Assembly (NCBI RefSeq): GCF_036226525.1 | Contig: NZ_CP108487.1 | Span: 372,001 to 436,000, forward strand | DNA length: 64,000 nt | Source of the DNA: Kribbella sp. NBC_01245 | GTDB lineage: Bacteria > Actinomycetota > Actinomycetes > Propionibacteriales > Kribbellaceae | Direction: 5' to 3' | Shown here: positions 1 to 64,000 of the stretch, one piece after another | How positions within the stretch are numbered: the stretch's first letter is position 1 | Layout of the letters: the number at the start of each line of letters is the position of its first letter | Translations under genes and position numbers: made by a program | The notes under the pieces: model-generated | Told to the model about the DNA's origin: nothing | The model's database searches: none | What the model saw: only the letters and a program-made list of their open reading frames with translations

Positions 1-39
1 GCAATTCCGGAGAAGCCTGATGCGGCTGGCAAGGCCTAA
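1..39 (+). CDS. C-terminal tail of an upstream gene (partial)
   Basis: One frame is open from the window edge and ends in TAA at 37-39, encoding AIPEKPDAAGKA. The tail is too short to assign to a family. A second frame is also open and stops at 77-79, overlapping the next gene's GTG start, so the choice of frame is uncertain. The gene body lies outside the window. Confidence 0.25.
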   Translation, partial: AIPEKPDAAGKA

Positions 40-75
40 CGTCGTACACGTCAACTTCTTCGAAAAGGGGCAGCC

Positions 76-504
76 GTGATTACCAACGTTTCGCTGATCA
101 GTGTGTTCGTGAACGATATCGACGAGGCCAAGGCCTTCTACACCGAGAAACTCGGCTTCACGCTCCAGGTCGACGTCACCGTCGGGGACGGCTACCGCTG
201 GTGCACGGTCAGCCAGCCGGACCACCCCGAACTGGAGATCCAGCTGGCGCTACCAGGCCCGCCGTTGGACCCTGAGTCGGTCGAAGCGATCAAGCGGATG
301 ATGGCGAAGGGCTCGATGCACGGCTTCGGCATCGCCACCGAGAACTGCCGCAAGACTTTCGACGAACTGGTTGCCCGAGGCGTCGAGTACGTCCAGGAGC
401 CCTCGGACCGCCCGTACGGCGTCGAGGCCGTCCTCCGCGACAACTCCGGCAACTGGCTGGTCCTAGTCGAGAAACACCCTTACACCCAGTCCGACTTCGA
501 CTGA
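76..504 (+). CDS. VOC (glyoxalase/bleomycin-resistance fold) family protein
   Basis: A 142-residue protein with the vicinal oxygen chelate fold. The N-terminal half carries the typical 'VFVNDIDEAKAFYTEKLGF' module and the C-terminal half ends with 'DNSGNWLVLVE', where the Glu is the usual metal ligand of the family. Members bind a metal and act as dioxygenases, isomerases or resistance proteins; the substrate here is unknown. The start is a GTG with AAAAGGGG six bases upstream. It could form an operon with the partial gene before it. The family call is firm; the function is open. Confidence 0.85.
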   Translation: MITNVSLISVFVNDIDEAKAFYTEKLGFTLQVDVTVGDGYRWCTVSQPDHPELEIQLALPGPPLDPESVEAIKRMMAKGSMHGFGIATENCRKTFDELVARGVEYVQEPSDRPYGVEAVLRDNSGNWLVLVEKHPYTQSDFD

Positions 505-524
505 GCCGGGATAACCGCTTGCCG

Positions 525-547
525 TTGTATCAATACAGATGATACAA
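525..547. promoter_or_regulatory. palindromic operator, TTGTATCA-N7-TGATACAA
   Basis: Perfect 8-bp inverted arms (525-532 and 540-547) lie just before the ATG at 556. The right arm overlaps a -10-like TACAAA at 543-548 that sits seven bases before the ATG, as expected for a leaderless actinobacterial transcript. Two GntR regulators are encoded in the same transcription unit, so an autoregulatory GntR operator is the simplest reading (inference). Confidence 0.6.
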
Positions 548-555
548 ACTGCCGT

Positions 556-1344
556 ATGGGCATGGCGTCGATGGCGATTGAGCGGCTCGAGCGATTGGCC
601 GCGCTGCCGGACGACGCCGAAGCCCGGGAGGCGGCCATTCGGCGGCAGTCCTCCAAGAACACGCTGGGTCTGATCGGCGGACTGGTTGGTGCCGTCGTCG
701 GACTCCAGCCGGTGCTGTCGCTTGGCCTGATGGAGGGCGGGCTCACCGCGTTGGCATTGCTGTCCATGCTCGGCGTGCTGCTCGGGATGTGGGCAGGTGA
801 CTTCGTCGCGTTGCGCCGGATCGCCGGTCAGGGGGACGTGCGGGTCGCTGCGCTGCAGCGGCGCACGCTCACCGACTATCTGACGCGGCTGGAGCTCGTT
901 GCCCAGGGCTGGGCGACACTTACCGCTGTGTACACGCTGCTCGTCGGCGTGGTCGCCGTGAACCTGGGCGGTGGGGACCGCCGGATCGGCGTCAGCATGC
1001 TCGTTTGCGGCGGGGCCGGGCTGCTGCTCTGCTCGGTCGCTCCGGTACTGCAGCGCCGCGTGCTGCGGGCGTCGCGCCCTGCGTTGTCGGAGTCGGCGCT
1101 GCGCTGGGACGAAGCCGAGCGGGCGCAGATGCTGCGTGACGTGACGATCGGCGTTGCTTTGACGGCTTGGATGCTGGGCGGAGCCTTCCTGGGGCAGCAG
1201 ATTTTCGACCTGTCGGATCGGCTCCCGGTGGCGCTGCGCTGGGCGGCGCTGCCATTGATCGTGATCGGATACGTGCTCTCGCTTTGGGCCGTTTATGCCC
1301 AGAAGGATGCGAAGACCTGGCAGCGGTTGCGGGAGCGCGCGTGA
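556..1344 (+). CDS. multi-pass membrane protein upstream of GntR regulators
   Basis: A 262-residue protein with about six hydrophobic segments: a pair near residues 35-80, then near 115-137, 145-170, 195-218 and 230-252, after a charged cytoplasmic N-terminus. I do not recognise a named family. No Shine-Dalgarno is seen and the ATG lies about seven bases after a -10-like hexamer, so a leaderless transcript is likely. Its stop overlaps the GTG start of the first GntR gene (GTGA), which implies translational coupling. By analogy with other YtrA-type loci, it is probably the membrane component controlled by the downstream regulators (inference). Confidence 0.75.
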   Translation: MGMASMAIERLERLAALPDDAEAREAAIRRQSSKNTLGLIGGLVGAVVGLQPVLSLGLMEGGLTALALLSMLGVLLGMWAGDFVALRRIAGQGDVRVAALQRRTLTDYLTRLELVAQGWATLTAVYTLLVGVVAVNLGGGDRRIGVSMLVCGGAGLLLCSVAPVLQRRVLRASRPALSESALRWDEAERAQMLRDVTIGVALTAWMLGGAFLGQQIFDLSDRLPVALRWAALPLIVIGYVLSLWAVYAQKDAKTWQRLRERA

Positions 1345-1694
1345 TCATTTCGGTGGATCCGGCTGCGGCGACTCCTCCGTACGAGCAGGTGAAGGGGCAG
1401 ATCGAGCAGTTGATCCGGCGCGGCGTGCTGGCGGAGGGGAGCCGGTTGCCGACGGTCCGGCAGCTGGCGGGGGATCTCGGGCTGGCGATCAACACGGTCG
1501 CGCGGGCCTACAAGGAGCTCGAGGCTGATCGGCTGGTGGAGACCCGCGGGCGCAACGGGACCTTCGCGCTGGCTCCGCAGGTCCAGGCGGACGACGAGGA
1601 GACGCGCGCGGCGGCGGTGATCTTCGCGCGGGCGGCGCATCGGGCCGGCCTCAGTCTCACCGAGGCGCGGCGCGTGCTCGATCAAGCCTGGTAG
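1341..1694 (+). CDS. GntR-family regulator, short YtrA type (copy 1)
   Basis: A 117-residue protein consisting of the GntR winged helix ('PPYEQVKGQIEQLIRRG', then 'LPTVRQLAGDLGLAINTVA') plus a short tail of about 45 residues. This is too small for an effector domain and matches the YtrA subfamily, which usually controls adjacent membrane or ABC transport genes. The GTG at 1341 overlaps the stop of the membrane gene; starting there aligns it with its paralogue, which begins MDITVDP. It is near-identical in layout to the next gene, so the two arose by tandem duplication. Confidence 0.88.
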   Translation: MIISVDPAAATPPYEQVKGQIEQLIRRGVLAEGSRLPTVRQLAGDLGLAINTVARAYKELEADRLVETRGRNGTFALAPQVQADDEETRAAAVIFARAAHRAGLSLTEARRVLDQAW

Positions 1695-1718
1695 ATGTCG
1701 GACCGATACGCTCGGCCA

Positions 1719-2072
1719 ATGGACATCACGGTTGACCCGGTTGGGGCGACTCCGCCGTACGAGCAGGTGAAGGATCAGATCGAGCAGCTGATTCGTACGG
1801 GCGAGTTGGCCCAGGGGACGAAGTTGCCGACGGTGCGGCAGCTTTCGATCGACCTGGGCCTTGCTGTGAACACCGTGGCGCGTGCCTACAAGGAGCTTGA
1901 GGCGGATGGCCTCGTCGAGACACGTGGGCGTAACGGCACCGTCGTACTCGCCGGCCGCAGCCAGATCAACGACGCCGCCACCCACCGCGCGGCCACGGCC
2001 CTCGCCGTAGCCGCCCGCCAAGCCGGCCTGAGCCTTGCCGAAACCACCCAAATCCTGCACAACGCCTGGTAG
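1719..2072 (+). CDS. GntR-family regulator, short YtrA type (copy 2)
   Basis: A 117-residue paralogue of the preceding regulator, sharing the N-terminus (DxTVDPxGATPPYEQVK), the helix-turn-helix ('LPTVRQLSIDLGLAVNTVA') and the C-terminal helix. An ATG at 1695 directly after the upstream stop is also possible, but 1719 matches the paralogue's start. A TACGCT hexamer (1707-1712) seven bases before 1719 suggests its own leaderless promoter. Two dimerising paralogues could form heterodimers or respond to different signals (inference). Confidence 0.87.
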   Translation: MDITVDPVGATPPYEQVKDQIEQLIRTGELAQGTKLPTVRQLSIDLGLAVNTVARAYKELEADGLVETRGRNGTVVLAGRSQINDAATHRAATALAVAARQAGLSLAETTQILHNAW

Positions 2073-2081
2073 CTCCCCGGA

Positions 2082-2423
2082 TCAAGCGCGGAAGTCCATC
2101 ACCTGCTCCGGCGGGGGGAAGCCGTCCTCGACGTTCAGCCCGTGGACCTCCCGGACATGGTCGCGGAACCAGCGGTCGAAGGGATCGTCCGACGTGGCCA
2201 TGCCGGTCAGCGCCGCCTCCACGTCGTCGGCCTCCCAGTAGACGACGTTGACGTCGCCGCCCGGTGTGGACTGGAGGAAGACGGCCTCGCGGGTGATTCC
2301 CAGGTTCTTGCGGGACCGTTCGTAGTCGGCTTTCCGATCGCCGTTCCAGCACGACGTCATCGCCGCGCGGTCCGTTTCGGTCTTTCCCGGCAGCAGCGGG
2401 GCGACGAATCCGATCGAGGGCAT
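2082..2423 (-). CDS. small conserved hypothetical protein
   Basis: A 113-residue protein beginning MPSIGFVAPLLPGKTE. The pattern 'PLLPGKTE...' followed by 'GGDVNVVYWEADDVEAALTG' resembles single-domain ferredoxin-like (Dabb/DUF6176-like) proteins in which a strand-helix-strand ends in a Trp/Glu-rich segment. I cannot name the family with confidence. The start was chosen because GGAAAGGA precedes ATG 2423 at good spacing; an in-frame start at 2459 lacks this. It lies 63 bases after the LuxR-type gene on the same strand and could be cotranscribed with it. Confidence 0.7.
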   Translation of the reverse strand: MPSIGFVAPLLPGKTETDRAAMTSCWNGDRKADYERSRKNLGITREAVFLQSTPGGDVNVVYWEADDVEAALTGMATSDDPFDRWFRDHVREVHGLNVEDGFPPPEQVMDFRA

Positions 2424-2486
2424 CTGCTTGTCCTTTCCAAGGGGTTGCTGATGCCCCAAGAATCCAGACGCCGGACGCCGAAGACA

Positions 2487-5330
2487 TCACTCGATCGCGT
2501 GATCCGGACCGTGGCGCGCGACCTCGGCCGCCAGCGCGGCGCGGCTCGGCACCGAGAGTTTCTGGAAGATGTGCCGGAGATGCGTGTTGACCGTATGCGG
2601 CGAGATGTGGAGGCGGCGAGCGATCTCGCGGTTGGTCAGCCCCTCGGCCACCAGTCCGGACACCGCGTGCTCGGTCGGCGTGAGGCCGTCCCACCCCGCC
2701 GACGGGCGCTGACGCGGCCCGCGCGTTCCCCTTTTCACCCCGTGACGCCGCAACATCGCCAGCGCCCGCATGGCCCAAGCGTCCGCGCCGACTTCCTCGT
2801 ACCGCTCCAGCGCCTCTGACCACAGCGCTGTCGCTTCGTCCGTGCGGTTCGCGGCGACGAGCACGCCGGCCGCGTCCTCGCACGCGAAGAGATGGTCGAT
2901 CAGCCGCCCGCTCGGACGAGCCAGCTCCACGGCGCGGATCATCCGGTCCGGATCCCGCTCGACGAGACCGCGACACCGCAAACCCGCGCTCTGAACGGTG
3001 GGGACGGCCGGCGCGAGCTTCGCTCCCGCTTCCACGGCTTCGGTCACCGTTCGGGCGACGTCGTCCTGGTCGAGCAGGAGGCTCAGGCGTACGAGCTGCG
3101 GGGCGAGGTATCGGTGGTGGTAGCGGCATTCCCGTTGTTCGTCGAGCTGCCAGAAGCGCAGGAGCAGCTGGTACGCCTTCGTCGCCTGCCCCTCGGCGTC
3201 GGCGAGCAGAGACGTCGCGAACGCCACCATCTCCACGCCGTACTCGGGGACGTCGCTGACGAGCTGCGCCTGCACAGTGGCCAGCGCCGCCTCGGCCGCG
3301 CGATGGTCGCCCCTCGCGATCGCCATGATCGCCTCACACGCCCGCGACTGCGGCTTTGAGATCTTGTGCCCGCGCTCGTGCGCGACGCGCAGACCTGCCT
3401 CGAGCTCGGACCAGGCGTCGTCCCACTCGCCGACGATGAAGCGCAGCTCCGCAGCGAGCAGCAGTGCGTCAGGGAGGATCCACGACGAACCGAGAGTGGA
3501 GCACTCGTCCACGGCTCTGCGAAAGGCCACGCGGGCCTCGTCGAGGAGGTCCGCGTCGCTCAGTGCCATGGCCAGGAAGAAGTAGGGGTGGCGCAGTCGC
3601 GCGCCGTCGTTCGGCGGCTCGAAGGCCAGCTCAACCGCGCGTCGGGAGAGCGTCAGGGCTTCGGCGTACCGGCCCTGGGTCTTGATGGGCACGGACAGAG
3701 TGCCGAGGCTCCACACCGTCATGGCGACATCGCCGGCCTGCATGGCATGGTCGAGCGCGCGCTGTGCGGTCGCCTCTCCGCCGACGAAGTCGCCGGAGAA
3801 GGTCCGGCCGTAGCTGGCTTGCGCCAGCACGAGCGACTTCTGGGCATCCGTGAGGCCGTGCGCTCCTTCGAGGGTGGCCTCGGCCCTGTCGATGAGCTCC
3901 GGCCCGAGGTTCTGCAGGGAGAGCGACTCGAGCAGCCACAACCGGACGGGGGTGTCCACCTCCGGACGATGCGGCCGATCCAGTACGGCGTTGGCCTGCG
4001 CCGTTGCTTCGGCGACGTTCCCCGCGAGAAGGAGGATTTCGACCAGCTCCGCGGCGAGGAAGTCCGCGTCGGGATGCTGGTCGGGCAACAACCGCTCGGC
4101 GCAACGAAGGAGCTGTACGGCTTCCGCAGGGGCGCGTGGCGCCGACTGTCTGGCCGCCGCACGCAACCAGCGAACGGCCTCGAGGTCGCCAGGGCTCGCG
4201 CCGAGTACGAGATGGCCGGCCACGTGCGTCAGGTCGGATCCGGCGCGCGCGAGCGCTCCCGCGGCGTCGCGGTGCAAGGCCGAACGAACCGGCCTCGGCA
4301 TCGACTGGTAGATGGCGTCGTGGACGAGCTGGTGGCGGAAGACGACGGCAGTTCCCTTCTCGCCGAGCAGCTGGGCCCGGAACGCCTCGCCCAGGGTGGC
4401 GACCAGATCGGCGGCTGGTCGACGTGTCACGGCCGCGAGGTCGCTGATCGACACCGCGTCGCCGAGAACAGAGGTGACCCGCAGCAGGTCGAGCGTTGCT
4501 TGGGGCAGGTCCCGGAGCCGTCGTACGACGAGATCCCGGAGCGAGTGCGGCAGCTCGGACGACGTGATCTCGGCGACCTCCGAGCCGCGCTGGACTCGCC
4601 CGTCGGCGGACAGCGAACGGAGGATCTCGACCACCCACAAGGGATTCCCGCCGGCCTTGGCCACCACCGCGCCGAGCTCAGGCCCAGCCGGGAGGCCCAG
4701 CTCGGCCCGCACTAGCGCGTCGACTTCTGAGGGGGAGAGGGGAGGCAACGAGATCGATGGCGCGCCGATCTCGAGCAGATCGTCGACCAGCAGGGTCAGC
4801 TCGTCCGAACGCGGCGACGGACGCAGCGAGGCCACCAGGAACAGCGGTACGTGAACGAGTTCGCGCGCCATCGTCCGGACGGCGAGCAGCGTGGAGGTGT
4901 CGGCCCAGTGCAAGTCTTCGAGCGCCAGCAGCACGGGAGCGCGCGAGCACTCCGCCTCGACCAGATCGACGATCTCCTCGATGACGCGGTAGCGCAGGTC
5001 GGTCCCTGCGGTCGTCGATGCTGGAGTGGCCTCACCGCCGAGGATCTCGCCGATCGACGCCCGTCGCGGATCGCTCGAGTTCCGCCGCAGATCGAGCGCG
5101 CTGATCAACGACCCGAACGGCCTCGTGGTCTCGAACGGATGGGCCGCGCCGCTCAGCACGCGCAGGCCGTCGGCGCGTGCCTGGTCCGCGAGAGCCCGAA
5201 TGAAGCTCGTCTTCCCGACCCCCGCCTCACCCTCGATCAGGAGGGTGGCGGTATGGCCGGCTTCGACGTCGCGCATGACTCGCCGCGCAAGGCGGGACTC
5301 GTCCTCTCGCCCCACGAGCGGCTCGACCAC
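2487..5330 (-). CDS. large ATP-binding LuxR-family (LAL) regulator
   Basis: A 947-residue protein with LAL architecture: an N-terminal AAA/STAND ATPase with Walker A 'GEAGVGKTS' (about 34-42) and a Walker B-like 'VLLALEDLHWADTS', a long helical TPR-like middle, and a C-terminal LuxR helix-turn-helix ('LTPTEHAVSGLVAEGLTNRE...') ending a few residues before the stop. LAL proteins activate catabolic or secondary-metabolite genes in response to an inducer. The start lies next to the remnant at 5347-5460. The target is unknown; the small gene downstream is the only obvious operon partner. Confidence 0.9.
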   Translation of the reverse strand: MVEPLVGREDESRLARRVMRDVEAGHTATLLIEGEAGVGKTSFIRALADQARADGLRVLSGAAHPFETTRPFGSLISALDLRRNSSDPRRASIGEILGGEATPASTTAGTDLRYRVIEEIVDLVEAECSRAPVLLALEDLHWADTSTLLAVRTMARELVHVPLFLVASLRPSPRSDELTLLVDDLLEIGAPSISLPPLSPSEVDALVRAELGLPAGPELGAVVAKAGGNPLWVVEILRSLSADGRVQRGSEVAEITSSELPHSLRDLVVRRLRDLPQATLDLLRVTSVLGDAVSISDLAAVTRRPAADLVATLGEAFRAQLLGEKGTAVVFRHQLVHDAIYQSMPRPVRSALHRDAAGALARAGSDLTHVAGHLVLGASPGDLEAVRWLRAAARQSAPRAPAEAVQLLRCAERLLPDQHPDADFLAAELVEILLLAGNVAEATAQANAVLDRPHRPEVDTPVRLWLLESLSLQNLGPELIDRAEATLEGAHGLTDAQKSLVLAQASYGRTFSGDFVGGEATAQRALDHAMQAGDVAMTVWSLGTLSVPIKTQGRYAEALTLSRRAVELAFEPPNDGARLRHPYFFLAMALSDADLLDEARVAFRRAVDECSTLGSSWILPDALLLAAELRFIVGEWDDAWSELEAGLRVAHERGHKISKPQSRACEAIMAIARGDHRAAEAALATVQAQLVSDVPEYGVEMVAFATSLLADAEGQATKAYQLLLRFWQLDEQRECRYHHRYLAPQLVRLSLLLDQDDVARTVTEAVEAGAKLAPAVPTVQSAGLRCRGLVERDPDRMIRAVELARPSGRLIDHLFACEDAAGVLVAANRTDEATALWSEALERYEEVGADAWAMRALAMLRRHGVKRGTRGPRQRPSAGWDGLTPTEHAVSGLVAEGLTNREIARRLHISPHTVNTHLRHIFQKLSVPSRAALAAEVARHGPDHAIE

Positions 5331-5346
5331 ACTTCGACTGTACGTG

Positions 5347-5460
5347 TTAGGCCGTTAGCCAGGTGGTGATGTCGGCAAGCGCGGTGGCGATGATCTCGGC
5401 GGGTGCGTCGCTGGTCTCGATGGACGTACGGGCGATGTCCGCTCCGGTACGACGTCCAAG
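5347..5460 (-). pseudogene. C-terminal remnant of a P-loop kinase-like gene
   Basis: On the minus strand one frame reads ...GADIARTSIETSDAPAEIIATA... and ends ...TTWLTA then TAA at 5347-5349. The 'RTSIETSDAPAEII' style is typical of the last helix of small nucleotide or AAA kinases (compare 'DTSxxxPxEVAxxI'). No upstream part of such a gene is present beyond about 5460, so it looks like a truncated relic. The family guess is weak because only about 35 residues survive. Confidence 0.3.
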
Positions 5461-5496
5461 ACCTGGTGGACGACTCGAACAGTTTTGGGCTATAGC

Positions 5497-5510
5497 TGGA
5501 AACGTTTCTA
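5497..5510. promoter_or_regulatory. LacI-type operator 1 (TGGAAACGTTTCTA)
   Basis: Contains the 10-bp perfect palindrome GAAACGTTTC, with the central CpG and A/T-rich shoulders typical of LacI/GalR-family operators. It lies about 95 bases upstream of the GxGYxYP gene. No LacI-family gene is in the window, so the cognate regulator would be elsewhere. Confidence 0.55.
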
Positions 5511-5543
5511 AAGACAACGGCTTCGGGGTCTGGATCGTCCGCT

Positions 5544-5553
5544 ACAACGTTGT
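5544..5553. promoter_or_regulatory. LacI-type operator 2 (ACAACGTTGT)
   Basis: A 10-bp perfect palindrome within TACAACGTTGTTA, the form of many actinobacterial LacI-family sites. It is 50 bases before the start of the GxGYxYP gene and 45 bases (about four helical turns) from operator 1 centre to centre. Confidence 0.55.
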
Positions 5554-5602
5554 TAATCTCCCCGGGACTTGACAGCGATGTCACCCGATGGGGAGGTCTC
5601 GA

Positions 5603-7582
5603 ATGGTCTCGCGGCGTACGTTCCTGGCAGGCAGTGGGGCGGTCACGATGGGCGGCCTCGGCCTGATCCCATCCCTTCCAGCACAAGCCGCAGGCCGGCG
5701 ATTGTTGCCGGTCTTCGAGCGACCGGGACACCTGCATTTCGGCGATGTGAGCACGCTGACCGGCAACGACCAGACGCTACTCACCACCTTGCAGGGCGTC
5801 GTGAACCGGCGACGGCCCGAGCTGTACTTCCTGTTCAGAGACGGCGATGTGGACGCCCGCTGGCTAGCGGACACCGGGCTCCCGCGGACTCGTCACGCCA
5901 ATCCGCTCGACCTCGTCAAGGAGTACGCCGGACGCGTGCGCGGTGCAATCGTCTGGGACCCGGAGGTGCCGGATTCGCTCAACGTCGCGACCACCCTCGC
6001 CGGCCTGTACGACGCGGTGGTGGCGGACGCGGGCCAGGTCGCCGAACACAAGCTGCGGGTGGTGCAGGACCTGCGCGGCAAGTTCGACGACGACCGGGTG
6101 AAGACCTATCGCTGGCAGTTGCAGAACCTCTTCCCGCGCTGCAGTCATCGCCTGCTCGCAGGGCTGCCGCCGACGATGGTGGTGGACGTCGCGAACGTGT
6201 CCTGGCGAGAGGTCGCGCGCGAGACTCGGCAGATCCGCGACTCGTCCAACCGGGGTTCTTACACGTTCGACGTATCGGCCGATCTCGGCGCGGACGGGGT
6301 GTTCGTCCGATTCCAGGACTCGTTCCGCGACGACGGCTGGGGTCCGTCGGTGGCGTCTGTGCTGGTCAAGGCCGATCGCGCCGAGTTCGCGTCGTTCAAA
6401 CCTGGGGATGCGGCGGAGGCGTCGTACCTCTTTGATGGGTTGAACTCGTCGGTCGGGGGTGAGGGCAACCGGTTCTCCGATGGCAGTGGGTACTTCATCT
6501 ACCAGTTCAAACCGCCGGCGGGTACGACGTCTCTGACCGTCACTGTGGAGATGTGGAACCAGTACTTGGTCACGGCGACGGACACGGCGCCTACCCGGGT
6601 TGAGCCGTTCCCGTTCTTCCGGGACTACGTAGTCGCGACGAAGACGATGGTGAGCTGGTTGCCGCCGAACGGCCCGACGGGCGAGCTGTTGTCGGAGATC
6701 TTCCAGGCGGTTGAACCCACTACGCCGTACGCCGGCTGGTTCTCGAACGACGTCGCGGGGGAGTGGAGTGGGGTCGACCTGGCGGCGCAGGCCGGGTTGG
6801 AGGTGTTGCCCGCGGACTTCTACATGAACGGGACAGTGCACTCGGGAGTCGTTGCGCCGATCTCTTCCGAGGTTCGGCCGCTCAAGAGGGTTGCGGCCGA
6901 GAAGAAGATCTACGTGACGATGACGATCGGGGAAGGCGACAACGTCCAGTACTGCCAGCGGCGGATGCGTCAGCTGTGGGACGACCCGCGTCGTGGTGAT
7001 GCGCCGGCCAACTGGACGGTGAGCCCGCTGTTGGCTGACATCGGTCCTGGCCTGCTTAGCCACTACCAGCGGACTGCTACTGCCAACGACCTGCTTATCT
7101 GCGGTCCGTCCGGTGCTGGATATACGTACCCGGGGGCTTGGCCTGCTGCCGACGTAGACGCCTATATGCGGTTGAGCGGCGAGTACATGCGGCGTACCGG
7201 TATGGATCTTGTGTATGCCTACAACCATCGGGAGAACGACAAGTGGGTTCCGTTCTCTGAGGCGATCGGGAAGGCGTACGCCACGTACACGCCGGTGAAG
7301 GGGATTGTGCAGTCCTGGGAGGCCGGAGATCTTCTGGTGAAGCGTGGCGGTCTGCCGGTCATCGGTAACTTCTCGCCGCCCGGTAAGGCTGTTGAGTACA
7401 AGGACGCGCTAGTGCGGCACACAGCCGGTTGGGACGGCTCTGCCCCGCTATTCGTGGCAGCAGCCATCAACGCGTGGTCCTGGACTCCAACGGATATCGC
7501 AGAGCTTGCCGAGCTCCTGAAGGCGCCGCTCGAGGTAGTCCGCGGCGACACCTTCTTCGACCTTCTCCGCCGCACCCTCTGA
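5603..7582 (+). CDS. secreted GxGYxYP-family putative glycoside hydrolase
   Basis: A 659-residue protein with a twin-arginine signal (VSRRTFLAGSGAVTMGG) and an Ala-rich cleavage region ending near PAQAA. The C-terminal half carries the family-defining motif in 'GPSGAGYTYPGAWP', which identifies the GxGYxYP putative glycoside hydrolase family. The N-terminal part matches its partner domain ('TLQGVVNRRRPELYFLF'). ATG 5603 is preferred over ATG 5588 because GGGGAGG lies six bases before it and the signal then starts correctly. Substrate unknown; LacI-type operators upstream suggest carbohydrate control. Confidence 0.85.
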   Translation: MVSRRTFLAGSGAVTMGGLGLIPSLPAQAAGRRLLPVFERPGHLHFGDVSTLTGNDQTLLTTLQGVVNRRRPELYFLFRDGDVDARWLADTGLPRTRHANPLDLVKEYAGRVRGAIVWDPEVPDSLNVATTLAGLYDAVVADAGQVAEHKLRVVQDLRGKFDDDRVKTYRWQLQNLFPRCSHRLLAGLPPTMVVDVANVSWREVARETRQIRDSSNRGSYTFDVSADLGADGVFVRFQDSFRDDGWGPSVASVLVKADRAEFASFKPGDAAEASYLFDGLNSSVGGEGNRFSDGSGYFIYQFKPPAGTTSLTVTVEMWNQYLVTATDTAPTRVEPFPFFRDYVVATKTMVSWLPPNGPTGELLSEIFQAVEPTTPYAGWFSNDVAGEWSGVDLAAQAGLEVLPADFYMNGTVHSGVVAPISSEVRPLKRVAAEKKIYVTMTIGEGDNVQYCQRRMRQLWDDPRRGDAPANWTVSPLLADIGPGLLSHYQRTATANDLLICGPSGAGYTYPGAWPAADVDAYMRLSGEYMRRTGMDLVYAYNHRENDKWVPFSEAIGKAYATYTPVKGIVQSWEAGDLLVKRGGLPVIGNFSPPGKAVEYKDALVRHTAGWDGSAPLFVAAAINAWSWTPTDIAELAELLKAPLEVVRGDTFFDLLRRTL

Positions 7583-7593
7583 GGGATTCCGTG

Positions 7594-7647
7594 GTCACAA
7601 GGGACCGATGAACGCCGACACGCCGCGTCACAAGGGTCCGATGAACG
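7594..7647. repeat. tandem 21-bp direct repeat between convergent genes
   Basis: Two copies (7594-7614 and 7627-7647) differ at a single central position (GGGACCG versus GGGTCCG), with a period of 33 bases. They fill the gap between two convergent genes. No function is evident. Confidence 0.7.
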
Positions 7648-7649
7648 GG

Positions 7650-8819
7650 TTAGTCGGTGCGGGGGAGGACGGGGGAGACGGCGACCAGGGCTAGGGAGAG
7701 GGCTAGCGGGAGGATCATGGCGTTTTGGATGCCGATGTGGTGGACGAGTTGGCCGATCAGGACCGGGCCGATGAGGAAGGCGGCGTAGCCGAAGGTGACA
7801 ACGACGGCGAGCATGCGGCCGCCGCCGGTGTGGCCCGCGACCGCGTAGACCTGGGGCGCGACGAGTCCGACGCCGAGGCCGACCAGGGCCCAGCCGACCA
7901 GCAGGAGCGGCAGCGGTTCGGTGAAGACGGTCACCAGGTAACCGAGGACCGCGGTCACGCCACCGAACCGGACCACCGCGCGGCGGCCGACCCGATCGAC
8001 GATGCGGTCGCCGAGCAACCGGATCACCACCATGAAGCCGCTGACCGCGACCAGACCGAGAGCGCCGGTGGACGGATCTATCTTGGCGACATCCGTGACG
8101 TGTACGGACGACCAGTCGACCGCCGTACCCTCGGCCAGCCCAAAGCAGAAGGCCATCAGGCCGAGCAACCACGCCAGCCGGGGGAGCGGCGTACGGACGC
8201 CGTCCTGGTGGTGCTCCATCCGCTCGCCCACCGGGACGAACCGGAACACCACCACCAGCCCGATCAGGCCGAACGCGCACAATGTGCCAAGGGCCGGGCC
8301 GACGACCGAACCGCCGGGGCGATCGAAGGCGCGCGCGATCAGCACGATCATGCCCGCGCCGAAGAGGTTGCCGATACTGAAGAACGCGTGGAACCGGCTC
8401 ATCACCGGCTTCGGCCGGACCTTCTCGACCTGGACGCCGAGGGAGTTCATCGCGACGTCCATCGCGCCGTTGCCGAGGCCGGCCAGCACCATCGCGACGA
8501 TCGCCAGCGGCAGCGATTGCGCGAGCGAAAGGGTGCCGATGGCAACGACCAGCATCACGGCGGTGAACAGTGCGACCGGCCGGGCGCCGATCGCGTCGGC
8601 CAGCCGGCCACCGATCTGCATGGACAGTACGGCGGAGACGGCCACGCACAACAGCAGCAGCGAGATGCCGTTCGCGTCGATGCCGAGGCGGTCCCGCAAC
8701 GCCGGCAGCGCGCCGCCGATACCGCCGAGGATCGTGCCGTTGATCGCGAACAACGCGCCGACCGCGACGGCCGCGGACTGGGTGGACAAGGGACTGCGGG
8801 CTTCGGTGGGTGCCGTCAT
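7650..8819 (-). CDS. MFS transporter
   Basis: A 389-residue major facilitator protein with about 12 transmembrane segments. The cytoplasmic loop 2-3 signature is visible as 'GGRLADAIGARPV' and a second-half counterpart as 'GDRIVDRVGRRAV'. The ATG at 8819 overlaps the TGA of the DeoR-family gene (ATGA), so the two are coupled. The pairing with a sugar-type DeoR regulator hints at sugar or polyol transport or efflux, but the substrate cannot be read from the sequence. Confidence 0.87.
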   Translation of the reverse strand: MTAPTEARSPLSTQSAAVAVGALFAINGTILGGIGGALPALRDRLGIDANGISLLLLCVAVSAVLSMQIGGRLADAIGARPVALFTAVMLVVAIGTLSLAQSLPLAIVAMVLAGLGNGAMDVAMNSLGVQVEKVRPKPVMSRFHAFFSIGNLFGAGMIVLIARAFDRPGGSVVGPALGTLCAFGLIGLVVVFRFVPVGERMEHHQDGVRTPLPRLAWLLGLMAFCFGLAEGTAVDWSSVHVTDVAKIDPSTGALGLVAVSGFMVVIRLLGDRIVDRVGRRAVVRFGGVTAVLGYLVTVFTEPLPLLLVGWALVGLGVGLVAPQVYAVAGHTGGGRMLAVVVTFGYAAFLIGPVLIGQLVHHIGIQNAMILPLALSLALVAVSPVLPRTD

Positions 8820-9574
8820 GCGAGCCGGATTTCCGCCCCGGCCGCGCGGTATGCCTCGAGCGCCTCCGGATCGGCGTCCGCGTCCGTGACCAGTACGTCG
8901 ACCGCTTCCGCGCCTGCCACCGTCACCATTGCCGTCCTCTCGAGTTTGACCGATTCGATCGCCAGCAGGACCCGTGCCGACGAGGCGATCAGGGCCCGCT
9001 TCATCGCGTTGTCCGCGAGCGTGTTGGTGGTCAAGCCGTCGGCGGGCAAGGCCGCGCAACTGCTCACCACGGCGGTGTCGAAATGCAGCCCTCGTACGCC
9101 GGCCTCGGCCATCGCGCCGTACGACGCGAGCTCGGGTGAACTCACCTCACCACCGGGCATGATCAGTTTGGTCCGGGCCGATTCGCCCAGTACGACGGCG
9201 GAGTGCAGCGACAGCGGCATCACCGTGATCGGGCGGCCGGCGAGTTCGCGCGCGATCGCCAGGCAGGTGGTGCCGTTGTCCAGCGCGACCGCCTCACCGT
9301 CGCTGATCAGCTCGGCGACGACGGCCGCGATCCGGCGCTTGACCTCGGTGCCCTGCTTGTCGCGCAGCGCGAACGGGATGACCTCGCCCCGCTGGACCAC
9401 ACCAACGGCCCCACCGCGCACACGTCGCAACAGCCCTTGGCCTTGCAGCAGGTCGAGGTCCCGGCGAATCGTCATCTCCGAGGCTCCCGCATCACGCGCC
9501 AGCTCCGCCACGCCGACCCGCCCCGTACGCGCCAGCTCCTCCACGACGTACTTCAGCCGCTCTTCACCATTCAC
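8816..9574 (-). CDS. DeoR/GlpR-family transcriptional regulator
   Basis: About 252 residues: an N-terminal DeoR helix-turn-helix ('VAELARDAGASEMTIRRDLD') and a C-terminal DeoR-C sensor domain of the isomerase fold ('DGEAVALDNGTTCLAIAREL'), which usually senses a phosphorylated sugar. The GTG at 9574 gives the normal family N-terminus (VNGEERLKYVVEEL). An upstream in-frame ATG at 9610 is possible but would run across the palindrome at 9576-9589. It probably regulates itself and the coupled MFS gene. Confidence 0.85.
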   Translation of the reverse strand: MNGEERLKYVVEELARTGRVGVAELARDAGASEMTIRRDLDLLQGQGLLRRVRGGAVGVVQRGEVIPFALRDKQGTEVKRRIAAVVAELISDGEAVALDNGTTCLAIARELAGRPITVMPLSLHSAVVLGESARTKLIMPGGEVSSPELASYGAMAEAGVRGLHFDTAVVSSCAALPADGLTTNTLADNAMKRALIASSARVLLAIESVKLERTAMVTVAGAEAVDVLVTDADADPEALEAYRAAGAEIRLA

Positions 9575-9575
9575 C

Positions 9576-9589
9576 TGTTCATTCGAACA
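9576..9589. promoter_or_regulatory. inverted repeat TGTTC-N4-GAACA at the deoR start
   Basis: Perfect 5-bp arms separated by four bases, ending one base before the GTG of the DeoR-family gene. The position suits an autorepressor operator. It is not a LexA box, since the half-sites are in the opposite order (GTTC-N4-GAAC). Confidence 0.45.
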
Positions 9590-9640
9590 CGCCTCATGTG
9601 CGATCCACAACCCCGCAGTTCGCGGCTATCCACCCGCCCT

Positions 9641-9730
9641 ATTCCGGGTGTCGACACCCGGAATGGGGAGCGGACCCTCGAAATTTGGCGTGTCCGCCCC
9701 CCATTCCGAGGGCCGACACTCGGAATGGGG
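9641..9730. repeat. cluster of nested palindromes
   Basis: Contains a perfect 24-bp palindrome (9641-9664), a second hairpin with perfect 12-nt arms (9699-9710 and 9719-9730) and a third pairing between 9663-9675 and 9691-9704. The CATTCCG/CGGAATG core recurs in both. It lies between divergent genes, so it is not a simple terminator. It may be a REP-like element. Confidence 0.65.
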
Positions 9731-9830
9731 AGAAGGGCTGACCCTGGAAGAAGTGGGAGATGGGTCGGTGGTCAGGCGGGTAAACGGGAGGCGGGTAAAT
9801 CGGTTGGTGGGGGCTGGGAGGATCGGACAC

Positions 9831-10623
9831 GTGGATGACTTGTTGCGGGTGTTTCATGAGCGGATTCGGTTGCCTGATGCGGATGTGATTCCGGGGTGGG
9901 TTCGGGAGACGTCGGGGCTGGTGCATCGGTCGTATCCGCCTGACCCCGGTCCGAACGCGTGCGGGTTCATCGAGTCGCCGCGCGGGCTGGGGGAGGACCC
10001 GGACAAGGTCATTGCGGAGCAGCGGGACTTCTACGCCGGCATGGGGATGAACGTCGAGTGGAAGACGTACGACTATGACGAGCCGGCAGACCTTGGCGCG
10101 CGTCTGACTGACGCCGGGTTTGTGCCGGACGAGCCGGAGACGCTCATCCTCGGCCACGTTGACGCCGTACTGGCCATGCCGTCCGCATTGCCTTCCAAGA
10201 TCGTGCTGCGCGACGTACACGAGTCTGCCGACTTCCGGCGCATTGCCGAGCTTGAGGCCGACATCTGGGGTTCCAACCGGGACAACGTGCATGAGCAGCT
10301 TGCGACGGAGCAGCGCGAGTTCCCGGACCGGTTGATCGTCACGGTGGTTGAAGAGGTGTTCGGCGGCCCCGGCGCTCACTGCTGGCTGGGTGCGGCTCCA
10401 CCCGGGCACTGGTTTCGCGAGCCTCTGGGGTGGCGGGACGCGGCCGGAGTGGCGGCGGAAGGGGCTGTACCGGGCTGTACTCATGCACCGGGCCAAGCTC
10501 GCCAAGGCCCGCGGGTACGACTACTTGCGAGTGGACGCGTCTGAGGACTCCCGGCCGATCCTGCAGAAGTGCGGCCTGTTCGCTGTCGCGACAACAACGC
10601 CATACGTCTTCAAGCCGAGCTGA
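9831..10623 (+). pseudogene. GNAT-family acetyltransferase, frameshifted
   Basis: The reading frame from GTG 9831 (preceded by GGGAGGA) encodes the N-terminal GNAT domain up to 'FPDRLIVTVVEE'. Around 10348-10375 the homology moves to the +1 frame, which continues 'AGWVRLHPGTGFASLWGGGT', then 'RPEWRRKGLYRAVLMHRAKL' (the acetyl-CoA-binding motif) and ends 'YVFKPS' at 10623. In the original frame translation runs on to 10544 through a meaningless tail. One extra base, real or a sequencing error, explains both halves. If real, the enzyme is inactive because the acetyl-CoA site is lost. Confidence 0.75.
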
Positions 10624-10684
10624 AACCCCGACACACCGACCTGCCTGGGGGAACCCGTCGCGGAGGCTGTACGTTGCGGAGATC

Positions 10685-13189
10685 ATGGCACTGAAAATCA
10701 CCTCGCGCTTCCGCCGGCTCCTGCAGCGCCCCGGCTCGATCGACCTCGGTCCTTACGAGCGGATGACGGCGGCCATCGCCGAGTGCGAAGAATCGGTCGA
10801 AGCGCTGACCGACGAAGAGCTGACGGCGGCGGTCGACGCGCTGCGTACCGAGGGCGGTCTGGACGAGGACGCGCTGATCGAGTTCCTCGCGCTGGCCCGG
10901 GAGGCGGCCCGCCGCGCCATCGGCGAGCGTGCCTTCGACGGCCAGCTGGTCGGCGCCATCGCGCTGCTCGGCGGTCGCGTGATCGAGATGGCCACCGGTG
11001 AGGGCAAGACCCTGGCCGGCGCCATCGCGGCCGCGGGTTATGCCATCGGCGGCCGCCGCGTCCAGGTGATGGCGGTGAACGACTACCTCGCACATCGTGA
11101 CGCGGAGTGGATGGGCCCGGTCTACGAGCTGCTCGGTGTGTCTGTCAGCGCGGTCGGCCAGGCGTCGACGCCGGAGGAGCGCCGCGAGGCGTACCAGGCG
11201 GAGATCTGCTACGCGCCCGTCAGCGAGGTCGGTTTCGACGTACTGCGTGACCGGCTCGTCGCCGACCCGGCCGAGCGGGTCAGTGCCAAGCCCGACGTGG
11301 CCCTGGTGGACGAGGCCGACTCCGTGCTGATCGACGAGGCCCGGGTGCCGCTGGTGCTCGCGGGCGCCTCGTCGTCCGAGGAGATCGACGATGACGTGGT
11401 CGCCATGGTGCGGACGTTGCGCGCGGGTGTCGACTACGAGATCGACGGCGACGGGCGGACGGTCGCGCTGACCGACAAGGGCACCGACGTGGTCGAGGAG
11501 CACCTCGGCGGGATCGACCTGTACGACGAGGAGAACCTCGAGCGGATGACGCAGGTCAACGTCGCGCTGCACGCGGAGGTGCTGCTGCGTCGCGACGTCG
11601 ACTACCTGGTCCGCGACGGCAAGGTCCACCTGGTCAACACCAACCGCGGCCGGATCGCCAAGCTGCAGCGCTGGCCCGACGGTCTGCAGGCCGCCGTGGA
11701 GGCCAAGGAGGCCGTGCCGGTCAGCGAGAGCGGCGAGATCCTCGACAGCATCACCGTCCAGGCGCTCATCACCAGCTACCCGACGCTCTGCGGTATGACC
11801 GGTACCGCCGTGGTCGTCGGTGAGCAGCTGGAGGAGTTCTACGGCGTCGAGGTGGCCGTCGTCCCGCCGAACAAGCCGAACGTTCGCAAGGACGAGCAGG
11901 ACCGGCTCTACCTGTCGATGAAGGACAAGCAGACCGCACTGGTCAACCACGTCGCCGAGGTGCACGAGACGGGCCGCCCGATCCTGATCGGCACCCACTC
12001 GGTCGAGGAGTCCGAGCAGCTCAGCGAATTGCTCGAGGCGGCCGAGATCGAGCACGTCGTGCTGAACGCCAAGAACGACGCCGAAGAGGCCGCCATCATC
12101 GCCGAGGCCGGTGTGCCCGAGACGGTCACGGTTTCCACCCAGATGGCCGGCCGTGGTACGGACATTCGCCTCGGTGGTCGCGACGGCAGCCACGACAAGG
12201 ACCGCGCGATCGAGCTCGGCGGGCTGTACGTCATCGGCACCGGCCGGCACCCGTCGAGCCGGCTGGACGACCAGCTGCGCGGCCGGGCCGGACGGCAGGG
12301 CGACCCGGGTGGTTCGGTGTTCTTCGCGAGCCTCGCGGACGAGCTCGTCACCCGGTACTCGGTCACCAGCGGTCTGCGTCCGTCGCCGGACAAGGAAGGC
12401 CGGCTGACCGATCGCAAGGCCCTCGGCGTGGTCGAGCACGCGCAGCGCGTCGCCGACGGCGCGAACCACGAGCTGCACCGCAACACCTGGTCCTACCACC
12501 GGCTCACCGGGCAGCAGCGGGCCATCGTGCTCGAGGTCCGCGAGAAGGTGCTGACCGAGGACCTCGCGCAGGCCGAGCTGGCCGAGCGCCAGAAGGAGCG
12601 GTTCGACGAGCTGGTCGAGCAGTACGGCGAGGAGGTCGTCGCGGAGGCGGCCCGGACGATCGCGCTGCACCACCTGGACCGGCGCTGGACCGAGCACCTG
12701 GCCTATCTCGCGGATCTGCGCGAGGGCATCCACCTGCGTTCGCTGGCCGGTGGCATGGTGCACATGAAGCCGATCGACGAGTTCAACCGGTCGGCGATCG
12801 AGTCCTTCGACACGCTGATCGCGGACGCGTGGAACGACGCGGCGAAGACGTTCGAGACGGCGGAGATCACGGCGGACGGGCTCGACCTGGACGCGAGTGG
12901 TGTCGCGCGTCCGACGGCCACCTGGACGTACCTAGTCAACGACAACCCCTTCGGCACCGAGGCCGACCGGATCCTCGGCCGCCTCCGCAACCTGATCAAG
13001 CCCGACGCGCCCGCCATCGAGGACACCGTGCCGTCGGAGCTGGACGGCGAGACCGAGTTCGTCGACCTCCCGCCGGAGCTGGCCGAGGCCGACGACGACG
13101 AGGACGCCGACGACTCGGATGACTCCGATGACGCGGATGACGTCGACGAGGTCGAGGCGAAGGACGACGAGGACGGCAAGAAGAAGTAG
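10685..13189 (+). CDS. secA2: accessory preprotein translocase ATPase SecA2
   Basis: An 834-residue SecA-type motor. Walker A 'ATGEGKT' is at about 103-109 and Walker B 'VDEAD' near 208-212; the motif 'QMAGRGTDIRLGG' and the helical scaffold and wing segments follow. It is shorter than housekeeping SecA and lacks its zinc-binding C-terminus, as in actinobacterial SecA2. An Asp/Glu-rich tail of about 40 residues ends in a Lys cluster (DGKKK). SecA2 exports a subset of proteins with the SecYEG channel. ATG 10685 has GGAG eight bases upstream. It lies beside rarA as in related genomes. Confidence 0.9.
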   Translation: MALKITSRFRRLLQRPGSIDLGPYERMTAAIAECEESVEALTDEELTAAVDALRTEGGLDEDALIEFLALAREAARRAIGERAFDGQLVGAIALLGGRVIEMATGEGKTLAGAIAAAGYAIGGRRVQVMAVNDYLAHRDAEWMGPVYELLGVSVSAVGQASTPEERREAYQAEICYAPVSEVGFDVLRDRLVADPAERVSAKPDVALVDEADSVLIDEARVPLVLAGASSSEEIDDDVVAMVRTLRAGVDYEIDGDGRTVALTDKGTDVVEEHLGGIDLYDEENLERMTQVNVALHAEVLLRRDVDYLVRDGKVHLVNTNRGRIAKLQRWPDGLQAAVEAKEAVPVSESGEILDSITVQALITSYPTLCGMTGTAVVVGEQLEEFYGVEVAVVPPNKPNVRKDEQDRLYLSMKDKQTALVNHVAEVHETGRPILIGTHSVEESEQLSELLEAAEIEHVVLNAKNDAEEAAIIAEAGVPETVTVSTQMAGRGTDIRLGGRDGSHDKDRAIELGGLYVIGTGRHPSSRLDDQLRGRAGRQGDPGGSVFFASLADELVTRYSVTSGLRPSPDKEGRLTDRKALGVVEHAQRVADGANHELHRNTWSYHRLTGQQRAIVLEVREKVLTEDLAQAELAERQKERFDELVEQYGEEVVAEAARTIALHHLDRRWTEHLAYLADLREGIHLRSLAGGMVHMKPIDEFNRSAIESFDTLIADAWNDAAKTFETAEITADGLDLDASGVARPTATWTYLVNDNPFGTEADRILGRLRNLIKPDAPAIEDTVPSELDGETEFVDLPPELAEADDDEDADDSDDSDDADDVDEVEAKDDEDGKKK

Positions 13190-13206
13190 TCGGCCAACTT
13201 TTCTTA

Positions 13207-13293
13207 GCATTCATTCGTCGGAATCCGCCCCCTGACGCCGCGGACCTGCACCGGTCCGCTGTGCTGAGGGGGCGGATTCCGACGAATGAATGC
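13207..13293. repeat. long hairpin with perfect 27-nt arms
   Basis: Arms 13207-13233 and 13267-13293 are exact reverse complements. An inner stem (13240-13246 with 13253-13259) nests in the loop. It fills almost all of the secA2-rarA gap and ends 14 bases before the rarA GTG. It may terminate secA2 transcription, but the arms are much longer than a usual terminator and no T-tract follows. Confidence 0.7.
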
Positions 13294-13307
13294 CATAGGC
13301 TTGCGGT

Positions 13308-14672
13308 GTGACCGAAGGTTTGTTCGATCTGCCTGGTGCGCCCGCCCCTGCTCGCGGGGGTGGCAGCCTGGCCGATGCCGATCACACGTCGGCGCCGTTG
13401 GCCGTGCGGATGCGGCCGCGCAGTCTGGACGAACTGGTCGGTCAGCAGCACCTGCTCGCGCCCGGTTCGCCGTTGCGCCGGCTGGTCGAGGGCGATCAGC
13501 CGATGTCCTTGCTGCTCTGGGGTCCACCCGGTACCGGTAAGACCACGATCGCGGCGGTTGTGTCCCACCAGACCAACCGCCGATTTGTCGAGCTGTCCGC
13601 GGTGACGGCCGGCGTGAAGGACGTGCGCCAGGTCATCGACGGCGCCCGTCGCGACCTGGCCCGGCCCGGGAACACCGTCGAGACGGTCCTGTTCATCGAC
13701 GAGGTGCATCGCTTCACCAAGGCCCAGCAGGACGCGCTGCTGCCCGGCGTCGAGAACCGGTGGGTCACGCTCGTCGCGGCCACCACGGAGAACCCGTTCT
13801 TCTCGGTCATCTCGCCGCTGCTGTCGCGTTCGTTGCTGCTGACGCTCGAATCGCTCACCGATGACGACATCTCGGTGCTGCTGGATCGGGCGCTGACCGA
13901 TGAGCGCGGGCTGAACGGCCAGTTCGAGCTCGCCGAGGACGCGCGCGATCACCTGCTCCGGATGGCCGGGGGAGACGCCCGTCGCGCCTTGACGTACCTC
14001 GAGGCCGCGGCCGGTGGCGCCCGCGCGAAGCAGGCCGATGAGATCGACCTTCCGACTTTGGAAACGGCCGTCGACCAGGCCGCCGTGCGGTATGACCGGG
14101 CCGGCGACCAGCACTACGACGTCGCCTCCGCGCTGATCAAGTCGATCCGCGGGTCCGACGTGGACGCGGCCATGCACTACCTGGCCCGGATGATCACGGC
14201 CGGGGAGGACCCGCGGTTCATCGCCCGCCGCCTGGTCATCTCAGCCAGCGAGGACATTGGCATGGGCGATCCGACCGCGCTCGGCGTGGCCGTCGCGGCC
14301 GCCGACGCGGTCGCGTTCATCGGCATGCCCGAGGCCCGGATCAACCTGGCCCAGGCCGTCGTCGCGCTCGCGCTCGCGCCGAAGTCCAACTCCGTCATCA
14401 GCGCGATCGACGCGGCGATCGCCGACGTGAAGGCCGGCAAGATCGGACCCGTGCCGCCGCATCTGCGCGACGCGCATTACGCCGGCGCGAAGAAGATCGG
14501 GCACGGGCAGACGTACAGGTACGCCCACGACGACCCGCGTGGCATCGTGCCGCAGCAGTACGCGCCGGACGTCGTCGACGACGCGCAGTACTACAAACCG
14601 ACGCGGCGCGGCGGCGAAGCGGCGTACGCCGACCGGCTGGCGAAGATCCGCGAGATCCTCAAAAACCGCTAA
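13308..14672 (+). CDS. rarA: replication-associated recombination ATPase RarA (MgsA)
   Basis: A 454-residue AAA+ protein of the RarA/MgsA/WRNIP1 family. '[17 protein letters not shown]' precedes Walker A 'GPPGTGKT' (about 72-79); Walker B is 'FIDEVHRF'. The C-terminal MgsA domain contains '[11 protein letters not shown]'-type sequence (here '[20 protein letters not shown]'). It acts at stalled replication forks with SSB. The GTG start at 13308 gives the short N-terminal 'FDLPGAPAP' SSB-interaction-like segment seen in actinobacterial members. Confidence 0.93.
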
Positions 14673-14680
14673 AACCGCGG

Positions 14681-15907
14681 CTACGGCCGCCCGGGCCGGT
14701 CGGGTTTGGGCTTCTTCGTCCTGGTCGCCTTCGGCTGGACGGTCACCTCGAGGGTCGACTGCACGGCGGTAGGCGTCGGCTGAACAGTCGGCCGCACGGT
14801 CTGGTCGGTTGGCGTCGGCCGAACCGTGGGCTGCACCGAAGGCGTCGGACGCTTCGCACGAGCCAACGCCGGCGTGGGCGTCGACTTCGGCCGAGGCGTG
14901 GTCGTGGTCTTCGTCGTCGAGGTGCCAGGTCGTAAGCCAACCGGAGTCACGGTGGGAGTCGGCGAGTCCTCCGGCATCATCGACCCCACCCGGCCGCCCG
15001 GATCGAGCATCAACGCGGCCGCCACCGCAACCCCGACCCCCATGGTCGCGATGGCCAGCAACGACTTCCTCTTCCGCGCCGCCTGGACCACCACCGGCTC
15101 GGGCACGGTCGCCGCGTTCCGCGCCCACTCCGCCAGCTCGGACGCGGTGGGCCGGTCCTCCGGCTCCTTGGCCAGCAACCGCAGCAGGTAGTTCTCGAAC
15201 GGCCCCTCGAACTCCGGCCGCAACTCACCCGGCGGAACCGGCGGCGTGTGCACATGCTGGTAGATCACGCCGGCCGTGTTGTCAGCGGTGAACGGGACAT
15301 GCCCGGTCATCAACTGGTAGAGCACACAGCCGAGCGAGTACATGTCGGAGGCGGGCCCGGCCGCCTGAGCCATCGCCCGCTCCGGCGCGAGGTAGTAGCT
15401 CGTCCCGACGATCAGGCCGGCCTGAGTCAGACCTTGATCGGTCTCATCCAGCCGCGCGATCCCGAAGTCGGCGAGTTTGACCGTGCCGTCCGGCGTCACC
15501 AGCAGGTTGCCTGGTTTGATGTCGCGATGGACCACGCCGTGGCGATGGGCCTCGGCCAGCCCGGCCGCCACCTGCCCGGCGATCCGGCGCACCTCTCGCG
15601 GCGGCAGCGCGCCGACCTTCTCCAGCCGGTCGGCCAGGCTCGCGCCGGTGACCAGCTCGAGGATCAGGTACGGATGGCTTTCGTGGTAGCCGAAGTCGTG
15701 CACGGCGACCACGTTCGGATGGCTCAGCCGGCCGGCGATCATCGCCTCCCGGCGGAACCGCTCGCGGGCGGCGCCGTCCGGACTGGTCGGCAGCAGCAGC
15801 TTCACCGCGACCTCCCGGCCGAGCACCTCGTCGGTCGCGCGCCACACCTCGCCCATCGCGCCACGCCCGAGCGAAGCGGTGAGCAGGTAGCGGTCGGCGA
15901 CCAGCAT
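14681..15907 (-). CDS. membrane-anchored Ser/Thr protein kinase (PknB type)
   Basis: A 408-residue protein. The kinase domain covers about residues 1-265: Gly-loop 'LGRGAMGEV' (13-21), catalytic Lys36 ('VAVKLLL'), 'HRDIKPGNLLV' with catalytic Asp, 'DFG' and 'APE'. One transmembrane helix lies near 285-303. The extracellular part is a Pro/Thr-rich tail of about 100 residues with TPTP/VQPT-like units ending in a Lys/Pro cluster; no PASTA domains are present. Divergent from the DUF948 gene. Substrates unknown. Confidence 0.92.
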   Translation of the reverse strand: MLVADRYLLTASLGRGAMGEVWRATDEVLGREVAVKLLLPTSPDGAARERFRREAMIAGRLSHPNVVAVHDFGYHESHPYLILELVTGASLADRLEKVGALPPREVRRIAGQVAAGLAEAHRHGVVHRDIKPGNLLVTPDGTVKLADFGIARLDETDQGLTQAGLIVGTSYYLAPERAMAQAAGPASDMYSLGCVLYQLMTGHVPFTADNTAGVIYQHVHTPPVPPGELRPEFEGPFENYLLRLLAKEPEDRPTASELAEWARNAATVPEPVVVQAARKRKSLLAIATMGVGVAVAAALMLDPGGRVGSMMPEDSPTPTVTPVGLRPGTSTTKTTTTPRPKSTPTPALARAKRPTPSVQPTVRPTPTDQTVRPTVQPTPTAVQSTLEVTVQPKATRTKKPKPDRPGRP

Positions 15908-16052
15908 GGGTTACCTCTTCCAGTAGATCGGGCCTGGTACCCGGGACCTTGCCGCTCGCGCGATAAGGTCCGGGTACTGAGGCGTAACGAGACAGGGTCG
16001 CCATCGGTTACCCGAGGGACATCGCGAGTCGAACGGAAGGTGGATCGAATCC

Positions 16053-16508
16053 ATGAGCGTCGGTGAAGTGGCAGGGCTGATCGCGGCCTGCGCACTGCTC
16101 ATCCTGGTGGGCCTGCTGGCCTATCCGATCCTGAAGCTCGGCAAGGTGTTCGACGAGACCCGGATCATGGTCAAGGGCGTGTCGGACTCGAGCGTGCCGC
16201 TGCTCGGCGAGGTGACCACCACGGTCGCCACCACGAACGCGCAGCTGGCCAAGGTCGACACCATCACCGACAACGCCGCCACGGTCTCGACGAACGCGGC
16301 CGCGCTGACCTCGCTGTTCGCGGCGACGGCCGGTGGCCCGCTGGTGAAGGCCGCCGCGTTCACGTACGGCGTGCGCCGGGCGTTCGGCGAGAGCCAGCGT
16401 CGCGATGTCGCCCGCCGGGTGAAGAGCGAGATGAAGGCCGAGCGCAAGGCGGGTAAGCGGTCCGCGGCGCCCCGGCAGAACTTCGACAACCCGGAGTCGG
16501 TGCTGTGA
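16053..16508 (+). CDS. DUF948-family membrane protein
   Basis: A 151-residue protein with one N-terminal transmembrane helix (about 5-25, 'GLIAACALLILVGLLAYPIL'), followed by a helical coiled-coil-like region ('LAKVDTITDNAATVSTNAAAL') and a basic C-terminus. This is the DUF948 pattern. In many actinobacteria a DUF948 gene and a DUF6167 gene precede alaS, exactly as here. The stop overlaps the next start (GTGA). Function unknown. Confidence 0.85.
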   Translation: MSVGEVAGLIAACALLILVGLLAYPILKLGKVFDETRIMVKGVSDSSVPLLGEVTTTVATTNAQLAKVDTITDNAATVSTNAAALTSLFAATAGGPLVKAAAFTYGVRRAFGESQRRDVARRVKSEMKAERKAGKRSAAPRQNFDNPESVL

Positions 16509-16747
16509 AGAAGCTCTTCTGGTTCATCATCGGTACGGCGGTCGGGGTCTACGCGGTGACCCGGCTGAAGAAGAAGGCGCAGGTGCTCGCACCCGAGAGC
16601 CTGCAGGCCACCGCCGAGAAGCTCGCCAGCGCGATCCGGCACTTCGGCGACGAGGTCCGCGAGGGCATGGCCGAGCGCGAGGGCGAATTGCGCGAGGCCC
16701 TGGGTATCGACACAGCAACCAACGAGCAGCGTGAGGACTTCCGGTAA
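16505..16747 (+). CDS. DUF6167-family small membrane protein
   Basis: An 80-residue protein with an N-terminal hydrophobic segment (MKKLFWFIIGTAVGVYAVTR) and an amphipathic helix ('KLASAIRHFGDEVREGMAER'). The sequence and position between DUF948 and alaS match DUF6167. It overlaps the upstream gene by four bases and ends six bases before alaS, so the three genes are almost certainly one transcript. The biochemical role is unknown. Confidence 0.82.
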   Translation: MKKLFWFIIGTAVGVYAVTRLKKKAQVLAPESLQATAEKLASAIRHFGDEVREGMAEREGELREALGIDTATNEQREDFR

Positions 16748-16753
16748 CAACCC

Positions 16754-19423
16754 ATGGAAACAAGTGAGATCCGGCGCCGGTTCCTGAAGTACTTCGAGGA
16801 CCGCGGCCACACCGTCGTACCGAGCGCGCCGCTGCCGTCGGACGACCCGAACCTGCTGTTCGTCCCGGCCGGCATGGTGCCCTTCGTGCCGTACTTCGTC
16901 GGCCAGGAGACCCCGCCGTTCAAGCGTGCGACCAGCGTGCAGAAGTGTGTCCGGACCCTCGACATCGAGGAGGTCGGCAAGACCACCCGGCACGGCACGT
17001 TCTTCCAGATGAACGGCAACTTCTCCTTCGGGGACTACTTCAAGGAGCAGGCGATCGAGTTCGCCTGGGACCTGGTCACCAAGTCGCAGGCCGACGGCGG
17101 TTACGGCTTCGACGAGTCCGTGCTCTACGCCTCGGTGTACTACGAGGACGACGAGGCCATCGACATCTGGAAGCGCGTCGCGGGTCTGCCCGACGACCGG
17201 ATCGTCCGCCTCGGCATGAAGGACAACTTCTGGTCGATGGGTGTGCCGGGTCCGTGCGGCCCGTGTTCGGAGATCCTGATCGACCGCGGCCCGCAGTTCG
17301 GCGCCGACCGGGACTGGGAGGCCGGCGACCGGTACCTGGAGTTCTGGAACCTCGTGTTCATGCAGAACCTCCGCGGTGACGGCCCGGGCAAGGAGGGCTA
17401 CGACATCCTCGGCGAGCTGCCGAGCAAGAACATCGACACCGGTCTCGGCCTGGAGCGGGTGGCCTACCTGCTGCAGGGCGTCGACAACATGTACGAGATC
17501 GACGAGGTCTTCCCGGTCATCGAGCGGGCCTCGGAGCTGAGCGGCAAGAAGTACGGCGAGAACCCGGTCGACGACGTCCGGTTCCGCGTCGTCGCGGACC
17601 ACGTCCGCAGCGCGCTGATGCTGATCGGCGACGGCGTCACCCCGGGTAACGAGCAGGGCGGTTACGTGCTGCGTCGGCTGCTGCGCCGCGCGGTGCGGTC
17701 CATGCGCCTGCTCGGCTACGAAGACCCGAGCCTGCCCGAGTTGCTGCCGGTCAGCATGGCGAAGATGAAGGCGTCGTACCCCGAGCTCGAGCAGGGCTTC
17801 GGCCGGATCAGCCAGATCGCGTACGCCGAAGAGGACGCCTTCCGTCGTACTCTCACGGCCGGGACGAGCATCTTCGACGTCGCCGTTTCCAGGCTCAAGG
17901 CGGACGGCGGTTCGACGCTGCCGGGTGCGCAGACCTTCCAGCTGCACGACACGTACGGCTTCCCGATCGACCTGACCATCGAGATGGCGGCCGAGCAGGG
18001 GCTCGAGGTCGACACCGAGGGCTTCCGCACCTTGATGGCCGAGCAGCGTGAGCGCGCGAAGGCCGACGCCCGGTCCAAGAAGCTTGGGCACGCGGACACC
18101 AGCGGTTACCGGGAGCTGCGCGAGCGCGGGATCACCGAGTTCACCGGCTACTCCGAGCTCGCGACCGACTCCCAGGTCCGCGGCATTCTGCGCGAAGGCG
18201 CGATCGCCCCGGCCGCGGAGCAAGGCGAGATCGTCGAGGTCGTGCTGGAGAAGACGCCGTTCTACGCCGAGTCGGGTGGCCAGATCGCCGACGAGGGCGA
18301 GATCGTCGCCGACGGCGTGAAGCTGCAGGTGCTCGACGTCCAGCGTCCGGTCAAGGGTCTGATCGTGCACCGGGTCAAGGTCGTCGAGGGAGTGCTGCAG
18401 CCCGGCACCGACGTACACGCGCAGGTCGATCGCGAGTGGCGTATCTCGGCGTGCCAGGCCCACTCCGGCACACACGTCGTGCACGCGGCGTTGCGCCAGG
18501 TGCTCGGCCCGACGGCGTTGCAGAGCGGTTCGTACAACAAGCCCGGTTACTTGCGGCTCGACTTCGCGTGGGGCTCGTCGTTGGACCAGGCGACCCGCAG
18601 CGAGATCGAAGAGGTCTCCAACCTGGCCGTCCGCGAGGATCTGGCCGTCTCTGCGGAGTACATGCCGCTGGCCCGGGCCCGCGAGATCGGTGCGCTGGCA
18701 CTGTTCGGCGAGACGTACGACGAGGAGGTGCGCGTCGTCGAGATCGGCGGACCGTGGTCCCGTGAGCTCTGCGGTGGTACGCACGTGAAGCACTCGTCCC
18801 AGGTCGGCGCGCTGACCGTCACGGGCGAGTCCTCCGTCGGTGCCGGCGTACGGCGACTCGAGGCCTTCGTCGGCATGGAGGCGCTGCGTTTCCTGGGCCG
18901 CGAGCGGGCTCTGGTCCGGACCCTGAGCGAGAACCTGAAGGCCCGGCCGGAGGAGTTGCCGGCCCGGATCGCCGACCTGGTCGAGCGGTTGCGGGTGGCC
19001 GAGAAGGAGATCGAGCGGGTGCGCGCCGGGCAGGTGCTGGCCGCCGGTGCGGAACTGGCTGCCAACCCGAAGGACGTCTTTGGCGTCAACTTCGTGGGTC
19101 GTCGCACGCCCGATGGTCTGGGTGGCGGCGATCTGCGCAAGCTGGCGCTGGACATCCGCGGCCGGATGCCGGCGGATCGTCCCGCGGTGATCGCCGTCGC
19201 GGGCGTGTCCGACGGTAAGCCCGGTGTGGTGGTCGCGCTGAACGACACCGCACGCGAGTGGAGGCTGAAGGCGGGTGACCTGGTTCGGATCGCGGCCGAG
19301 GCGCTCGGCGGCCGTGGTGGCGGTAAGGATGACGTCGCCCAGGGTGGCGGAACCGATCCGGCCGGTGTCGATCAGGCCCTGGCCGCGGTCGAGCACGCGG
19401 TCGGTCAGTCCGTCACCGGCTGA
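16754..19423 (+). CDS. alaS: alanine-tRNA ligase
   Basis: An 889-residue class II synthetase, full length for AlaRS. The N-terminal catalytic domain has motif 2-like 'GRHGTFFQMNGNFSFGDYF'-type sequence and 'MGVPGPCGPCSE'. The editing domain has the metal-binding HxxxH ('HSGTHVVHAALRQ') and 'CGGTHVKHSS'. The C-Ala domain ends with a Gly-rich 'ALGGRGGGKDDVAQGGGT', the glycine-rich end of the family. It charges tRNA-Ala and clears mischarged Ser/Gly. It sits in the DUF948-DUF6167-alaS-ruvX-mltG-aroE row. Confidence 0.97.
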   Translation: METSEIRRRFLKYFEDRGHTVVPSAPLPSDDPNLLFVPAGMVPFVPYFVGQETPPFKRATSVQKCVRTLDIEEVGKTTRHGTFFQMNGNFSFGDYFKEQAIEFAWDLVTKSQADGGYGFDESVLYASVYYEDDEAIDIWKRVAGLPDDRIVRLGMKDNFWSMGVPGPCGPCSEILIDRGPQFGADRDWEAGDRYLEFWNLVFMQNLRGDGPGKEGYDILGELPSKNIDTGLGLERVAYLLQGVDNMYEIDEVFPVIERASELSGKKYGENPVDDVRFRVVADHVRSALMLIGDGVTPGNEQGGYVLRRLLRRAVRSMRLLGYEDPSLPELLPVSMAKMKASYPELEQGFGRISQIAYAEEDAFRRTLTAGTSIFDVAVSRLKADGGSTLPGAQTFQLHDTYGFPIDLTIEMAAEQGLEVDTEGFRTLMAEQRERAKADARSKKLGHADTSGYRELRERGITEFTGYSELATDSQVRGILREGAIAPAAEQGEIVEVVLEKTPFYAESGGQIADEGEIVADGVKLQVLDVQRPVKGLIVHRVKVVEGVLQPGTDVHAQVDREWRISACQAHSGTHVVHAALRQVLGPTALQSGSYNKPGYLRLDFAWGSSLDQATRSEIEEVSNLAVREDLAVSAEYMPLARAREIGALALFGETYDEEVRVVEIGGPWSRELCGGTHVKHSSQVGALTVTGESSVGAGVRRLEAFVGMEALRFLGRERALVRTLSENLKARPEELPARIADLVERLRVAEKEIERVRAGQVLAAGAELAANPKDVFGVNFVGRRTPDGLGGGDLRKLALDIRGRMPADRPAVIAVAGVSDGKPGVVVALNDTAREWRLKAGDLVRIAAEALGGRGGGKDDVAQGGGTDPAGVDQALAAVEHAVGQSVTG

Positions 19424-19430
19424 AGTCCCC

Positions 19431-19877
19431 GTGCGTAGGGGAGTGCGGCTGGCACTGGATATCGGCGACGCCCGGATCGGCGTCGCCGCCAGTGATCCGC
19501 ACGGCATCCTCGCGACGCCGGTCGAAACGGTACGCCGCGGTGCCGGTGACCTTGACCGGATCGTTATCCTCGTATCCGACCTCGAGGTGTTCGAGATCGT
19601 CGTGGGACTGCCCCGGTCTTTGTCCGGCCGGGAGGGTCCCGCGGCGGCGCGGATCCGCGAGGTCGCGGCGCAGATCGCCGACCGGATTCCGGGGGCCGAG
19701 GTGCGGCTGGTGGACGAGCGGTTCACCACTGTCACCGCGGAACGGATGTTGCGAGAGCGGGGCAAGAAAGGCCAGAAGCGCAGGGCGGTGGTCGACATGG
19801 CCGCGGCCGTGGTGATTCTGCAGCATGCGCTCGACTTCGAGCGGGAGACGGGCAACCCACCGGGTAGCCCGTTGTGA
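19431..19877 (+). CDS. ruvX: Holliday junction resolvase-like RuvX (YqgF)
   Basis: A 148-residue RNase H-fold protein. 'LALDIGDARIGVAASDP' carries the first catalytic Asp, 'VVGLPRSLSGREGPAA' the middle element, and 'VRLVDERFTTVTAERML' with 'VDMAAAVVILQ' the remaining acidic residues. The GTG at 19431 reproduces the MRRG-xRLA(L/V)D N-terminus of Streptomyces homologues. YqgF-type proteins are essential nucleases linked to pre-16S rRNA 5' processing and junction resolution. Its last codons overlap the mltG start by four bases. Confidence 0.92.
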   Translation: MRRGVRLALDIGDARIGVAASDPHGILATPVETVRRGAGDLDRIVILVSDLEVFEIVVGLPRSLSGREGPAAARIREVAAQIADRIPGAEVRLVDERFTTVTAERMLRERGKKGQKRRAVVDMAAAVVILQHALDFERETGNPPGSPL

Positions 19878-21064
19878 CAGTGGACAGGACTCCGGTGGAT
19901 GAAGACAGCGATCTGAACGACGATCTCGGCCTGCGCGCGATGAGCCGCGCGGATCGCCGTGCCGAGAGCCGGAAGTTGCGGGCGCGCAAGAGCCGTGGCT
20001 GCCTCGCGGTCGTCATCTCGATGGCCGTGGTGGCCGCCCTGGTCGTCGGTGCCGTGCTGGGCTTCGGCCGGATCCGGGACAAGGTCGACGGCATCTTCGC
20101 CGCGCCTGACTACACCGGTCCGGGCAGCGGCTCGGTCACGGTCGAGATCGCCAAGAACTCCACCACCAAGGGCATCGGCGAGGCGCTCGAGGCCAAGGAC
20201 GTGGTGAAGAGCGCGAAGGCCTTCGAGCGGGTCGCGCGGAAGGACTCGCAGTCGCTGTCGATCCAGGCCGGCACGTACACGATGCGCAAGAAGATGTCCG
20301 CCGAGGCGGCGCTCGCGCTGATGCTGGACCCGAAGTCGTCGATCCAGGTCCGCCGCGTGAGCATTCCCGCGGGTAAGACGCTGAAGCAGGCGGCCGCCCT
20401 GCTGCAGGCGTCGAAGGCGGCGAAGCTTCCGGCCGGCTCGGTCGCGGCGGCGCTGGAGAAACCCAGCAGCCTCGGCCTCCCGTCGTACTCGCATGGCAGC
20501 GCGGAGGGCTTCCTCTACCCGGGGACGTACGACCTGCCCAAGAACGCGACGGCCACGTCGATCCTGCGGCAGATGACGATGGAGTACACCAAGGCCGCGA
20601 TCGAGCTCGACATGCAGCGGATCGCGCAGGCTGGTGGCCCTGATCCGTGGACGGCGGTCCGGGTGGCGAGCATCGTCGGTGCCGAGACCAACCGCAAAGC
20701 GGACTACCCGAAGGTCTCCCGCGTCATCTACAACCGGCTCAACGCGGGCATGCGGCTCCAGATGGACTCGACCGTGCACTACGTCGCCGGCCGCGACGGC
20801 AAGGTCTTCACCTCGAAGGAAGCCCGCGAGTACGACTCGCCGTACAACACCTACAAGTACGAGGGGCTGCCGCCGGGGCCGATCAACTCGCCGACCCGGG
20901 AGCTGCTGCAGGCCGCGTTGCATCCGGCGAAGGGCAGCTGGTTGTACTTCACGCTCGTCGACCTCGACACCGGCGAGACCGCGTTCGCCAGTTCGCTCGC
21001 GGAACACCAGACGAACGTGAACAAGTTGCAGGCCTGGTGCCGCGCGCACAAGGGCCGGTGCTGA
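19874..21064 (+). CDS. mltG: endolytic murein transglycosylase MltG
   Basis: A 396-residue YceG-family protein: a charged cytoplasmic N-terminus (about 1-45), one transmembrane helix ('CLAVVISMAVVAALVVGAVL'), a LysM-like 'SIPAGKTLKQAAALL' region and the catalytic YceG domain. The conserved Glu is in 'VASIVGAETNR', followed by 'RVIYNRLNAGMRLQMDSTVH' and 'YNTYKYEGLPPGPINSP'. MltG cuts nascent glycan strands and helps set their length. The terminal A of its TGA is the first base of aroE. Confidence 0.95.
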   Translation: MTVDRTPVDEDSDLNDDLGLRAMSRADRRAESRKLRARKSRGCLAVVISMAVVAALVVGAVLGFGRIRDKVDGIFAAPDYTGPGSGSVTVEIAKNSTTKGIGEALEAKDVVKSAKAFERVARKDSQSLSIQAGTYTMRKKMSAEAALALMLDPKSSIQVRRVSIPAGKTLKQAAALLQASKAAKLPAGSVAAALEKPSSLGLPSYSHGSAEGFLYPGTYDLPKNATATSILRQMTMEYTKAAIELDMQRIAQAGGPDPWTAVRVASIVGAETNRKADYPKVSRVIYNRLNAGMRLQMDSTVHYVAGRDGKVFTSKEAREYDSPYNTYKYEGLPPGPINSPTRELLQAALHPAKGSWLYFTLVDLDTGETAFASSLAEHQTNVNKLQAWCRAHKGRC

Positions 21065-21891
21065 TGCCCGATCGTTGTGCCGTGCTCGGGCAGCCGATCG
21101 CCCACTCGTTGTCCCCGGCGATGCACCGCGCGGCGTACGCCGAACTCGGGCTCGACTGGACGTACGACGCGTTCGAGGTGGGCGAGGACGAGCTCGCGGA
21201 CTACCTGGCCTCGGCCGGGCCGGACTTGCGCGGGTTGTCCCTGACGATGCCGCTGAAGCGGGTCGCGATCGAGCTGGCCGACAAGGTCGATCCGGTGGCC
21301 GAGCTGATCGGCGCCGCGAACACGTTGATCATCGAGGCGGACGGCTCGCGGTCGGCGTACAACACTGACGTGCCGGGTCTGGTGAACGCCTTCGCCGAGC
21401 GCGGGATCACGCAGGCCGATAGCGCGGTCATCCTCGGTGGTGGCGCGACGGCCGCGTCGACGCTCGCGGCCCTGCGGGGGATGGGTGTGCGCGAGGTGAC
21501 GCTGGTGGTGCGCGACGCGTCGAAGGCCTCTCGACTGGCCGACTTGGCGGCGGAGCTGGGGATGCGGGTCGCGGTGGCGACGTTCGACCAGACCGAGCAG
21601 GTTGGCGGGTTCGATCTTTGTGTGTCGACGTTGCCGGGTGGGGCTGTCGATCCGTACGCCGAGCACTTCGCCGCGGTGGCGCCGGTGGTCTTCGACGTGG
21701 CGTATCACCCGTGGCCGACACGGCTCGCGCAAGTGGCGTACGGGATCGGTACGGAGCTGTTGAACGGCCTTGACCTTCTCGTGCATCAGGCGACCCTGCA
21801 AGTGGAGATGATGACGGGTAGGTCGCCCGCGCCTCTGGCGGCCATGAGGTCCGCCGCGCTGGAGGAGCTTGATGCCCGTGATGCCCGTTGA
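21064..21891 (+). CDS. aroE: shikimate dehydrogenase
   Basis: A 275-residue NADP-dependent enzyme reducing 3-dehydroshikimate to shikimate. The substrate-binding N-terminus has 'VLGQPIAHSLSPAMHRAAY' (the SxS motif), 'SLTMPLKR' with the catalytic Lys and 'GAANTL'; the nucleotide domain has 'ILGGGATAAST'. The 'PLK' of other members is retained. ATG 21064 shares its first base with the mltG stop (TGATG), which fixes the start. The other chorismate genes lie 10-16 kb downstream. Confidence 0.95.
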   Translation: MPDRCAVLGQPIAHSLSPAMHRAAYAELGLDWTYDAFEVGEDELADYLASAGPDLRGLSLTMPLKRVAIELADKVDPVAELIGAANTLIIEADGSRSAYNTDVPGLVNAFAERGITQADSAVILGGGATAASTLAALRGMGVREVTLVVRDASKASRLADLAAELGMRVAVATFDQTEQVGGFDLCVSTLPGGAVDPYAEHFAAVAPVVFDVAYHPWPTRLAQVAYGIGTELLNGLDLLVHQATLQVEMMTGRSPAPLAAMRSAALEELDARDAR

Positions 21892-23356
21892 CCGCCGGAC
21901 GCTACTGAAGGCCGGCGGCGCTCTCGCCGCCGTCACCATCGCCGGGTGCACTGATTCACCTTCCGGTCACGCCTCGCCGTCTGCCCCTCCCGGTCCTGAT
22001 GTTGCCGTCGCGCCGGATTGGGCCGGGTTCGGGCGTGGGCTGGATGGCCGGTTGTATCGGCCGGGCGGCTCGGGTTATGCGGCCGCGCATCAGCTCTTCA
22101 ACCCGCGCTTCGATAGCGTGCAACCCGGTGGCGTGGTGAAGGCCGCGTCGATCGCGGATATCCGCGAGTCGGTGTTGTTCGCGCGGAAGAACCGGCTCAC
22201 CTGTGTGCCGAAGGCCGGCGGTCATTCGTACGTCGGCGCCTCGTCGATCGCAAACGGCCTGATGGTCGATATCGGCAACCTGCGCTCGATGTCTTATGCG
22301 AACGGCGTGCTCACGGTCGGTGCGGGCGCTCGCCTGTACGACGTGCATGCGTTTCTCGATCGGTACGGGCGTTCCCTGCCGACCGGCACCTGCCCGACCG
22401 TTGGCGTCGCGGGGCTCGCGCTCGGCGGCGGGATGGGCGTGCACACCCGGGCGTACGGGCTGACCGGCGACCGCATCATGTCGATGCAGGTGGTGACGGC
22501 CGACGGCGTCTTCCGGCCGTGCAGCCCGACGCAGAACGCCGACCTGTTCTGGGCTTTGCGTGGTGGTGGCGGTGGCAACCTCGGCATCGTCACGTCGTTC
22601 CGCTTGTCGACGATTCCGGGCGGCAAACTCGGCCTCTTCATCTTGAAGTGGACGCAGTCGCAGGCCGCTGCGGTGATTCGCGGGTGGCAGCGATTCGCGC
22701 GCGAGGCGCCGACGTCCTCGTGGGCAAACCTCCATCTCGACGCCCGCAGTGACGGCACCATCGCCGTACGGGCCGTTGGCGTGTCGACCACTGGCTCCGC
22801 GACGGCCGCTGCGGCTCAGCTCGAGTCGTTCATCGGGATCCGCGCGTCGTCGCGTTCGTTCAGCCAGAAGTCGCATTTGGAGGCTGTGCGTTTTCTTGGT
22901 GGTGGCACCAGCAGTCCGCGTACTGGCTTCACCGCTGGGTCGGACGTCTTGCGTGGGCCGATGGACGCTTCGACGATCAGCGCGTTGGTTGGTGCAGTCA
23001 AGGCGCGAGCGGGTGCGGGCATGACGGCGTCGGCGATTCTCGATCCGCTTGGCGGGCAGGCGGCCAAGGTGCCGACGGGTGGTTCGGCTTGGCCGTGGCG
23101 GTCGAGCCTTGGCGTGATCCAGTGGTACGTCGGGCTCGCCGCGCATCCGACCGCCGCGTCGTACAACTCGGCCCGCTCTTGGATCACCTCTGGTCATCGG
23201 GCTGTCGCCAAGGCGTCGGCCGGGGGTTACGTGAATTACGTCGAGCCGGGGCGTGCGATCCAGTCGTATTACGCGTCCAGTTTTGCGCGACTGAAGACGG
23301 TCAAACGCAAGTACGACCCGGCCAACGTGTTCCATACGCCGTACTCGATCTCCTAG
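21872..23356 (+). CDS. secreted FAD-dependent oxidase, berberine-bridge-enzyme type, lipoprotein
   Basis: About 494 residues. The N-terminus combines a twin-arginine motif (DRRTLLKAG) with a lipobox ending VTIAGC, so it is probably exported folded and lipid-anchored. 'KAGGHSYVGAS' holds the His, and 'TGTCPTVGVAGLALGGGMG' the Cys, that give bicovalent FAD in the BBE family. 'YDPANVFHTPYSIS' is the BBE C-terminus. ATG 21872 follows GGAGGAG (21861-21867) and overlaps aroE by 20 bases. Members oxidise sugars, alcohols or alkaloids; the substrate is unknown. The aroE overlap suggests cotranscription. Confidence 0.88.
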   Translation: MPVMPVDRRTLLKAGGALAAVTIAGCTDSPSGHASPSAPPGPDVAVAPDWAGFGRGLDGRLYRPGGSGYAAAHQLFNPRFDSVQPGGVVKAASIADIRESVLFARKNRLTCVPKAGGHSYVGASSIANGLMVDIGNLRSMSYANGVLTVGAGARLYDVHAFLDRYGRSLPTGTCPTVGVAGLALGGGMGVHTRAYGLTGDRIMSMQVVTADGVFRPCSPTQNADLFWALRGGGGGNLGIVTSFRLSTIPGGKLGLFILKWTQSQAAAVIRGWQRFAREAPTSSWANLHLDARSDGTIAVRAVGVSTTGSATAAAAQLESFIGIRASSRSFSQKSHLEAVRFLGGGTSSPRTGFTAGSDVLRGPMDASTISALVGAVKARAGAGMTASAILDPLGGQAAKVPTGGSAWPWRSSLGVIQWYVGLAAHPTAASYNSARSWITSGHRAVAKASAGGYVNYVEPGRAIQSYYASSFARLKTVKRKYDPANVFHTPYSIS

Positions 23357-23737
23357 CTACGCGGCGCCGGCCGCTGTCAGGACCGCGATCGGCAGGAGCA
23401 GAATCCATTGCGGAAGGCGGAGCAGGGGCCTCGGCCAGCCGACCGACAGCGTGATGACCAGGAAAGCGACTGCGTACGCCAGGAAGTGCGCAGCCACGAA
23501 CCACGCCATCAGGCCAGTCGCCGACGTGGTGTCCGCCAGCGCGAGATAGACCAAGGCGGCCGCTGAGAGCACCAGATCGACGCTCACCATGTGCCACACG
23601 GCATGAAGGACGCGCTTGGGTTCGTCTGCGAGTCCGCAGGAGAGCAGCGGGCGCACCACGTCCCGGTGCCCGCCGACGATGTGCGCCGCGGCCACACCGA
23701 ACGCGGTGATGCCTGCTGCGAGAAGCCAGCCGTTCAT
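23357..23737 (-). CDS. four-helix integral membrane protein
   Basis: A 126-residue protein with four hydrophobic segments (about 4-22, 47-68, 74-95, 103-123). 'AAAHIVGGHRDVVRPLL' between helices 1 and 2 carries two His residues. It begins inside the end of the TetR gene (ATGA overlap), forming a two-gene unit typical of a TetR repressor plus the membrane protein it controls. The function is not recognised. It ends directly against the stop of the convergent oxidase gene. Confidence 0.8.
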   Translation of the reverse strand: MNGWLLAAGITAFGVAAAHIVGGHRDVVRPLLSCGLADEPKRVLHAVWHMVSVDLVLSAAALVYLALADTTSATGLMAWFVAAHFLAYAVAFLVITLSVGWPRPLLRLPQWILLLPIAVLTAAGAA

Positions 23738-24312
23738 CGGATCTCGATTCCTTTGGCTATGACAGCAGCCAGCCGGCCGGCCAGCTGAGGGTCGGCGGGT
23801 TCCCCGACCAGACCGACGTGAAAGAACACGGCTCCTGCCAGCGTGTCCAGGACCAGATCCACGGGCGTGCCGGCCGCGATCTCCCCGCGCGCCACGGCCC
23901 GCTCGAAGACGATCAGCAGCCGCTCCTTCGACGGGGCCAGGAAGTCGCTGCGGATGCGTGCCTTCAGCACCGGATCGGCGGCGAAGTCAGCGAGCAGCCC
24001 CGGGAGCGCCGCTGCGGCGGCAGGTGCGTCGAACTCGTCAACCAGGTCCTGCAGCAGTGCGGTCAGGTCCGCGGTCAGCGTTCCGGTGTCAGGGACCGGA
24101 GCCTGGTCGGTAGACGTGAATACTGCCTCGAAGACCAACTCCGGCCTGCCCCGCCAGCGCCGGTAGATCGTGTCCTTGCCGACACCGGCACGCGCAGCCA
24201 CCGCCCCGATCGAGGTCGCGGCGTAGCCGACTTCGGTCAGCAGCTCGGTGGCCGCGCTGACGATCGCCTCGTGCGAGCGGGGATCCCTGGGACGTCCTCT
24301 GGAGGAGTTCAT
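23734..24312 (-). CDS. TetR/AcrR-family regulator
   Basis: A 192-residue protein with an N-terminal TetR helix-turn-helix ('TSIGAVAARAGVGKDTIYRRW') and an all-helical C-terminal ligand/dimer domain resembling TetR_C_16/C_33-type members ('FDAPAAAAALPGLLADFAAD'). A palindrome (24325-24338) lies 13 bases upstream of its ATG. It probably represses itself and the overlapping membrane gene; the ligand is unknown. Confidence 0.9.
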   Translation of the reverse strand: MNSSRGRPRDPRSHEAIVSAATELLTEVGYAATSIGAVAARAGVGKDTIYRRWRGRPELVFEAVFTSTDQAPVPDTGTLTADLTALLQDLVDEFDAPAAAAALPGLLADFAADPVLKARIRSDFLAPSKERLLIVFERAVARGEIAAGTPVDLVLDTLAGAVFFHVGLVGEPADPQLAGRLAAVIAKGIEIR

Positions 24313-24324
24313 ACCGTTTACGAT

Positions 24325-24338
24325 ACGGGTCGACCCGT
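24325..24338. promoter_or_regulatory. TetR operator palindrome ACGGGTCGACCCGT
   Basis: A perfect 14-bp palindrome, 13 bases upstream of the TetR start and within the 93-base divergent gap to the DUF2330 gene. Imperfect symmetry extends outward (TTTACGAT... and ...TTTGGTAAA), which suits a TetR dimer site. Assignment to the adjacent TetR is inference. Confidence 0.6.
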
Positions 24339-24405
24339 TTGGTAAATACCCGGGGTCCTGCGCGCATAGTCCAGAGCGCTCCTCGCGCGCCCTAGGATGC
24401 CGGTC

Positions 24406-25449
24406 ATGCGATGGCGGGTAGTGGCCGGAATGGTCTTGGCGGTAATCGGTTTGGGCGTGGTGTCGCCCGCCTGGGCGTGCGGCTGCGGCGGGTACATGCC
24501 GGAGGCCGGATCGGGGTCGGCCGCCGAGCGAGCCCGGGTGTACGGCGAGCGCGCGCTGGTGCGGTTCGAGAACGGCCGCGAGGAGATCACGCTCGCGATG
24601 GCTGTCCGGGGTACGTCGAAGAAGGCCGCCTGGATCATGCCGGTGCCGTCCGAGGCGAGGGTCCAGCTGGGTGATCCCGACCTGTTCGGCGACCTGGCGA
24701 TGGCGACGCGGCCGCGCACGGTTTATCGCACTACCTACTGGCCGTTTCGCGGTTTCTTGAAGGAGTTGCAGGGCCGAGGTGATGGTGCGGGCGCTGCGCC
24801 GACCGCGGGCAGTGTCGACGTTCGCCAGCAGATGCGGCTCGGCCCGTTCGAGGTCGCGCGACTCGGAGCGACCGACCCGGCTGCGGTGACGGCCTGGCTC
24901 GACACCAACGGGTACGTCGTACCTTCCGGGCTGGCGGCGAACCTTGCGCCGTACGTGAAGGAGAAGTGGGAGATCGTCGCGGTTCGGTTGGCGCCTGAGG
25001 ACGGAAGCCAGGGCCTATCCGGCGAGACGCCGCCGCTGCGGTTGAGCTTCGCGTCGGACCGAATCGTCTACCCGATGCGGCTGAGCAAAGGCGCGACCAC
25101 TCCCCAAACCGTCACCGTGTACGTCGCGTCCGGGCATCGCGTCGAGCCGACCGTACTGCCGGATCCCGACGTACAACCCGAGCTGGTCTACGCCGGCCGG
25201 ACCGAGGTCGCCGGCACGTCGTCATACCTAACGGCCTTCTCCGTGCGCTACGCCCAGCCCGAGCGCATCACCAACGACTTCACCTTCGCGCAGGCACCAA
25301 CGGACGACGAGTTCCGCCAGACCGTCACGATCACCAAGAACAACCCCCTATGGACCACCCTCGCCGTCCTGGCCCTCCCACCCTCACTCGGCGCCCTAGC
25401 CATCGCCCTCGCCATCCGCCGCCGACGACGCCAACCACAGCTGAGCTGA
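24406..25449 (+). CDS. DUF2330-family exported membrane protein
   Basis: About 347 residues. A signal peptide (MRWRVVAGMVLAVIGLGVVS) precedes a Cys-rich mature start (ACGCGGYMP), then the DUF2330 body ('RVYGERALVRFENGREEITL', 'AAWIMPVPSEARVQLGD'). A C-terminal transmembrane helix (about 318-338) is followed by a basic tail (RRRRRQ), so the domain faces outside. ATG 24397 is an equally possible start. Function unknown. Confidence 0.82.
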   Translation: MRWRVVAGMVLAVIGLGVVSPAWACGCGGYMPEAGSGSAAERARVYGERALVRFENGREEITLAMAVRGTSKKAAWIMPVPSEARVQLGDPDLFGDLAMATRPRTVYRTTYWPFRGFLKELQGRGDGAGAAPTAGSVDVRQQMRLGPFEVARLGATDPAAVTAWLDTNGYVVPSGLAANLAPYVKEKWEIVAVRLAPEDGSQGLSGETPPLRLSFASDRIVYPMRLSKGATTPQTVTVYVASGHRVEPTVLPDPDVQPELVYAGRTEVAGTSSYLTAFSVRYAQPERITNDFTFAQAPTDDEFRQTVTITKNNPLWTTLAVLALPPSLGALAIALAIRRRRRQPQLS

Positions 25450-25463
25450 CACCTCTCCCTCCT

Positions 25464-25510
25464 CCCGCGAGTGGTCGCGTCTGAACATCCCCGCGAGTGG
25501 ACGCGTCTGA
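25464..25510. repeat. tandem 21-bp direct repeat
   Basis: Two copies of CCCGCGAGTGG(T/A)CGCGTCTGA (25464-25484 and 25490-25510), separated by five bases and differing only at the central base. They lie just downstream of the DUF2330 gene. Function unknown. Confidence 0.7.
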
Positions 25511-25544
25511 CCTGACCACGCGGCGCGGCCAAAATCAGCTCCCT

Positions 25545-25601
25545 CTTCCTGAGCGGACTGGACGTTTTAAGGCCCTCAAAACGTCCAGTCTGCTCAGGAA
25601 G
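25545..25601. repeat. hairpin element, copy 1 (24-nt arms)
   Basis: Arms 25545-25568 and 25578-25601 pair with a single G/T mismatch around the 9-nt loop AAGGCCCTC. It covers the last codons and stop of the AbiEi-like gene and could act as its terminator. A near-identical copy in the same orientation lies at 26728-26784. Confidence 0.85.
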
Positions 25602-26616
25602 CTGCCAGATCCGGTGGTGGTTCGAGGCGTGGCCAGCGCGAGGAGGTAGCCGGGTCCTCGGTACGCCAGAGGATCGGTTCACCGCCTCGGCGGACGCCCC
25701 TCGCGAACGCCTGCCACATCCGGCGTACAAGCTCGGCCGGCTCGTTGACGGCGTCTTCCCAGCCGAAGCGAACAAGCTCGGCGCCCCGCGCGGCAAGGCG
25801 CTGCTCTCGATGGAAGGCCGCCCGATGCAGACGACGCCGCTCGGCCGCACTGGCCGCTTCGAATTTGGCCAGGCCGTCGGCCTCTGCATGGGTCCGGAAT
25901 TGGGGCCACCAGAAGTCGGTGCGCTCCGGCATCCACTGGTGACCATCCCAGAAGCGCGCCTGCAGAACGGGTGGCGGGATACCTGCCTCTGCGAAGACCG
26001 CCCGCGCAATCGACTCAAGGGCGGACTCTGCCCGCGGATCGCCTAGACCGATGGCCGCCTTTGCCCGCCTCACCCCAGGCCAACCGCGCTGGCGATCGAG
26101 AACCTCGTCGAGCTCTGCGCGGGTGACCATGACGTCCAGCGCGTGATCGATCACCACCAGCGCCTCTCTCAGCGGTAGCTGCCTCGCGAGGTCGACAACA
26201 GTCCGGGCCGGCGTGGTCATCGGCATTCCGTCCAGGCAGACCAGCGGGTCTTCGATCGCCGCGACGCGATGCTGGCGGACATCGAGCGGATCGATGCGGA
26301 GTTGCCGGAGTACGACGTCCGGTCCACCATCCGCACGGCCAATGCCCACTGGCCTGGTCAGCCATACCCGGCGTTCGGACTTGGGAGTTGCGGTCCACGT
26401 GCGAAGGCCGCTCAGGTGGGCCGCGCTGAAGTGACTGAAGACCGATCCGGGATGAGCGGACTGAGCACACAGCATCCGCGCCGCCTCCGATTCGAACGCG
26501 CCGCTGACGTACCGGTCACCAAAATGATGAAGGCCGCCGTTACGGGCCAGCCGCTTGATGTCGCTGTCGGAGAGGCCGAGCCGATGCAGGTCTCGACGAC
26601 GCAGCGGACGGTTCAT
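25594..26616 (-). CDS. AbiEi-type HTH plus DUF559/PDDEXK-like nuclease-fold protein
   Basis: About 340 residues from ATG 26616. The N-terminus resembles the AbiEi antitoxin-type winged helix ('RRRDLHRLGLSDSDIKRLAR...'), the middle the usual linker ('TTPARTVVDLARQLPLREAL'), and the C-terminus a very-short-patch-repair/DUF559-like fold ('MPERTDFWWPQFRTHAEADG', then 'HREQRLAARGAELVRFGWED'). No partner toxin gene is adjacent. Such proteins are multi-copy in actinobacteria and their role is unknown. An in-frame start at 26727 would reach hairpin copy 2. The gene lies exactly between two copies of one hairpin element. Confidence 0.72.
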   Translation of the reverse strand: MNRPLRRRDLHRLGLSDSDIKRLARNGGLHHFGDRYVSGAFESEAARMLCAQSAHPGSVFSHFSAAHLSGLRTWTATPKSERRVWLTRPVGIGRADGGPDVVLRQLRIDPLDVRQHRVAAIEDPLVCLDGMPMTTPARTVVDLARQLPLREALVVIDHALDVMVTRAELDEVLDRQRGWPGVRRAKAAIGLGDPRAESALESIARAVFAEAGIPPPVLQARFWDGHQWMPERTDFWWPQFRTHAEADGLAKFEAASAAERRRLHRAAFHREQRLAARGAELVRFGWEDAVNEPAELVRRMWQAFARGVRRGGEPILWRTEDPATSSRWPRLEPPPDLAAS

Positions 26617-26727
26617 CGCGATCACGAGCCGCCGCCTGGTCGTCTGATCGAGCCGGTGCACGCGCCGATCCTGCCCCGCCCAGCACTCCACCGCACCCCA
26701 CCCGCTGCTCACCTGTGGATAACCCAT

Positions 26728-26784
26728 CTTCCTGAGCGGACTGGACGTCTTAAGGCCCTGAAAACGTCCAGTCCGCTCGGGAAG
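26728..26784. repeat. hairpin element, copy 2 (24-nt arms)
   Basis: Arms 26728-26751 and 26761-26784 around the loop AAGGCCCTG, with two mismatches in the stem. The stem can be extended by AT/AT on each side. It is about 90% identical to copy 1 and in the same orientation. It lies upstream of the AbiEi-like gene, and a TGTGGATAA nonamer (26714-26722) abuts it. Confidence 0.85.
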
Positions 26785-26833
26785 ATGGCGCTAGCGCGAG
26801 CTGTGCAGCGGCCGGGCATTAGGCTCTCGGTTC

Positions 26834-27532
26834 ATGCTTGAGGACTGGCTCGTGGCTATTGGTGCTGCCGTGGTTTGCGGGGGCGCTGCGTATTTTCTCG
26901 GGCCGTGGTTGTTCAAGCGCATCCCTGAGCCCGAGTTGGACGAGGGCGATACCAAGCTCGCGTACCGGGCATTGGCCACACGTCGTACGGCGGTCTGGTG
27001 TGGGATCACGGGGGTCGTTAGTGGGGGAGTGCTCGGGGCCAGCCTCGGGTGGTCCGCGCCGTTGGCCGCTTGGCTCGCATTGGCCGTCTCCGGATCTGTG
27101 CTCGGCTATGTCGATCTGCGGACGCGGTTCCTGCCTTCGGCCATCATCTGGCCCACGTACGTCGTGGTCGCGCTCTTGCTGCTCGCGGCCTCCGCAGGCT
27201 CGGGCGATTGGAGTGCGTTCGTCAGAGCGGTTGTAGCGGCAGTCGTCGGGTTCGTCGTCTTCTACCTGTTGTGGTGGGTCTATCCCGCCGGAATCGGCTT
27301 CGGCGACGTACGCCTGTCCGGACTACTTAGTGGCGCCCTCGGCTGGCTCGGCTGGAGCCACGCGATCGTCGGCGTGTACGGCGGCTTCGTGCTCGGCGCG
27401 ATTCTCGGGGTCGCGCTGACGGTCACGAAGGTCTTCGACCGCAAAGCCTTCGCGTTCGGCCCGTTCATGCTCGCCGGCGCCCTAGCCGGCGTCGTCTTCG
27501 GCGGCCCGCTGGCCCGCGTCTACTTGGGCTGA
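26834..27532 (+). CDS. prepilin peptidase, A24 family, without methylase domain
   Basis: A 232-residue integral membrane aspartyl protease with about seven transmembrane segments. The two catalytic Asp residues are visible in 'GYVDLRTRFLP' and 'GIGFGDVRLSG' (the GxGD motif). The N-terminal Cys-containing methyltransferase domain of classical PilD is absent. It cleaves type IV pilin/Tad-type leader peptides. In Streptomyces-type genomes this gene sits between aroE and aroC, so it belongs to the conserved backbone. Its end overlaps the convergent XRE gene by 13 bases. Confidence 0.88.
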   Translation: MLEDWLVAIGAAVVCGGAAYFLGPWLFKRIPEPELDEGDTKLAYRALATRRTAVWCGITGVVSGGVLGASLGWSAPLAAWLALAVSGSVLGYVDLRTRFLPSAIIWPTYVVVALLLLAASAGSGDWSAFVRAVVAAVVGFVVFYLLWWVYPAGIGFGDVRLSGLLSGALGWLGWSHAIVGVYGGFVLGAILGVALTVTKVFDRKAFAFGPFMLAGALAGVVFGGPLARVYLG

Positions 27533-28392
27533 CTCTCCAGGGTGGTCGCCGCCCAGCTGGCCAGGAGGTCGAGTGCGTCCTGCGACGGCGAGCCTGGTTC
27601 GGCGGTGTAGGCGACGAGGTTCTGACCGGGATCGGCCGGCAGTGGCATGGACTCGAAGGCCAGGTCGAGATCACCGACCACCGGGTGGTGGATCAGCTTG
27701 AGGCCGTGGGTGTGGATCCGGACATTGTGGGCGGCCCACCGAACGCTGAATTCCTCGCTGCGGGTGGATAGCTCGCCGATCAGGTCCGACAGTTGCCGGT
27801 CGTACGGATCTCGGCCGACCTCGGCGCGCAGGATGGCGACGATGTCATTGGCGACGCTGTCCCATTCGCGGTAGAACTCGGTGGCCTTCGGGTCTAGGAA
27901 GGCGAACCGCGCGTTGTTGGCCGAGGTGTGGAACAGCGCGCTCCCGAGGGCGTTCGCGGCCAGGATGTCGAGTCGGCCGTTGAGCACCAGGGCCGGTGTC
28001 CCGGTCATCGAGTCGAGGATGCGTTGCACCGTGGGGCGGACCCGCTGGCGGCTGGGCCGGCGGCGCGGCGGGCGACGCGTGCTGCCGACGGCGCGGAGCA
28101 GGTCGAGCAAGTGCATGCGCTCGGCCTCGTCGAGTTGGAGCGCGTGCGCGATCCCCTCGATGACGCCTTCGGACAGGCCGGTGGCGTTGCCGCGCTCGAG
28201 CCGGACGTAGTACTCGGTCGAAATGCCGGCCAGCAGAGCGACCTCTTCGCGACGCAGTCCCGCGACCCGACGGCGGGCGCCGCCGTAGATCGGCAGCCCA
28301 GCCTGCTCGGGGCTGATCCGGGCCCGCCGGGTGCTGAGGAACTCCCGGATCTCGATCCGGACGTCGTCACGGATGTCCCCGTTGGCTGCCAT
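27520..28392 (-). CDS. XRE-family regulator with MmyB-like ligand domain
   Basis: About 290 residues: an N-terminal helix-turn-helix ('LRREEVALLAGISTEYYVRLERG') followed by the MmyB-like PAS-type ligand-binding domain ('ILDSMTGTPALVLNGRLDIL...ANALGSALF'). ATG 28392 has GGAAAAC just upstream; a GTG at 28401 is the alternative. It is divergent from two SDR genes, a very common actinobacterial pairing in which the regulator represses the oxidoreductases. Confidence 0.9.
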   Translation of the reverse strand: MAANGDIRDDVRIEIREFLSTRRARISPEQAGLPIYGGARRRVAGLRREEVALLAGISTEYYVRLERGNATGLSEGVIEGIAHALQLDEAERMHLLDLLRAVGSTRRPPRRRPSRQRVRPTVQRILDSMTGTPALVLNGRLDILAANALGSALFHTSANNARFAFLDPKATEFYREWDSVANDIVAILRAEVGRDPYDRQLSDLIGELSTRSEEFSVRWAAHNVRIHTHGLKLIHHPVVGDLDLAFESMPLPADPGQNLVAYTAEPGSPSQDALDLLASWAATTLESQPK

Positions 28393-28422
28393 GTTTTCCA
28401 CTGTAACGACGGATTCGCCAGG

Positions 28423-28439
28423 CTGGGGGTCACTCCCAG
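28423..28439. promoter_or_regulatory. operator candidate CTGGG-N7-CCCAG
   Basis: A hyphenated palindrome (CTGGGGGTCACTCCCAG) in the divergent gap, 31 bases from the XRE start and about 107 bases before the first SDR gene. Its position suggests the site of the MmyB-type regulator (inference). Confidence 0.45.
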
Positions 28440-28545
28440 TACCCCTCTGACAGAGTCTCCCGCCGGTCCGCGCCGACTGGTCTGCTGGGCATTGCCACCG
28501 CTGAACGACGCGGTGTTCACAGCAACCAGAGGGACGTGCACTCGC

Positions 28546-29385
28546 ATGGCAGACAAGAAGGTTTGGTTCATTACCGGCGCCGGTCGCGGCCTGGGCGTCG
28601 ATATCGTGAAAGCCGCGCTGGCCGTCGGTGACGCCGTGGTCGCCACCGGGCGCAACGTCGAGCGGGTTGGTGCCGCGCTCGGATCACACGACGAGCTCCT
28701 CGTCGTCCAGCTCGACGTCACCAACCCGGCCGACGCCGAGGCCGCCACCCGTGCCGCAGTCGACCGGTTCGGCCGGATCGACGTACTGGTGAACAACGCG
28801 GCCAATTTTCATGCCGGCTTCTTCGAGGAGGTCAGCCCGGCGGAGTTCCGGGCGCAGCTCGAGTCCACCTTCTTCGGCCCGGTGAACGTCACCCGCGCGG
28901 TGCTGCCCGTCCTGCGCGCCCAACGCGCCGGTCTGGTCGTGACGATCTCGTCGACCGCGGGCCTCACGGGCGGGGAGTTCTATAGCGGGTATGCCGCCGC
29001 CAAGTTCGGCGTGGAGGGCTGGATGGAGTCGCTGCGGCCCGAGGTCGCGCCGTTCGGCATCCACACGATGCTCGTCGAGCCGGGCTTCTTCCGTACCGAG
29101 TTGCTGTCGCCGGAGTCCACGAAGTACGCCGAGTCGACGATTGACGACTACGCCGAGCGGACGAAGCAGACCATTGCCGGTTGGCAGAGCATGGACGGCC
29201 AGCAGGGCGGCGATCCCGCCAAGCTCGCCGCCGCCCTGATCCAGGTCGCGGGCCAGGACGAACCGCCGCTGCGCTTCGCCGCCGGCGCCGACGCCATCGC
29301 GACCTTCGAGCAAAAGGCCCAGCAACTCCTCGACCAGGCCAACGCCTACCGCCCCCTATCCACCAACCTCGCCTTCGATGCCTGA
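28546..29385 (+). CDS. SDR-family oxidoreductase
   Basis: A 279-residue classical short-chain dehydrogenase. The cofactor site is 'FITGAGRGLG' near residue 8, then 'NNAA', and the catalytic residues are Ser in 'ISSTAG' and 'YAAAK'. 'TGRN' after strand 2 suggests NADP preference. Its 3' end overlaps the next SDR gene by eight bases. Likely under the divergent XRE/MmyB regulator. Substrate unknown. Confidence 0.9.
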   Translation: MADKKVWFITGAGRGLGVDIVKAALAVGDAVVATGRNVERVGAALGSHDELLVVQLDVTNPADAEAATRAAVDRFGRIDVLVNNAANFHAGFFEEVSPAEFRAQLESTFFGPVNVTRAVLPVLRAQRAGLVVTISSTAGLTGGEFYSGYAAAKFGVEGWMESLRPEVAPFGIHTMLVEPGFFRTELLSPESTKYAESTIDDYAERTKQTIAGWQSMDGQQGGDPAKLAAALIQVAGQDEPPLRFAAGADAIATFEQKAQQLLDQANAYRPLSTNLAFDA

Positions 29386-30154
29386 GATGACGACGTCAAA
29401 ACTGACCGGAACCGTTGCTCTCGTCACCGGTGCGAGCAGCGGCATCGGCGCCGCCACTGCCCGCCTCCTCGCCGAATACGGCGCCGCCGTTGCACTCGTC
29501 GCCCGCCGCAAGGATCGACTGGAAGAGCTTGCCGCCGACATCGAGAAGGCCGGCGGCACCGCCCTCGTGGCGGCAGCCGACATCACCGACCGCGCCCAGG
29601 CCGAGGCGGCCGTTCAACAAGCCGTTGAACGATTCGGCCGGCTGGACACACTCGTCAACAACGCGGGCCTGATGCTGCTGGGCCCAGTCGTCGGCGCGGA
29701 TGTCGAGGAGTGGGAGCGGATGCTCGCCATCAACGTCAACGGACTGCTCTACACCACCCGCGCCGCGCTCCCGCACCTGCTGAAAGCCGCCGAGGATGGT
29801 CCACGACGGGTCGCCGACATCGTCAACATCAGCTCGATCGCCGGCCGCGTCGCCTGGAACGGGTACGGCGTCTACAACCTGACCAAGTTCGGCGTGAACG
29901 GGTTCACCGAGTCGCTGCGCCAAGAGGTCACCCAGCGGCACGTGCGCGTCGGCGTACTCGAGCCCGGCGGAGTGGACACCGAACTGGGCTCGCACAACAA
30001 GCCCGAGGTTCGCAACGAGATGATCGATCCGTTCTACGAGCAGACCGAAGTCCTTGCTCCGCAGGACATTGCCGACGGCGTCGCCTACATGGTCACTCGG
30101 CCCCGCCACGCTGCCGTCGCAGAGCTATGGATCATGCCCACCGACCAGTCATGA
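29378..30154 (+). CDS. SDR-family oxidoreductase
   Basis: A 258-residue classical SDR with 'LVTGASSGIGAATARLLAEY', 'NNAG', the active-site Ser in 'NISSIAG' and 'YNLTK'. It resembles NADP(+)-dependent serine/3-hydroxy acid dehydrogenase-type SDRs ('ARRKDRLEELA'). It overlaps the preceding SDR and the convergent ADP-ribosylglycohydrolase by a few bases. ATG 29387 is an alternative start that avoids the first overlap. Confidence 0.9.
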   Translation: MPEMTTSKLTGTVALVTGASSGIGAATARLLAEYGAAVALVARRKDRLEELAADIEKAGGTALVAAADITDRAQAEAAVQQAVERFGRLDTLVNNAGLMLLGPVVGADVEEWERMLAINVNGLLYTTRAALPHLLKAAEDGPRRVADIVNISSIAGRVAWNGYGVYNLTKFGVNGFTESLRQEVTQRHVRVGVLEPGGVDTELGSHNKPEVRNEMIDPFYEQTEVLAPQDIADGVAYMVTRPRHAAVAELWIMPTDQS

Positions 30155-31216
30155 GCCGGGATAGCGCTCCACCCACTCCGGGGTGTGGTTGGGGGCGGTG
30201 AACTCGAGGACGAGGTCGTCGGCGAGTTGGCAGATGGCGGCGCGGCCTTCGACGGTTGCGGCCAGGTCGGGCGGGAGGGCGGACTCGCCGTGGAGGGCGC
30301 CGAGGATGTTGCCGCAGATCGCGCCGGTCGAGTCGCTGTCGCCGGAATGCGTGACCGCGAGGGCCAGCGCGTCGAGGACTTCGTCGGGCCCGGGATGGGC
30401 GAGGGCGGCGTACAGGCCGATCGCCAGCGCCTCCTCGGCCACCCAGCCGCCGCCGAGCTGCTCGATCGCCTGGGCGGGCGCTTCCCGGGCGGCGATGATG
30501 GCGCGGCTGGTCTCGTCGTGGCCGGGGTATTCGGCCAGCAGGCCAAGCGTCCAGTCGACCGCCTTGGTGAGGTCGGCGCCTTCGACCAGCGCGCGGATCA
30601 GTACGGCCAGCGCGCCCGAGGCCAGCTTGCCGGTCGGATGGCCGTGCGTGAATCCGGCTGCCTCGGCCGCGGCGTCGAACGTCCAGCGCGGGTCGGCCTG
30701 GCCCGGCGGCAGCAGTCCGATCGGCGCGACCCGCATGACGCCGCCGCAGCCCTTCGAGTCGTTGACCGCCTGCTGACCGAGCTGGTGATTGCGGCGCGCC
30801 TCGGTCAACGCGCCGAGGCAGGTATTACCCGGCGCGCGCCGGGCGTACAGCCACTCCTCGGCCTGCAACCAGCCGTCACGAAGGCCGCCGGGAAACGGCA
30901 ACAGTTGCGTATCGAGCCACCGGTCGTAAGCGTTGTGCAGCACCGAAAGAGTGAAACCGAGCCCGCGATCGGTCCGAACGCCCGCCCGGATCATGCCCTC
31001 GGCGGTGAACAAGGTCATCTGCGTGTCGTCCGTGATCGTGCCCGGCGGCCAGCCAGGTCCACCGGATACGAACGTGCGCACCCCGTCCGGATGATCGGCC
31101 AGGATCTTCGCGAGGGGGTCGAACTCGACCGGGCCACCAAGCGCGTCACCAATCGCACCGCCGAGCAGACACCCCCGGACCTTTGCCCGGTACTCCTCGG
31201 CCGCAGCCCTTTCCAT
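30149..31216 (-). CDS. ADP-ribosylglycohydrolase (DraG/ARH-like) family protein
   Basis: A 355-residue all-helical enzyme of the ARH/DraG family. Metal-binding motifs are visible: 'GCLLGGAIGDALGGPVEF', 'TDDTQMTLF' and, near the C-terminus, 'SGDSDSTGAICGNILGALHG'. It should remove ADP-ribose from proteins or small molecules using dinuclear Mg. It stands alone, convergent with the SDR pair; no ADP-ribosyltransferase is nearby. Confidence 0.9.
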   Translation of the reverse strand: MERAAAEEYRAKVRGCLLGGAIGDALGGPVEFDPLAKILADHPDGVRTFVSGGPGWPPGTITDDTQMTLFTAEGMIRAGVRTDRGLGFTLSVLHNAYDRWLDTQLLPFPGGLRDGWLQAEEWLYARRAPGNTCLGALTEARRNHQLGQQAVNDSKGCGGVMRVAPIGLLPPGQADPRWTFDAAAEAAGFTHGHPTGKLASGALAVLIRALVEGADLTKAVDWTLGLLAEYPGHDETSRAIIAAREAPAQAIEQLGGGWVAEEALAIGLYAALAHPGPDEVLDALALAVTHSGDSDSTGAICGNILGALHGESALPPDLAATVEGRAAICQLADDLVLEFTAPNHTPEWVERYPGS

Positions 31217-31379
31217 GACGTCCTTCCGTTTGACAGACCCGCACGATGGTAGCGCCGACGCGACCCTGGCTCGGGCTCGTGCACCAGGGTGCGGGGCGTA
31301 CTGAGATCAGGAACGAGGTCCCGGTGCTACTACTGACGCAACCGGTGACCCGCGTACGACGTAAGCCAGTGCCCTGAAG

Positions 31380-31541
31380 ATGCACAAGCGCCTCTCGGCT
31401 TCACGTTTTGTCACCCTCGAAGGCTCCCGGACGCATGGCGTGTTCGGCGATCCGGAGGCCGGCTGCGCGAACGCCGTCGTGCTGAAGTACCTAGCCGACG
31501 GCAAGCTCCCTACCCCCAACATCACTTGCCAGAAGAGCTAG
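31380..31541 (+). pseudogene. C-terminal remnant of a TAP-like alpha/beta hydrolase
   Basis: The 53 codons from ATG 31380 encode MHKRLSASRFVTLEG..., then 'GCANAVVLKYLADGKLP' and 'NITCQKS'. This is the typical C-terminus of secreted SchA/TAP-type hydrolases: final strand, then CxxxAVxxYL-DGxLP and a terminal Cys. Just upstream 'EVPVLLLTQPVT' is visible in another frame with stops between, so the gene is degraded. The rest of the 390-base gap (31217-31604) shows only the aroC leader. Confidence 0.5.
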
Positions 31542-31604
31542 TCAGACGAGCCCGTAGGTGGACGGGGTGCGGGGAGTCCGGCGCAGCGTGAAAGAATCGG
31601 CCTC

Positions 31605-32794
31605 ATGCTGCGCTGGCTCACCGCCGGCGAGTCGCACGGACAAGCGCTCGTCGCCGTACTCGAAGGTCTTCCCGCAGGCGTCCAGGTCACCACAGATGAT
31701 GTGGCCGACGCCTTGGCCCGTCGTCGTCTCGGCTATGGCCGTGGCGCCCGGATGAAGTTCGAGCGGGACGAGGTGACGTTCATCGGCGGATTCCGGCATG
31801 GGCTGTCACTCGGCAGCCCGATCGCCATCCAGGTCGGTAACACCGAGTGGCCGAAGTGGGAGCAGGTGATGGCCGCGGATCCGGTGGACCCGGCGATCCT
31901 GGCCGATCTCGCCCGCAACGCGCCGCTGACCCGGCCGCGGCCCGGTCACGCCGACCTTGCGGGCATGCAGAAGTACGGCTTCGACGAGGCCCGGCCGGTG
32001 CTGGAGCGCGCGAGCGCCCGCGAGACCGCGGCCCGGGTGGCGCTCGGCGAGGTGGCGGCGCGATTCCTGAAGCAGGCGTACGGCATCACGATCGTCAGCC
32101 ACGTGGTCGAGCTCGGCACGGTCAAGGCGCCGTACGGCTCGGTGCCCACGATCGAGGACGTCGCCCGGCTCGACGAGGATCCGGTGCGCTGCCTCGACGC
32201 CGACGCGAGCAAGGCGATGGTGGCCGAGATCGACGCCGCGCAGAAGGCCGGTGACACCCTTGGCGGTGTCGTCGAGGTGGTCGTGAACGGCCTGCCGCCG
32301 GGCCTTGGCAGCTACGTGCACTGGGATCGCCGGCTCGACGCGAAACTGGCCGGCGCGCTGATGGGCATCCAGGCGATCAAGGGTGTCGAGGTCGGCGACG
32401 GCTTCGACCTGGCCCGGACGCCGGGCTCGAAGGCGCACGACGAGATCGTCAATGTCGACGGCGTGGTCCGCCGGACCAGCGGCCGCTCGGGCGGTACCGA
32501 AGGCGGGATGAGCACGGGCGAGACCCTGCGTGTGCGCGCCGCGATGAAGCCGATCGCCACCGTGCCGCGCGCGCTGCGCACGATCGACACCGCCACCGGC
32601 AAGGCCACCGCGGCGCACCACCAGCGCTCCGACGTGTGCGCCGTCCCCGCCGCGGGCATCGTGGCCGAGGCGATGGTCGCCCTGGTCATCGCGGACGCCT
32701 CGGTGGAGAAGTTCGGCGGCGACTCGGTGACCGAGACCGCGCGCAACCACCAGTCGTACCTGGACAGCCTGCCGGCCACGATCGCCGCAATCCG

Positions 32795-32798
<4 letters not shown>
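31605..32798 (+). CDS. aroC: chorismate synthase
   Basis: A 397-residue FMN-dependent enzyme making chorismate from EPSP. '[20 protein letters not shown]' is the N-terminal signature; '[12 protein letters not shown]' and '[12 protein letters not shown]' are further family motifs. It is full length. The stop overlaps aroK (ATGA), so aroC-aroK-aroB form one unit. The ATG lies 390 bases after the preceding gene. Confidence 0.97.
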
Positions 32799-36396
<3,598 letters not shown>

Positions 36397-36408
36397 CACG
36401 CTCCAAAA

Positions 36409-36454
36409 GGTTAACTCGGTTAAGACATTGACCAGGTTAACACTTTGCTAGGCT
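36409..36454 (+). promoter_or_regulatory. promoter and TetR operator, TTAAC-N3-GTTAA
   Basis: Perfect arms TTAAC (36411-36415) and GTTAA (36419-36423) form a TetR-size palindrome. A third GGTTAAC lies at 36435-36441. TTGACC (36428-36433) and TAGGCT (36449-36454, 15 bases later, six bases before the GTG) form a leaderless promoter for the TetR gene. The site can also govern the divergent helD-like gene. Confidence 0.55.
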
Positions 36455-36459
36455 GAGCT

Positions 36460-37056
36460 GTGGCCGGATTGCGGGACTTGAAACGACAGCGCACGCGCGA
36501 GGCGATCTCGTCGGCGGCGATCACTCTTTTCCTCGAGCGTGGTTTTGCCGCGGTGTCGGTGGCGGACGTTGCCGCGGCGGCACAGGTGTCGAAGCCGACC
36601 CTCTTCAAGTACTTCCCGACCAAGCAGGACCTGGCCCTCGATCGGATCGCCGACCACGAGCGCGAGGCGGCCCGCGTCGTCCGCGAACGCGAATCGGGCG
36701 AGGATCCGATTCAGGCGTTGCGTCGGCATTTCCTGGCGAACCTGGAGAGTCGCGATCCGGTGACCGGGCTCAACGACCACCCCGTAGTGCTGGCGTACCA
36801 CCGGCTCGTCTTCACCACGCCAGAACTCGCGAGCCGCGTGCTCGACCTCGTCGTACAGGATGAGGAAGCGCTCGCCGAGAGCCTTATCGAGACCTATGGC
36901 GAGTTGGCCGCCAACGTGCGGGCCGCACAAGTCGTCGCGACCCAGCGAGTGCTTGCCCGGCGCAATTGGCAGGCGCTGGCCGACGGTTCGACCGCCGCCG
37001 AGCGCTATCCGGTGGCTGTCACGGAGGCATCCGAAGGGTTCGACCTACTAGGCTGA
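36460..37056 (+). CDS. TetR-family regulator
   Basis: A 198-residue protein. The N-terminal domain ('[20 protein letters not shown]', then '[24 protein letters not shown]') is a standard TetR helix-turn-helix. The C-terminal domain resembles mycofactocin/AcrR-like members with '[20 protein letters not shown]'. The GTG at 36460 directly follows a -10 hexamer. It is divergent from the HelD-like gene with a shared palindrome, so it may control that gene. aroQ starts five bases after its stop. Confidence 0.9.
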
Positions 37057-37060
37057 TGGC

Positions 37061-37501
37061 GTGACGGAACTGCGCAAGGTGCTAGTGCTGAACGGGCCGA
37101 ATCTGGGCCGGCTGGGGTCGCGGGAGCCGGACGTGTACGGCGCGACGACGTTCGCCGACCTGGTCGCCGACTGCGAGAAGACCGGGGCCGAGCTCGGGCT
37201 GCAGGTCGAGGTGCGGCAGACGGACGACGAGGCCGAGCTGGTCGGCTGGTTGCACGAAGCGGCCGATGGCCGGGTGCCGGTGGTGCTCAATCCGGCGGCG
37301 TTCACGCACTACTCGTACGCCCTCCGGGACGCTTGCGCCCAGCGCACGGCCGCCCTGATCGAGGTGCACATCAGCAACCCGGCGGCCCGCGAGGAGTTCC
37401 GGCACAACAGCGTCGTCAGCGCGGTCGCCAACGGCACGATCGCCGGTTTCGGCCTCGACTCCTACCGCCTGGCCCTGCGCGCCATCACGACGCTGCCCTG
37501 A
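37061..37501 (+). CDS. aroQ: 3-dehydroquinate dehydratase, type II
   Basis: A 146-residue dodecameric-type enzyme. '[21 protein letters not shown]' carries the catalytic Tyr of the lid loop (given to 20 residues: [19 protein letters not shown]), '[15 protein letters not shown]' the Asn, and '[17 protein letters not shown]' the catalytic His. It converts 3-dehydroquinate to 3-dehydroshikimate. The GTG start lies five bases after the TetR gene, whose insertion separates aroQ from aroB. Confidence 0.95.
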
Positions 37502-37502
37502 C

Positions 37503-37522
37503 CTGCCGGGGGTTGCCGGCAG
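37503..37522 (+). terminator. short GC hairpin after aroQ
   Basis: Arms CTGCCGG (37503-37509) and CCGGCAG (37516-37522) pair perfectly two bases after the aroQ stop. No T-tract follows, as is common in actinobacteria, so termination is plausible but unproven. Confidence 0.35.
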
Positions 37523-37624
37523 AAGGCCTTTAAGGCTTCCTGAAGGCTTGGCCGGAGGATTGTTGACGAGTCGATGTCTGAGACTCCGAACCGTCTACGC
37601 CACGCTCTTGGGGGAGTGAAAGTT

Positions 37625-38437
37625 TTGACGAATCACCGCATTCCGGTCTGGGTAAAAGCCCTAGACCCGCTATCCCAGTTCGGCCTCGTACACGCCCTAC
37701 GCCAGCGCCCGGAGATCGCCCTACTCACCGACGCCGACCTGGCCCAGCTAACCCCACCGACCGCCCACACCCGCACGGCCACCGCCCCCAACGGCCACGC
37801 GGCCGCCGGTTCCAACGGTCACGCCATCCCGGGGGCTAACGGTCACGCTGTCGCCGGCTCCAACGGTCACGCGGTTGCCGCGCCCGCGGTCGCGGCACCT
37901 GCCGTGCACAGGCGGCCCCTCACTGGCCCGCCCGTGATCGGCCTGATCGCGGCCGACTCGCTCGACCCCGTCGCCATCCAGGTACTGCGCGCCGCCACCA
38001 AACGCGGTTGCCGCCGTACCGTCCTGATCGGTGGCACCATCGACGACGAGGCCCTGATGACCGCCGTCGAGCTCGGAGTCTCCGGCGTACTCCGCCGCTC
38101 CGACGCCACCGCCGACCGGATCGTGCACCTAGTGCGGTCAGCTGCCGCCGGCGACGGCAGCCTGCCCCCGGACCTACTCGGCCGGCTCCTCGGCCAGGTC
38201 TCCCGCATGCAACGCCACGTACTAGCACCGCGCGGCCTATCCCACACAGGCCTATCCGACCGCGAAACCCAAGTCCTCCGCCTAGTCGCCGACGGCAAGG
38301 ACACCCAGGAGATCGCCCGCGAACTCTCCTACTCCGAACGCACCGTCAAAAACGTCCTCCACGACGTAACCAGCCGCCTCCACCTCCGCAACCGCTCCCA
38401 CGCCGTCGCCTACGCCCTCCGCGAAGGCCTCATCTAG
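37625..38437 (+). CDS. atypical response regulator with LuxR DNA-binding domain
   Basis: About 270 residues. The N-terminus ('RIPVWVKALDPLSQFGLVHALRQRPEI') begins like a NarL-type receiver, is interrupted by four NGHA octapeptide repeats, then resumes ('VIGLIAADSLDPVAIQVLRA...'). The C-terminus is a LuxR helix-turn-helix ('LSDRETQVLRLVADGKDTQE...SYSERTVKNVLHDV'). The classical phosphoacceptor pocket is not clear, so it may be an orphan, phosphorylation-independent regulator. TTG 37625 follows GGGGGAG by eight bases; ATG 37574 and GTG 37616 are in-frame alternatives. No histidine kinase is adjacent. Confidence 0.8.
   Translation: MTNHRIPVWVKALDPLSQFGLVHALRQRPEIALLTDADLAQLTPPTAHTRTATAPNGHAAAGSNGHAIPGANGHAVAGSNGHAVAAPAVAAPAVHRRPLTGPPVIGLIAADSLDPVAIQVLRAATKRGCRRTVLIGGTIDDEALMTAVELGVSGVLRRSDATADRIVHLVRSAAAGDGSLPPDLLGRLLGQVSRMQRHVLAPRGLSHTGLSDRETQVLRLVADGKDTQEIARELSYSERTVKNVLHDVTSRLHLRNRSHAVAYALREGLI
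37790..37885 (+). repeat. in-frame 24-bp tandem repeat, four units
   Basis: Four 24-base units encode NGHAAAGS, NGHAIPGA, NGHAVAGS and NGHAVAAP inside the response-regulator gene. The unit is a multiple of three, so copy number can change without a frameshift. Confidence 0.85.
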
Positions 38438-38464
38438 CCGACCCGCCCCATTCCGCCGCACACC

Positions 38465-38938
38465 ACGGTCAGACCCAAAATGCGGCCCCGCCTGTGGACA
38501 CCACTACGACGGTCGGACGCGAAATGCGGCCCGCCGGTGGGCACCCCCTGCGACGGCCCCTGCGACGGTCGGACCCAAAATGCGGCCCGTCTGCGAACAC
38601 CGCCACGACGGTCGGACGCAGAATGCGGCTCGCCTGTGGATACCCCTGCGACGGTCGGACGCGGAATGCGGGGCGCCTGTGGATACCGAGCCCACGGCCC
38701 CTAGGCCCGAACCGCACACATGCGGGCGAATTTGTGCAAAACCCTCCCGCGAGGTGCCTCCTTGTGTCGCGCGTGTGCAAACACAACAAGGCACCTCGCG
38801 GGGGAGTTATCCCCAGATTGGCTTGGGCGTATGGCATTCCGCGTCCGACCGTGGCAGCGATATCCACAGGCGCCCCGCATTTTGGGTCCGACCGTCGCAG
38901 GGGTGTCCACAGGCGGGCCGCATTTCGCGTCCGACAGT
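38465..38938. repeat. composite repeat field: five direct and three inverted ~37-bp units
   Basis: Direct units start at 38465, 38509, 38565, 38608 and 38651. Inverted units are at 38834-38852 (half), 38859-38895 and 38902-38938. The core reads ACGGTCGGAC(G/C)C, then (A/G)AATGCGGC, then a (G/C)GCCTGTGGA(C/T)ACC end. A hairpin (38744-38806) lies between the two sets. Several units carry nonamers one base from a DnaA box. The 612-base gap 38438-39049 contains no gene I can support. Confidence 0.85.
38744..38806. repeat. central hairpin of the repeat field
   Basis: Arms 38744-38767 and 38781-38806 (24 and 26 nt) share CGCGAGGTGCCT and its complement, with a 13-nt loop. It is immediately followed by TTATCCCCA (38807-38815). 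Confidence 0.75.
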
Positions 38939-38950
38939 GGCAGGGGAAAC

Positions 38951-38991
38951 GCCGGTGTGGAACCGCCGGTGTGGAACCGCCGGTGTGGAAG
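38951..38991. repeat. 14-bp minisatellite, three copies
   Basis: GCCGGTGTGGAACC is repeated head to tail at 38951 and 38965, with a third, slightly divergent copy from 38979. Confidence 0.8.
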
Positions 38992-39019
38992 CGCCCGAGC
39001 GGCAGCCCGCCTGCGGTTC

Positions 39020-39057
39020 GTAGGACCAACTCAGCGGCGTAGGACCCGCTTAGCGGC
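39020..39057. repeat. 19-bp tandem duplication over a stop codon
   Basis: GTAGGACC..(A/G)CT(C/T)AGCGGC occurs at 39020-39038 and 39039-39057. The second copy contains the TAA (39050-39052) of the minus-strand gene, so the duplication extends from inside that gene into the repeat field. Confidence 0.7.
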
Positions 39058-40033
39058 GTTGGTGCCAGTCGATTCGGGCGAGGTTGGGGAGGCCGGCCAT
39101 CGGGTCTGGGTTCACGATGCCGACGTCGATCCGGGTCGTGCCGGGGCTCGGCGTCAGCCCGCCACCACCCATTTGGTCGGCGGGGGCATCGAGGAGTTTG
39201 CCGGCCTTGTCGCGTACTTGGGTCTCGACCTGGACCTTGTCGCCCTTGCGGAACACCGTCGACTTGTCCCAGGTCTCCAGGTAGACGTACCCGTCGACCG
39301 CATCCCCGACGTACCAAGGCCCGGCCTTGCCGTTCACGAGGATGCGCTGGCGCATGGTCGCGACCCGCTCGTCGACCCGGTACCAGCTGTACATGGCGAA
39401 GAAGGACGGTTTCGCATCCAGCGAGACGTGCCCCGTCTGGGACATCCCCTCGGTCGGCGCGGCCGGGTGGGTCCGGTCGGGCGGGTTGAGCCTGATCTTG
39501 TGTGCGGCGGCGGCAGCCGGATCACCACCGACGACCGCGGCCTCGAACTGCGGTTGGCCCGCGATGAACCGCCCGACGCAGCCGTAGATCAGGCCGCTCC
39601 GAGCGTCGGTGACGGTGAGGGTGAGCCTGGTCGGGTACTTGCCCGAGCCACGCGATCGCAGCGGATGGGCGATGTCGCCGACGATGCCGTTCGGGACCAC
39701 CTGCCGAAGACAACCGGCCGCGGCCGCCGCGCGTTCGCTCGCCTTGAGCCGTCCGACGGTGAGGGAAATGCTCTCCTCAGCAGGCGCGACGGCCGTCCGG
39801 GAAGTAACAGCCGTCTGGGAAGTAGAGGCCACTGGCGGTTGATCGGGCAACAGCTCAGCGGCACCACCACGCGAGGCCACGAACAACCCGCCCGCGACGA
39901 CTGCCACCGAAGCGGCCGCCGCGACCGGGATCAGCCAGGTACGACGTACCGGGTGGTTGCCGTCGGCAAGTACTTGGTCGAGCACGGCCTGCGGTTGCGG
40001 GAGCCGTCGTTCGGCCGGAGGCTTGAGCGTCAT
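39050..40033 (-). CDS. single-pass membrane protein linked to an ECF sigma factor
   Basis: A 327-residue protein with a short cytoplasmic N-terminus, one transmembrane helix (about 33-54, 'WLIPVAAAASVAVVAGGLFV') and an extracellular domain of about 270 residues without a recognised motif. It is translated with the sigma gene (four-base overlap), the usual place for an anti-sigma factor. However, no HxxxCxxC zinc motif is seen and the cytoplasmic part is only ~30 residues. It may be a non-classical regulator or a sensor/effector. Confidence 0.78.
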   Translation of the reverse strand: MTLKPPAERRLPQPQAVLDQVLADGNHPVRRTWLIPVAAAASVAVVAGGLFVASRGGAAELLPDQPPVASTSQTAVTSRTAVAPAEESISLTVGRLKASERAAAAAGCLRQVVPNGIVGDIAHPLRSRGSGKYPTRLTLTVTDARSGLIYGCVGRFIAGQPQFEAAVVGGDPAAAAAHKIRLNPPDRTHPAAPTEGMSQTGHVSLDAKPSFFAMYSWYRVDERVATMRQRILVNGKAGPWYVGDAVDGYVYLETWDKSTVFRKGDKVQVETQVRDKAGKLLDAPADQMGGGGLTPSPGTTRIDVGIVNPDPMAGLPNLARIDWHQRR

Positions 40034-40674
40034 TCCGATACCTCCAGGGCGGGATTACCGAGATCGAGACGGGTGGCGAGGGCACGGCGGGCGCGGGCCA
40101 GCCGGGATTTGACCGTGCCTTCGGGGATGCCGAGCGCGCGAGCCGCCTCGGCCATCGAGCACTCCGACCAGACGACGAGTTCGACCACCTCGCGTTGTGC
40201 GGCCGGGATCTCGTCCAGGACTTCGCGGATCCGGGCCATCGCGCGTTCGTCGTCGAGTCGGGACGCCGCGGCGGCGGCAGGGTCGGGCTCGTCGGCGCCA
40301 CGGTCGAGCGCGGTGATGCGGTCCACCAGCGCCAGGTGGCGACGGCTGGACCGAAGCAGGTTGCTGCACTCGTGCCCGGCCATCACCAGCAGCAGCGGCC
40401 GGGCGGATTCGAGCGTGAGTACGTCGATCCGGCCGCTTCGGGCCCGTCGCCAGAGCGAGGTGAAGGTGGCCTGGACCGCGTCCTCCGCGGCGGACCACGA
40501 CGACAACCGCCGGAACGCGAAGTTATAGACGGCATCGCTGTGCCGACGGAAGAGCGCGGTGAGGGCCTGCTCGTCGGCCTCCCGTAATCGCGCCCACAGA
40601 TGCTGGTCAGGGGCGCCGATATCGCGATCCGACCGGGACACGGCCACCCCCAGCGTCGCTGCTCGTGTGCTCAT
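40030..40674 (-). CDS. ECF-family RNA polymerase sigma factor
   Basis: A 214-residue protein with sigma-70 region 2 ('ALTALFRRHSDAVYNFAFRR', then 'AEDAVQATFTSLWRRA') and region 4 ('REVVELVVWSECSMAEAARALGIPEGTVKSRLARARR'-type helix-turn-helix, shown here in part: 'AEAARALGIPEGTVKSRLAR'). The two regions are joined by an acidic linker. It is the first gene of a two-gene unit with the membrane protein downstream. Its regulon is unknown. Confidence 0.9.
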   Translation of the reverse strand: MSTRAATLGVAVSRSDRDIGAPDQHLWARLREADEQALTALFRRHSDAVYNFAFRRLSSWSAAEDAVQATFTSLWRRARSGRIDVLTLESARPLLLVMAGHECSNLLRSSRRHLALVDRITALDRGADEPDPAAAAASRLDDERAMARIREVLDEIPAAQREVVELVVWSECSMAEAARALGIPEGTVKSRLARARRALATRLDLGNPALEVSE

Positions 40675-40722
40675 ATCCGGAAGAGTCCGGCCGAGCGACG
40701 CCGGTTCCGCGGCAGCGGGTGG

Positions 40723-41601
40723 TCAGTCCAGATCGATCTCGGAGTCGAACACCGAGTTGTCCTCGTCGGCCCGCCCGGCCGAGGCTGAGGCCGATCGGGG
40801 CTGGCCGGCTTCGCGGACCGTACGCCAGAGCTCGTCCATATCGGTACGGTCGTCCGCCTCGGGCTTGTCCGTCCAGCCGCTGGCCCAGCCCTCGTCCTCG
40901 CCGAGGTCGAACGTCGACGTGGCGAACGCCGCCGACCCGATATCCCGCGTCTCCGGATCGACGTCACGCTCGTCCGCCGTACGGCGCTGTGCCGGGGCAG
41001 CGCCATCCAGACCGGCGGGCGCTGTCAGACCGGCGGGCGCGTCCAGACCGGCGGGCGCGTCCAGGCCGGCGAGCGAGCGGGCGTAGCGCTGCGCCTCGAT
41101 GATGCCGAGATCCGCCTCGTCGCAGAGCAGCCGGACCGCGCCGACCTCGTGGCCCGCGTCCATCAGCTTGCGCACCCGGCTGTCGAGATCCTGCTGGCTC
41201 GACGGCACCCGGTTGATCGGCTGCCGCCCCGGATCCGTCTGGAACGGCATCTGCACGCCAGGCTGCCAGTGCTGCCCGCCCACCGGCCCGCCCTGGTATT
41301 GAGGCCCGCCCTGGAACTGCACCGGACCGCCTTGGTACTGCTGAGGAGCTCCGTACTGCTGCGGCCCGGGCGTAGGAAAGCCCCCAGGCGTGGGAAAGGT
41401 ATACGGCTGAATCGGCGCGATCGGCGCCGGCTGCATGGCGGGCGGCATCGGCTGCGGCGCCGCCCAGGTCTGCAACCGCTGGGCGCCGTTCTGCACCCGG
41501 GCCCACGGTGCCGCCGCGGCCGGCTTCTTCTTCATCGCCTTCGCCACATTGCCGAAGAGCACGATGATGACCACCACGATGGCGAAGAGGATCTCGAACA
41601 T
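40723..41601 (-). CDS. repeat-rich single-pass membrane protein, L7/L12-like helix pair
   Basis: A 292-residue protein with an N-terminal helix (MFEILFAIVVVIIVLFGNVA), then a Pro/Gln/Gly-rich segment with QYQGGP units, then 'VRKLMDAGHEVGAVRLLCDE...LGIIEAQRYARSLAG', which resembles the ribosomal L7/L12 C-terminal-like helices of small actinobacterial proteins. A GLDAPA hexapeptide repeat and an acidic tail follow. ATG 41601 has GGGAGG upstream. Function not recognised. Confidence 0.75.
   Translation of the reverse strand: MFEILFAIVVVIIVLFGNVAKAMKKKPAAAAPWARVQNGAQRLQTWAAPQPMPPAMQPAPIAPIQPYTFPTPGGFPTPGPQQYGAPQQYQGGPVQFQGGPQYQGGPVGGQHWQPGVQMPFQTDPGRQPINRVPSSQQDLDSRVRKLMDAGHEVGAVRLLCDEADLGIIEAQRYARSLAGLDAPAGLDAPAGLTAPAGLDGAAPAQRRTADERDVDPETRDIGSAAFATSTFDLGEDEGWASGWTDKPEADDRTDMDELWRTVREAGQPRSASASAGRADEDNSVFDSEIDLD
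41007..41078 (-). repeat. in-frame 18-bp tandem repeat, four units
   Basis: Units at 41007, 41025, 41043 and 41061 encode repeated GL(D/T)APA hexapeptides in the membrane-protein gene. The middle two are nearly identical. Confidence 0.8.
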
Positions 41602-41733
41602 GGCGCCTCCCGGCGTCCGGCGTACCGCTGTCAGTTCCGCATCGTAGGCCGCTACCAGTCCGCGACCGGTCAACTACCCGCCCGCGAGCGGCGGACCGAT
41701 AGCACGGAATCGGCTGAGAGGGGTCCTGACCGC

Positions 41734-41739
41734 TACAAT
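41734..41739 (+). promoter_or_regulatory. -10 element TACAAT upstream of efp
   Basis: A near-consensus -10 hexamer in the 200-base divergent gap, 64 bases before the efp GTG. No convincing -35 is seen at 17 bases. Confidence 0.4.
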
Positions 41740-41802
41740 CCGGTGTACCGCTGACGACTTTCACTGCGTCATCGACCTGATCGACATCGAAGGGCTTCCC
41801 GC

Positions 41803-42366
41803 GTGGCAACGACGAACGACCTCAAGAACGGCATGGTGCTCAACCTGGATGGGCAGCTGTGGTCCGTCGTCTGGTTCCAGCACCACAAGCCGGGCAAGGG
41901 CGGTGCGGTGATGCGCACCAAGCTGAAGAACGTGCTGTCCGGCAAGGTCGTCGACAAGACGTTCAACGCCGACGTCAAGGTCGACGTGGCGAACGTCGAC
42001 AAGCGCGACATGACGTACCTGTACAACGATGGCGAGTCCTACGTCTTCATGGACGCCGGGACGTATGAGCAGCTCACCATCACCCCCGAGGTGGTCGGCG
42101 AGGCCTCGCACTTCCTGCTGGAGAACCAGGAGGCGATCGTCGCGGTGCACGAGGAGCTCCCGCTGTACGTCGAGCTGCCGGCCTCGGTCGAGCTCACCGT
42201 GGAGTACACCGAGCCCGGTCTGCAGGGCGACCGCTCCACCGGCGGCACCAAGCCCGCCAAGCTGGAGACCGGCTACACCATCCAGGTGCCGCTGTTCCTG
42301 ACCACCGGCGAGAAGGTCAAGGTGGACACCCGGACCGGGGACTACCTCGGCCGCGTCACCTCCTGA
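41803..42366 (+). CDS. efp: elongation factor P
   Basis: A 187-residue, three-domain tRNA mimic. The domain I loop '[17 protein letters not shown]' carries the tip Lys in PGKGG. The OB domains end with '[24 protein letters not shown]', the EF-P signature near the C-terminus. It relieves ribosome stalling at polyproline. GTG start with AAGGG nine bases upstream. It sits before nusB as in most actinobacteria. Confidence 0.97.
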
Positions 42367-42399
42367 TCACCTGACTCGCGAGAGAGCCGCTAACCAAAG

Positions 42400-42810
42400 A
42401 TGTCTGCCCGGAGTAAGGCCCGCAAGCGCGCCCTCGACGTCCTGTACGAGTCGGAGGTGCGTGGCCTTGCCGTTGGCGGCACGCTGGCCGAGCGGCTCGA
42501 GGACAACGACCCACCGGTGGCGGAGTTCACCGTTTCCCTGGTCGAAGGGGTGTCGACGCACATCACGGCGATCGACGACCTGCTGAGCACTCACTCGGTC
42601 GGCTGGACGCTGGACCGGATGCCCGCCGTCGACCGCAACATCTTGCGGATCGGCGTCTACGAGCTGCTGTACGACGAGCAGGTGCCGGACGTCGTCGCGG
42701 TCAGCGAAGCGGTGGCCATGGCCAGGGATCTGTCCACGGACGAATCCCCGGCCTTCGTCAACGGGTTGCTGGCCCGTCTCCTTCAGCTCAAACCCACCCT
42801 CGGCGTCTGA
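42400..42810 (+). CDS. nusB: transcription antitermination factor NusB
   Basis: A 136-residue all-helical protein with 'ARKRALDVLYESEVRG' at the N-terminus, 'LDRMPAVDRNILRIGVYEL' in the middle and 'ESPAFVNGLLARLLQL' at the end. It acts with NusE/S10 in rRNA antitermination. Its 3' end (42793-42811) is duplicated exactly at 43737-43755. Confidence 0.95.
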   Translation: MSARSKARKRALDVLYESEVRGLAVGGTLAERLEDNDPPVAEFTVSLVEGVSTHITAIDDLLSTHSVGWTLDRMPAVDRNILRIGVYELLYDEQVPDVVAVSEAVAMARDLSTDESPAFVNGLLARLLQLKPTLGV

Positions 42811-42811
42811 C
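42793..42811. repeat. 19-bp direct repeat, copy 1 (nusB 3' end)
   Basis: CCCACCCTCGGCGTCTGAC spans the last codons and stop of nusB and recurs exactly at 43737-43755, bracketing the DUF3592-like gene. Confidence 0.85.
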
Positions 42812-42851
42812 GCCTGCTCGCTTCAGGCTGGGTTTCGAGACTTTGAGCGAG

Positions 42852-43721
42852 ATGGATCCGGTCGCGGCACGTCGCGCGAAGCGGCAGCGCCAGGCGGGAC
42901 AACCGGCCGTGCTGGTCGGCGCGATCATCGGCGCGGTGGCGCAGGCGGTCTGTGCCTTCGTGCTCGGCCGGGGCATCGGCGCGTTGGTCGAAGTGCTGAG
43001 GCATACGTTCACCGATAGCGTCTTCGACGAGCGGGTGCCGTATCCGACCTACTGGGGGCCCGCGACGATCGGCATCCTGCTGGTTGTCGGCGGTATCGGG
43101 ATGGTCGTGGCGGCCGGGGTGACCTGGTCCTTGGTCGATCGCTACCGCGGGGGAGAGAAGCGGCCGGCCCTGCTGGCGCCGCTCGGGGTCAGCGCGGTCG
43201 CGGCCGGCGTCGTGGTGGACTCGCGAAGCTGGATCAAGCCGCTGGAGGTTGGGACAAAGGTCGATACAGCGTTCCACACCGACGAGTCGTGGAGCGTGTT
43301 CGGCTGGATCGCCTACTACGCGGATATCTGGTTCCCGGCGCTTCTGGTGGTCATCGCCGTGCTCTTCGTCGTCTTCGGGATCAAGCACAACCGACGGTTG
43401 AAGCAGCAGATCGCCGACCGGACCCGGCTCTTGACCGAAGGCCGCCGGGTCGAGGGTGAGATCACCGAGGTCACCATCCGGACCAGCCAGAACGACCAAG
43501 GCCAGCGCACGATCGTCGGCGCCGACATCGTGGTGAAGTTCGCCGACGCCCACGGGACCGATCGCTGGGTGACCCGCCGGAGCAACGACCGATCCGCGAT
43601 GCCCGGCACCGGCTACGCCGAAGTACTTTTCGACCCGATGCGTGCGAGCGAAGAAGACCTGATCTTCGTCGCCTTCCATCGCGATCCGGCTCCGGGCGAC
43701 TGGATCGGCACTGCCGGCTGA
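42852..43721 (+). CDS. DUF3592-like membrane protein
   Basis: About 289 residues. Three or more transmembrane helices (about 20-42, 70-95 and 158-178) surround an extracytoplasmic loop; another weaker segment lies near 113-125. The C-terminal soluble part ('GRRVEGEITEVTIRTSQNDQ', then 'VVKFADAHGTDRWVTRR') has the DUF3592 beta-pattern. ATG 42852 is preferred; TTG 42843 is possible. It lies between nusB and bldD, usually neighbours in Streptomyces, and is bracketed by an exact 19-bp repeat. Confidence 0.7.
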   Translation: MDPVAARRAKRQRQAGQPAVLVGAIIGAVAQAVCAFVLGRGIGALVEVLRHTFTDSVFDERVPYPTYWGPATIGILLVVGGIGMVVAAGVTWSLVDRYRGGEKRPALLAPLGVSAVAAGVVVDSRSWIKPLEVGTKVDTAFHTDESWSVFGWIAYYADIWFPALLVVIAVLFVVFGIKHNRRLKQQIADRTRLLTEGRRVEGEITEVTIRTSQNDQGQRTIVGADIVVKFADAHGTDRWVTRRSNDRSAMPGTGYAEVLFDPMRASEEDLIFVAFHRDPAPGDWIGTAG

Positions 43722-43735
43722 TCCAGGGCCGCTTG

Positions 43736-43777
43736 GCCCACCCTCGGCGTCTGACCACCACTACGCCCAGGGTGGGC
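43736..43777. terminator. hairpin containing the second 19-bp repeat copy
   Basis: GCCCACCCT (43736-43744) pairs with AGGGTGGGC (43769-43777). It lies between the convergent DUF3592-like and bldD genes, so a bidirectional terminator is plausible. The left arm is part of the 19-bp repeat 43737-43755. Confidence 0.4.
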
Positions 43778-43854
43778 AATCCCACTCTCCTCAAAGCCCT
43801 CTTGAGAGCTGCACTACGGTCGCCGCGATCTCCTCAGAATGCGGCGAGTACTGC

Positions 43855-44376
43855 TCAAGCGCCGGCGGTCTCCTCGACCTCGACGTCACCCTTCGCCTCG
43901 GGGTTGAGAACACCCCAGGAGATGAAGCGCTCGGTCAGAGTGGTCGGAGACTCGTCGTAGATGACGGCGAGCGTGCGCATGTCGTCCTGACGGATCGACA
44001 GCACCTTGCCGTTGTAGTCACCACGCTGCGCCTGAATGGTCGCCGCATACCGCGTGAGCGGTCCGGCCTCCGACGCGTCGAGGTGCTGAAGGGCCTCCAG
44101 GTCGAGGATCAGCCTCGGCGGAGCGGCCGCTGCCGCCGCCGCACTCGCGGAACCTGGGAGTAGCTCACGGATCGGCACGCCATAGAAATCGGCGAGCTCG
44201 GCGAGCTTCTGGACGGTGACGGCTCGGTCGCCACGCTCATACGAGCCGACCACAACCGCCTTCCAGCGACCCTTGGACTTCTCTTCCACGCCATGCAAGG
44301 ACAGGCCCTGCTGCTGGCGGATGGCGCGTAACTTGCCGCCAAGTGTCTTCGCGTATTCGCTAGGCACGCTGGTCAT
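43855..44376 (-). CDS. bldD: developmental regulator BldD
   Basis: A 173-residue protein with an N-terminal XRE helix-turn-helix ('EYAKTLGGKLRAIRQQQGLS', then 'VVVGSYERGDRAVT'), an Ala-rich linker and a C-terminal domain carrying RGD (118-120)-x8-RQDD (129-132). The latter is the RxD-x8-RxxD motif by which Streptomyces BldD binds tetrameric c-di-GMP. ATG 44376 follows GGAGGG. BldD represses development genes when c-di-GMP is high. A match to its consensus site lies in its own promoter. Confidence 0.93.
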   Translation of the reverse strand: MTSVPSEYAKTLGGKLRAIRQQQGLSLHGVEEKSKGRWKAVVVGSYERGDRAVTVQKLAELADFYGVPIRELLPGSASAAAAAAAPPRLILDLEALQHLDASEAGPLTRYAATIQAQRGDYNGKVLSIRQDDMRTLAVIYDESPTTLTERFISWGVLNPEAKGDVEVEETAGA

Positions 44377-44428
44377 TCCCTCCGATGTCAGATCCCAATG
44401 CGGATCCCGTTGCGGTGAACCCCCCACG

Positions 44429-44443
44429 GTTACACAGAGTAAC
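44429..44443. promoter_or_regulatory. BldD box GTTACACAGAGTAAC
   Basis: Matches the known BldD consensus NTNACNC(A/T)GNGTNAN at every fixed position. It is 53 bases upstream of the bldD ATG, beside a minus-strand -10-like TATTGT (44445-44450), the position expected for autorepression. It lies 110 bases from pyrR on the other side. Confidence 0.75.
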
Positions 44444-44490
44444 AATATTCCGGCTCAGAGGCCAGCGTCAAGACGGCGTGTCACTTCCGA

Positions 44491-44496
44491 TACCAT
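44491..44496 (+). promoter_or_regulatory. -10 element TACCAT of the pyr operon
   Basis: A TANNNT hexamer 18 bases before the PyrR-binding hairpin, giving a predicted start near 44503. The -35 region is weak. Confidence 0.4.
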
Positions 44497-44513
44497 GTCA
44501 AGCGTCCGAACAT

Positions 44514-44549
44514 CCTTTAAAGACCCGTCCAGAGAGGCGGGAAAGGAGG
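44514..44549 (+). promoter_or_regulatory. PyrR-binding leader hairpin sequestering the pyrR ribosome-binding site
   Basis: CCTTT (44514-44518) can pair with AAAGG (44542-44546), and CCCG (44524-44527) with CGGG (44538-44541), around the loop TCCAGAGAGG. The loop matches the conserved PyrR recognition sequence (AGAGAGG). The outer stem includes the AAAGGAGG Shine-Dalgarno of pyrR. This is the translational form of PyrR control known from mycobacteria: UMP-bound PyrR stabilises the hairpin and blocks initiation. Confidence 0.8.
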
Positions 44550-44553
44550 AACG

Positions 44554-45183
44554 GTGGCAATCACGCCTGCCTCGGCGATTGAGCCGAGAACAGTCCTTGA
44601 CGCTTCCGACATCTCCCGGGCATTGACCCGGATCGCGCACGAGATCCTCGAGCGCAACAGGGGCGCCGACCCCGTCGTCCTGCTGGGCATTCCGACCCGA
44701 GGAGTGGGACTCGCGTCCCGTATCTCGGCACGCATCGCGGCGGTCGAAGGGCAGACCGTGCCCACAGGGTCACTCGATGTAACCATGTACCGCGACGACA
44801 TCGGCCTCAAGCCCGCCCGCGCGCTCGAGCACACCGACATCCCCGGCGACGGGATCGACGGCAAGGTCGTCGTCCTGGTCGACGACGTGCTCTTCTCCGG
44901 CCGCACCATCCGCGCCGCGCTCGACGCGATCAGCGACATCGGCCGCCCGAAGGCGGTCCAGCTCGCGGTTCTGGTCGATCGCGGCCATCGCGAACTGCCG
45001 ATCCGCGCCGACTATGTGGGCAAGAACCTGCCCACCTCCCTGGTCGAGCGGGTCACCGTCCGGCTCACCGAGTACGACGACTCCGACGCGGTGCTGATCG
45101 GCGTCGGTGCTGACGCCAAAGTCGGTGCTGACGCCAAAGTCGGTGCTGACACCAAAGCCGGCGAGAAGGGGGGCGTGAGATGA
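44554..45183 (+). CDS. pyrR: bifunctional pyr operon regulator / uracil phosphoribosyltransferase
   Basis: A 209-residue PRTase-fold protein with the PRPP-binding loop '[19 protein letters not shown]', '[13 protein letters not shown]' and '[19 protein letters not shown]'. The normal family end is near 'DAVLIGVGA'; here a repeat-encoded tail (three VGAD(A/T)K units, then AGEKGGVR) adds about 20 residues. First gene of the operon, preceded by its own RNA target. Its stop overlaps pyrB by four bases. Confidence 0.95.
45103..45156 (+). repeat. in-frame 18-bp tandem repeat in pyrR
   Basis: Three units of GTCGGTGCTGAC(G/A)CCAAA at 45103, 45121 and 45139 encode [12 protein letters not shown] and VGADTK. 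The first two units are identical. Confidence 0.9.
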
Positions 45184-46127
45184 AACACCTGTTGAGTGCG
45201 GGCGATCTGAGCCTGGACGAAGCCAACTTGATCCTCGACACAGCCGAGGAGATGCGGTCGCTGGCCGACCGCCCGATCAAGAAACTGCCCGCCCTGCGCG
45301 GCCGGACCGTGGTGAACCTCTTCTTCGAGGACTCCACCCGGACCAGGATCTCGTTCGAGGCCGCCGCGAAGCGCCTCTCGGCCGACGTCATCAACTTCTC
45401 CGCCAAGGGCTCGAGCGTGAGCAAGGGCGAGAGCCTGAAGGACACCGCGCTGACCCTGCAGGCGATGGGCGCGGACGGCGTGGTCTGCCGGCACGGCGCC
45501 TCGGGTGCACCGCACCTGCTCGCCACCTCCGGCTGGCTGCGCGGCAGCGTGGTCAACGCCGGTGACGGCACCCACGAGCACCCCACCCAGGCCCTGCTGG
45601 ACGCTTTCACCATGCGGCGGCACCTCGGCTCGCTCGACGGCCGCCGGATCACCATCGTCGGTGACGTGCTGCACAGCCGGGTCGCCCGGTCGAACGTGTT
45701 GCTGCTCTCGACGCTCGGCGCCGAGGTCACCGTGGTGGCACCGCCCACGTTGTTGCCGGTCAACATGAACGGCTGGCCCTGCGAGACTTCGTACGACCTG
45801 GATGCCGTGCTGCCGAAGAGCGACGCGGTGATGATGCTGCGGGTCCAGCGGGAGCGGATGGGCGAGGCGTTCTTCCCGAGCGCCCGCGAGTACAGCCGGC
45901 GCTACGGGCTCGACGTACACCGGATGGCACAGCTGCCGGAGAACACGATCGTGATGCACCCAGGCCCGATGAACCGCGGCATGGAGATCACCGCGGACGT
46001 GGCCGACTCGACCCGCTCGGTCATCGTCGAACAGGTCACGAACGGCGTGGCCGTTCGCATGGCCGTCTTGTATTTGCTGCTATCCGGAGCCAACGACACC
46101 GCGAACACAGAGGAGACGACCGCATGA
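45180..46127 (+). CDS. pyrB: aspartate carbamoyltransferase catalytic subunit
   Basis: A 315-residue transcarbamylase with the carbamoyl-phosphate site '[19 protein letters not shown]', the 80s-loop region '[14 protein letters not shown]', '[13 protein letters not shown]' and the aspartate-binding '[11 protein letters not shown]'. It forms N-carbamoyl-aspartate. No pyrI regulatory subunit is present. Overlaps pyrR and pyrC by four bases each. Confidence 0.96.
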
Positions 46128-47416
46128 CCGCCTACCTGATCAAGAACGCCCGCATCCTGGGCGGCGAGGCGGCGGACCTGCACCTCGACAACGGCGAGAT
46201 CGTTGCCGTCGGCAAAAACCTCTCCACCCCCGAAGGCACTCAAACCATCGAGGCCGACGGCCTGATCGCGCTGCCCGGCCTGGTCGACCTGCACACGCAC
46301 CTCCGTGAGCCCGGTCGCGAGGACGCCGAGACCGTTCTGACCGGGACGCGCGCGGCGGCGCTCGGTGGTTTCACCGGCGTGCACGCGATGGCCAACACGG
46401 ACCCGGTCGCGGACACCGCAGGCGTCGTCGAGCAGGTCTGGCGCCTCGGGCGTGAGGGCGGCTACTGCGACGTGTTTCCGGTCGGCGCGGTCACGGTCGG
46501 CCTGAAGGGCACGCAGCTCGCCGAGCTCGGTGCGATGGCCGACTCGGCCGCGCGCGTGCGGGTCTTCTCCGACGACGGCCTCTGTGTCTGGGACGCGGCC
46601 CTGATGCGTCGCGCACTTGAGTATGTGAAGGCCTTCGGCGGCGTCATCGCGCAGCACGCGCAGGAGCCACGCTTGACCCAGGGCGCCCAGATGAACGAGG
46701 GCGAGCTGTCCGGCGTACTGGGGCTCACCGGCTGGCCGAGTGTCGCCGAGGAGTCGATCATCGCGCGCGACATCCTGCTGAACGCGCACGTCGGTTCCAA
46801 GCTGCACGTCTGCCACCTGTCCACCAAGGGCTCGGTCGAGATCGTGCGTGCGGCCAAGAAGCGCGGCCTCGCGGTCACCGCCGAGGTCACGCCGCACCAC
46901 TTGCTGCTGACCGAGGAGAAGGCCACGACGTACAACCCGGTCTTCAAGGTGAACCCGCCGCTGCGTACGAAGGAAGACGTCGAGGCGGTCCGTGAGGGCC
47001 TGGCCGACGGCACCATCGACATCGTCGCGACCGACCACGCGCCGCACCCGGTGGAGGACAAGGACTGCGAGTGGAGCGCGGCCGCCTTCGGCATGCTCGG
47101 CCTCGAGACCGCCTTGTCCGTCGTCCAGCACGCGATGGTCGACACCAAGCTGATGACCTGGGCCGACGTCGCCGACCGGATGAGCTTCCGGCCGGCCAGG
47201 ATCGGTCAGCTCAGCGGCCACGGTCAGCCCCTCCAAGCGGGCGCGCCGGCCAACGTCACGCTGGTCGACGCGAGCGCCACCCGCACGATCGTGCCGAGCG
47301 AGACGGCCTCGCTGTCGCGCAATACGCCCTTCGACGGCATGCAGTTGCCCGGCCGGGTGGTCGCGACCTTCCTTCGTGGTGAGGCGACCGTGCTGGACGG
47401 GAAGCTGGCCAAGTGA
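46124..47416 (+). CDS. pyrC: dihydroorotase
   Basis: A 430-residue class I amidohydrolase. '[19 protein letters not shown]' holds the HxH zinc ligands, '[12 protein letters not shown]' and '[12 protein letters not shown]' further His ligands, and '[13 protein letters not shown]' the catalytic Asp. It cyclises carbamoyl-aspartate to dihydroorotate. Fully embedded in the operon, with four-base overlaps at both ends. Confidence 0.96.
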
Positions 47417-47901
47417 CCTACGCACTGGGCGCCGTCGGCACCCTGGCCGTCATCGCGCTGGCCTATTTCGGCATGTTAAAAGGCTGGCGTCATCGCCAGC
47501 AGCGGCAGGCCGATCTGGCCGAGCTGCCCGCGGTTCCGGACATCACTGACCAGGGCGTGGAAGGTGTCTACATCGCCACCACCACGGCCGGCGACTGGAT
47601 GGACCGCATCGCCGTACAGGAGCTCGGGGTTCGCAGTGTCGCGGACCTGGCCGTCACGGACGCCGGGCTGTTGTTCCGCCGCCGTGGCGCGGCCGATCTC
47701 TTCATCCCCGCGGATCGCGTCACGGAAGTCCGCACCGACCGCGGTATCGCCGGCAAGGTGACACCGGAGTCGTCGGGTCTCGTGGTGGTGACCTGGCAGC
47801 ACGACGGGCGCGACCTGGACACCGGGTTCCGCCCGCGCCGCAAGGCCGACATCGCCACCTTGACCAGTTCCATCTCGACCCTGATCGGAGCAGACCGATG
47901 A
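47413..47901 (+). CDS. PH-like single-pass membrane protein of the pyr operon
   Basis: A 162-residue protein with an N-terminal transmembrane helix (about 3-22) and a beta-rich PH-like domain ('[20 protein letters not shown]', '[17 protein letters not shown]'). A homologue (Rv1382-like, called a probable export or membrane protein) occupies the same place between pyrC and carA in mycobacteria. Overlaps pyrC and carA by four bases. Its role in pyrimidine synthesis is unknown. Confidence 0.82.
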
Positions 47902-49019
47902 GTTCGCACAAGCCCGCACTGCTGGTGCTGGAGGACGGCCGGACCTTCGCCGGTACGTCGTACGGTGCGGTCGGCGAGACCTTCGGTGAGGCGGTGTTCA
48001 CCACCGGCATGACCGGATACCAGGAGACGCTGACCGACCCGTCGTACCACCGCCAGATCGTCACCCAGACCGCCCCGCACATCGGCAACACCGGTGTGAA
48101 CGACGAGGACGACGAGTCGTCGAAGATCTGGGTCGCCGGATACGTCGTGCGCGACCCCGCCCGCGTTCCGTCGAACTGGCGCTCCGTCCGCACGCTCGAC
48201 GACCAGCTCAAGGCCCAGGGCATCGTCGGCATCTCCGGGATCGACACCCGCGCCCTCACCCGCCACCTGCGCGAGCGTGGCGCGATGCGGGCCGCGATCT
48301 CCACCGAGGAGCTGAACCCCGAGACGTTGCTGGCTCGCGTCTTGGAGCAGCCGAAGATGGCGGGCTCCGATCTGGCGTCCGAGGTCACCACCGAGCAGAC
48401 GTACGTCGTACCGGCTGAGGGGGAGAAGCGGTTCACGGTTGTCGCGCTCGACCTCGGTATCAAGACGATGACGCCGAAGCGGATGTCCGAGCGTGGCATC
48501 GAGGTGCACGTGATGCCGATGACCTCGACGCTTGAAGAGGTCCTCGCGGTCAAGCCCGACGGCGTGTTCATGTCGAACGGCCCGGGTGACCCCGAGACCA
48601 CCGAGCACCCGACCACGTTGCTGAAAGCCCTGCTGGAGAAGGGGATTCCGTACTTCGGGATCTGCTTCGGCAACCAGGTCTTCGGTCGTGCGCTGGGCCT
48701 CGGCACGTTCAAGCTGAAGTACGGCCACCGCGGGATCAACCAGCCGGTGCTCGACCGCGCCACCGGCAAGGTCGAGATCACCGCGCAGAACCACGGCTTC
48801 GCGGTCGACGCGCCGCTCGACGGAGGTGTCGAGACGCCGTACGGGCTGGCCGAGGTCAGCCACGTCTCGCTCAACGACAACGTGGTCGAGGGCTTGAAGC
48901 TCACCAAGGACGGGAAGCTGAAGGGCTTCTCGGTCCAGTACCACCCCGAGGCGGCGGCCGGCCCGCACGACTCGGCGTACTTGTTCGATCGCTTCGTAGA
49001 CCTGATGGGTGAGAGCTGA
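47898..49019 (+). CDS. carA: carbamoyl-phosphate synthase small subunit
   Basis: A 373-residue glutamine amidotransferase subunit. The N-terminal CPSase domain has '[14 protein letters not shown]' and '[20 protein letters not shown]'. The class I GATase domain has '[16 protein letters not shown]' with the nucleophilic Cys and '[14 protein letters not shown]' with His and Glu. It supplies ammonia to CarB. Shares its last base with the carB start. Confidence 0.96.
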
Positions 49020-52000
49020 TGCCTCGTCGTACTGATATCGACTCGGTGCTGGTGATCGGCTCCGGCCCGATCGTGATCGGCCAGGCCTGTGAGTTCGACT
49101 ATTCCGGCACGCAGGCCTGCCGGGTGCTCAAGGAGGAGGGCTTCCGGGTCGTCCTGGTGAACTCCAACCCGGCCACGATCATGACCGACCCGGAGTTCGC
49201 CGACGCGACGTACGTCGAGCCGATCACGCCGGAGTTCGTCGAGAAGGTGATCGAGAAGGAGCGCCCGAACGCGCTGCTCGCCACCCTCGGCGGCCAGACC
49301 GCGCTGAACGCCGCGATCGCCCTGCACGAGAACGGCGTGCTCGCCAAGTACGGCGTGGAGCTGATCGGCGCCTCCGTCGACGCGATCCAGCGCGGCGAGA
49401 ACCGCGAGTCGTTCAAGGCCATCGTCGAGGAGCTCGGCGCCGAGGTCGCACGCTCGGTCGTCTGCCACACGCTGGCCGACGTGCTCGCGGCCGCGGACGA
49501 GCTGGGCTACCCGCTGGTCGTCCGGCCTTCGTTCACCATGGGTGGCGTCGGTTCCGGCATGGCGTACGACGAGTCGGATCTGCGCCGCATCGCGGGTGCG
49601 GGTCTGGCCGCCAGCCCGACCACGGAGGTCCTGATCGAGGAATCCATCGTGGGCTGGAAGGAGTACGAGCTGGAGGTGATGCGCGACAAGGCCGACAACG
49701 TCGTGATCATCTGCTCGATCGAGAACCTCGACCCGATGGGCGTGCACACCGGCGACTCGATCACGGTCGCGCCGGCGATGACGCTGACCGACCGCGAGTA
49801 CCAGACGATGCGGGATCTCTCGATCGGGATCATCCGCTCGGTCGGGGTCGACACCGGCGGCTGCAACATCCAGTTCGCGGTCAACCCGGTGGATGGCCGG
49901 CTGATCGTGATCGAGATGAACCCGCGGGTCTCGCGTTCGTCCGCGCTGGCGTCGAAGGCGACCGGCTTCCCGATCGCGAAGATCGCGGCCAAGGTGGCGA
50001 TCGGTTACACCCTGGACGAGATCCCGAACGACATCACCCAGCAGACGCCGGCGAGCTTCGAGCCGACGCTGGACTACGTCGTCGTCAAGGTGCCGCGGTT
50101 CGCCTTTGAGAAGTTCCCGGCGGCCGACAACACCCTGACCACGCACATGAAGAGCGTCGGCGAGGCGATGGCCATCGGCCGGAACTTCACCGAGGCGTTG
50201 CAGAAAGCCCTTCGCTCGTTGGAGAAGCCGGAAGCCCGGTTCTCCTGGTTGTTGCCCGCAGCAACGTCGGTGGAGCCCTTGCTGGAGGAGATCCGCACGC
50301 CGCGCGACGGTCGCCTGCGCAAGGTGATGGACGCGATTCGCGCGGGCGCCTCGGCCGAGCAGTTGTTCGAGGCAACCAAGATCGACCCGTGGTTCATCGA
50401 CCAGCTGTTCCTGATCCACGAGACCGCGCTGACCGTTGCCAAGGGCACCCGAATGACGCCCGAGGTGATCCGGCTGGCCAAGCGGCACGGGTTCTCCGAC
50501 CTGCAGCTGGCGGAGATCCGCGGCCTCGAGGAGGACGTTGTGCGCGGCGTCCGCCAGGCCCTCGGGATTCGCCCGGTCTACAAGACGGTCGACACCTGCG
50601 CGGCCGAGTTCGCGGCCAGCACGCCGTACCACTACTCGTCGTACGACGAGGAGACCGAGGTGGCACCGCGCTCCGAGCCCGCCGTGCTGATCCTGGGCTC
50701 GGGCCCGAACCGGATCGGCCAGGGCATCGAGTTCGACTACTCCTGCGTGCACGCGTCGATGGCGCTGCGCGACGCCGGCTATTGCACGATCATGGTCAAC
50801 TGCAACCCGGAGACGGTCTCGACCGACTACGACACCTCGGACCGGCTGTACTTCGAGCCGCTCACCGCCGAGGACGTGCTCGAGATCGTGTACGCCGAGA
50901 TGCAGGCCGGCCCGATCGCGGGCGTAATCGTGCAGCTCGGTGGTCAGACCCCGCTCGGCCTGGCCCAGCGCCTCGCGGACGCGGGTGTGCCGATCGTCGG
51001 TACGTCGCCGGAGGCCATCCACCTCGCGGAAGAGCGCGGCGCCTTCGGCAAGGTGCTCGCGGACGCCGGATTGCCCGCGCCGAAGCACGGTACGGCGATG
51101 TCGTTCGGCGAGGCCCAGGCCATCGCGGCGGAGATCGGCTTCCCGGTGCTGGTCCGGCCGTCGTACGTGCTGGGCGGTCGCGGGATGGAGATCGTCTACA
51201 GCGAGGCCGAGCTCAGTGCCGCCCTGGTGCGGTTGAGCGGTGGCGAGGAGGTCGCGAGCTGGGAGCACCCGGTGCTGATCGACCGGTTCCTGGACGACGC
51301 GGTCGAGATCGACGTGGACGGCCTGTTCGACGGCGAGGAGCTGTTCCTCGGTGGCGTGATGGAGCACATCGAGGAGGCCGGGGTGCACTCGGGCGACTCG
51401 TCCTGCGCGCTGCCGCCGATCACGCTCGGCCGGGCCGATATCGAGAAGATCCGCGCCTCCACCGAGGCCATCGCGCGTGGTGTCGGCGTGCGCGGGCTGC
51501 TGAACGTGCAGTACGCGCTCGCGGGTGACGTGCTCTACGTGCTGGAGGCCAATCCGCGCGCCTCGCGGACCGTGCCGTTCGTCTCCAAGGCGACGGCCAC
51601 GCCGCTGGCGAAGGCGGCCGCCCGGGTGATGCTCGGCGCGACCGTGGCCGAGCTGCGGGCCGAGGGCATGCTGCCGGCCGTCGGTGACGGGGGCACACTG
51701 CCGCCGAACACGCCGATCGCGGTGAAGGAGGCGGTGATGCCGTTCAACCGGTTCCGTACCGTCGAAGGCGCCTCGGTCGACACCGTGCTCGGGCCGGAGA
51801 TGCGGTCCACCGGTGAGGTGATGGGCATCGACGACACGTTCGGTACGGCGTTCGCCAAGTCGCAGGCAGGCGCCTCGGGACCGCTGCCGTCGTACGGGAA
51901 GGTGTTCGTGTCCGTCGCGAACCGGGACAAGCGGCACATGATCTTCCCGGTCAAGCGCCTCGCCGACCTCGGGTTCGAGATCCTCGCGACCGAAGGCACG

Positions 52001-52336
52001 GCCGACGTGCTGCGGCGCAACGGCGTCGAGGCCAAGGTGGTCCGGAAGAACAGCGAGGGCCCCGGCCCGAACGGTGAGCCGACGATCGTCCAGGTCGTGC
52101 ACGAGGGTGAGGTCGACCTGATCGTCAACACCCCGATCGGCATCACCCAAGGCGGTTCGCCGCGGATCGACGGGTACGAGATCCGGAGTGCGGCCGTCGC
52201 GCGGAACATCCCGTGCATCACCACCGTCCAGGGCCTCGCGGCCGCCGTACAGGGCATCGAAGCGCAGCGCGCCGGCGATATCGGCGTCAGATCCCTGCAG
52301 GACTGGGCCGCCCGGATCCGCGGAACCGAGCAGTGA
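49019..52336 (+). CDS. carB: carbamoyl-phosphate synthase large subunit
   Basis: A 1105-residue protein with two homologous ATP-grasp halves. Each begins with a Gly-rich motif ('[20 protein letters not shown]' and '[20 protein letters not shown]'), followed by the oligomerisation region and a C-terminal MGS-type allosteric domain ('[15 protein letters not shown]'). It makes carbamoyl phosphate from bicarbonate, ammonia and two ATP. Full length. The stop overlaps pyrD (GTGA). Confidence 0.97.
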
Positions 52337-53385
52337 GCCTCTATCGCCGCCTGGTCCGGCCGGTGCTCTACCGGCTGGGCCGCGGCGATGCCGAGGTCGC
52401 CCACGAGCAAACCTTGCGTGGTCTGCGTTTGCTCAATGCTGTTCCCCAGCGGCTCTTGGGACGTACATCGCCCGCGCTGGCGACAACGGTCTTCGGCATC
52501 CGCTTCCCGTCGCCGGTCGGACTGGCGGCGGGAATGGACAAGAACGGCATCGCGCTGCCGGCCTGGCGAGCCCTTGGTTTCGGGTTCGTCGAGGTCGGCA
52601 CGGTGACGGCCGAGCCGCAGCCGGGTAATCCCAGGCCGCGATTGTTCCGCCTCGTGGACAGCGAGGGCATCATCAACCGAATGGGCTTCAACAACGAGGG
52701 TTCCGAGGCTCTTGCAGCGCGGTTGAAGTCTTATGGCGACCTGGGATATCCGCTCGGCGTGAGCATCGGTAAGTCGAAGGTCACGCCATTAGCAGATGCA
52801 GTCGGGGACTACGTCACCTCGCTGCGCCGCTTGTATGCCTATGGCAACTACTTCGCGGTGAACGTGAGTTCGCCCAACACGCCGGGATTGCGTTCCCTGC
52901 AAGACGCCGGTCAGCTTCGCGAGTTGCTGGTTGCCCTGCGCAACGAAGCGCTTGCCTTGGGCAATGGCGCTGATCCGAAGCCGATTCTGGTGAAGATCGC
53001 GCCCGATCTCACCCTCGAGGCGATCGACGAACTGCTCGACGTCTGCACCGAGACGAAGATCGCCGGCATCATCGCCACCAACACCACCTTGAGCCGCGAC
53101 GGGCTCAAACCCGACGACGTCGCGCTCGGCGCCGAGGCGGGCGGACTGTCCGGCCGCCCGCTGACCGGCCGCGCCCGCCGTACCGTCGCGCACATCCACC
53201 AGGCCACCGGCGGGCAGCTACCGATCATCGGCGTCGGCGGCATCCTCGATCCGGACGACGCGTCGCGGATGATCGACGCCGGCGCGAGTCTGGTGCAGAT
53301 CTACACCGGCCTTATTTACCGCGGTCCCGGCCTCATCCGGCAGACGAACCGGGCCCTGCGGACCAATATCTTGGAGACCAGATGA
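52333..53385 (+). CDS. pyrD: dihydroorotate dehydrogenase (quinone), class 2
   Basis: A 350-residue FMN enzyme. The N-terminal helices ([20 protein letters not shown]) are the membrane-associating extension of class 2 enzymes. 'NRMGFNNEG', '[15 protein letters not shown]' with the catalytic Ser, and 'IGVGGI' are intact. It passes electrons to menaquinone. GTG 52333 overlaps the carB stop; the pyrF start overlaps its end. Confidence 0.95.
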
Positions 53386-54215
53386 TCGTTCCCTTCGGCA
53401 CCCGTCTGCGCGCCGCCATGGCCGCGCGCGGTCCGCTCTGTGTCGGTATCGACCCGCACGCCCACCTGCTGCAGGCCTGGGGTCTGCCCGATGACCCGAG
53501 CGGCCTGGAGAAGTTCACCTTCACCGTCATCGAGGCTCTCGCCGAGCAGGTGGCGATCTTCAAACCGCAGTCCGCGTTCTTCGAGCGATTCGGCTCGGCC
53601 GGCGTCGCCGTACTCGAGCGCGCCATCCCGGCGGCCCGCGCGGCCGGTGCGCTGGTCCTGCTGGACGCGAAGCGTGGCGATATCGGTTCGACCATGGCCG
53701 GTTACGCCTCGGCGTACCTCGCCAAGGACGCGCCGATGGCCTGCGACGCCTTGACCGTCAGCCCGTACCTCGGCTTCGGCTCGTTGCAGCCCGCCTTCGA
53801 GGAGGCGCACGTCGCCGGGGCTGGCGTCTTCGTCCTGGCCCTCACCTCGAACCCGGAAGCCCCTGCCCTGCAATCAGCCCGTACGGCGGGAGGTCCGACC
53901 GTCGCCGGGTCCGTGCTCGACGGCCTGCGCGGTCTCAACGAGGGCGTCGAGGATCTCGGCTCCTTCGGCGCGGTCGTCGGTGCCACGATCGGCTCGACCG
54001 ACGAGGACCTGGACATCCGCGGCCCACTGCTCGCACCCGGCCTCGGAGCCCAAGGCGCCACCGCGGAAAGCCTCGCCAAGATCTTCGGCTCCGCGCTGCA
54101 CAACGTCGTACCCAACATGTCCCGCGAGATCCTGGCCGAAGGCCCCTCGGTCCAGGCCCTCCGCGACGCCACCACCAGAGCCAACGACACCCTCGGACCG
54201 GTGCTGGGGTACTAA
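53382..54215 (+). CDS. pyrF: orotidine 5'-phosphate decarboxylase (type 2)
   Basis: A 277-residue TIM barrel of the larger, bacterial type 2 subfamily. The catalytic DxKxxD is in '[17 protein letters not shown]'. '[16 protein letters not shown]' and '[12 protein letters not shown]' bind phosphate. It makes UMP. Last gene of the pyr operon; pyrE is not in the window, so orotate phosphoribosyltransferase is encoded elsewhere, as is usual in actinobacteria. Confidence 0.95.
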
Positions 54216-54229
54216 TCGGTCATGACCGA
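54216..54229. promoter_or_regulatory. palindrome TCGGTCATGACCGA over a start codon
   Basis: A perfect 14-bp palindrome begins directly after the pyrF stop and contains the ATG (54222-54224) of the XRE-NB-ARC gene. It could be an operator for the XRE domain or an RNA hairpin at the start. Chance symmetry cannot be excluded. Confidence 0.35.
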
Positions 54230-55307
54230 CTCCTTTGGTGATCTGCTCCGGCGTCGCCGCCGGGGCAGGTCCCTGACTCAGCAGGCCCTGGCGGAGCGGT
54301 CCGGGCTGAGCGTGGAAGCGATCGGGGCGCTGGAGCGTGGTACGCGGCGCATGCCCTATCGGGAGACCGTCGAGCAGATCGTGTCCGCGCTCGAGTTGGA
54401 CGAGTCGGAACGCGTCCAGCTCGAACAAGCCGCCCGGCCTGGTCCGCTACCGGTCGAGGAGGAGCCGACCGGCTGGGTTGTGCCGGCCCAGTTGCCGACG
54501 GCGGTCGCGGACTTCACTGGGCGGGGCGAGCAGGTGCGGACGGCGCTGGCGTGGTTCGCCGATGGTGGGCCGCCGGGAGCGCCGTCGATCCTCGCGATCG
54601 AGGGAATGGCGGGGGTGGGGAAGACCGCGCTCGCCGTACAGCTCGGTCGTCTGCTGGCCGAGCGGTATCCCGACGGTCAGTTGTATCTGGACCTGAACGG
54701 GTTCAACGCGATGACCACGCTGTCGCCGCTGGACGCGCTCGGCGCACTCCTGCGCGCCGTGGGGGAGTGGGTTGTTCCCGCGGAGCCGGCCGAGGCGGGT
54801 GCGTTGTTCCGCTCACGGGTTGCCGGGCGCCGAGTGCTGCTGGTGCTGGATAACGCCGCCGATGCGGCCCAGATCGACGCGTTGATCCCGGCCGGGGCGG
54901 GTTGCGCGGTACTGGTCACGAGCCGGCGCAAGATGATCGGCCTCGCCGCCGCACGCCACCTCGAACTCGACGTGCTGGAGCCGGGGGAGTGCCGGGACTA
55001 TCTCGGCTCGATCCTGGGCCGGAAACGCCTTACGGCCGAGCCAGGTCCGGCGGATGCGCTGATCGAGCTGTGCGGCCGGTTGCCGCTCGCGCTCGGGCTG
55101 GCTGCGGCACGATTGCGGGCGCGGCCGGACTGGCGGATCGCTGACCTCGTCACCGAACTGGACGATGAGGGTGCGCGCCTCGAGCGCCTCGACCGGCTTG
55201 AAGCTGCGGCCGATCGAAGCTTGCAGGCGCGGTCTCCATCGGCTCGCCGATCGCCGGCGCGAGTCTGGACGACGACGCCCGGCTCGCGTTTCCGGCCCTC
55301 GGCGTGA
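54222..55307 (+). CDS. XRE-NB-ARC STAND protein, N-terminal part (frameshifted)
   Basis: A 361-residue product: an XRE helix-turn-helix (about 5-62, 'LTQQALAERSGLSVEAIGAL'), then NB-ARC with Walker A 'EGMAGVGKTALAVQLG', 'LYLDLNGF', Walker B 'RVLLVLDNAAD' and sensor 'VLVTSRRKMIGL', up to 'WRIADLVTELDDEGARLERL'. After about 55225 the frame departs from its paralogue and ends in an unrelated Arg/Ser-rich tail. The matching continuation (VSIGSPIAGASLDDD) is in the -1 frame. A one-base deletion in the stretch CAGGCGCGG explains it. Without the TPR half it may be inactive or may act as a truncated protein. Confidence 0.75.
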   Translation: MTDSFGDLLRRRRRGRSLTQQALAERSGLSVEAIGALERGTRRMPYRETVEQIVSALELDESERVQLEQAARPGPLPVEEEPTGWVVPAQLPTAVADFTGRGEQVRTALAWFADGGPPGAPSILAIEGMAGVGKTALAVQLGRLLAERYPDGQLYLDLNGFNAMTTLSPLDALGALLRAVGEWVVPAEPAEAGALFRSRVAGRRVLLVLDNAADAAQIDALIPAGAGCAVLVTSRRKMIGLAAARHLELDVLEPGECRDYLGSILGRKRLTAEPGPADALIELCGRLPLALGLAAARLRARPDWRIADLVTELDDEGARLERLDRLEAAADRSLQARSPSARRSPARVWTTTPGSRFRPSA

Positions 55308-56506
55308 TTGCCGCGCAGGACCTCAGCCTGCCGGTCGGCGCGGCGATCCTCGGTCGCCCGCCGCAGCAGGCCGAGGCGGTGCTCGAAGCTCTGGTCGACC
55401 TGCATTTGCTGCGGTCCACCTCGCCGGAGCGTTACCAGTTGCACGACCTCGTTCAGGTGTACGCCCGGACGCTCGCCGAAAACCGATTGTCCGCCGCCGA
55501 GCGCACCGCCATTCTCGAACGCGTGCTGTGCGGCTATCGGCGAATCGGCCTGGCGACAATCGAGTTGTCCGAGCCGTCCAGCGCGCTGCTCTCCTGGATC
55601 GACGCCGGCTGGCTCGAGGCTCCGCGTGGGTTCGACGATCCGGCGGCCGCTTTCGAATGGCTGGATCGTGAGCTGCCGACGCTGCGGGCCGTCGTACGGC
55701 AGGCGACGCAGGCCGGCGGGGAGACCGCCGAACTCGTGCCCGGGGTGGTGCTGAGCCTGGTCGGCTACCTGATGGCCCGGAACAACGCCGTCGACTGGTG
55801 TGACTTGTTGAGCGATGCGCTCGCACTGGACCTCGACGATCGGGTCCGCGGGATGCTGGTGATGCACCGGGGCATGTCCGAGGCGATCGCCGGGCTGCGG
55901 GACGAACCCGTGCAGAGCTTCCGCGACAGCGCTGAGTTGTTCCGGCGGGGTGGCGACGCGCAGGGCGAGGTGGCGGCGACCGGCAACCTCGGGCAAATGC
56001 TGAACCGCCTCGGACGACTCGACGAGGCGGTCGAACCGATCGAACGAGCGCTGGCGATCAACCGTGAACTCGGGAACGAGAACCAGGCGGCGAAATCCCT
56101 GCGTACGTTGGGGAATCTGTTCTGGATGCGTGGCGATCACGCGCGCGGGCTGGAGACGACGGAGGCCGCCTTGGCGTACTTCCGCGCTGCGGGTGAGGCC
56201 TGGGACATCGCCATGTCGTTGCACATCCTCGGCGAGATGCGTCGGCAGCAGACGCGCTATGCCGAGGCGGTCGACCACTTGCTGGAGGCCGCCGGGTTGT
56301 ATCGCTCGATCGGTCACCTGTCCGGGCTGATGGAGTTGCTGGGGGATCTCGCCGCCTGTCACGTCGAAAGCGGTGCCCCCGACCTCGCCGTACCGGTGTT
56401 CTCCGAAGCCATAGAGCTCGCAGAGGAGCTGAGAGATCCCGGCCGGGCCCGACGGTTCGGAGCTGCTCTGGATGCCGCGCTCGAGCAGATCGAGGCGGAT
56501 GGGTGA
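55304..56506 (+). CDS. XRE-NB-ARC STAND protein, C-terminal winged-helix/TPR part
   Basis: Codes from GTG 55304, which overlaps the preceding stop as GTGA, for 400 residues. The first is the end of the NB-ARC winged-helix region ('ILGRPPQQAEAVLEALVDLH', then 'YQLHDLVQVYARTL'), followed by TPR repeats ('ATGNLGQMLNRLGRLDEAVE', 'SLHILGEMRRQQTRYAEAVD'). It is co-linear with the second half of the next gene. It is either the distal half of a frameshifted gene or a translationally coupled separate subunit; the paralogue argues for the former. Confidence 0.72.
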   Translation: MIAAQDLSLPVGAAILGRPPQQAEAVLEALVDLHLLRSTSPERYQLHDLVQVYARTLAENRLSAAERTAILERVLCGYRRIGLATIELSEPSSALLSWIDAGWLEAPRGFDDPAAAFEWLDRELPTLRAVVRQATQAGGETAELVPGVVLSLVGYLMARNNAVDWCDLLSDALALDLDDRVRGMLVMHRGMSEAIAGLRDEPVQSFRDSAELFRRGGDAQGEVAATGNLGQMLNRLGRLDEAVEPIERALAINRELGNENQAAKSLRTLGNLFWMRGDHARGLETTEAALAYFRAAGEAWDIAMSLHILGEMRRQQTRYAEAVDHLLEAAGLYRSIGHLSGLMELLGDLAACHVESGAPDLAVPVFSEAIELAEELRDPGRARRFGAALDAALEQIEADG

Positions 56507-58749
56507 CGTTCGGGCAGCTGCTGCGGCGGCATCGGCGGGCGGTCGGCATCACCCAGGAGATGCTGGCCGCGCGGTCCGGGCTGAGTGTGGAGGCGATCGG
56601 TGCGCTGGAACGTGGCACGCGGCGAGCGCCGCACCAGGGGACGATCGAACAGCTCGTTGACGCCCTCGGGCTTGCCGACGAGGCCCGCGACGAGTTCGAA
56701 CGGTCGGCTCGGCCCGCGGATGCGGGTTGGCCGGGTACGCGCGGTCGCCTGCCGCCGGTGTTGCGGCATTTCGCGGGCCGGGACAGCCAGGTTGATGAGG
56801 TCGTCGACCGGTTGCGGGCCGCGGGGAGGCGGGGTGCCGCGCCGATCCTGTCGATCGAGGGAATGGCTGGGACCGGGAAGACCTCACTTGCCGTGTACGC
56901 CGCGCATCGGCTGGCCGACGCGTATCCGGACGGGCAGATCTATCTGGAGCTCAACGGGTTCAGCGCTCGGCCGGCGCTGACCGAGCTGCAGGCGTTGACG
57001 CGGTTGCTCGGAGCCGTCGGCGTCCAGGCGAAGGCCGTACCGAGTGAGGTCGCGGAGGCGTCCGCGCTGGTGCGGTCGAAGCTCGCCGGGCGGCGCGTAC
57101 TGCTGCTGCTCGACAACGCGGCCGACTCGGCCCAGGTCGAGCACCTGATCCCGGCCGATGCCGGTTGTGCGGTCATCACGACGAGTCGTCGCAAGCTGAT
57201 CAGTCTGGCCGGTGCGGAACACCTCGAACTCGGGCTGCTCGAACCGGTTGCCGCTCTCGCGGTGCTCCGCTCGGTGCTCGGGAGTGGCCGGGTGGACGCC
57301 GAGCCCGCCGAGGTGGAGCGGCTGGTCGAGCAGTGCGGGCGGCTGCCGTTGGCGATCGGTCTGGCCGCCGCGCGGTTGGCGGCTCATCCGTCGTGGCGCG
57401 TGCGCGATCTGGCGGATCGGCTCGCGGACGAACAGGCCCGATTGGACGAACTCGCGGCCGGCGATGCTGCGGGCTTTGCTGCGGCCTCTGCCTCGGGATT
57501 TGCCGAGTTGCGGGCCGCCTTCGCCGTCTCGATCGATGAGCCGGCGGATTTCGCCCGGCTCGGCGTGGTGGACCTCGAAACGATCGGCCTGGCGGTCGGC
57601 GCCGCGATCCTGGACCGGCCGTTGAGCGCCGCCGAGGCAGTGCTCGAGGAGCTGGTCGACCTGCACATCCTGCAATCGGCCGCGCCCGAGCGGTACCACT
57701 TGCACGACCTGCTGCAGGTGTACGCGCGCGAGCAGGCGAGCATCACGCTCGCCACCGACGAGCGTGACGCCGTACTGACTCGCGTGATCGAGCTCTACCG
57801 CCGGGCGGCGCTGGAGTCGACCCGGCTCTACGCGCCGAGCAGCAAGGTGCTCGGCTGGGCCGACGACGCCTGGTCGAGTCCGCCGATCGGGTTCGCTGAC
57901 GCGGCCGAAGCGTTCGCCTGGCTGGACGCCGAGCAGCCGAACCTGGTCAGCGCGATCAACCAGGCCGCCCAGCAGGGCGAAGCGGCCGCGGAACTGGTGC
58001 CCGGGCTGGTCCTCGGCCTGGTGCCGTACTTCATCTCCCACGGCCCGATCTCCACTTGGCGCCAGCTGATCGAGACGGCGCTCAGGCTGACCGGCGACTC
58101 GGTCACCCGGGCGATGCTGGTGGGGGATCGCGGTATCACCGAGGCGCAGCTCGGGCTGCAGGACGAATCCATCGAGAGCTTCGACCAGGCCGTCGAGTTG
58201 TTCCGGACCGCGGGTGATCGCGTCGGTGAAGCGATGGCGGTCGGCAACCTCGGGCGTCAGCTGTCCCTGATCGGACGGCGCGAACTCGCCCTGGCACCGC
58301 TCGAGCGGAGCCTGGCCCTGCATCGCGAGCTCGGCCTGGCCGCGGGGGAGGCGGGCCTGCTGCTGACGCTCGGCATGCACCACTGGATGAGCGGCGAGCG
58401 GGAGTTGGGCCTGGACCTGGTCTGGCAGAGCCGGGAGCTGAACGAGCGGCTCGGCAACGTTCGCGGACTCGCCATCGCGGAGCACAACATCGGGCTGCTG
58501 TCGGTCGAACTGGGCAAGATCGCCGACGGCGTATCCGCGCTGATCACCGCCATCCACCTTCAGGGGCTGATCGACCATCGGGCCGGAGTGGCCGATGGAC
58601 TCGCCGATCTCGGCAGTGTCGTGGCCGAGTACGGCGATCGCGCGGACGGCCTTGCGCCGATCCGGGAGGCCCTCGCGATCGCGTCGGAGCTCGGGGACAA
58701 GCTCTTGCTGGCCAAATGCCAGGGCGCCCTGGCGAAAGCGCTGGGCTGA
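56503..58749 (+). CDS. XRE-NB-ARC-TPR STAND regulator (intact paralogue)
   Basis: A 748-residue protein: XRE helix-turn-helix (about 1-60, 'ITQEMLAARSGLSVEAIGAL'), NB-ARC ATPase with Walker A 'EGMAGTGKTSLAVYAAH', Walker B 'RVLLLLDNAAD' and 'GCAVITTSRRKLISL', a winged helix ('YHLHDLLQVYAREQ') and C-terminal TPRs ('AVGNLGRQLSLIGRRELALA'). The architecture is AfsR-like but lacks the BTAD domain. STAND NTPases act as signal-triggered switches in regulation or defence. The GTG overlaps the upstream stop by four bases. Ligand and target unknown. Confidence 0.85.
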   Translation: MTFGQLLRRHRRAVGITQEMLAARSGLSVEAIGALERGTRRAPHQGTIEQLVDALGLADEARDEFERSARPADAGWPGTRGRLPPVLRHFAGRDSQVDEVVDRLRAAGRRGAAPILSIEGMAGTGKTSLAVYAAHRLADAYPDGQIYLELNGFSARPALTELQALTRLLGAVGVQAKAVPSEVAEASALVRSKLAGRRVLLLLDNAADSAQVEHLIPADAGCAVITTSRRKLISLAGAEHLELGLLEPVAALAVLRSVLGSGRVDAEPAEVERLVEQCGRLPLAIGLAAARLAAHPSWRVRDLADRLADEQARLDELAAGDAAGFAAASASGFAELRAAFAVSIDEPADFARLGVVDLETIGLAVGAAILDRPLSAAEAVLEELVDLHILQSAAPERYHLHDLLQVYAREQASITLATDERDAVLTRVIELYRRAALESTRLYAPSSKVLGWADDAWSSPPIGFADAAEAFAWLDAEQPNLVSAINQAAQQGEAAAELVPGLVLGLVPYFISHGPISTWRQLIETALRLTGDSVTRAMLVGDRGITEAQLGLQDESIESFDQAVELFRTAGDRVGEAMAVGNLGRQLSLIGRRELALAPLERSLALHRELGLAAGEAGLLLTLGMHHWMSGERELGLDLVWQSRELNERLGNVRGLAIAEHNIGLLSVELGKIADGVSALITAIHLQGLIDHRAGVADGLADLGSVVAEYGDRADGLAPIREALAIASELGDKLLLAKCQGALAKALG

Positions 58750-58893
58750 CGCGGTAGGTAACGGTCTCGTTCCATCCTGGGCAAGCGTTCTAGATCACCT
58801 CGGGGACTTGGGTCGGATGACCCCGCGAATCCGTCAAGGTTCATGTCGACGGGGACCACTCGGGATCCCCCACAGGTACGAAAGTAGGACCAG

Positions 58894-59256
58894 ATGCGTA
58901 AGGTTGCGGCCCTCGCTGCGGTAATGACCATCAGCCTCGGCGCCCTCACCGCCTGCTCGGGCTCCAGCGGCTACTGCAGCGCGCTGAAGGACAACTCCGG
59001 CGCGGCCTCGATGCCTCAGAACGGCGACTTCGGTCCCGTGATCGAGAAGGCCAAGAAGGTCGCTGACAAGGCGCCGGCTGAGCAGAAGGCCCACTGGACC
59101 GTCCTGATCGAGTTCATGGAGAAGTTCCAGGCCGCCAAGGGCGACCCGGCCAAGACCGCCGCGCTGGCCGGTGAGAGCGCGAAGGTCGCGCCCGCGAGCG
59201 AGGCCATCTCCAAGTACGCCAAGGACGAGTGCAAGGTCGAGATCAAGGGCGCCTGA
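58894..59256 (+). CDS. small lipoprotein (copy 1)
   Basis: A 120-residue protein with a lipoprotein signal (MRKVAALAAVMTISLGALTAC) written as signal MRKVAALAAVMT then lipobox LTAC, modified Cys about 21. The mature helical domain has two further Cys ('GYCSAL' near the start and 'KDECKVEI' at the end) that may form a disulfide. No known family. AGGA lies before the ATG. Paralogous to the next gene. Confidence 0.75.
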   Translation: MRKVAALAAVMTISLGALTACSGSSGYCSALKDNSGAASMPQNGDFGPVIEKAKKVADKAPAEQKAHWTVLIEFMEKFQAAKGDPAKTAALAGESAKVAPASEAISKYAKDECKVEIKGA

Positions 59257-59273
59257 TCGCCTTTCAGGACCTC

Positions 59274-59308
59274 ACCACCCGGTCGCCGGTATTCGGCGGC
59301 CGGGTGGT
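59274..59308 (+). terminator. strong GC hairpin after the first lipoprotein
   Basis: 15-nt arms (59274-59288 and 59294-59308) pair with one G/T mismatch, 18 bases after the stop codon. No T-tract follows. It separates the two lipoprotein genes. Confidence 0.5.
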
Positions 59309-59405
59309 CTCATGAGTACGTGGGGTACGGGCGTCGTACCGATGGGTAGTTGGACCGGGTCGGTAGGTTTGCGGGTTCACAGTGAATCGAATGGATTGGG
59401 TGAGG

Positions 59406-59777
59406 ATGCGCAAGGTTTTCGCGACCGCGGCGGTAGTGGCATCGGTTGCTGGTCTGACCGCTTGTACCGAGGAACAGGCCTACTGCGTGGATCTGGCGGG
59501 TTTCGCGGCGGCGGCCTCGGAGGTTGACCCGACGAATGCGGCCGACTACGGAACGATTGTGGACGACGCCAAGAAGATCGGGGCGACCGCTCCGGCCGAG
59601 GTGAAAGACGACTGGCAGAAGGTGATCGCCTTCGCCGAGAAGGCCAAGGCGGCGAACGGTAATCGGGTCGAAATGGCCCGGCTGAGCCAGCAGACCGCCG
59701 GCGTCACGAAGGCGTACAAGGCCATCGCGACGCACGCCAAAGACGCCTGCAAGGTCGACGTGCCGAACCTGAATTAG
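59406..59777 (+). CDS. small lipoprotein (copy 2)
   Basis: A 123-residue protein, MRKVFATAAVVASVAGLTAC with lipobox Cys 20. The mature part repeats the layout of copy 1: 'AYCVDL' near the start, a Lys/Ala-rich helix ('KVIAFAEKAKAANGNRVEMA') and a C-terminal 'KDACKVDVPNLN'. Sequence identity is modest, so the duplication is old. ATG 59406 is chosen because it aligns with copy 1; 59382 and 59391 are in-frame alternatives. Confidence 0.75.
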   Translation: MRKVFATAAVVASVAGLTACTEEQAYCVDLAGFAAAASEVDPTNAADYGTIVDDAKKIGATAPAEVKDDWQKVIAFAEKAKAANGNRVEMARLSQQTAGVTKAYKAIATHAKDACKVDVPNLN

Positions 59778-59853
59778 CCCTGGTGTTTGCCGCTGCCCGG
59801 ACTCGTTGGCTAGGTTCACCTGCTGAAGCCACAAAACGGGACAAGGTGAAACG

Positions 59854-60168
59854 GTGCCACTTCCTTCGTTGAGTCCGGAGCAGCGGACAGCAAACCTGGA
59901 GAAGGCCGCAGCCGCGCGGCGAGAGCGAGCAGAGATCAAGAACCGCATTCGTCACTCGGGGGCCTCCCCGCGCGACGTGCTGCACGAGGGCCAGACGAAC
60001 GACGTGATCGGCAAGATGCGGGTCAGCGCGCTGCTGCAGTGCATCCCCGGTGTCGGCAAGGTCCGGGCGCAGCAGATCATGGAGCGGGCGGGTATCTCCG
60101 AATCCCGGCGGGTCCGGGGCCTCGGCACCAACCAGATCGCCGCCCTCGAGCGCGAATTCGCCGAGTGA
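59854..60168 (+). CDS. mihF: integration host factor, actinobacterial type
   Basis: A 104-residue nucleoid protein unrelated to HU/IHF. The H2TH-like DNA-binding segment is '[20 protein letters not shown]', then '[18 protein letters not shown]'. '[14 protein letters not shown]' is the basic N-terminal helix. It is the standard left neighbour of gmk and, in mycobacteria, follows pyrF closely. GTG start. Confidence 0.95.
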
Positions 60169-60181
60169 GCGAAAGAGCAGA

Positions 60182-60823
60182 GTGAGCATTCAGTCGATGG
60201 AGGTCACGGTGGGTACGCCGGACGCACCGCCCACGGACAAGACGGGCCACGGTGGCGCGCGTCTGACCGTGCTGGCCGGCCCGACCGCGGTCGGCAAGGG
60301 CACGGTCGCGGCGGATATCCGCGCGCGTTATCCGGAGGTCTGGATCTCGGTCTCGGCCACCACCCGCAAGGCCCGGCCGGGCGAGATCCACGGTGTGCAC
60401 TACCTGTTCGTCTCCGATGAGGAGTTCGACCGGATGGAGGCCGAGGACGAGCTGCTGGAGTGGGCCGTCGTCCACAAGGCCGCCCGGTACGGCACGCCCA
60501 AGCAGCCCGTGCTCGAGAAGCTGGCCGAGGGCCGTCCGGCGCTGCTGGAGATCGATCTGCAGGGCGCGCGGCAGGTCCGCGAGCGGATGCCGGAGGCGCT
60601 TTTCGTCTTCCTGGCACCGCCCAGCTGGGACGAACTGGTCCGCCGGCTGGTCGGCCGGGGCACCGAAACGGCCGAGGAGCGGGAGCGCCGGCTGGAAACG
60701 GCTACTCTGGAGCTGGCCGCCGAAAAAGAGTTCGACGCCACGATCGTCAACGCCTCGGTGCGGGAAGCTGCCGATCACTTGGTAAAGTTGATCCGATCAC
60801 CCTCCATCTCTGGAAAGAGCTGA
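60182..60823 (+). CDS. gmk: guanylate kinase
   Basis: About 213 residues with a P-loop '[17 protein letters not shown]' (GxTAVGKGT as in actinobacteria), the GMP-binding '[20 protein letters not shown]' and '[13 protein letters not shown]'. It phosphorylates GMP to GDP. GTG 60182 is supported by AAAGAG nearby; ATG 60197 is an alternative. The end lies four bases before rpoZ. Confidence 0.94.
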
Positions 60824-60826
60824 ACC

Positions 60827-61126
60827 TTGTCAGGCACCCAGCCCGTCGCCATCGGCATCACCTCCCCGCCGATCGACGACCTGCTCACCCACACCGACTC
60901 CAAGTACAAGCTCGTGCTGTACTCGGCCAAGCGTGCGCGGCAGATCAACGCCTACTACTCGCAGCTCGGTGAGGGTCTGCTCGAGTACGTCGGTCCGCTC
61001 GTCGAGACCCACGTCCAGGAGAAGCCGCTCTCGATCGCCATGCGCGAGATCAACGAGGGCGTGCTGACCTGCACCGACATCGACCCTGAGGCCGAGGCCG
61101 CCGCCGCGGAGAAGTCCGCCGAGTAG
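60827..61126 (+). CDS. rpoZ: RNA polymerase omega subunit
   Basis: A 99-residue protein with '[20 protein letters not shown]' and '[20 protein letters not shown]', the conserved omega helices. It uses a TTG start preceded by GGAAAGAG and ends in an Ala/Glu tail. It chaperones beta-prime into RNA polymerase. Order gmk-rpoZ-coaBC is standard. Confidence 0.95.
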
Positions 61127-61141
61127 TACCTCCACCTCCTG

Positions 61142-62404
61142 ATGACCACCTCGACGACCGACGGCACCGCTAAGGCGCGCCCGTCGGTCGTACTGGGTGT
61201 CGGCGGCGGAATCGCGGCGTACAAGGTCTGTGACCTGCTACGCCGTCTCACCGAGTCGGGCCACCAGGTCCGGGTCGTGCCGACCGCTGCCGCCCTGGAG
61301 TTCGTCGGCGCCTCCACCTGGGCCGCGCTCTCGGGTCAGCCGGTCACGCCCGACCCGTTCGACGACGTGCACGAGGTCCCGCACGTCCGGATCGGCAAGG
61401 CCGCCGAGCTGGTCGTCGTCGCGCCCGCCACGGCGAACCTGATCGCCAAGGCCGCGCACGGTCTGGCCGACGACCTGCTCACCAACACCCTGCTCACCGC
61501 GCGTTGCCCGATTCTCTTCGCGGCCGCGATGCACACCGAGATGTGGGAGCACCCGGCCACCCAGGCGAACGTCGCGACCCTGCGTGAGCGCGGTATCACC
61601 GTGCTCGACCCGGCCGTCGGCCGCCTCACCGGTTCGGACACCGGCCGCGGCCGGTTGCCCGAGCCCGCCGAGATCTTCGCGATCAGCCAGCTGATGCTCG
61701 CCGACGAAGCCGCTCGCGCCGCCGGCCACAAGATCGCCGACCTGACCGGGCGGCACGTGCTGGTCAGCGCCGGTGGCACTCGCGAACACCTCGACCCGGT
61801 CCGCTATCTCGGCAACTCGTCGTCCGGCAAGCAGGGCTATGCACTGGCCCGCATCGCGGCAGCCCGTGGCGCCAAAGTCACGTTGGTCGCGGCGAATTCC
61901 GAGTTGCCCGACCCCGCCGGCGTGCACGTCGTACCGGTGACATCGACGCGCGACCTGTTCGACGAGATCACCGCGCGTGCCGCGGATGCGGACGCCGTCG
62001 TGATGGCCGCGGCCCCGGCCGACTTCCGCCCTTCCGATGTGGCCGAGCACAAGATCAAGAAGACCGCCGACGGTTCGGTGCCCGCGGTCAACCTCGTGCA
62101 GAACCCGGACATCCTCGCCACCATCTCGCACGACCGCGCACGTACCGACCAGGTCATCGTCGGGTTCGCGGCCGAGACCGGTGATGCCGAGCACAGCGTG
62201 ATCGACCTGGCCCGCGCCAAGCTCGAGCGCAAGGGCTGCGACCTGCTCGTGGTGAACGACGTGTCCGGCGGCAAGGTCTTCGGCAGCGACATGAACGAGG
62301 CCGTCATCCTCGACCGCGACGGCGGCGCCCTGCCAGTCCCCTCCGGCAGCAAAGACGCCCTCGCCGGCGTCATCTGGAATCTCGTCGACGCCCGCTGGCA
62401 GTAG
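61142..62404 (+). CDS. coaBC: bifunctional phosphopantothenoylcysteine decarboxylase/synthetase
   Basis: A 420-residue fusion. The CoaC half has the flavin site 'GVGGGIAAYKVCDLLRRL', 'VVAPATANLIAKAAHG' and 'AAAMHTEMW'. The CoaB half has 'VLVSAGGTREHLDPVRYLGN', 'NSSSGKQGYALA'-type (here 'NSSSGKQGYALARIAAARG') and 'KIKK' for nucleotide binding. It turns 4'-phosphopantothenate into 4'-phosphopantetheine for coenzyme A. Confidence 0.95.
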   Translation: MTTSTTDGTAKARPSVVLGVGGGIAAYKVCDLLRRLTESGHQVRVVPTAAALEFVGASTWAALSGQPVTPDPFDDVHEVPHVRIGKAAELVVVAPATANLIAKAAHGLADDLLTNTLLTARCPILFAAAMHTEMWEHPATQANVATLRERGITVLDPAVGRLTGSDTGRGRLPEPAEIFAISQLMLADEAARAAGHKIADLTGRHVLVSAGGTREHLDPVRYLGNSSSGKQGYALARIAAARGAKVTLVAANSELPDPAGVHVVPVTSTRDLFDEITARAADADAVVMAAAPADFRPSDVAEHKIKKTADGSVPAVNLVQNPDILATISHDRARTDQVIVGFAAETGDAEHSVIDLARAKLERKGCDLLVVNDVSGGKVFGSDMNEAVILDRDGGALPVPSGSKDALAGVIWNLVDARWQ

Positions 62405-62456
62405 TTTTTGGGAGTAGTGGCCAGTTCCTGACCGGTACTGCTGGTTGATTATTGGT

Positions 62457-63596
62457 ATGAAGCTCACCTGGGACCAGGTCTCCGCTCGTCGGCTGCAGCG
62501 CCATTTCCCTGGTGGTCAGGACCTACCGGCCGTGGTCCGGGCGATGTCCGGCGCACACGCGCAGATCCTCACCGCCGCCGAACTCTCGATCGCCGTCCGC
62601 TGCGATGGCATCACCCGGTACGACGTACAGAGTGCTCTGTGGACCGAGCGCTCCCTCGTGAAAACGTTCGGCCCTCGCGGAACGGTGCACCTCCTGCCAA
62701 CCGACGACCTGCCGATGTGGACCGGCGCCCTCCAGGCCCTGCCGACCAGGGCGGCGTTGTTCGCGACGGACGTCCGGATGACGGCAGCGCAGACGGAGCA
62801 GGTGATCGCGGCGTTGGCGGACGCACTCGCGGATGACGAGCTGACGGTTGAGGAGTTGACGGTTGCGGTTGTGGCTCGCGTGGGGAAGTGGGCTGGGGAT
62901 TTGGTGATGCCGGCGTTCCAGGGCTTCTGGCCGCGCTGGCAACAGGCGATCACCGAGGCGGCCAATGCCGGGGTGCTTTGCTATGCGCCGAACAAGGGAC
63001 GGAAGGCGGCGTACACGAATCCGCAGCGGTGGTTGCCAGGGTTCAAGCCGATGCCAACCGACGAGGCGGTTGCCGAGTTGGTGCGCCGGTACTTGTACGG
63101 GTACGGGCCGGCCACCTCGGCGAATTTCGCGCGCTGGCTGAGTGCGCCGGAGACGTGGGCTGCGAAGGCGTTCGCGTCGTCCGATCTTGTGCAGGTGTAC
63201 GTCGAGGGGCGCGAGGCGTGGGTCTGCGCGGACGACGCCGCGTTCTCCTCCGCCGAGGCTTCCGGGGGTTCCGGGTTGCGGTTGCTGCCGTACTTCGACG
63301 CGTACGTGGTTGGTGGTCAGCCCCGGGATCTCCTCTTCCCGGGGAAGGCGTCGGAGCGAGCGTTGGCGGGTGGGCAGGCGGGGAACTACCCGGTCGTGCT
63401 GGTCGACGGCGTGGTCGCGGGCGTCTGGCACCAACGCCGCTCCGGCCGCCGCGTGGACCTCACGGTCGAACTCCTCGGCTCCAGCACTGCCCGGGTACGT
63501 CGATTGGTCGAAGCGGAAGCCGAACGCATAGGCGAAATCCTGGGCGCGACTCCCACCGTCACCTTCGACGTGGTGTCGGTGGGGCCGCACGCGTAG
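62457..63596 (+). CDS. winged-helix DNA-binding protein, HTH_42/AlkZ-like
   Basis: About 379 residues of the HTH_42 superfamily, which includes the DNA glycosylases AlkZ/YcaQ. 'VQSALWTERSLVKTFGPRGT' and 'VHLLPTDDLPMW' are typical, as is 'YGPATSANFARWL'. The catalytic QxQ of AlkZ is not evident: the equivalent 'SGAHAQILTA' has HAQ. It may therefore belong to a non-AlkZ branch with unknown activity. The ATG 62457 gives MKLTWDQV, the usual start. Confidence 0.8.
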   Translation: MKLTWDQVSARRLQRHFPGGQDLPAVVRAMSGAHAQILTAAELSIAVRCDGITRYDVQSALWTERSLVKTFGPRGTVHLLPTDDLPMWTGALQALPTRAALFATDVRMTAAQTEQVIAALADALADDELTVEELTVAVVARVGKWAGDLVMPAFQGFWPRWQQAITEAANAGVLCYAPNKGRKAAYTNPQRWLPGFKPMPTDEAVAELVRRYLYGYGPATSANFARWLSAPETWAAKAFASSDLVQVYVEGREAWVCADDAAFSSAEASGGSGLRLLPYFDAYVVGGQPRDLLFPGKASERALAGGQAGNYPVVLVDGVVAGVWHQRRSGRRVDLTVELLGSSTARVRRLVEAEAERIGEILGATPTVTFDVVSVGPHA

Positions 63597-63628
63597 TCGG
63601 GTTCGCTGGCATCCAGTCTTTGGTGGGT

Positions 63629-63776
63629 TCTGACCGGGTGTGGTGGTTGCCCGGCGCTGCCGTGTCGCGTGGTGCCGTGCACCGTGTGGACCTGGCGGTC
63701 GCACCCACGCGGCACAACTCCACGCGCGGCACCACTTGACGCGGCAGCGTCCGGGCCACCACCAAAGCCGGTCAGA
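63629..63776. repeat. long imperfect inverted repeat (~52-nt arms)
   Basis: Arms 63629-63680 and 63724-63776 match at most positions, sharing for example TCTGACCGG, GTGGTGG, GCCCGG, GCTGCCG and GTGGTGCCG in complement. The spacer is 43 bases. No ORF or transposase is inside. It follows the AlkZ-like gene. Confidence 0.75.
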
Positions 63777-63779
63777 CTT

Positions 63780-63823
63780 CACCCGTCCCCCTGACAATTC
63801 GCAAGACGTCAGGGGGACGGGTG
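63780..63823. terminator. perfect 16-bp hairpin between convergent genes
   Basis: CACCCGTCCCCCTGAC (63780-63795) pairs perfectly with 63808-63823 around a 12-nt loop, six bases from the stop of the convergent membrane gene. It is probably a bidirectional terminator. Confidence 0.6.
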
Positions 63824-63828
63824 CCACC

Positions 63829-64000
63829 TCAAACCAAGGTCACCCAATACGACCAGAATCGCTGAAGGATCATCCCGACGACGGCCAATCCCCATACCGT
63901 CAGGACGACGCTGTGGAAACGGGCGAGCCGTAGGGAAAGGCGGTGGGGGACCAAGTACCAGAAGAGGGGGATGGTGACGAGCCAGACGACCATGCAGTAC
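63829..64000 (-). CDS. membrane protein (partial, cut by window end)
   Basis: The minus-strand frame entering from the window edge encodes at least 56 residues (YCMVVWLVTIPLFWYLVPHR at the edge, ending FWSYWVTLV) with two hydrophobic segments joined by a basic loop (HRLSLRLARFH). The stop is TGA at 63829-63831. The pattern suggests a small integral membrane protein, family not recognised; the N-terminus lies outside. Confidence 0.65.
   Translation of the reverse strand, partial: YCMVVWLVTIPLFWYLVPHRLSLRLARFHSVVLTVWGLAVVGMILQRFWSYWVTLV

What the first reader, a model, noticed from the sequence alone, without database searches (positions are those of the whole stretch)
38465..38938. Symmetric repeat field with DnaA-box-like nonamers
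Five direct and three inverted copies of a ~37-bp unit face each other across a hairpin in 475 bp with no gene. Nonamers one mismatch from actinobacterial DnaA boxes (TTGTCCACA/TTATCCACA) occur at 38493-38501, 38635-38643, 38678-38686, 38860-38868 and 38903-38911, and TTATCCCCA at 38807-38815. A DnaA-titrating box cluster outside oriC is known in Streptomyces. This could be an analogous titration site, a partition-like site or a mobile repeat family. Copies on the two sides point in opposite directions, unlike a CRISPR or simple satellite.
Basis: partly seen in the sequence, partly recalled or inferred. Interest (0 to 1): 0.7.

Follow-up and report, generated by a model that had tools for sequence, protein, structure and literature searches.

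The report
Foldback-like intergenic palindromic repeat element
The repeat field is one of about sixty scattered copies of a species-specific palindromic DNA repeat that sits between genes and appears to be a mobile or selfish element, not a store of binding sites for the replication initiator DnaA.

Summary
The field is real: five inward-pointing units at 38467-38671, a strong hairpin at 38744-38804, and three units in the opposite direction at 38832-38936. It is not unique. The same 8.68 Mb genome holds 182 units and about 50 hairpin cores in about 60 intergenic regions. Neither occurs above chance in congeners; a covariance model of the hairpin finds none in 37. Every unit pair spanning a core faces inward (24 of 24). 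Tandem units repeat every 43 bp (less often 33). Elements favour convergent gene ends and avoid divergent promoters, and a congener has a clean empty site. The DnaA-box reading fails: the unit's conserved part is ACGGTCGGACGCRRAATGCGG, only 54 of 174 units keep CTGTGGA, and only 4 carry an exact TTRTCCACA; oriC has its own box cluster elsewhere. Best reading: a lineage-specific, REP/BIME-like non-autonomous palindromic element with foldback architecture (tandem direct repeats forming long inverted arms around a hairpin). One IS110 copy sits inside such a hairpin; its sisters sit in a second hairpin family. No linked RAYT transposase or GTAG/CGTC tag was found, so it works like a REP/BIME but is not shown to be one.

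The parts
38465..38488 (+). Unit 1 of left arm
   Evidence: 1 mismatch
38509..38532 (+). Unit 2 of left arm
38565..38588 (+). Unit 3 of left arm
38608..38631 (+). Unit 4 of left arm
38651..38674 (+). Unit 5 of left arm, innermost
38719..38830 (.). Conserved hairpin core, one of about 50 in the genome; its loop is in the minus orientation
   Evidence: (-59 kcal/mol, z -5.4)
38744..38804 (.). Main stem-loop: CCCGCGAGGTGCCT .. loop .. AGGCACCTCGCGGG with an internal mismatch
38829..38852 (-). Unit 6, right arm, innermost
   Evidence: 2 mismatches
38872..38895 (-). Unit 7, right arm
38915..38938 (-). Unit 8, right arm
37625..38437 (+). Left flanking gene, LuxR-type regulator, 3' end towards the field
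39050..40033 (-). Right flanking gene (no Pfam match; follows an ECF sigma factor gene), 3' end towards the field

Best explanation
It is one copy of a lineage-specific, non-autonomous palindromic intergenic repeat that works like REP/BIME or MITE elements but has a foldback layout. A hairpin core of about 100 bp is flanked on both sides by variable numbers of a tandem unit of about 43 bp, all pointing inward, so each strand can fold back into one long hairpin. Shown: family size, layout, lineage restriction, intergenic and 3'-end bias, an empty site in a congener, an IS110 inside one core. Inferred: copies spread through a trans-acting transposase or another single-strand/foldback route; the arms lengthen and shorten by tandem slippage or unequal recombination; selection removes copies from genes and promoters; surviving copies are largely neutral and may act as bidirectional RNA hairpins at gene ends and as landing pads for IS elements.
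For: 182 unit copies (reversed control 3) and about 50 hairpin cores in the own genome; 0-5 units per relative, at control level, and zero cores in 37 congeners with a covariance model. 24 of 24 opposite-strand pairs at 150-260 bp face inward; 98 of 106 close neighbours share orientation; pitch 41-46 or 33 bp. No cluster is centred in a predicted gene. Among gaps of at least 100 bp, convergent ones are enriched (odds ratio 7.5, p 3e-7) and divergent ones depleted (odds ratio 0.15, p 2e-6). Empty site: the L044 array lies in a 422-bp gap, the orthologous gap in G032 is 100 bp without an array. One IS110 copy is inserted in a core stem at CACCT^CGCGGG and an IS3-type element in a unit with a 3-bp GAC duplication. 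REPs show the same convergent/tandem bias (PMC3733652) and are targets of an IS110-family element (PMC8450116).
Against: No cognate transposase was identified: the only Y1 transposase hit is a partial match with no repeats beside it, and flanking genes share no family apart from IS genes. Element ends and target duplications are not defined. Copies are diverged (mean column identity 84%), so no recent transposition is shown. Only one empty site was clean. The 21-bp core of the unit is very conserved and its pitch is close to whole helical turns, which could mean selection for protein binding.
Confidence: 0.75

Rival explanations
1. Protein-binding arrays with a host function (chromosome organisation, segregation, or gyrase/nucleoid-protein binding as in BIME-2): a dimeric or cooperative protein binds ACGGTCGGACGCRRAATGCGG every 3 or 4 helical turns, the array being oriented by the central hairpin.
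For: The unit core is far better conserved than its linker, including A (95%) and C (99%) at two positions outside the search pattern. Pitch clusters at 33 and 43 bp, one helical turn apart, and orientation is strictly inward. Elements are spread evenly around the chromosome (KS p 0.09-0.14).
Against: Absent from all 37 congeners, so no conserved cellular role. Unit number varies from 0 to 14 per arm and several cores have none. No oriC/ter polarity.
Confidence: 0.15
2. Bidirectional transcription terminators or mRNA 3'-end stabilisers kept at convergent gene pairs.
For: Convergent enrichment and promoter avoidance; very stable hairpin.
Against: No U-tract terminator signature in the window field. 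At L044 a separate terminator-like hairpin precedes the array (my reading of the sequence). Many copies lie in tandem gaps. Does not explain the unit arrays.
Confidence: 0.07
3. A DnaA titration site made of a DnaA-box cluster.
For: Six one-mismatch nonamers in 475 bp. Some cores elsewhere in the family carry an exact TTATCCACA in the stem arm.
Against: Nonamer kept in a minority of units: exact CTGTGGA 54 of 174, exact TTRTCCACA 4 of 174. In this field no box is exact. Cores often carry TTATCCCCA or TTTTGCACA instead. oriC has its own ordinary cluster.
Confidence: 0.03

Closest known systems
REP/BIME elements and REPINs (PMC2817692, PMC3116915, PMC3733652)
   Same: Lineage-restricted, intergenic, palindromic, many copies; between convergent or tandem genes; clusters in mosaic arrays; used as insertion targets by IS elements.
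   Different: Core is a 60-100 bp hairpin rather than 20-40 bp; no GTAG or CGTC foot seen; no linked RAYT; units form head-to-tail direct arrays facing one centre instead of alternating orientations.
Foldback transposons of eukaryotes, such as Tetris of Drosophila virilis (PMC4079207; title and abstract seen)
   Same: Long inverted arms made of tandem direct repeats around a central segment.
   Different: Bacterial, about 0.1-1 kb, the centre is itself a hairpin, no transposase known. Resemblance of layout only; no homology claimed.
DnaA box cluster of Streptomyces coelicolor and datA-like sites (mentioned in PMC4585315)
   Same: Intergenic cluster of DnaA-box-like nonamers in an actinobacterium.
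   Different: About 60 loci, non-conserved nonamers, far from oriC, restricted to one lineage.
REP sequences as targets of IS110-family elements (ISPpu9, PMC8450116; IS621 and bridge RNA, PMC11208160)
   Same: IS110 copies sit at one fixed position in palindromic repeat arms.
   Different: Most copies here are in a second hairpin family of this genome; only one is in the family studied.

Membership tests
REP/BIME/REPIN | High-copy extragenic palindrome | tested here: met
   About 50 cores and 182 units, intergenic
REP/BIME/REPIN | GTAG or CGTC unpaired tag at the foot of the hairpin | tested here: not met
   Read from the core consensus: the foot is ATTTGTGGAAAACCCT / AGGGTTWTCCACAAAT, no tag
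REP/BIME/REPIN | Cognate RAYT (Y1 transposase) flanked by the repeats | tested here: not met
   One partial PF01797 hit (27.7 bits, 1478393-1478581) and no repeats in the surrounding 10 kb
REP/BIME/REPIN | Units in alternating orientation (BIME) | tested here: not met
   98 of 106 close neighbours are in the same orientation
Foldback-type element | Inverted arms made of tandem direct repeats | tested here: met
Foldback-type element | Defined ends with target-site duplication and a transposase source | tested here: inconclusive
   Ends could not be fixed; no transposase found
DnaA-box titration cluster | Several exact or near-exact DnaA boxes conserved across copies | tested here: not met
   4 of 174 units with an exact box; none exact in the field
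DnaA-box titration cluster | Binds DnaA in vitro or in vivo | not testable with these tools
   Needs gel shift or ChIP-seq

The most novel reading that the evidence does not exclude
A bacterial class of foldback mobile element whose tandem 21-bp motifs, phased at 3 or 4 helical turns and always facing a central hairpin, are binding sites for an unidentified trans-acting transposase or nucleoid protein of this lineage, the arms growing as tandem arrays.
Probability: 0.25. Interest if true: 0.6.

Novelty: new variant of a known kind. Interest (0 to 1): 0.4.

Why it matters
It removes a tempting but wrong DnaA-titration lead, and adds a REP-like family in an actinobacterium with an unusual foldback layout and no known mobiliser. 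If the mobiliser were found, it would offer a bacterial counterpart to foldback transposons and a case for how tandem arms arise.

Tried and rejected
CRISPR, satellite or coding repeat: rejected because units face inward, the pitch of 43 bp is not a multiple of 3, and the copies are intergenic. Known RNA family: only sub-threshold microRNA-type matches to the hairpin. Plasmid or phage origin: no match in plasmids, phages or viral contigs. Matches in other phyla are nearly all lone sites, taken as chance. An autonomous parent element: no common flanking gene family except IS genes (small clusters of other paralogues were not examined further). Analogous family in a congener: no hairpin stem recurs at three or more loci in 311 kb of G032. 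Covariation as proof of an RNA structure: uninformative because the stem is almost invariant.

Full report
Observation. The window field is as described. Five direct units (cores at 38467, 38511, 38567, 38610, 38653) and three inverted ones (38832, 38875, 38918) face each other across a hairpin at 38744-38804. The period is 43 bp rather than 37. As a single strand the whole field folds to -340 kcal/mol against a shuffle mean of -234 (z -14.6); the core alone gives z -5.4.

Family in the own genome. The window lies at 372001-436000 of an 8.68 Mb single-contig genome. Pattern GGTCGGACSCRRAATGCGG with up to 2 mismatches gives 104 forward and 78 reverse matches, against 3 for the reversed control. 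The clusters found were fetched and mapped. Each full element is [unit >]n - hairpin core - [< unit]m. Of neighbouring units 150-260 bp apart, 24 are '+ -' and none '- +'; of neighbours under 90 bp, 98 of 106 share orientation; the pitch is mostly 41-46 bp, with a second class at 33 bp. Unit number per arm runs from 0 to 14. Elements sometimes stand two in a row.

Core. 49 cores were aligned after orienting them by their asymmetric loop, 45 of them in the final alignment. Consensus: ATTTGTGGAAAACCCTCCCGCGAGGTGCCTnGTTGTG TTTGCACACGCGCGA CACAACnAGGCACCTCGCGGGAGGGTTATCCACAAAT. The stem is nearly invariant, so covariation can neither support nor refute an RNA structure. Some cores have no units; several of those share a conserved right flank, and some lie beside a second hairpin type (CCGCGAGTGGTC..GACCACTCGCGG).

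Distribution. The unit occurs 0-5 times in each of 57 relatives, like the reversed control; the hairpin half-site likewise. A covariance model of the core finds about 50 places in the own genome and none in 37 congeners at E 0.001. No plasmid, phage or viral contig matches; the 21 exact pattern matches in genome contigs are isolated sites in unrelated taxa. The orthologous LuxR gene in 23 congener loci is followed by an ordinary short hairpin or another gene, with no such field. At L044 both flanking genes are adjacent in congener G032: the gap is 100 bp there and 422 bp here.

Gene context. Using my own codon-usage gene calls, elements occupy 60 intergenic regions and no cluster is centred in a gene. 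Against element-free gaps of at least 100 bp in the same loci, convergent gaps are enriched (odds ratio 7.5, p 3e-7) and divergent ones depleted (0.15, p 2e-6); positions are compatible with a uniform spread along the chromosome. REPs show the same bias (PMC3733652).

DnaA test. In 174 units the conserved part is ACGGTCGGACGCRRAATGCGG; CTGTGGA is exact in 54, and an exact TTRTCCACA is present in 4. The search pattern lies inside the conserved part, which biases that comparison, but the A and C at -2 and -1 (95% and 99%), outside the pattern, are conserved too, whereas the nonamer is not. oriC was located through dnaA and has a normal cluster of exact and one-mismatch boxes at 5760.7-5761.3 kb. 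The titration reading is therefore rejected on sequence grounds; binding itself was not testable.

IS targeting. Six copies of a 1571-bp IS110 element (PF01548 and PF02371), identical over the part compared, were located. All six right junctions read ACTCGCGG. Five left junctions could be read: four end in GACCACT (second hairpin family) and one in GGCACCT, inside a core of the family studied here; the sixth left end is disrupted by another IS. An IS3-type element sits in a unit with a 3-bp GAC duplication. This parallels ISPpu9 in REPs (PMC8450116).

Conclusion. The element works like a REP/BIME or MITE: lineage-restricted, intergenic, palindromic, used as an IS target. It is not filed as a REP because the tag, the RAYT link and the alternating layout were tested and not met. 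The layout is that of a foldback element (compare PMC4079207), by resemblance only. How it moves is inferred; a host-bound array remains possible at low probability. The genus was not named by the tools; Kribbella is my inference from genome size and kinship.

Noticed in passing
L250-L255; IS110 at G000 8071347-8072917 and five sister copies: An IS110-family element with six copies inserts at one fixed position in palindromic repeats (CCACT^CGCGG or CACCT^CGCGG). Its non-coding end upstream of the transposase contains CCGCGAGT on the transposase strand, matching the target, as expected of a bridge-RNA guide; the guide itself was not modelled.
   Followed up: partly
L171, L175, L181, L182, L185, L251-L255: A second intergenic hairpin family (CCGCGAGTGGTC .. 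GACCACTCGCGG), sometimes directly beside the first family's cores; its distribution in relatives was not tested.
   Followed up: partly
L068, about G000 5228369-5228816: One array has 14 units at a 33-bp pitch instead of 43 bp, a local tandem expansion.
   Followed up: no
window 38945-39000 and 39019-39056: A 14-bp tandem repeat (GGAACCGCCGGTGT, about three copies) directly outside the right arm, and a pair of 19-bp repeats just beyond it.
   Followed up: no
L177, G000 2497804-2500052: A hairpin core split by more than 2 kb that carries an IS30-like transposase gene (HTH_38, rve) and several other short palindromic repeats.
   Followed up: partly

Follow-up and report, generated by a model that had tools for sequence, protein, structure and literature searches.

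Two adjacent genes, A and B, lie between pyrF and mihF in an actinobacterial genome that consists of a single contig of 8.68 Mb. Their place and architecture raise the question of whether they form a regulatory unit or a defence unit. The window, that is, the whole stretch of 64,000 nucleotides that was analysed, covers positions 372001-436000 of the contig, and coordinates below are those of the window unless another locus is named. A sequence-only reading had described the pair as adjacent XRE-NB-ARC-TPR paralogues joined by four-base overlaps and had considered both functions for them. The answer proposed here is that A and B probably arose by tandem duplication and act as orphan transcription regulators gated by a signal. 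They would belong to the AfsR-type STAND family, with XRE replacing SARP as the head, and gene A is broken.

The features of the region are the following.

Ending at 54215, plus strand: pyrF, the 5' neighbour of the A/B block
54216..58749, plus strand: inserted block with genes A and B, absent from 36/36 relatives having pyrF and mihF in the stretch; the conserved flank starts at the stop of B
54222..55307, plus strand: gene A piece 1 (A1), XRE helix-turn-helix and NB-ARC nucleotide core, 361 aa (Pfam HTH_31, NB-ARC; profile 1-334, frame 0)
55221..55258, plus strand: stretch holding the gene A frame break (ends of two profile matches; G+C phase switch)
55304..56506, plus strand: gene A piece 2 (A2), remaining winged-helix region, arm and TPR sensor, 400 aa (Pfam TPR_12; profile 347-742, frame 2)
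56503..58749, plus strand: gene B, complete XRE-NB-ARC-TPR protein, 748 aa (Pfam HTH_31, NB-ARC, TPR_12; profile 1-745, single frame)
58750..58893, plus strand: conserved region 5' of the first lipoprotein gene, the right border of the insertion (alignment with the upstream regions of relatives)
58894-59256 and 59382-59777, plus strand: two small lipoprotein genes, neighbours outside the A/B unit, of a type found in 37/37 relatives without A/B (no Pfam match)
59854-60168: mihF, 3' of the lipoprotein genes

Domain content of genes A and B

The NB-ARC domain was recovered by Pfam in A1 (41.2 bits) and in B (44.9 bits), above the cut-off of 23.5. The alignment of A with B shows the motif pairs GMAGVGKT/GMAGTGKT, LLVLDN/LLLLDN and GRLPLAL/GRLPLAI, which we take to be the P-loop, the Walker-B-like strand and the GLPL-like motif. 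By domain as well as by motif, A and B are STAND/NB-ARC proteins. Their DNA-binding head is of the HTH_31/HTH_3 type in Pfam, and a TPR_MalT match in A2 was weak and fell below the cut-off. The Pfam domains and the placement between pyrF and mihF bear out the description of two adjacent XRE-NB-ARC-TPR paralogues, except that the reading frame of the upstream gene is not open throughout. A scan of the block for promoters and terminators gave nothing above chance, and the repeats shared by A and B in a repeat search reflect only their kinship.

Insertion site between pyrF and mihF

The pyrF-mihF region was fetched from 37 congeners, and pyrF lay within the stretch in 36 of them (the L088 stretch ends early); A and B were absent from the site in all 36. 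The region 5' of the first lipoprotein gene aligns with its counterparts in relatives as far as the B stop codon in the 14 of 38 alignment rows that were listed, in agreement with the block limits of 54216-58749 proposed from the sequence. A and B are an insertion of about 4.5 kb in a variable site beside pyrF and were seen there in the window's genome only. Fixation of the pair at this locus across the family, named earlier as a finding that would speak against a defence role, is thus the opposite of what was seen.

The lipoprotein label was given by eye to both small ORFs, from an N-terminal signal and a cysteine. The type occurs in at least two copies in 36 relatives and as a single copy in L070, and the lipoprotein-like pair at 58894-59777 is found genus-wide between pyrF and mihF. 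Since lipoprotein genes intervene in all relatives fetched, pyrF and mihF are nowhere direct neighbours in the genus, whether A/B are present or not. Among loci from the rest of the class, 11/29 have pyrF less than 1.5 kb from mihF, and mihF and gmk are together in 29/29, these being the non-window loci listed for 51/60 genomes having mihF. The earlier view that the two genes are neighbours in other actinobacteria does not hold in this genus. A link of the lipoproteins to A/B, also raised earlier, was rejected because the lipoprotein type is fixed in relatives that lack A/B.

The content of the site was surveyed in the 36 congener loci with gene calls from a crude script and labels given by eye. 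One conserved protein of about 320 aa is present in 24 loci, mostly together with LysR-like and EamA-like genes; in four loci a large protein (about 1000 aa) stands between the lipoproteins and mihF, and six have the lipoproteins alone. The odd gene order at pyrF is that of a variable insertion site.

Frame break in gene A

The reading frame of gene A was followed with a profile made from the family alignment, from which the copies in the window had been left out. On 54222-56506, frame 0 matched profile positions 1-334 up to base 55220, and frame 2 matched positions 347-742 from base 55259 onward. The two matches run consecutively without overlap, so that 54222-56506 represents a single gene whose frame breaks within 55221-55258. 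The G+C base-composition phase switches at about the same place, and in the profile match the final ~25 codons of A1 lie outside the frame of the XRE-NB-ARC-TPR family. Four-base ORF overlaps exist at 55304-55307 (A1/A2) and 56503-56506 (A2/B), as the sequence-only reading had it, but the first lies within a single gene and is a by-product of the frame break.

The profile gave 59 rows in 40 fetched stretches. Of these, 53 are full-length in a single frame; the other six are partial, and three of them come from one decayed copy in locus L111. This copy (L111:6080-7410, minus strand) is broken into three pieces and stands at one end of a tandem array of four copies, also in the genome of the window. 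Decay occurs in the XRE-NB-ARC-TPR family. The end branches of A and B are alike in both the N-part and C-part trees described below (0.56/0.51 and 0.77/0.69), which speaks for a recent break in A. The split of gene A by a frame change is most simply explained by a recent mutation toward a pseudogene, or by an assembly error.

Gene A could instead encode a working split receptor, whose pieces A1 and A2 would be translated separately through coupled restart at the GTGA overlap and then reassemble; alternatively, the ribosome would change frame. This would suit the overlap of stop and start at 55304-55307, the family sequence retained by both pieces, and the end branches of A, which do not exceed the length that those of B lead one to expect. 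However, the GTG at 55304 with which A2 would start sits within the winged-helix region rather than between domains, and a ribosome-binding motif was not seen by eye before it. The stretch 55100-55310 contains no slippery heptamer and no run of four equal bases either, and a programmed frameshift in A was rejected on the absence of the heptamer. With full-span, single-frame copies as the rule in the family and half of the partial rows coming from one decayed copy, we consider a working split receptor improbable.

Kinship and conservation of the paralog family

Trees of the N-terminal and C-terminal parts were built separately with FastTree (56 rows each). A1 and A2 each joined B with a support of 99 in the N- and C-part trees; the third row of the A-B tree set is a second copy of B itself. 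Identity to B was 57% for A1, the XRE/NB-ARC half, and 42% for A2, the sensor half. Judged by the trees, neither A nor B has a closer relative than the other.

The family was present in 38/38 genomes of the genus (E 1e-30), and the per-genome numbers of family matches, with 28 candidates scored, are lower bounds. The best match to A/B in the 37 other genomes of the genus was 39% identical. Across the order, 14/391 genomes reached E 1e-105, all 14 of this genus and including the window's genome. A scan of genome contigs, whose hits may leave out the genome of the window, found three Streptomyces loci, their best segments being 31-33% identical. On these identities, an orthologous A/B pair elsewhere was rejected for the genomes covered. 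The search for orthologous pairs and their neighbours that had been suggested as a check gave no pair; other family members lie in chromosomal neighbourhoods, and the neighbour families listed there include no clear defence system.

Family copies are often tandem in the fetched loci, with up to five consecutive copies in L149, so that a tandem A/B pair is nothing special in the genus. The five tandem copies of L149 (3935-15368, plus strand), in another congener, share 55-82% identity in the N-half and 36-85% in the C-half between adjacent copies.

In the family alignment, entropy was lowest in the helix-2/3 region among the parts measured (mean 1.18 bits), compared with 2.39 in the TPR part. 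The N-half was conserved above the C-half in 11/12 tandem pairs and in 99.9% of 1431 pairs; A and B fit this pattern and are not outliers. A and B are identical over the helix-turn-helix stretch SGLSVEAIGALERGTRR and share the same DNA-reading helix, indicating that they probably bind one operator. Positions 29, 30, 33 and 34 of helix 3, which presumably contact DNA, vary within the family, and it cannot be concluded that all paralogs share a single operator.

Defence or regulation

Defence and toxin-antitoxin regulators can carry XRE heads too, and a private insertion whose sensor changes fast could also belong to a conflict system. As an anti-phage STAND unit of the Avs/NLR-like kind, A and B would sense a phage product with the TPR part and oligomerise through NB-ARC, and their output would stop phage growth or kill the cell, the XRE head regulating the unit's own expression. 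The STAND architecture, the presence of the insertion in the window's genome only and the faster divergence of the sensor half relative to the switch half all agree with this, and passages of PMC7159879 describe AP-ATPase-TPR proteins in actinobacterial conflict systems. Yet Pfam found no effector domain beyond XRE, and PADLOC (E 0.01) gave A and B only generic helix-turn-helix, control-protein, TPR and weak ATPase matches, with no Avs or other anti-phage STAND assignment. The presence of the family in every congener and the transcription regulator as closest solved relative likewise argue against a defence unit.

The neighbourhoods of family members point in the same direction. The scan covered 18/40 fetched neighbourhoods and 103/113 listed neighbour proteins, called with a crude script; the ten proteins left out were short calls or lay inside tandem arrays and were picked by eye. 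Among the 25/34 families listed, the most frequent PADLOC matches (E 1e-10) were mad3 (10 members), AriA (3), mad8 (3) and mad2 (2), and one protein matched PD-T4-6. From their names, the mad3 and AriA matches would be generic ATPases and the PD-T4-6 match a protein kinase; for mad3 and AriA this agrees with the Pfam result on the same neighbour set, which contains ten ABC-transporter ATPases along with sigma factors, sugar kinases and proteins of that sort (25/74 families listed). No clear defence system appeared among the 25/34 families listed for the 103 neighbours of these 18 loci. A search of phage records found no homologue of A/B, and a phage or mobile origin was rejected. Plasmid records matched in 132 cases, of which 121 were from Streptomyces and all were below 60% identity; among the 20 plasmid matches listed, many bear the names AfsR/SARP, BTAD or tetratricopeptide protein, and the two of the 20 whose surroundings were viewed lie among regulators and metabolic genes. 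The defence option raised by the sequence-only reading is not supported by the PADLOC matches, the neighbourhoods or the phage search, and we hold it to be unlikely.

The regulatory option fared better. By sequence, the closest solved structures are those of the antibiotic regulator AfsR, 8k60 (E 2e-72) and 8jke (E 1.5e-71), matching B 48-490, and the best NCBIfam match for A/B is the AfsR model, in part. Family members elsewhere stand singly or in tandem among housekeeping, transport, metabolic and sigma-factor genes. A and B are ordinary members of a known large family. A literature search found nothing joining AfsR, XRE and NB-ARC, nor NB-ARC with Kribbella.

Regulation could also be local, with A and B controlling the pyrimidine operon carB-pyrD-pyrF in which they sit. 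Gene A begins seven bases past the end of pyrF on the same strand, which makes joint transcription likely, but the congeners retain pyrF here without A/B, other family members lie elsewhere, and position alone is weak evidence. Control of the pyrimidine operon therefore seems highly improbable.

Two side observations concern other family loci. A sigma/anti-sigma pair, SigR/RsrA-like by eye, adjoins family members, some of them tandem, in ten loci (L112, L133, L134, L136, L140-L144, L148), and L107 contains a SARP-type (AfsR-like) ORF, labelled by eye from its sequence.

Proposed mechanism and its meaning

In AfsR, the NOD and TPR parts repress the DNA-binding head and ATP relieves the repression, according to passages of PMC10936776. 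Since AfsR is the closest solved relative and its inhibition is relieved by ATP, we infer for B a switch of the same kind with an XRE head. A model of B based on a six-sequence alignment (mean pLDDT 70.7, pTM 0.43) contains the XRE helices, the P-loop core and the TPR superhelix, and is poor at 313-471 (pLDDT <50). Its first PDB fold match was 6mfv (14% identity, TM-score 0.31, rmsd 21.8 over 702 columns), and others were LGN and ADP-bound Apaf-1; all query TM-scores were low.

For the orphan regulators favoured here, nucleotide switching, signal, operator and direction of control may be pictured as follows. At rest, the winged-helix/arm/TPR part would keep the NB-ARC core of B closed in its ADP form. 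Once the TPR superhelix has bound a ligand or peptide, ATP could bind and the core would open. Opened B proteins would assemble, and their paired XRE heads would bind or release the operator. A and B would probably act on the same operator, with sensors that have drifted apart (42% identity, vs 57% in the XRE/NB-ARC half). The frame change in A separates the DNA-binding head and the nucleotide core from the sensor.

The XRE-NB-ARC-TPR paralogs of the genus may be viewed more broadly as an NLR-like receptor repertoire, in which a conserved switch and DNA-reading head are combined with many fast-diverging sensors and spread by tandem duplication, a view that we consider rather unlikely. If it were true, varied inputs, possibly foreign peptides or phage products, would feed few operators, and A/B would be one species' private addition, in which gene A has had its core cut loose from the sensor. 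As a single case, A/B carry little weight, and one candidate defence unit is removed. The family pattern, with a conserved XRE/NB-ARC half, a diverging sensor half, frequent tandem arrays and members in every congener searched, merits study of the signals sensed by orphan STAND regulators.

Comparison with known systems

Avs anti-phage STAND proteins combine a STAND ATPase core with a repeat-type sensor. A and B differ from them in having an XRE head and in lacking an effector domain and an Avs model match in PADLOC. HaaT, the TPR protein of cyclophane RiPP clusters (NF041717), resembles B in its NB-ARC-TPR architecture, with a match over B 82-734. However, B scored 297.6 bits against a cut-off of 1125 and falls outside that family, and no RiPP-type gene was recognised beside A/B among the ORFs and Pfam matches of the window.

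The head of MalT of E. coli is LuxR-type and C-terminal, whereas B carries its XRE head at the N-terminus. The likeness lies in a signal-gated STAND switch acting on a DNA-binding head, as given for MalT in passages of PMC10936776. The model of B also gives a low-scoring fold match to 6mfv, a STAND protein with a TPR sensor that is named PH0952 in an excerpt of PMC6468293.

AfsR of Streptomyces coelicolor is a large SARP regulator whose head is SARP (OmpR-type and BTA), whereas that of A/B is XRE, and in the AfsR model NF053617 B scored 331 bits vs a cut-off of 1430, which places it outside the model's membership. What A and B share with AfsR is the NB-ARC/NOD core, the arm and the TPR sensor, arranged in equal order.
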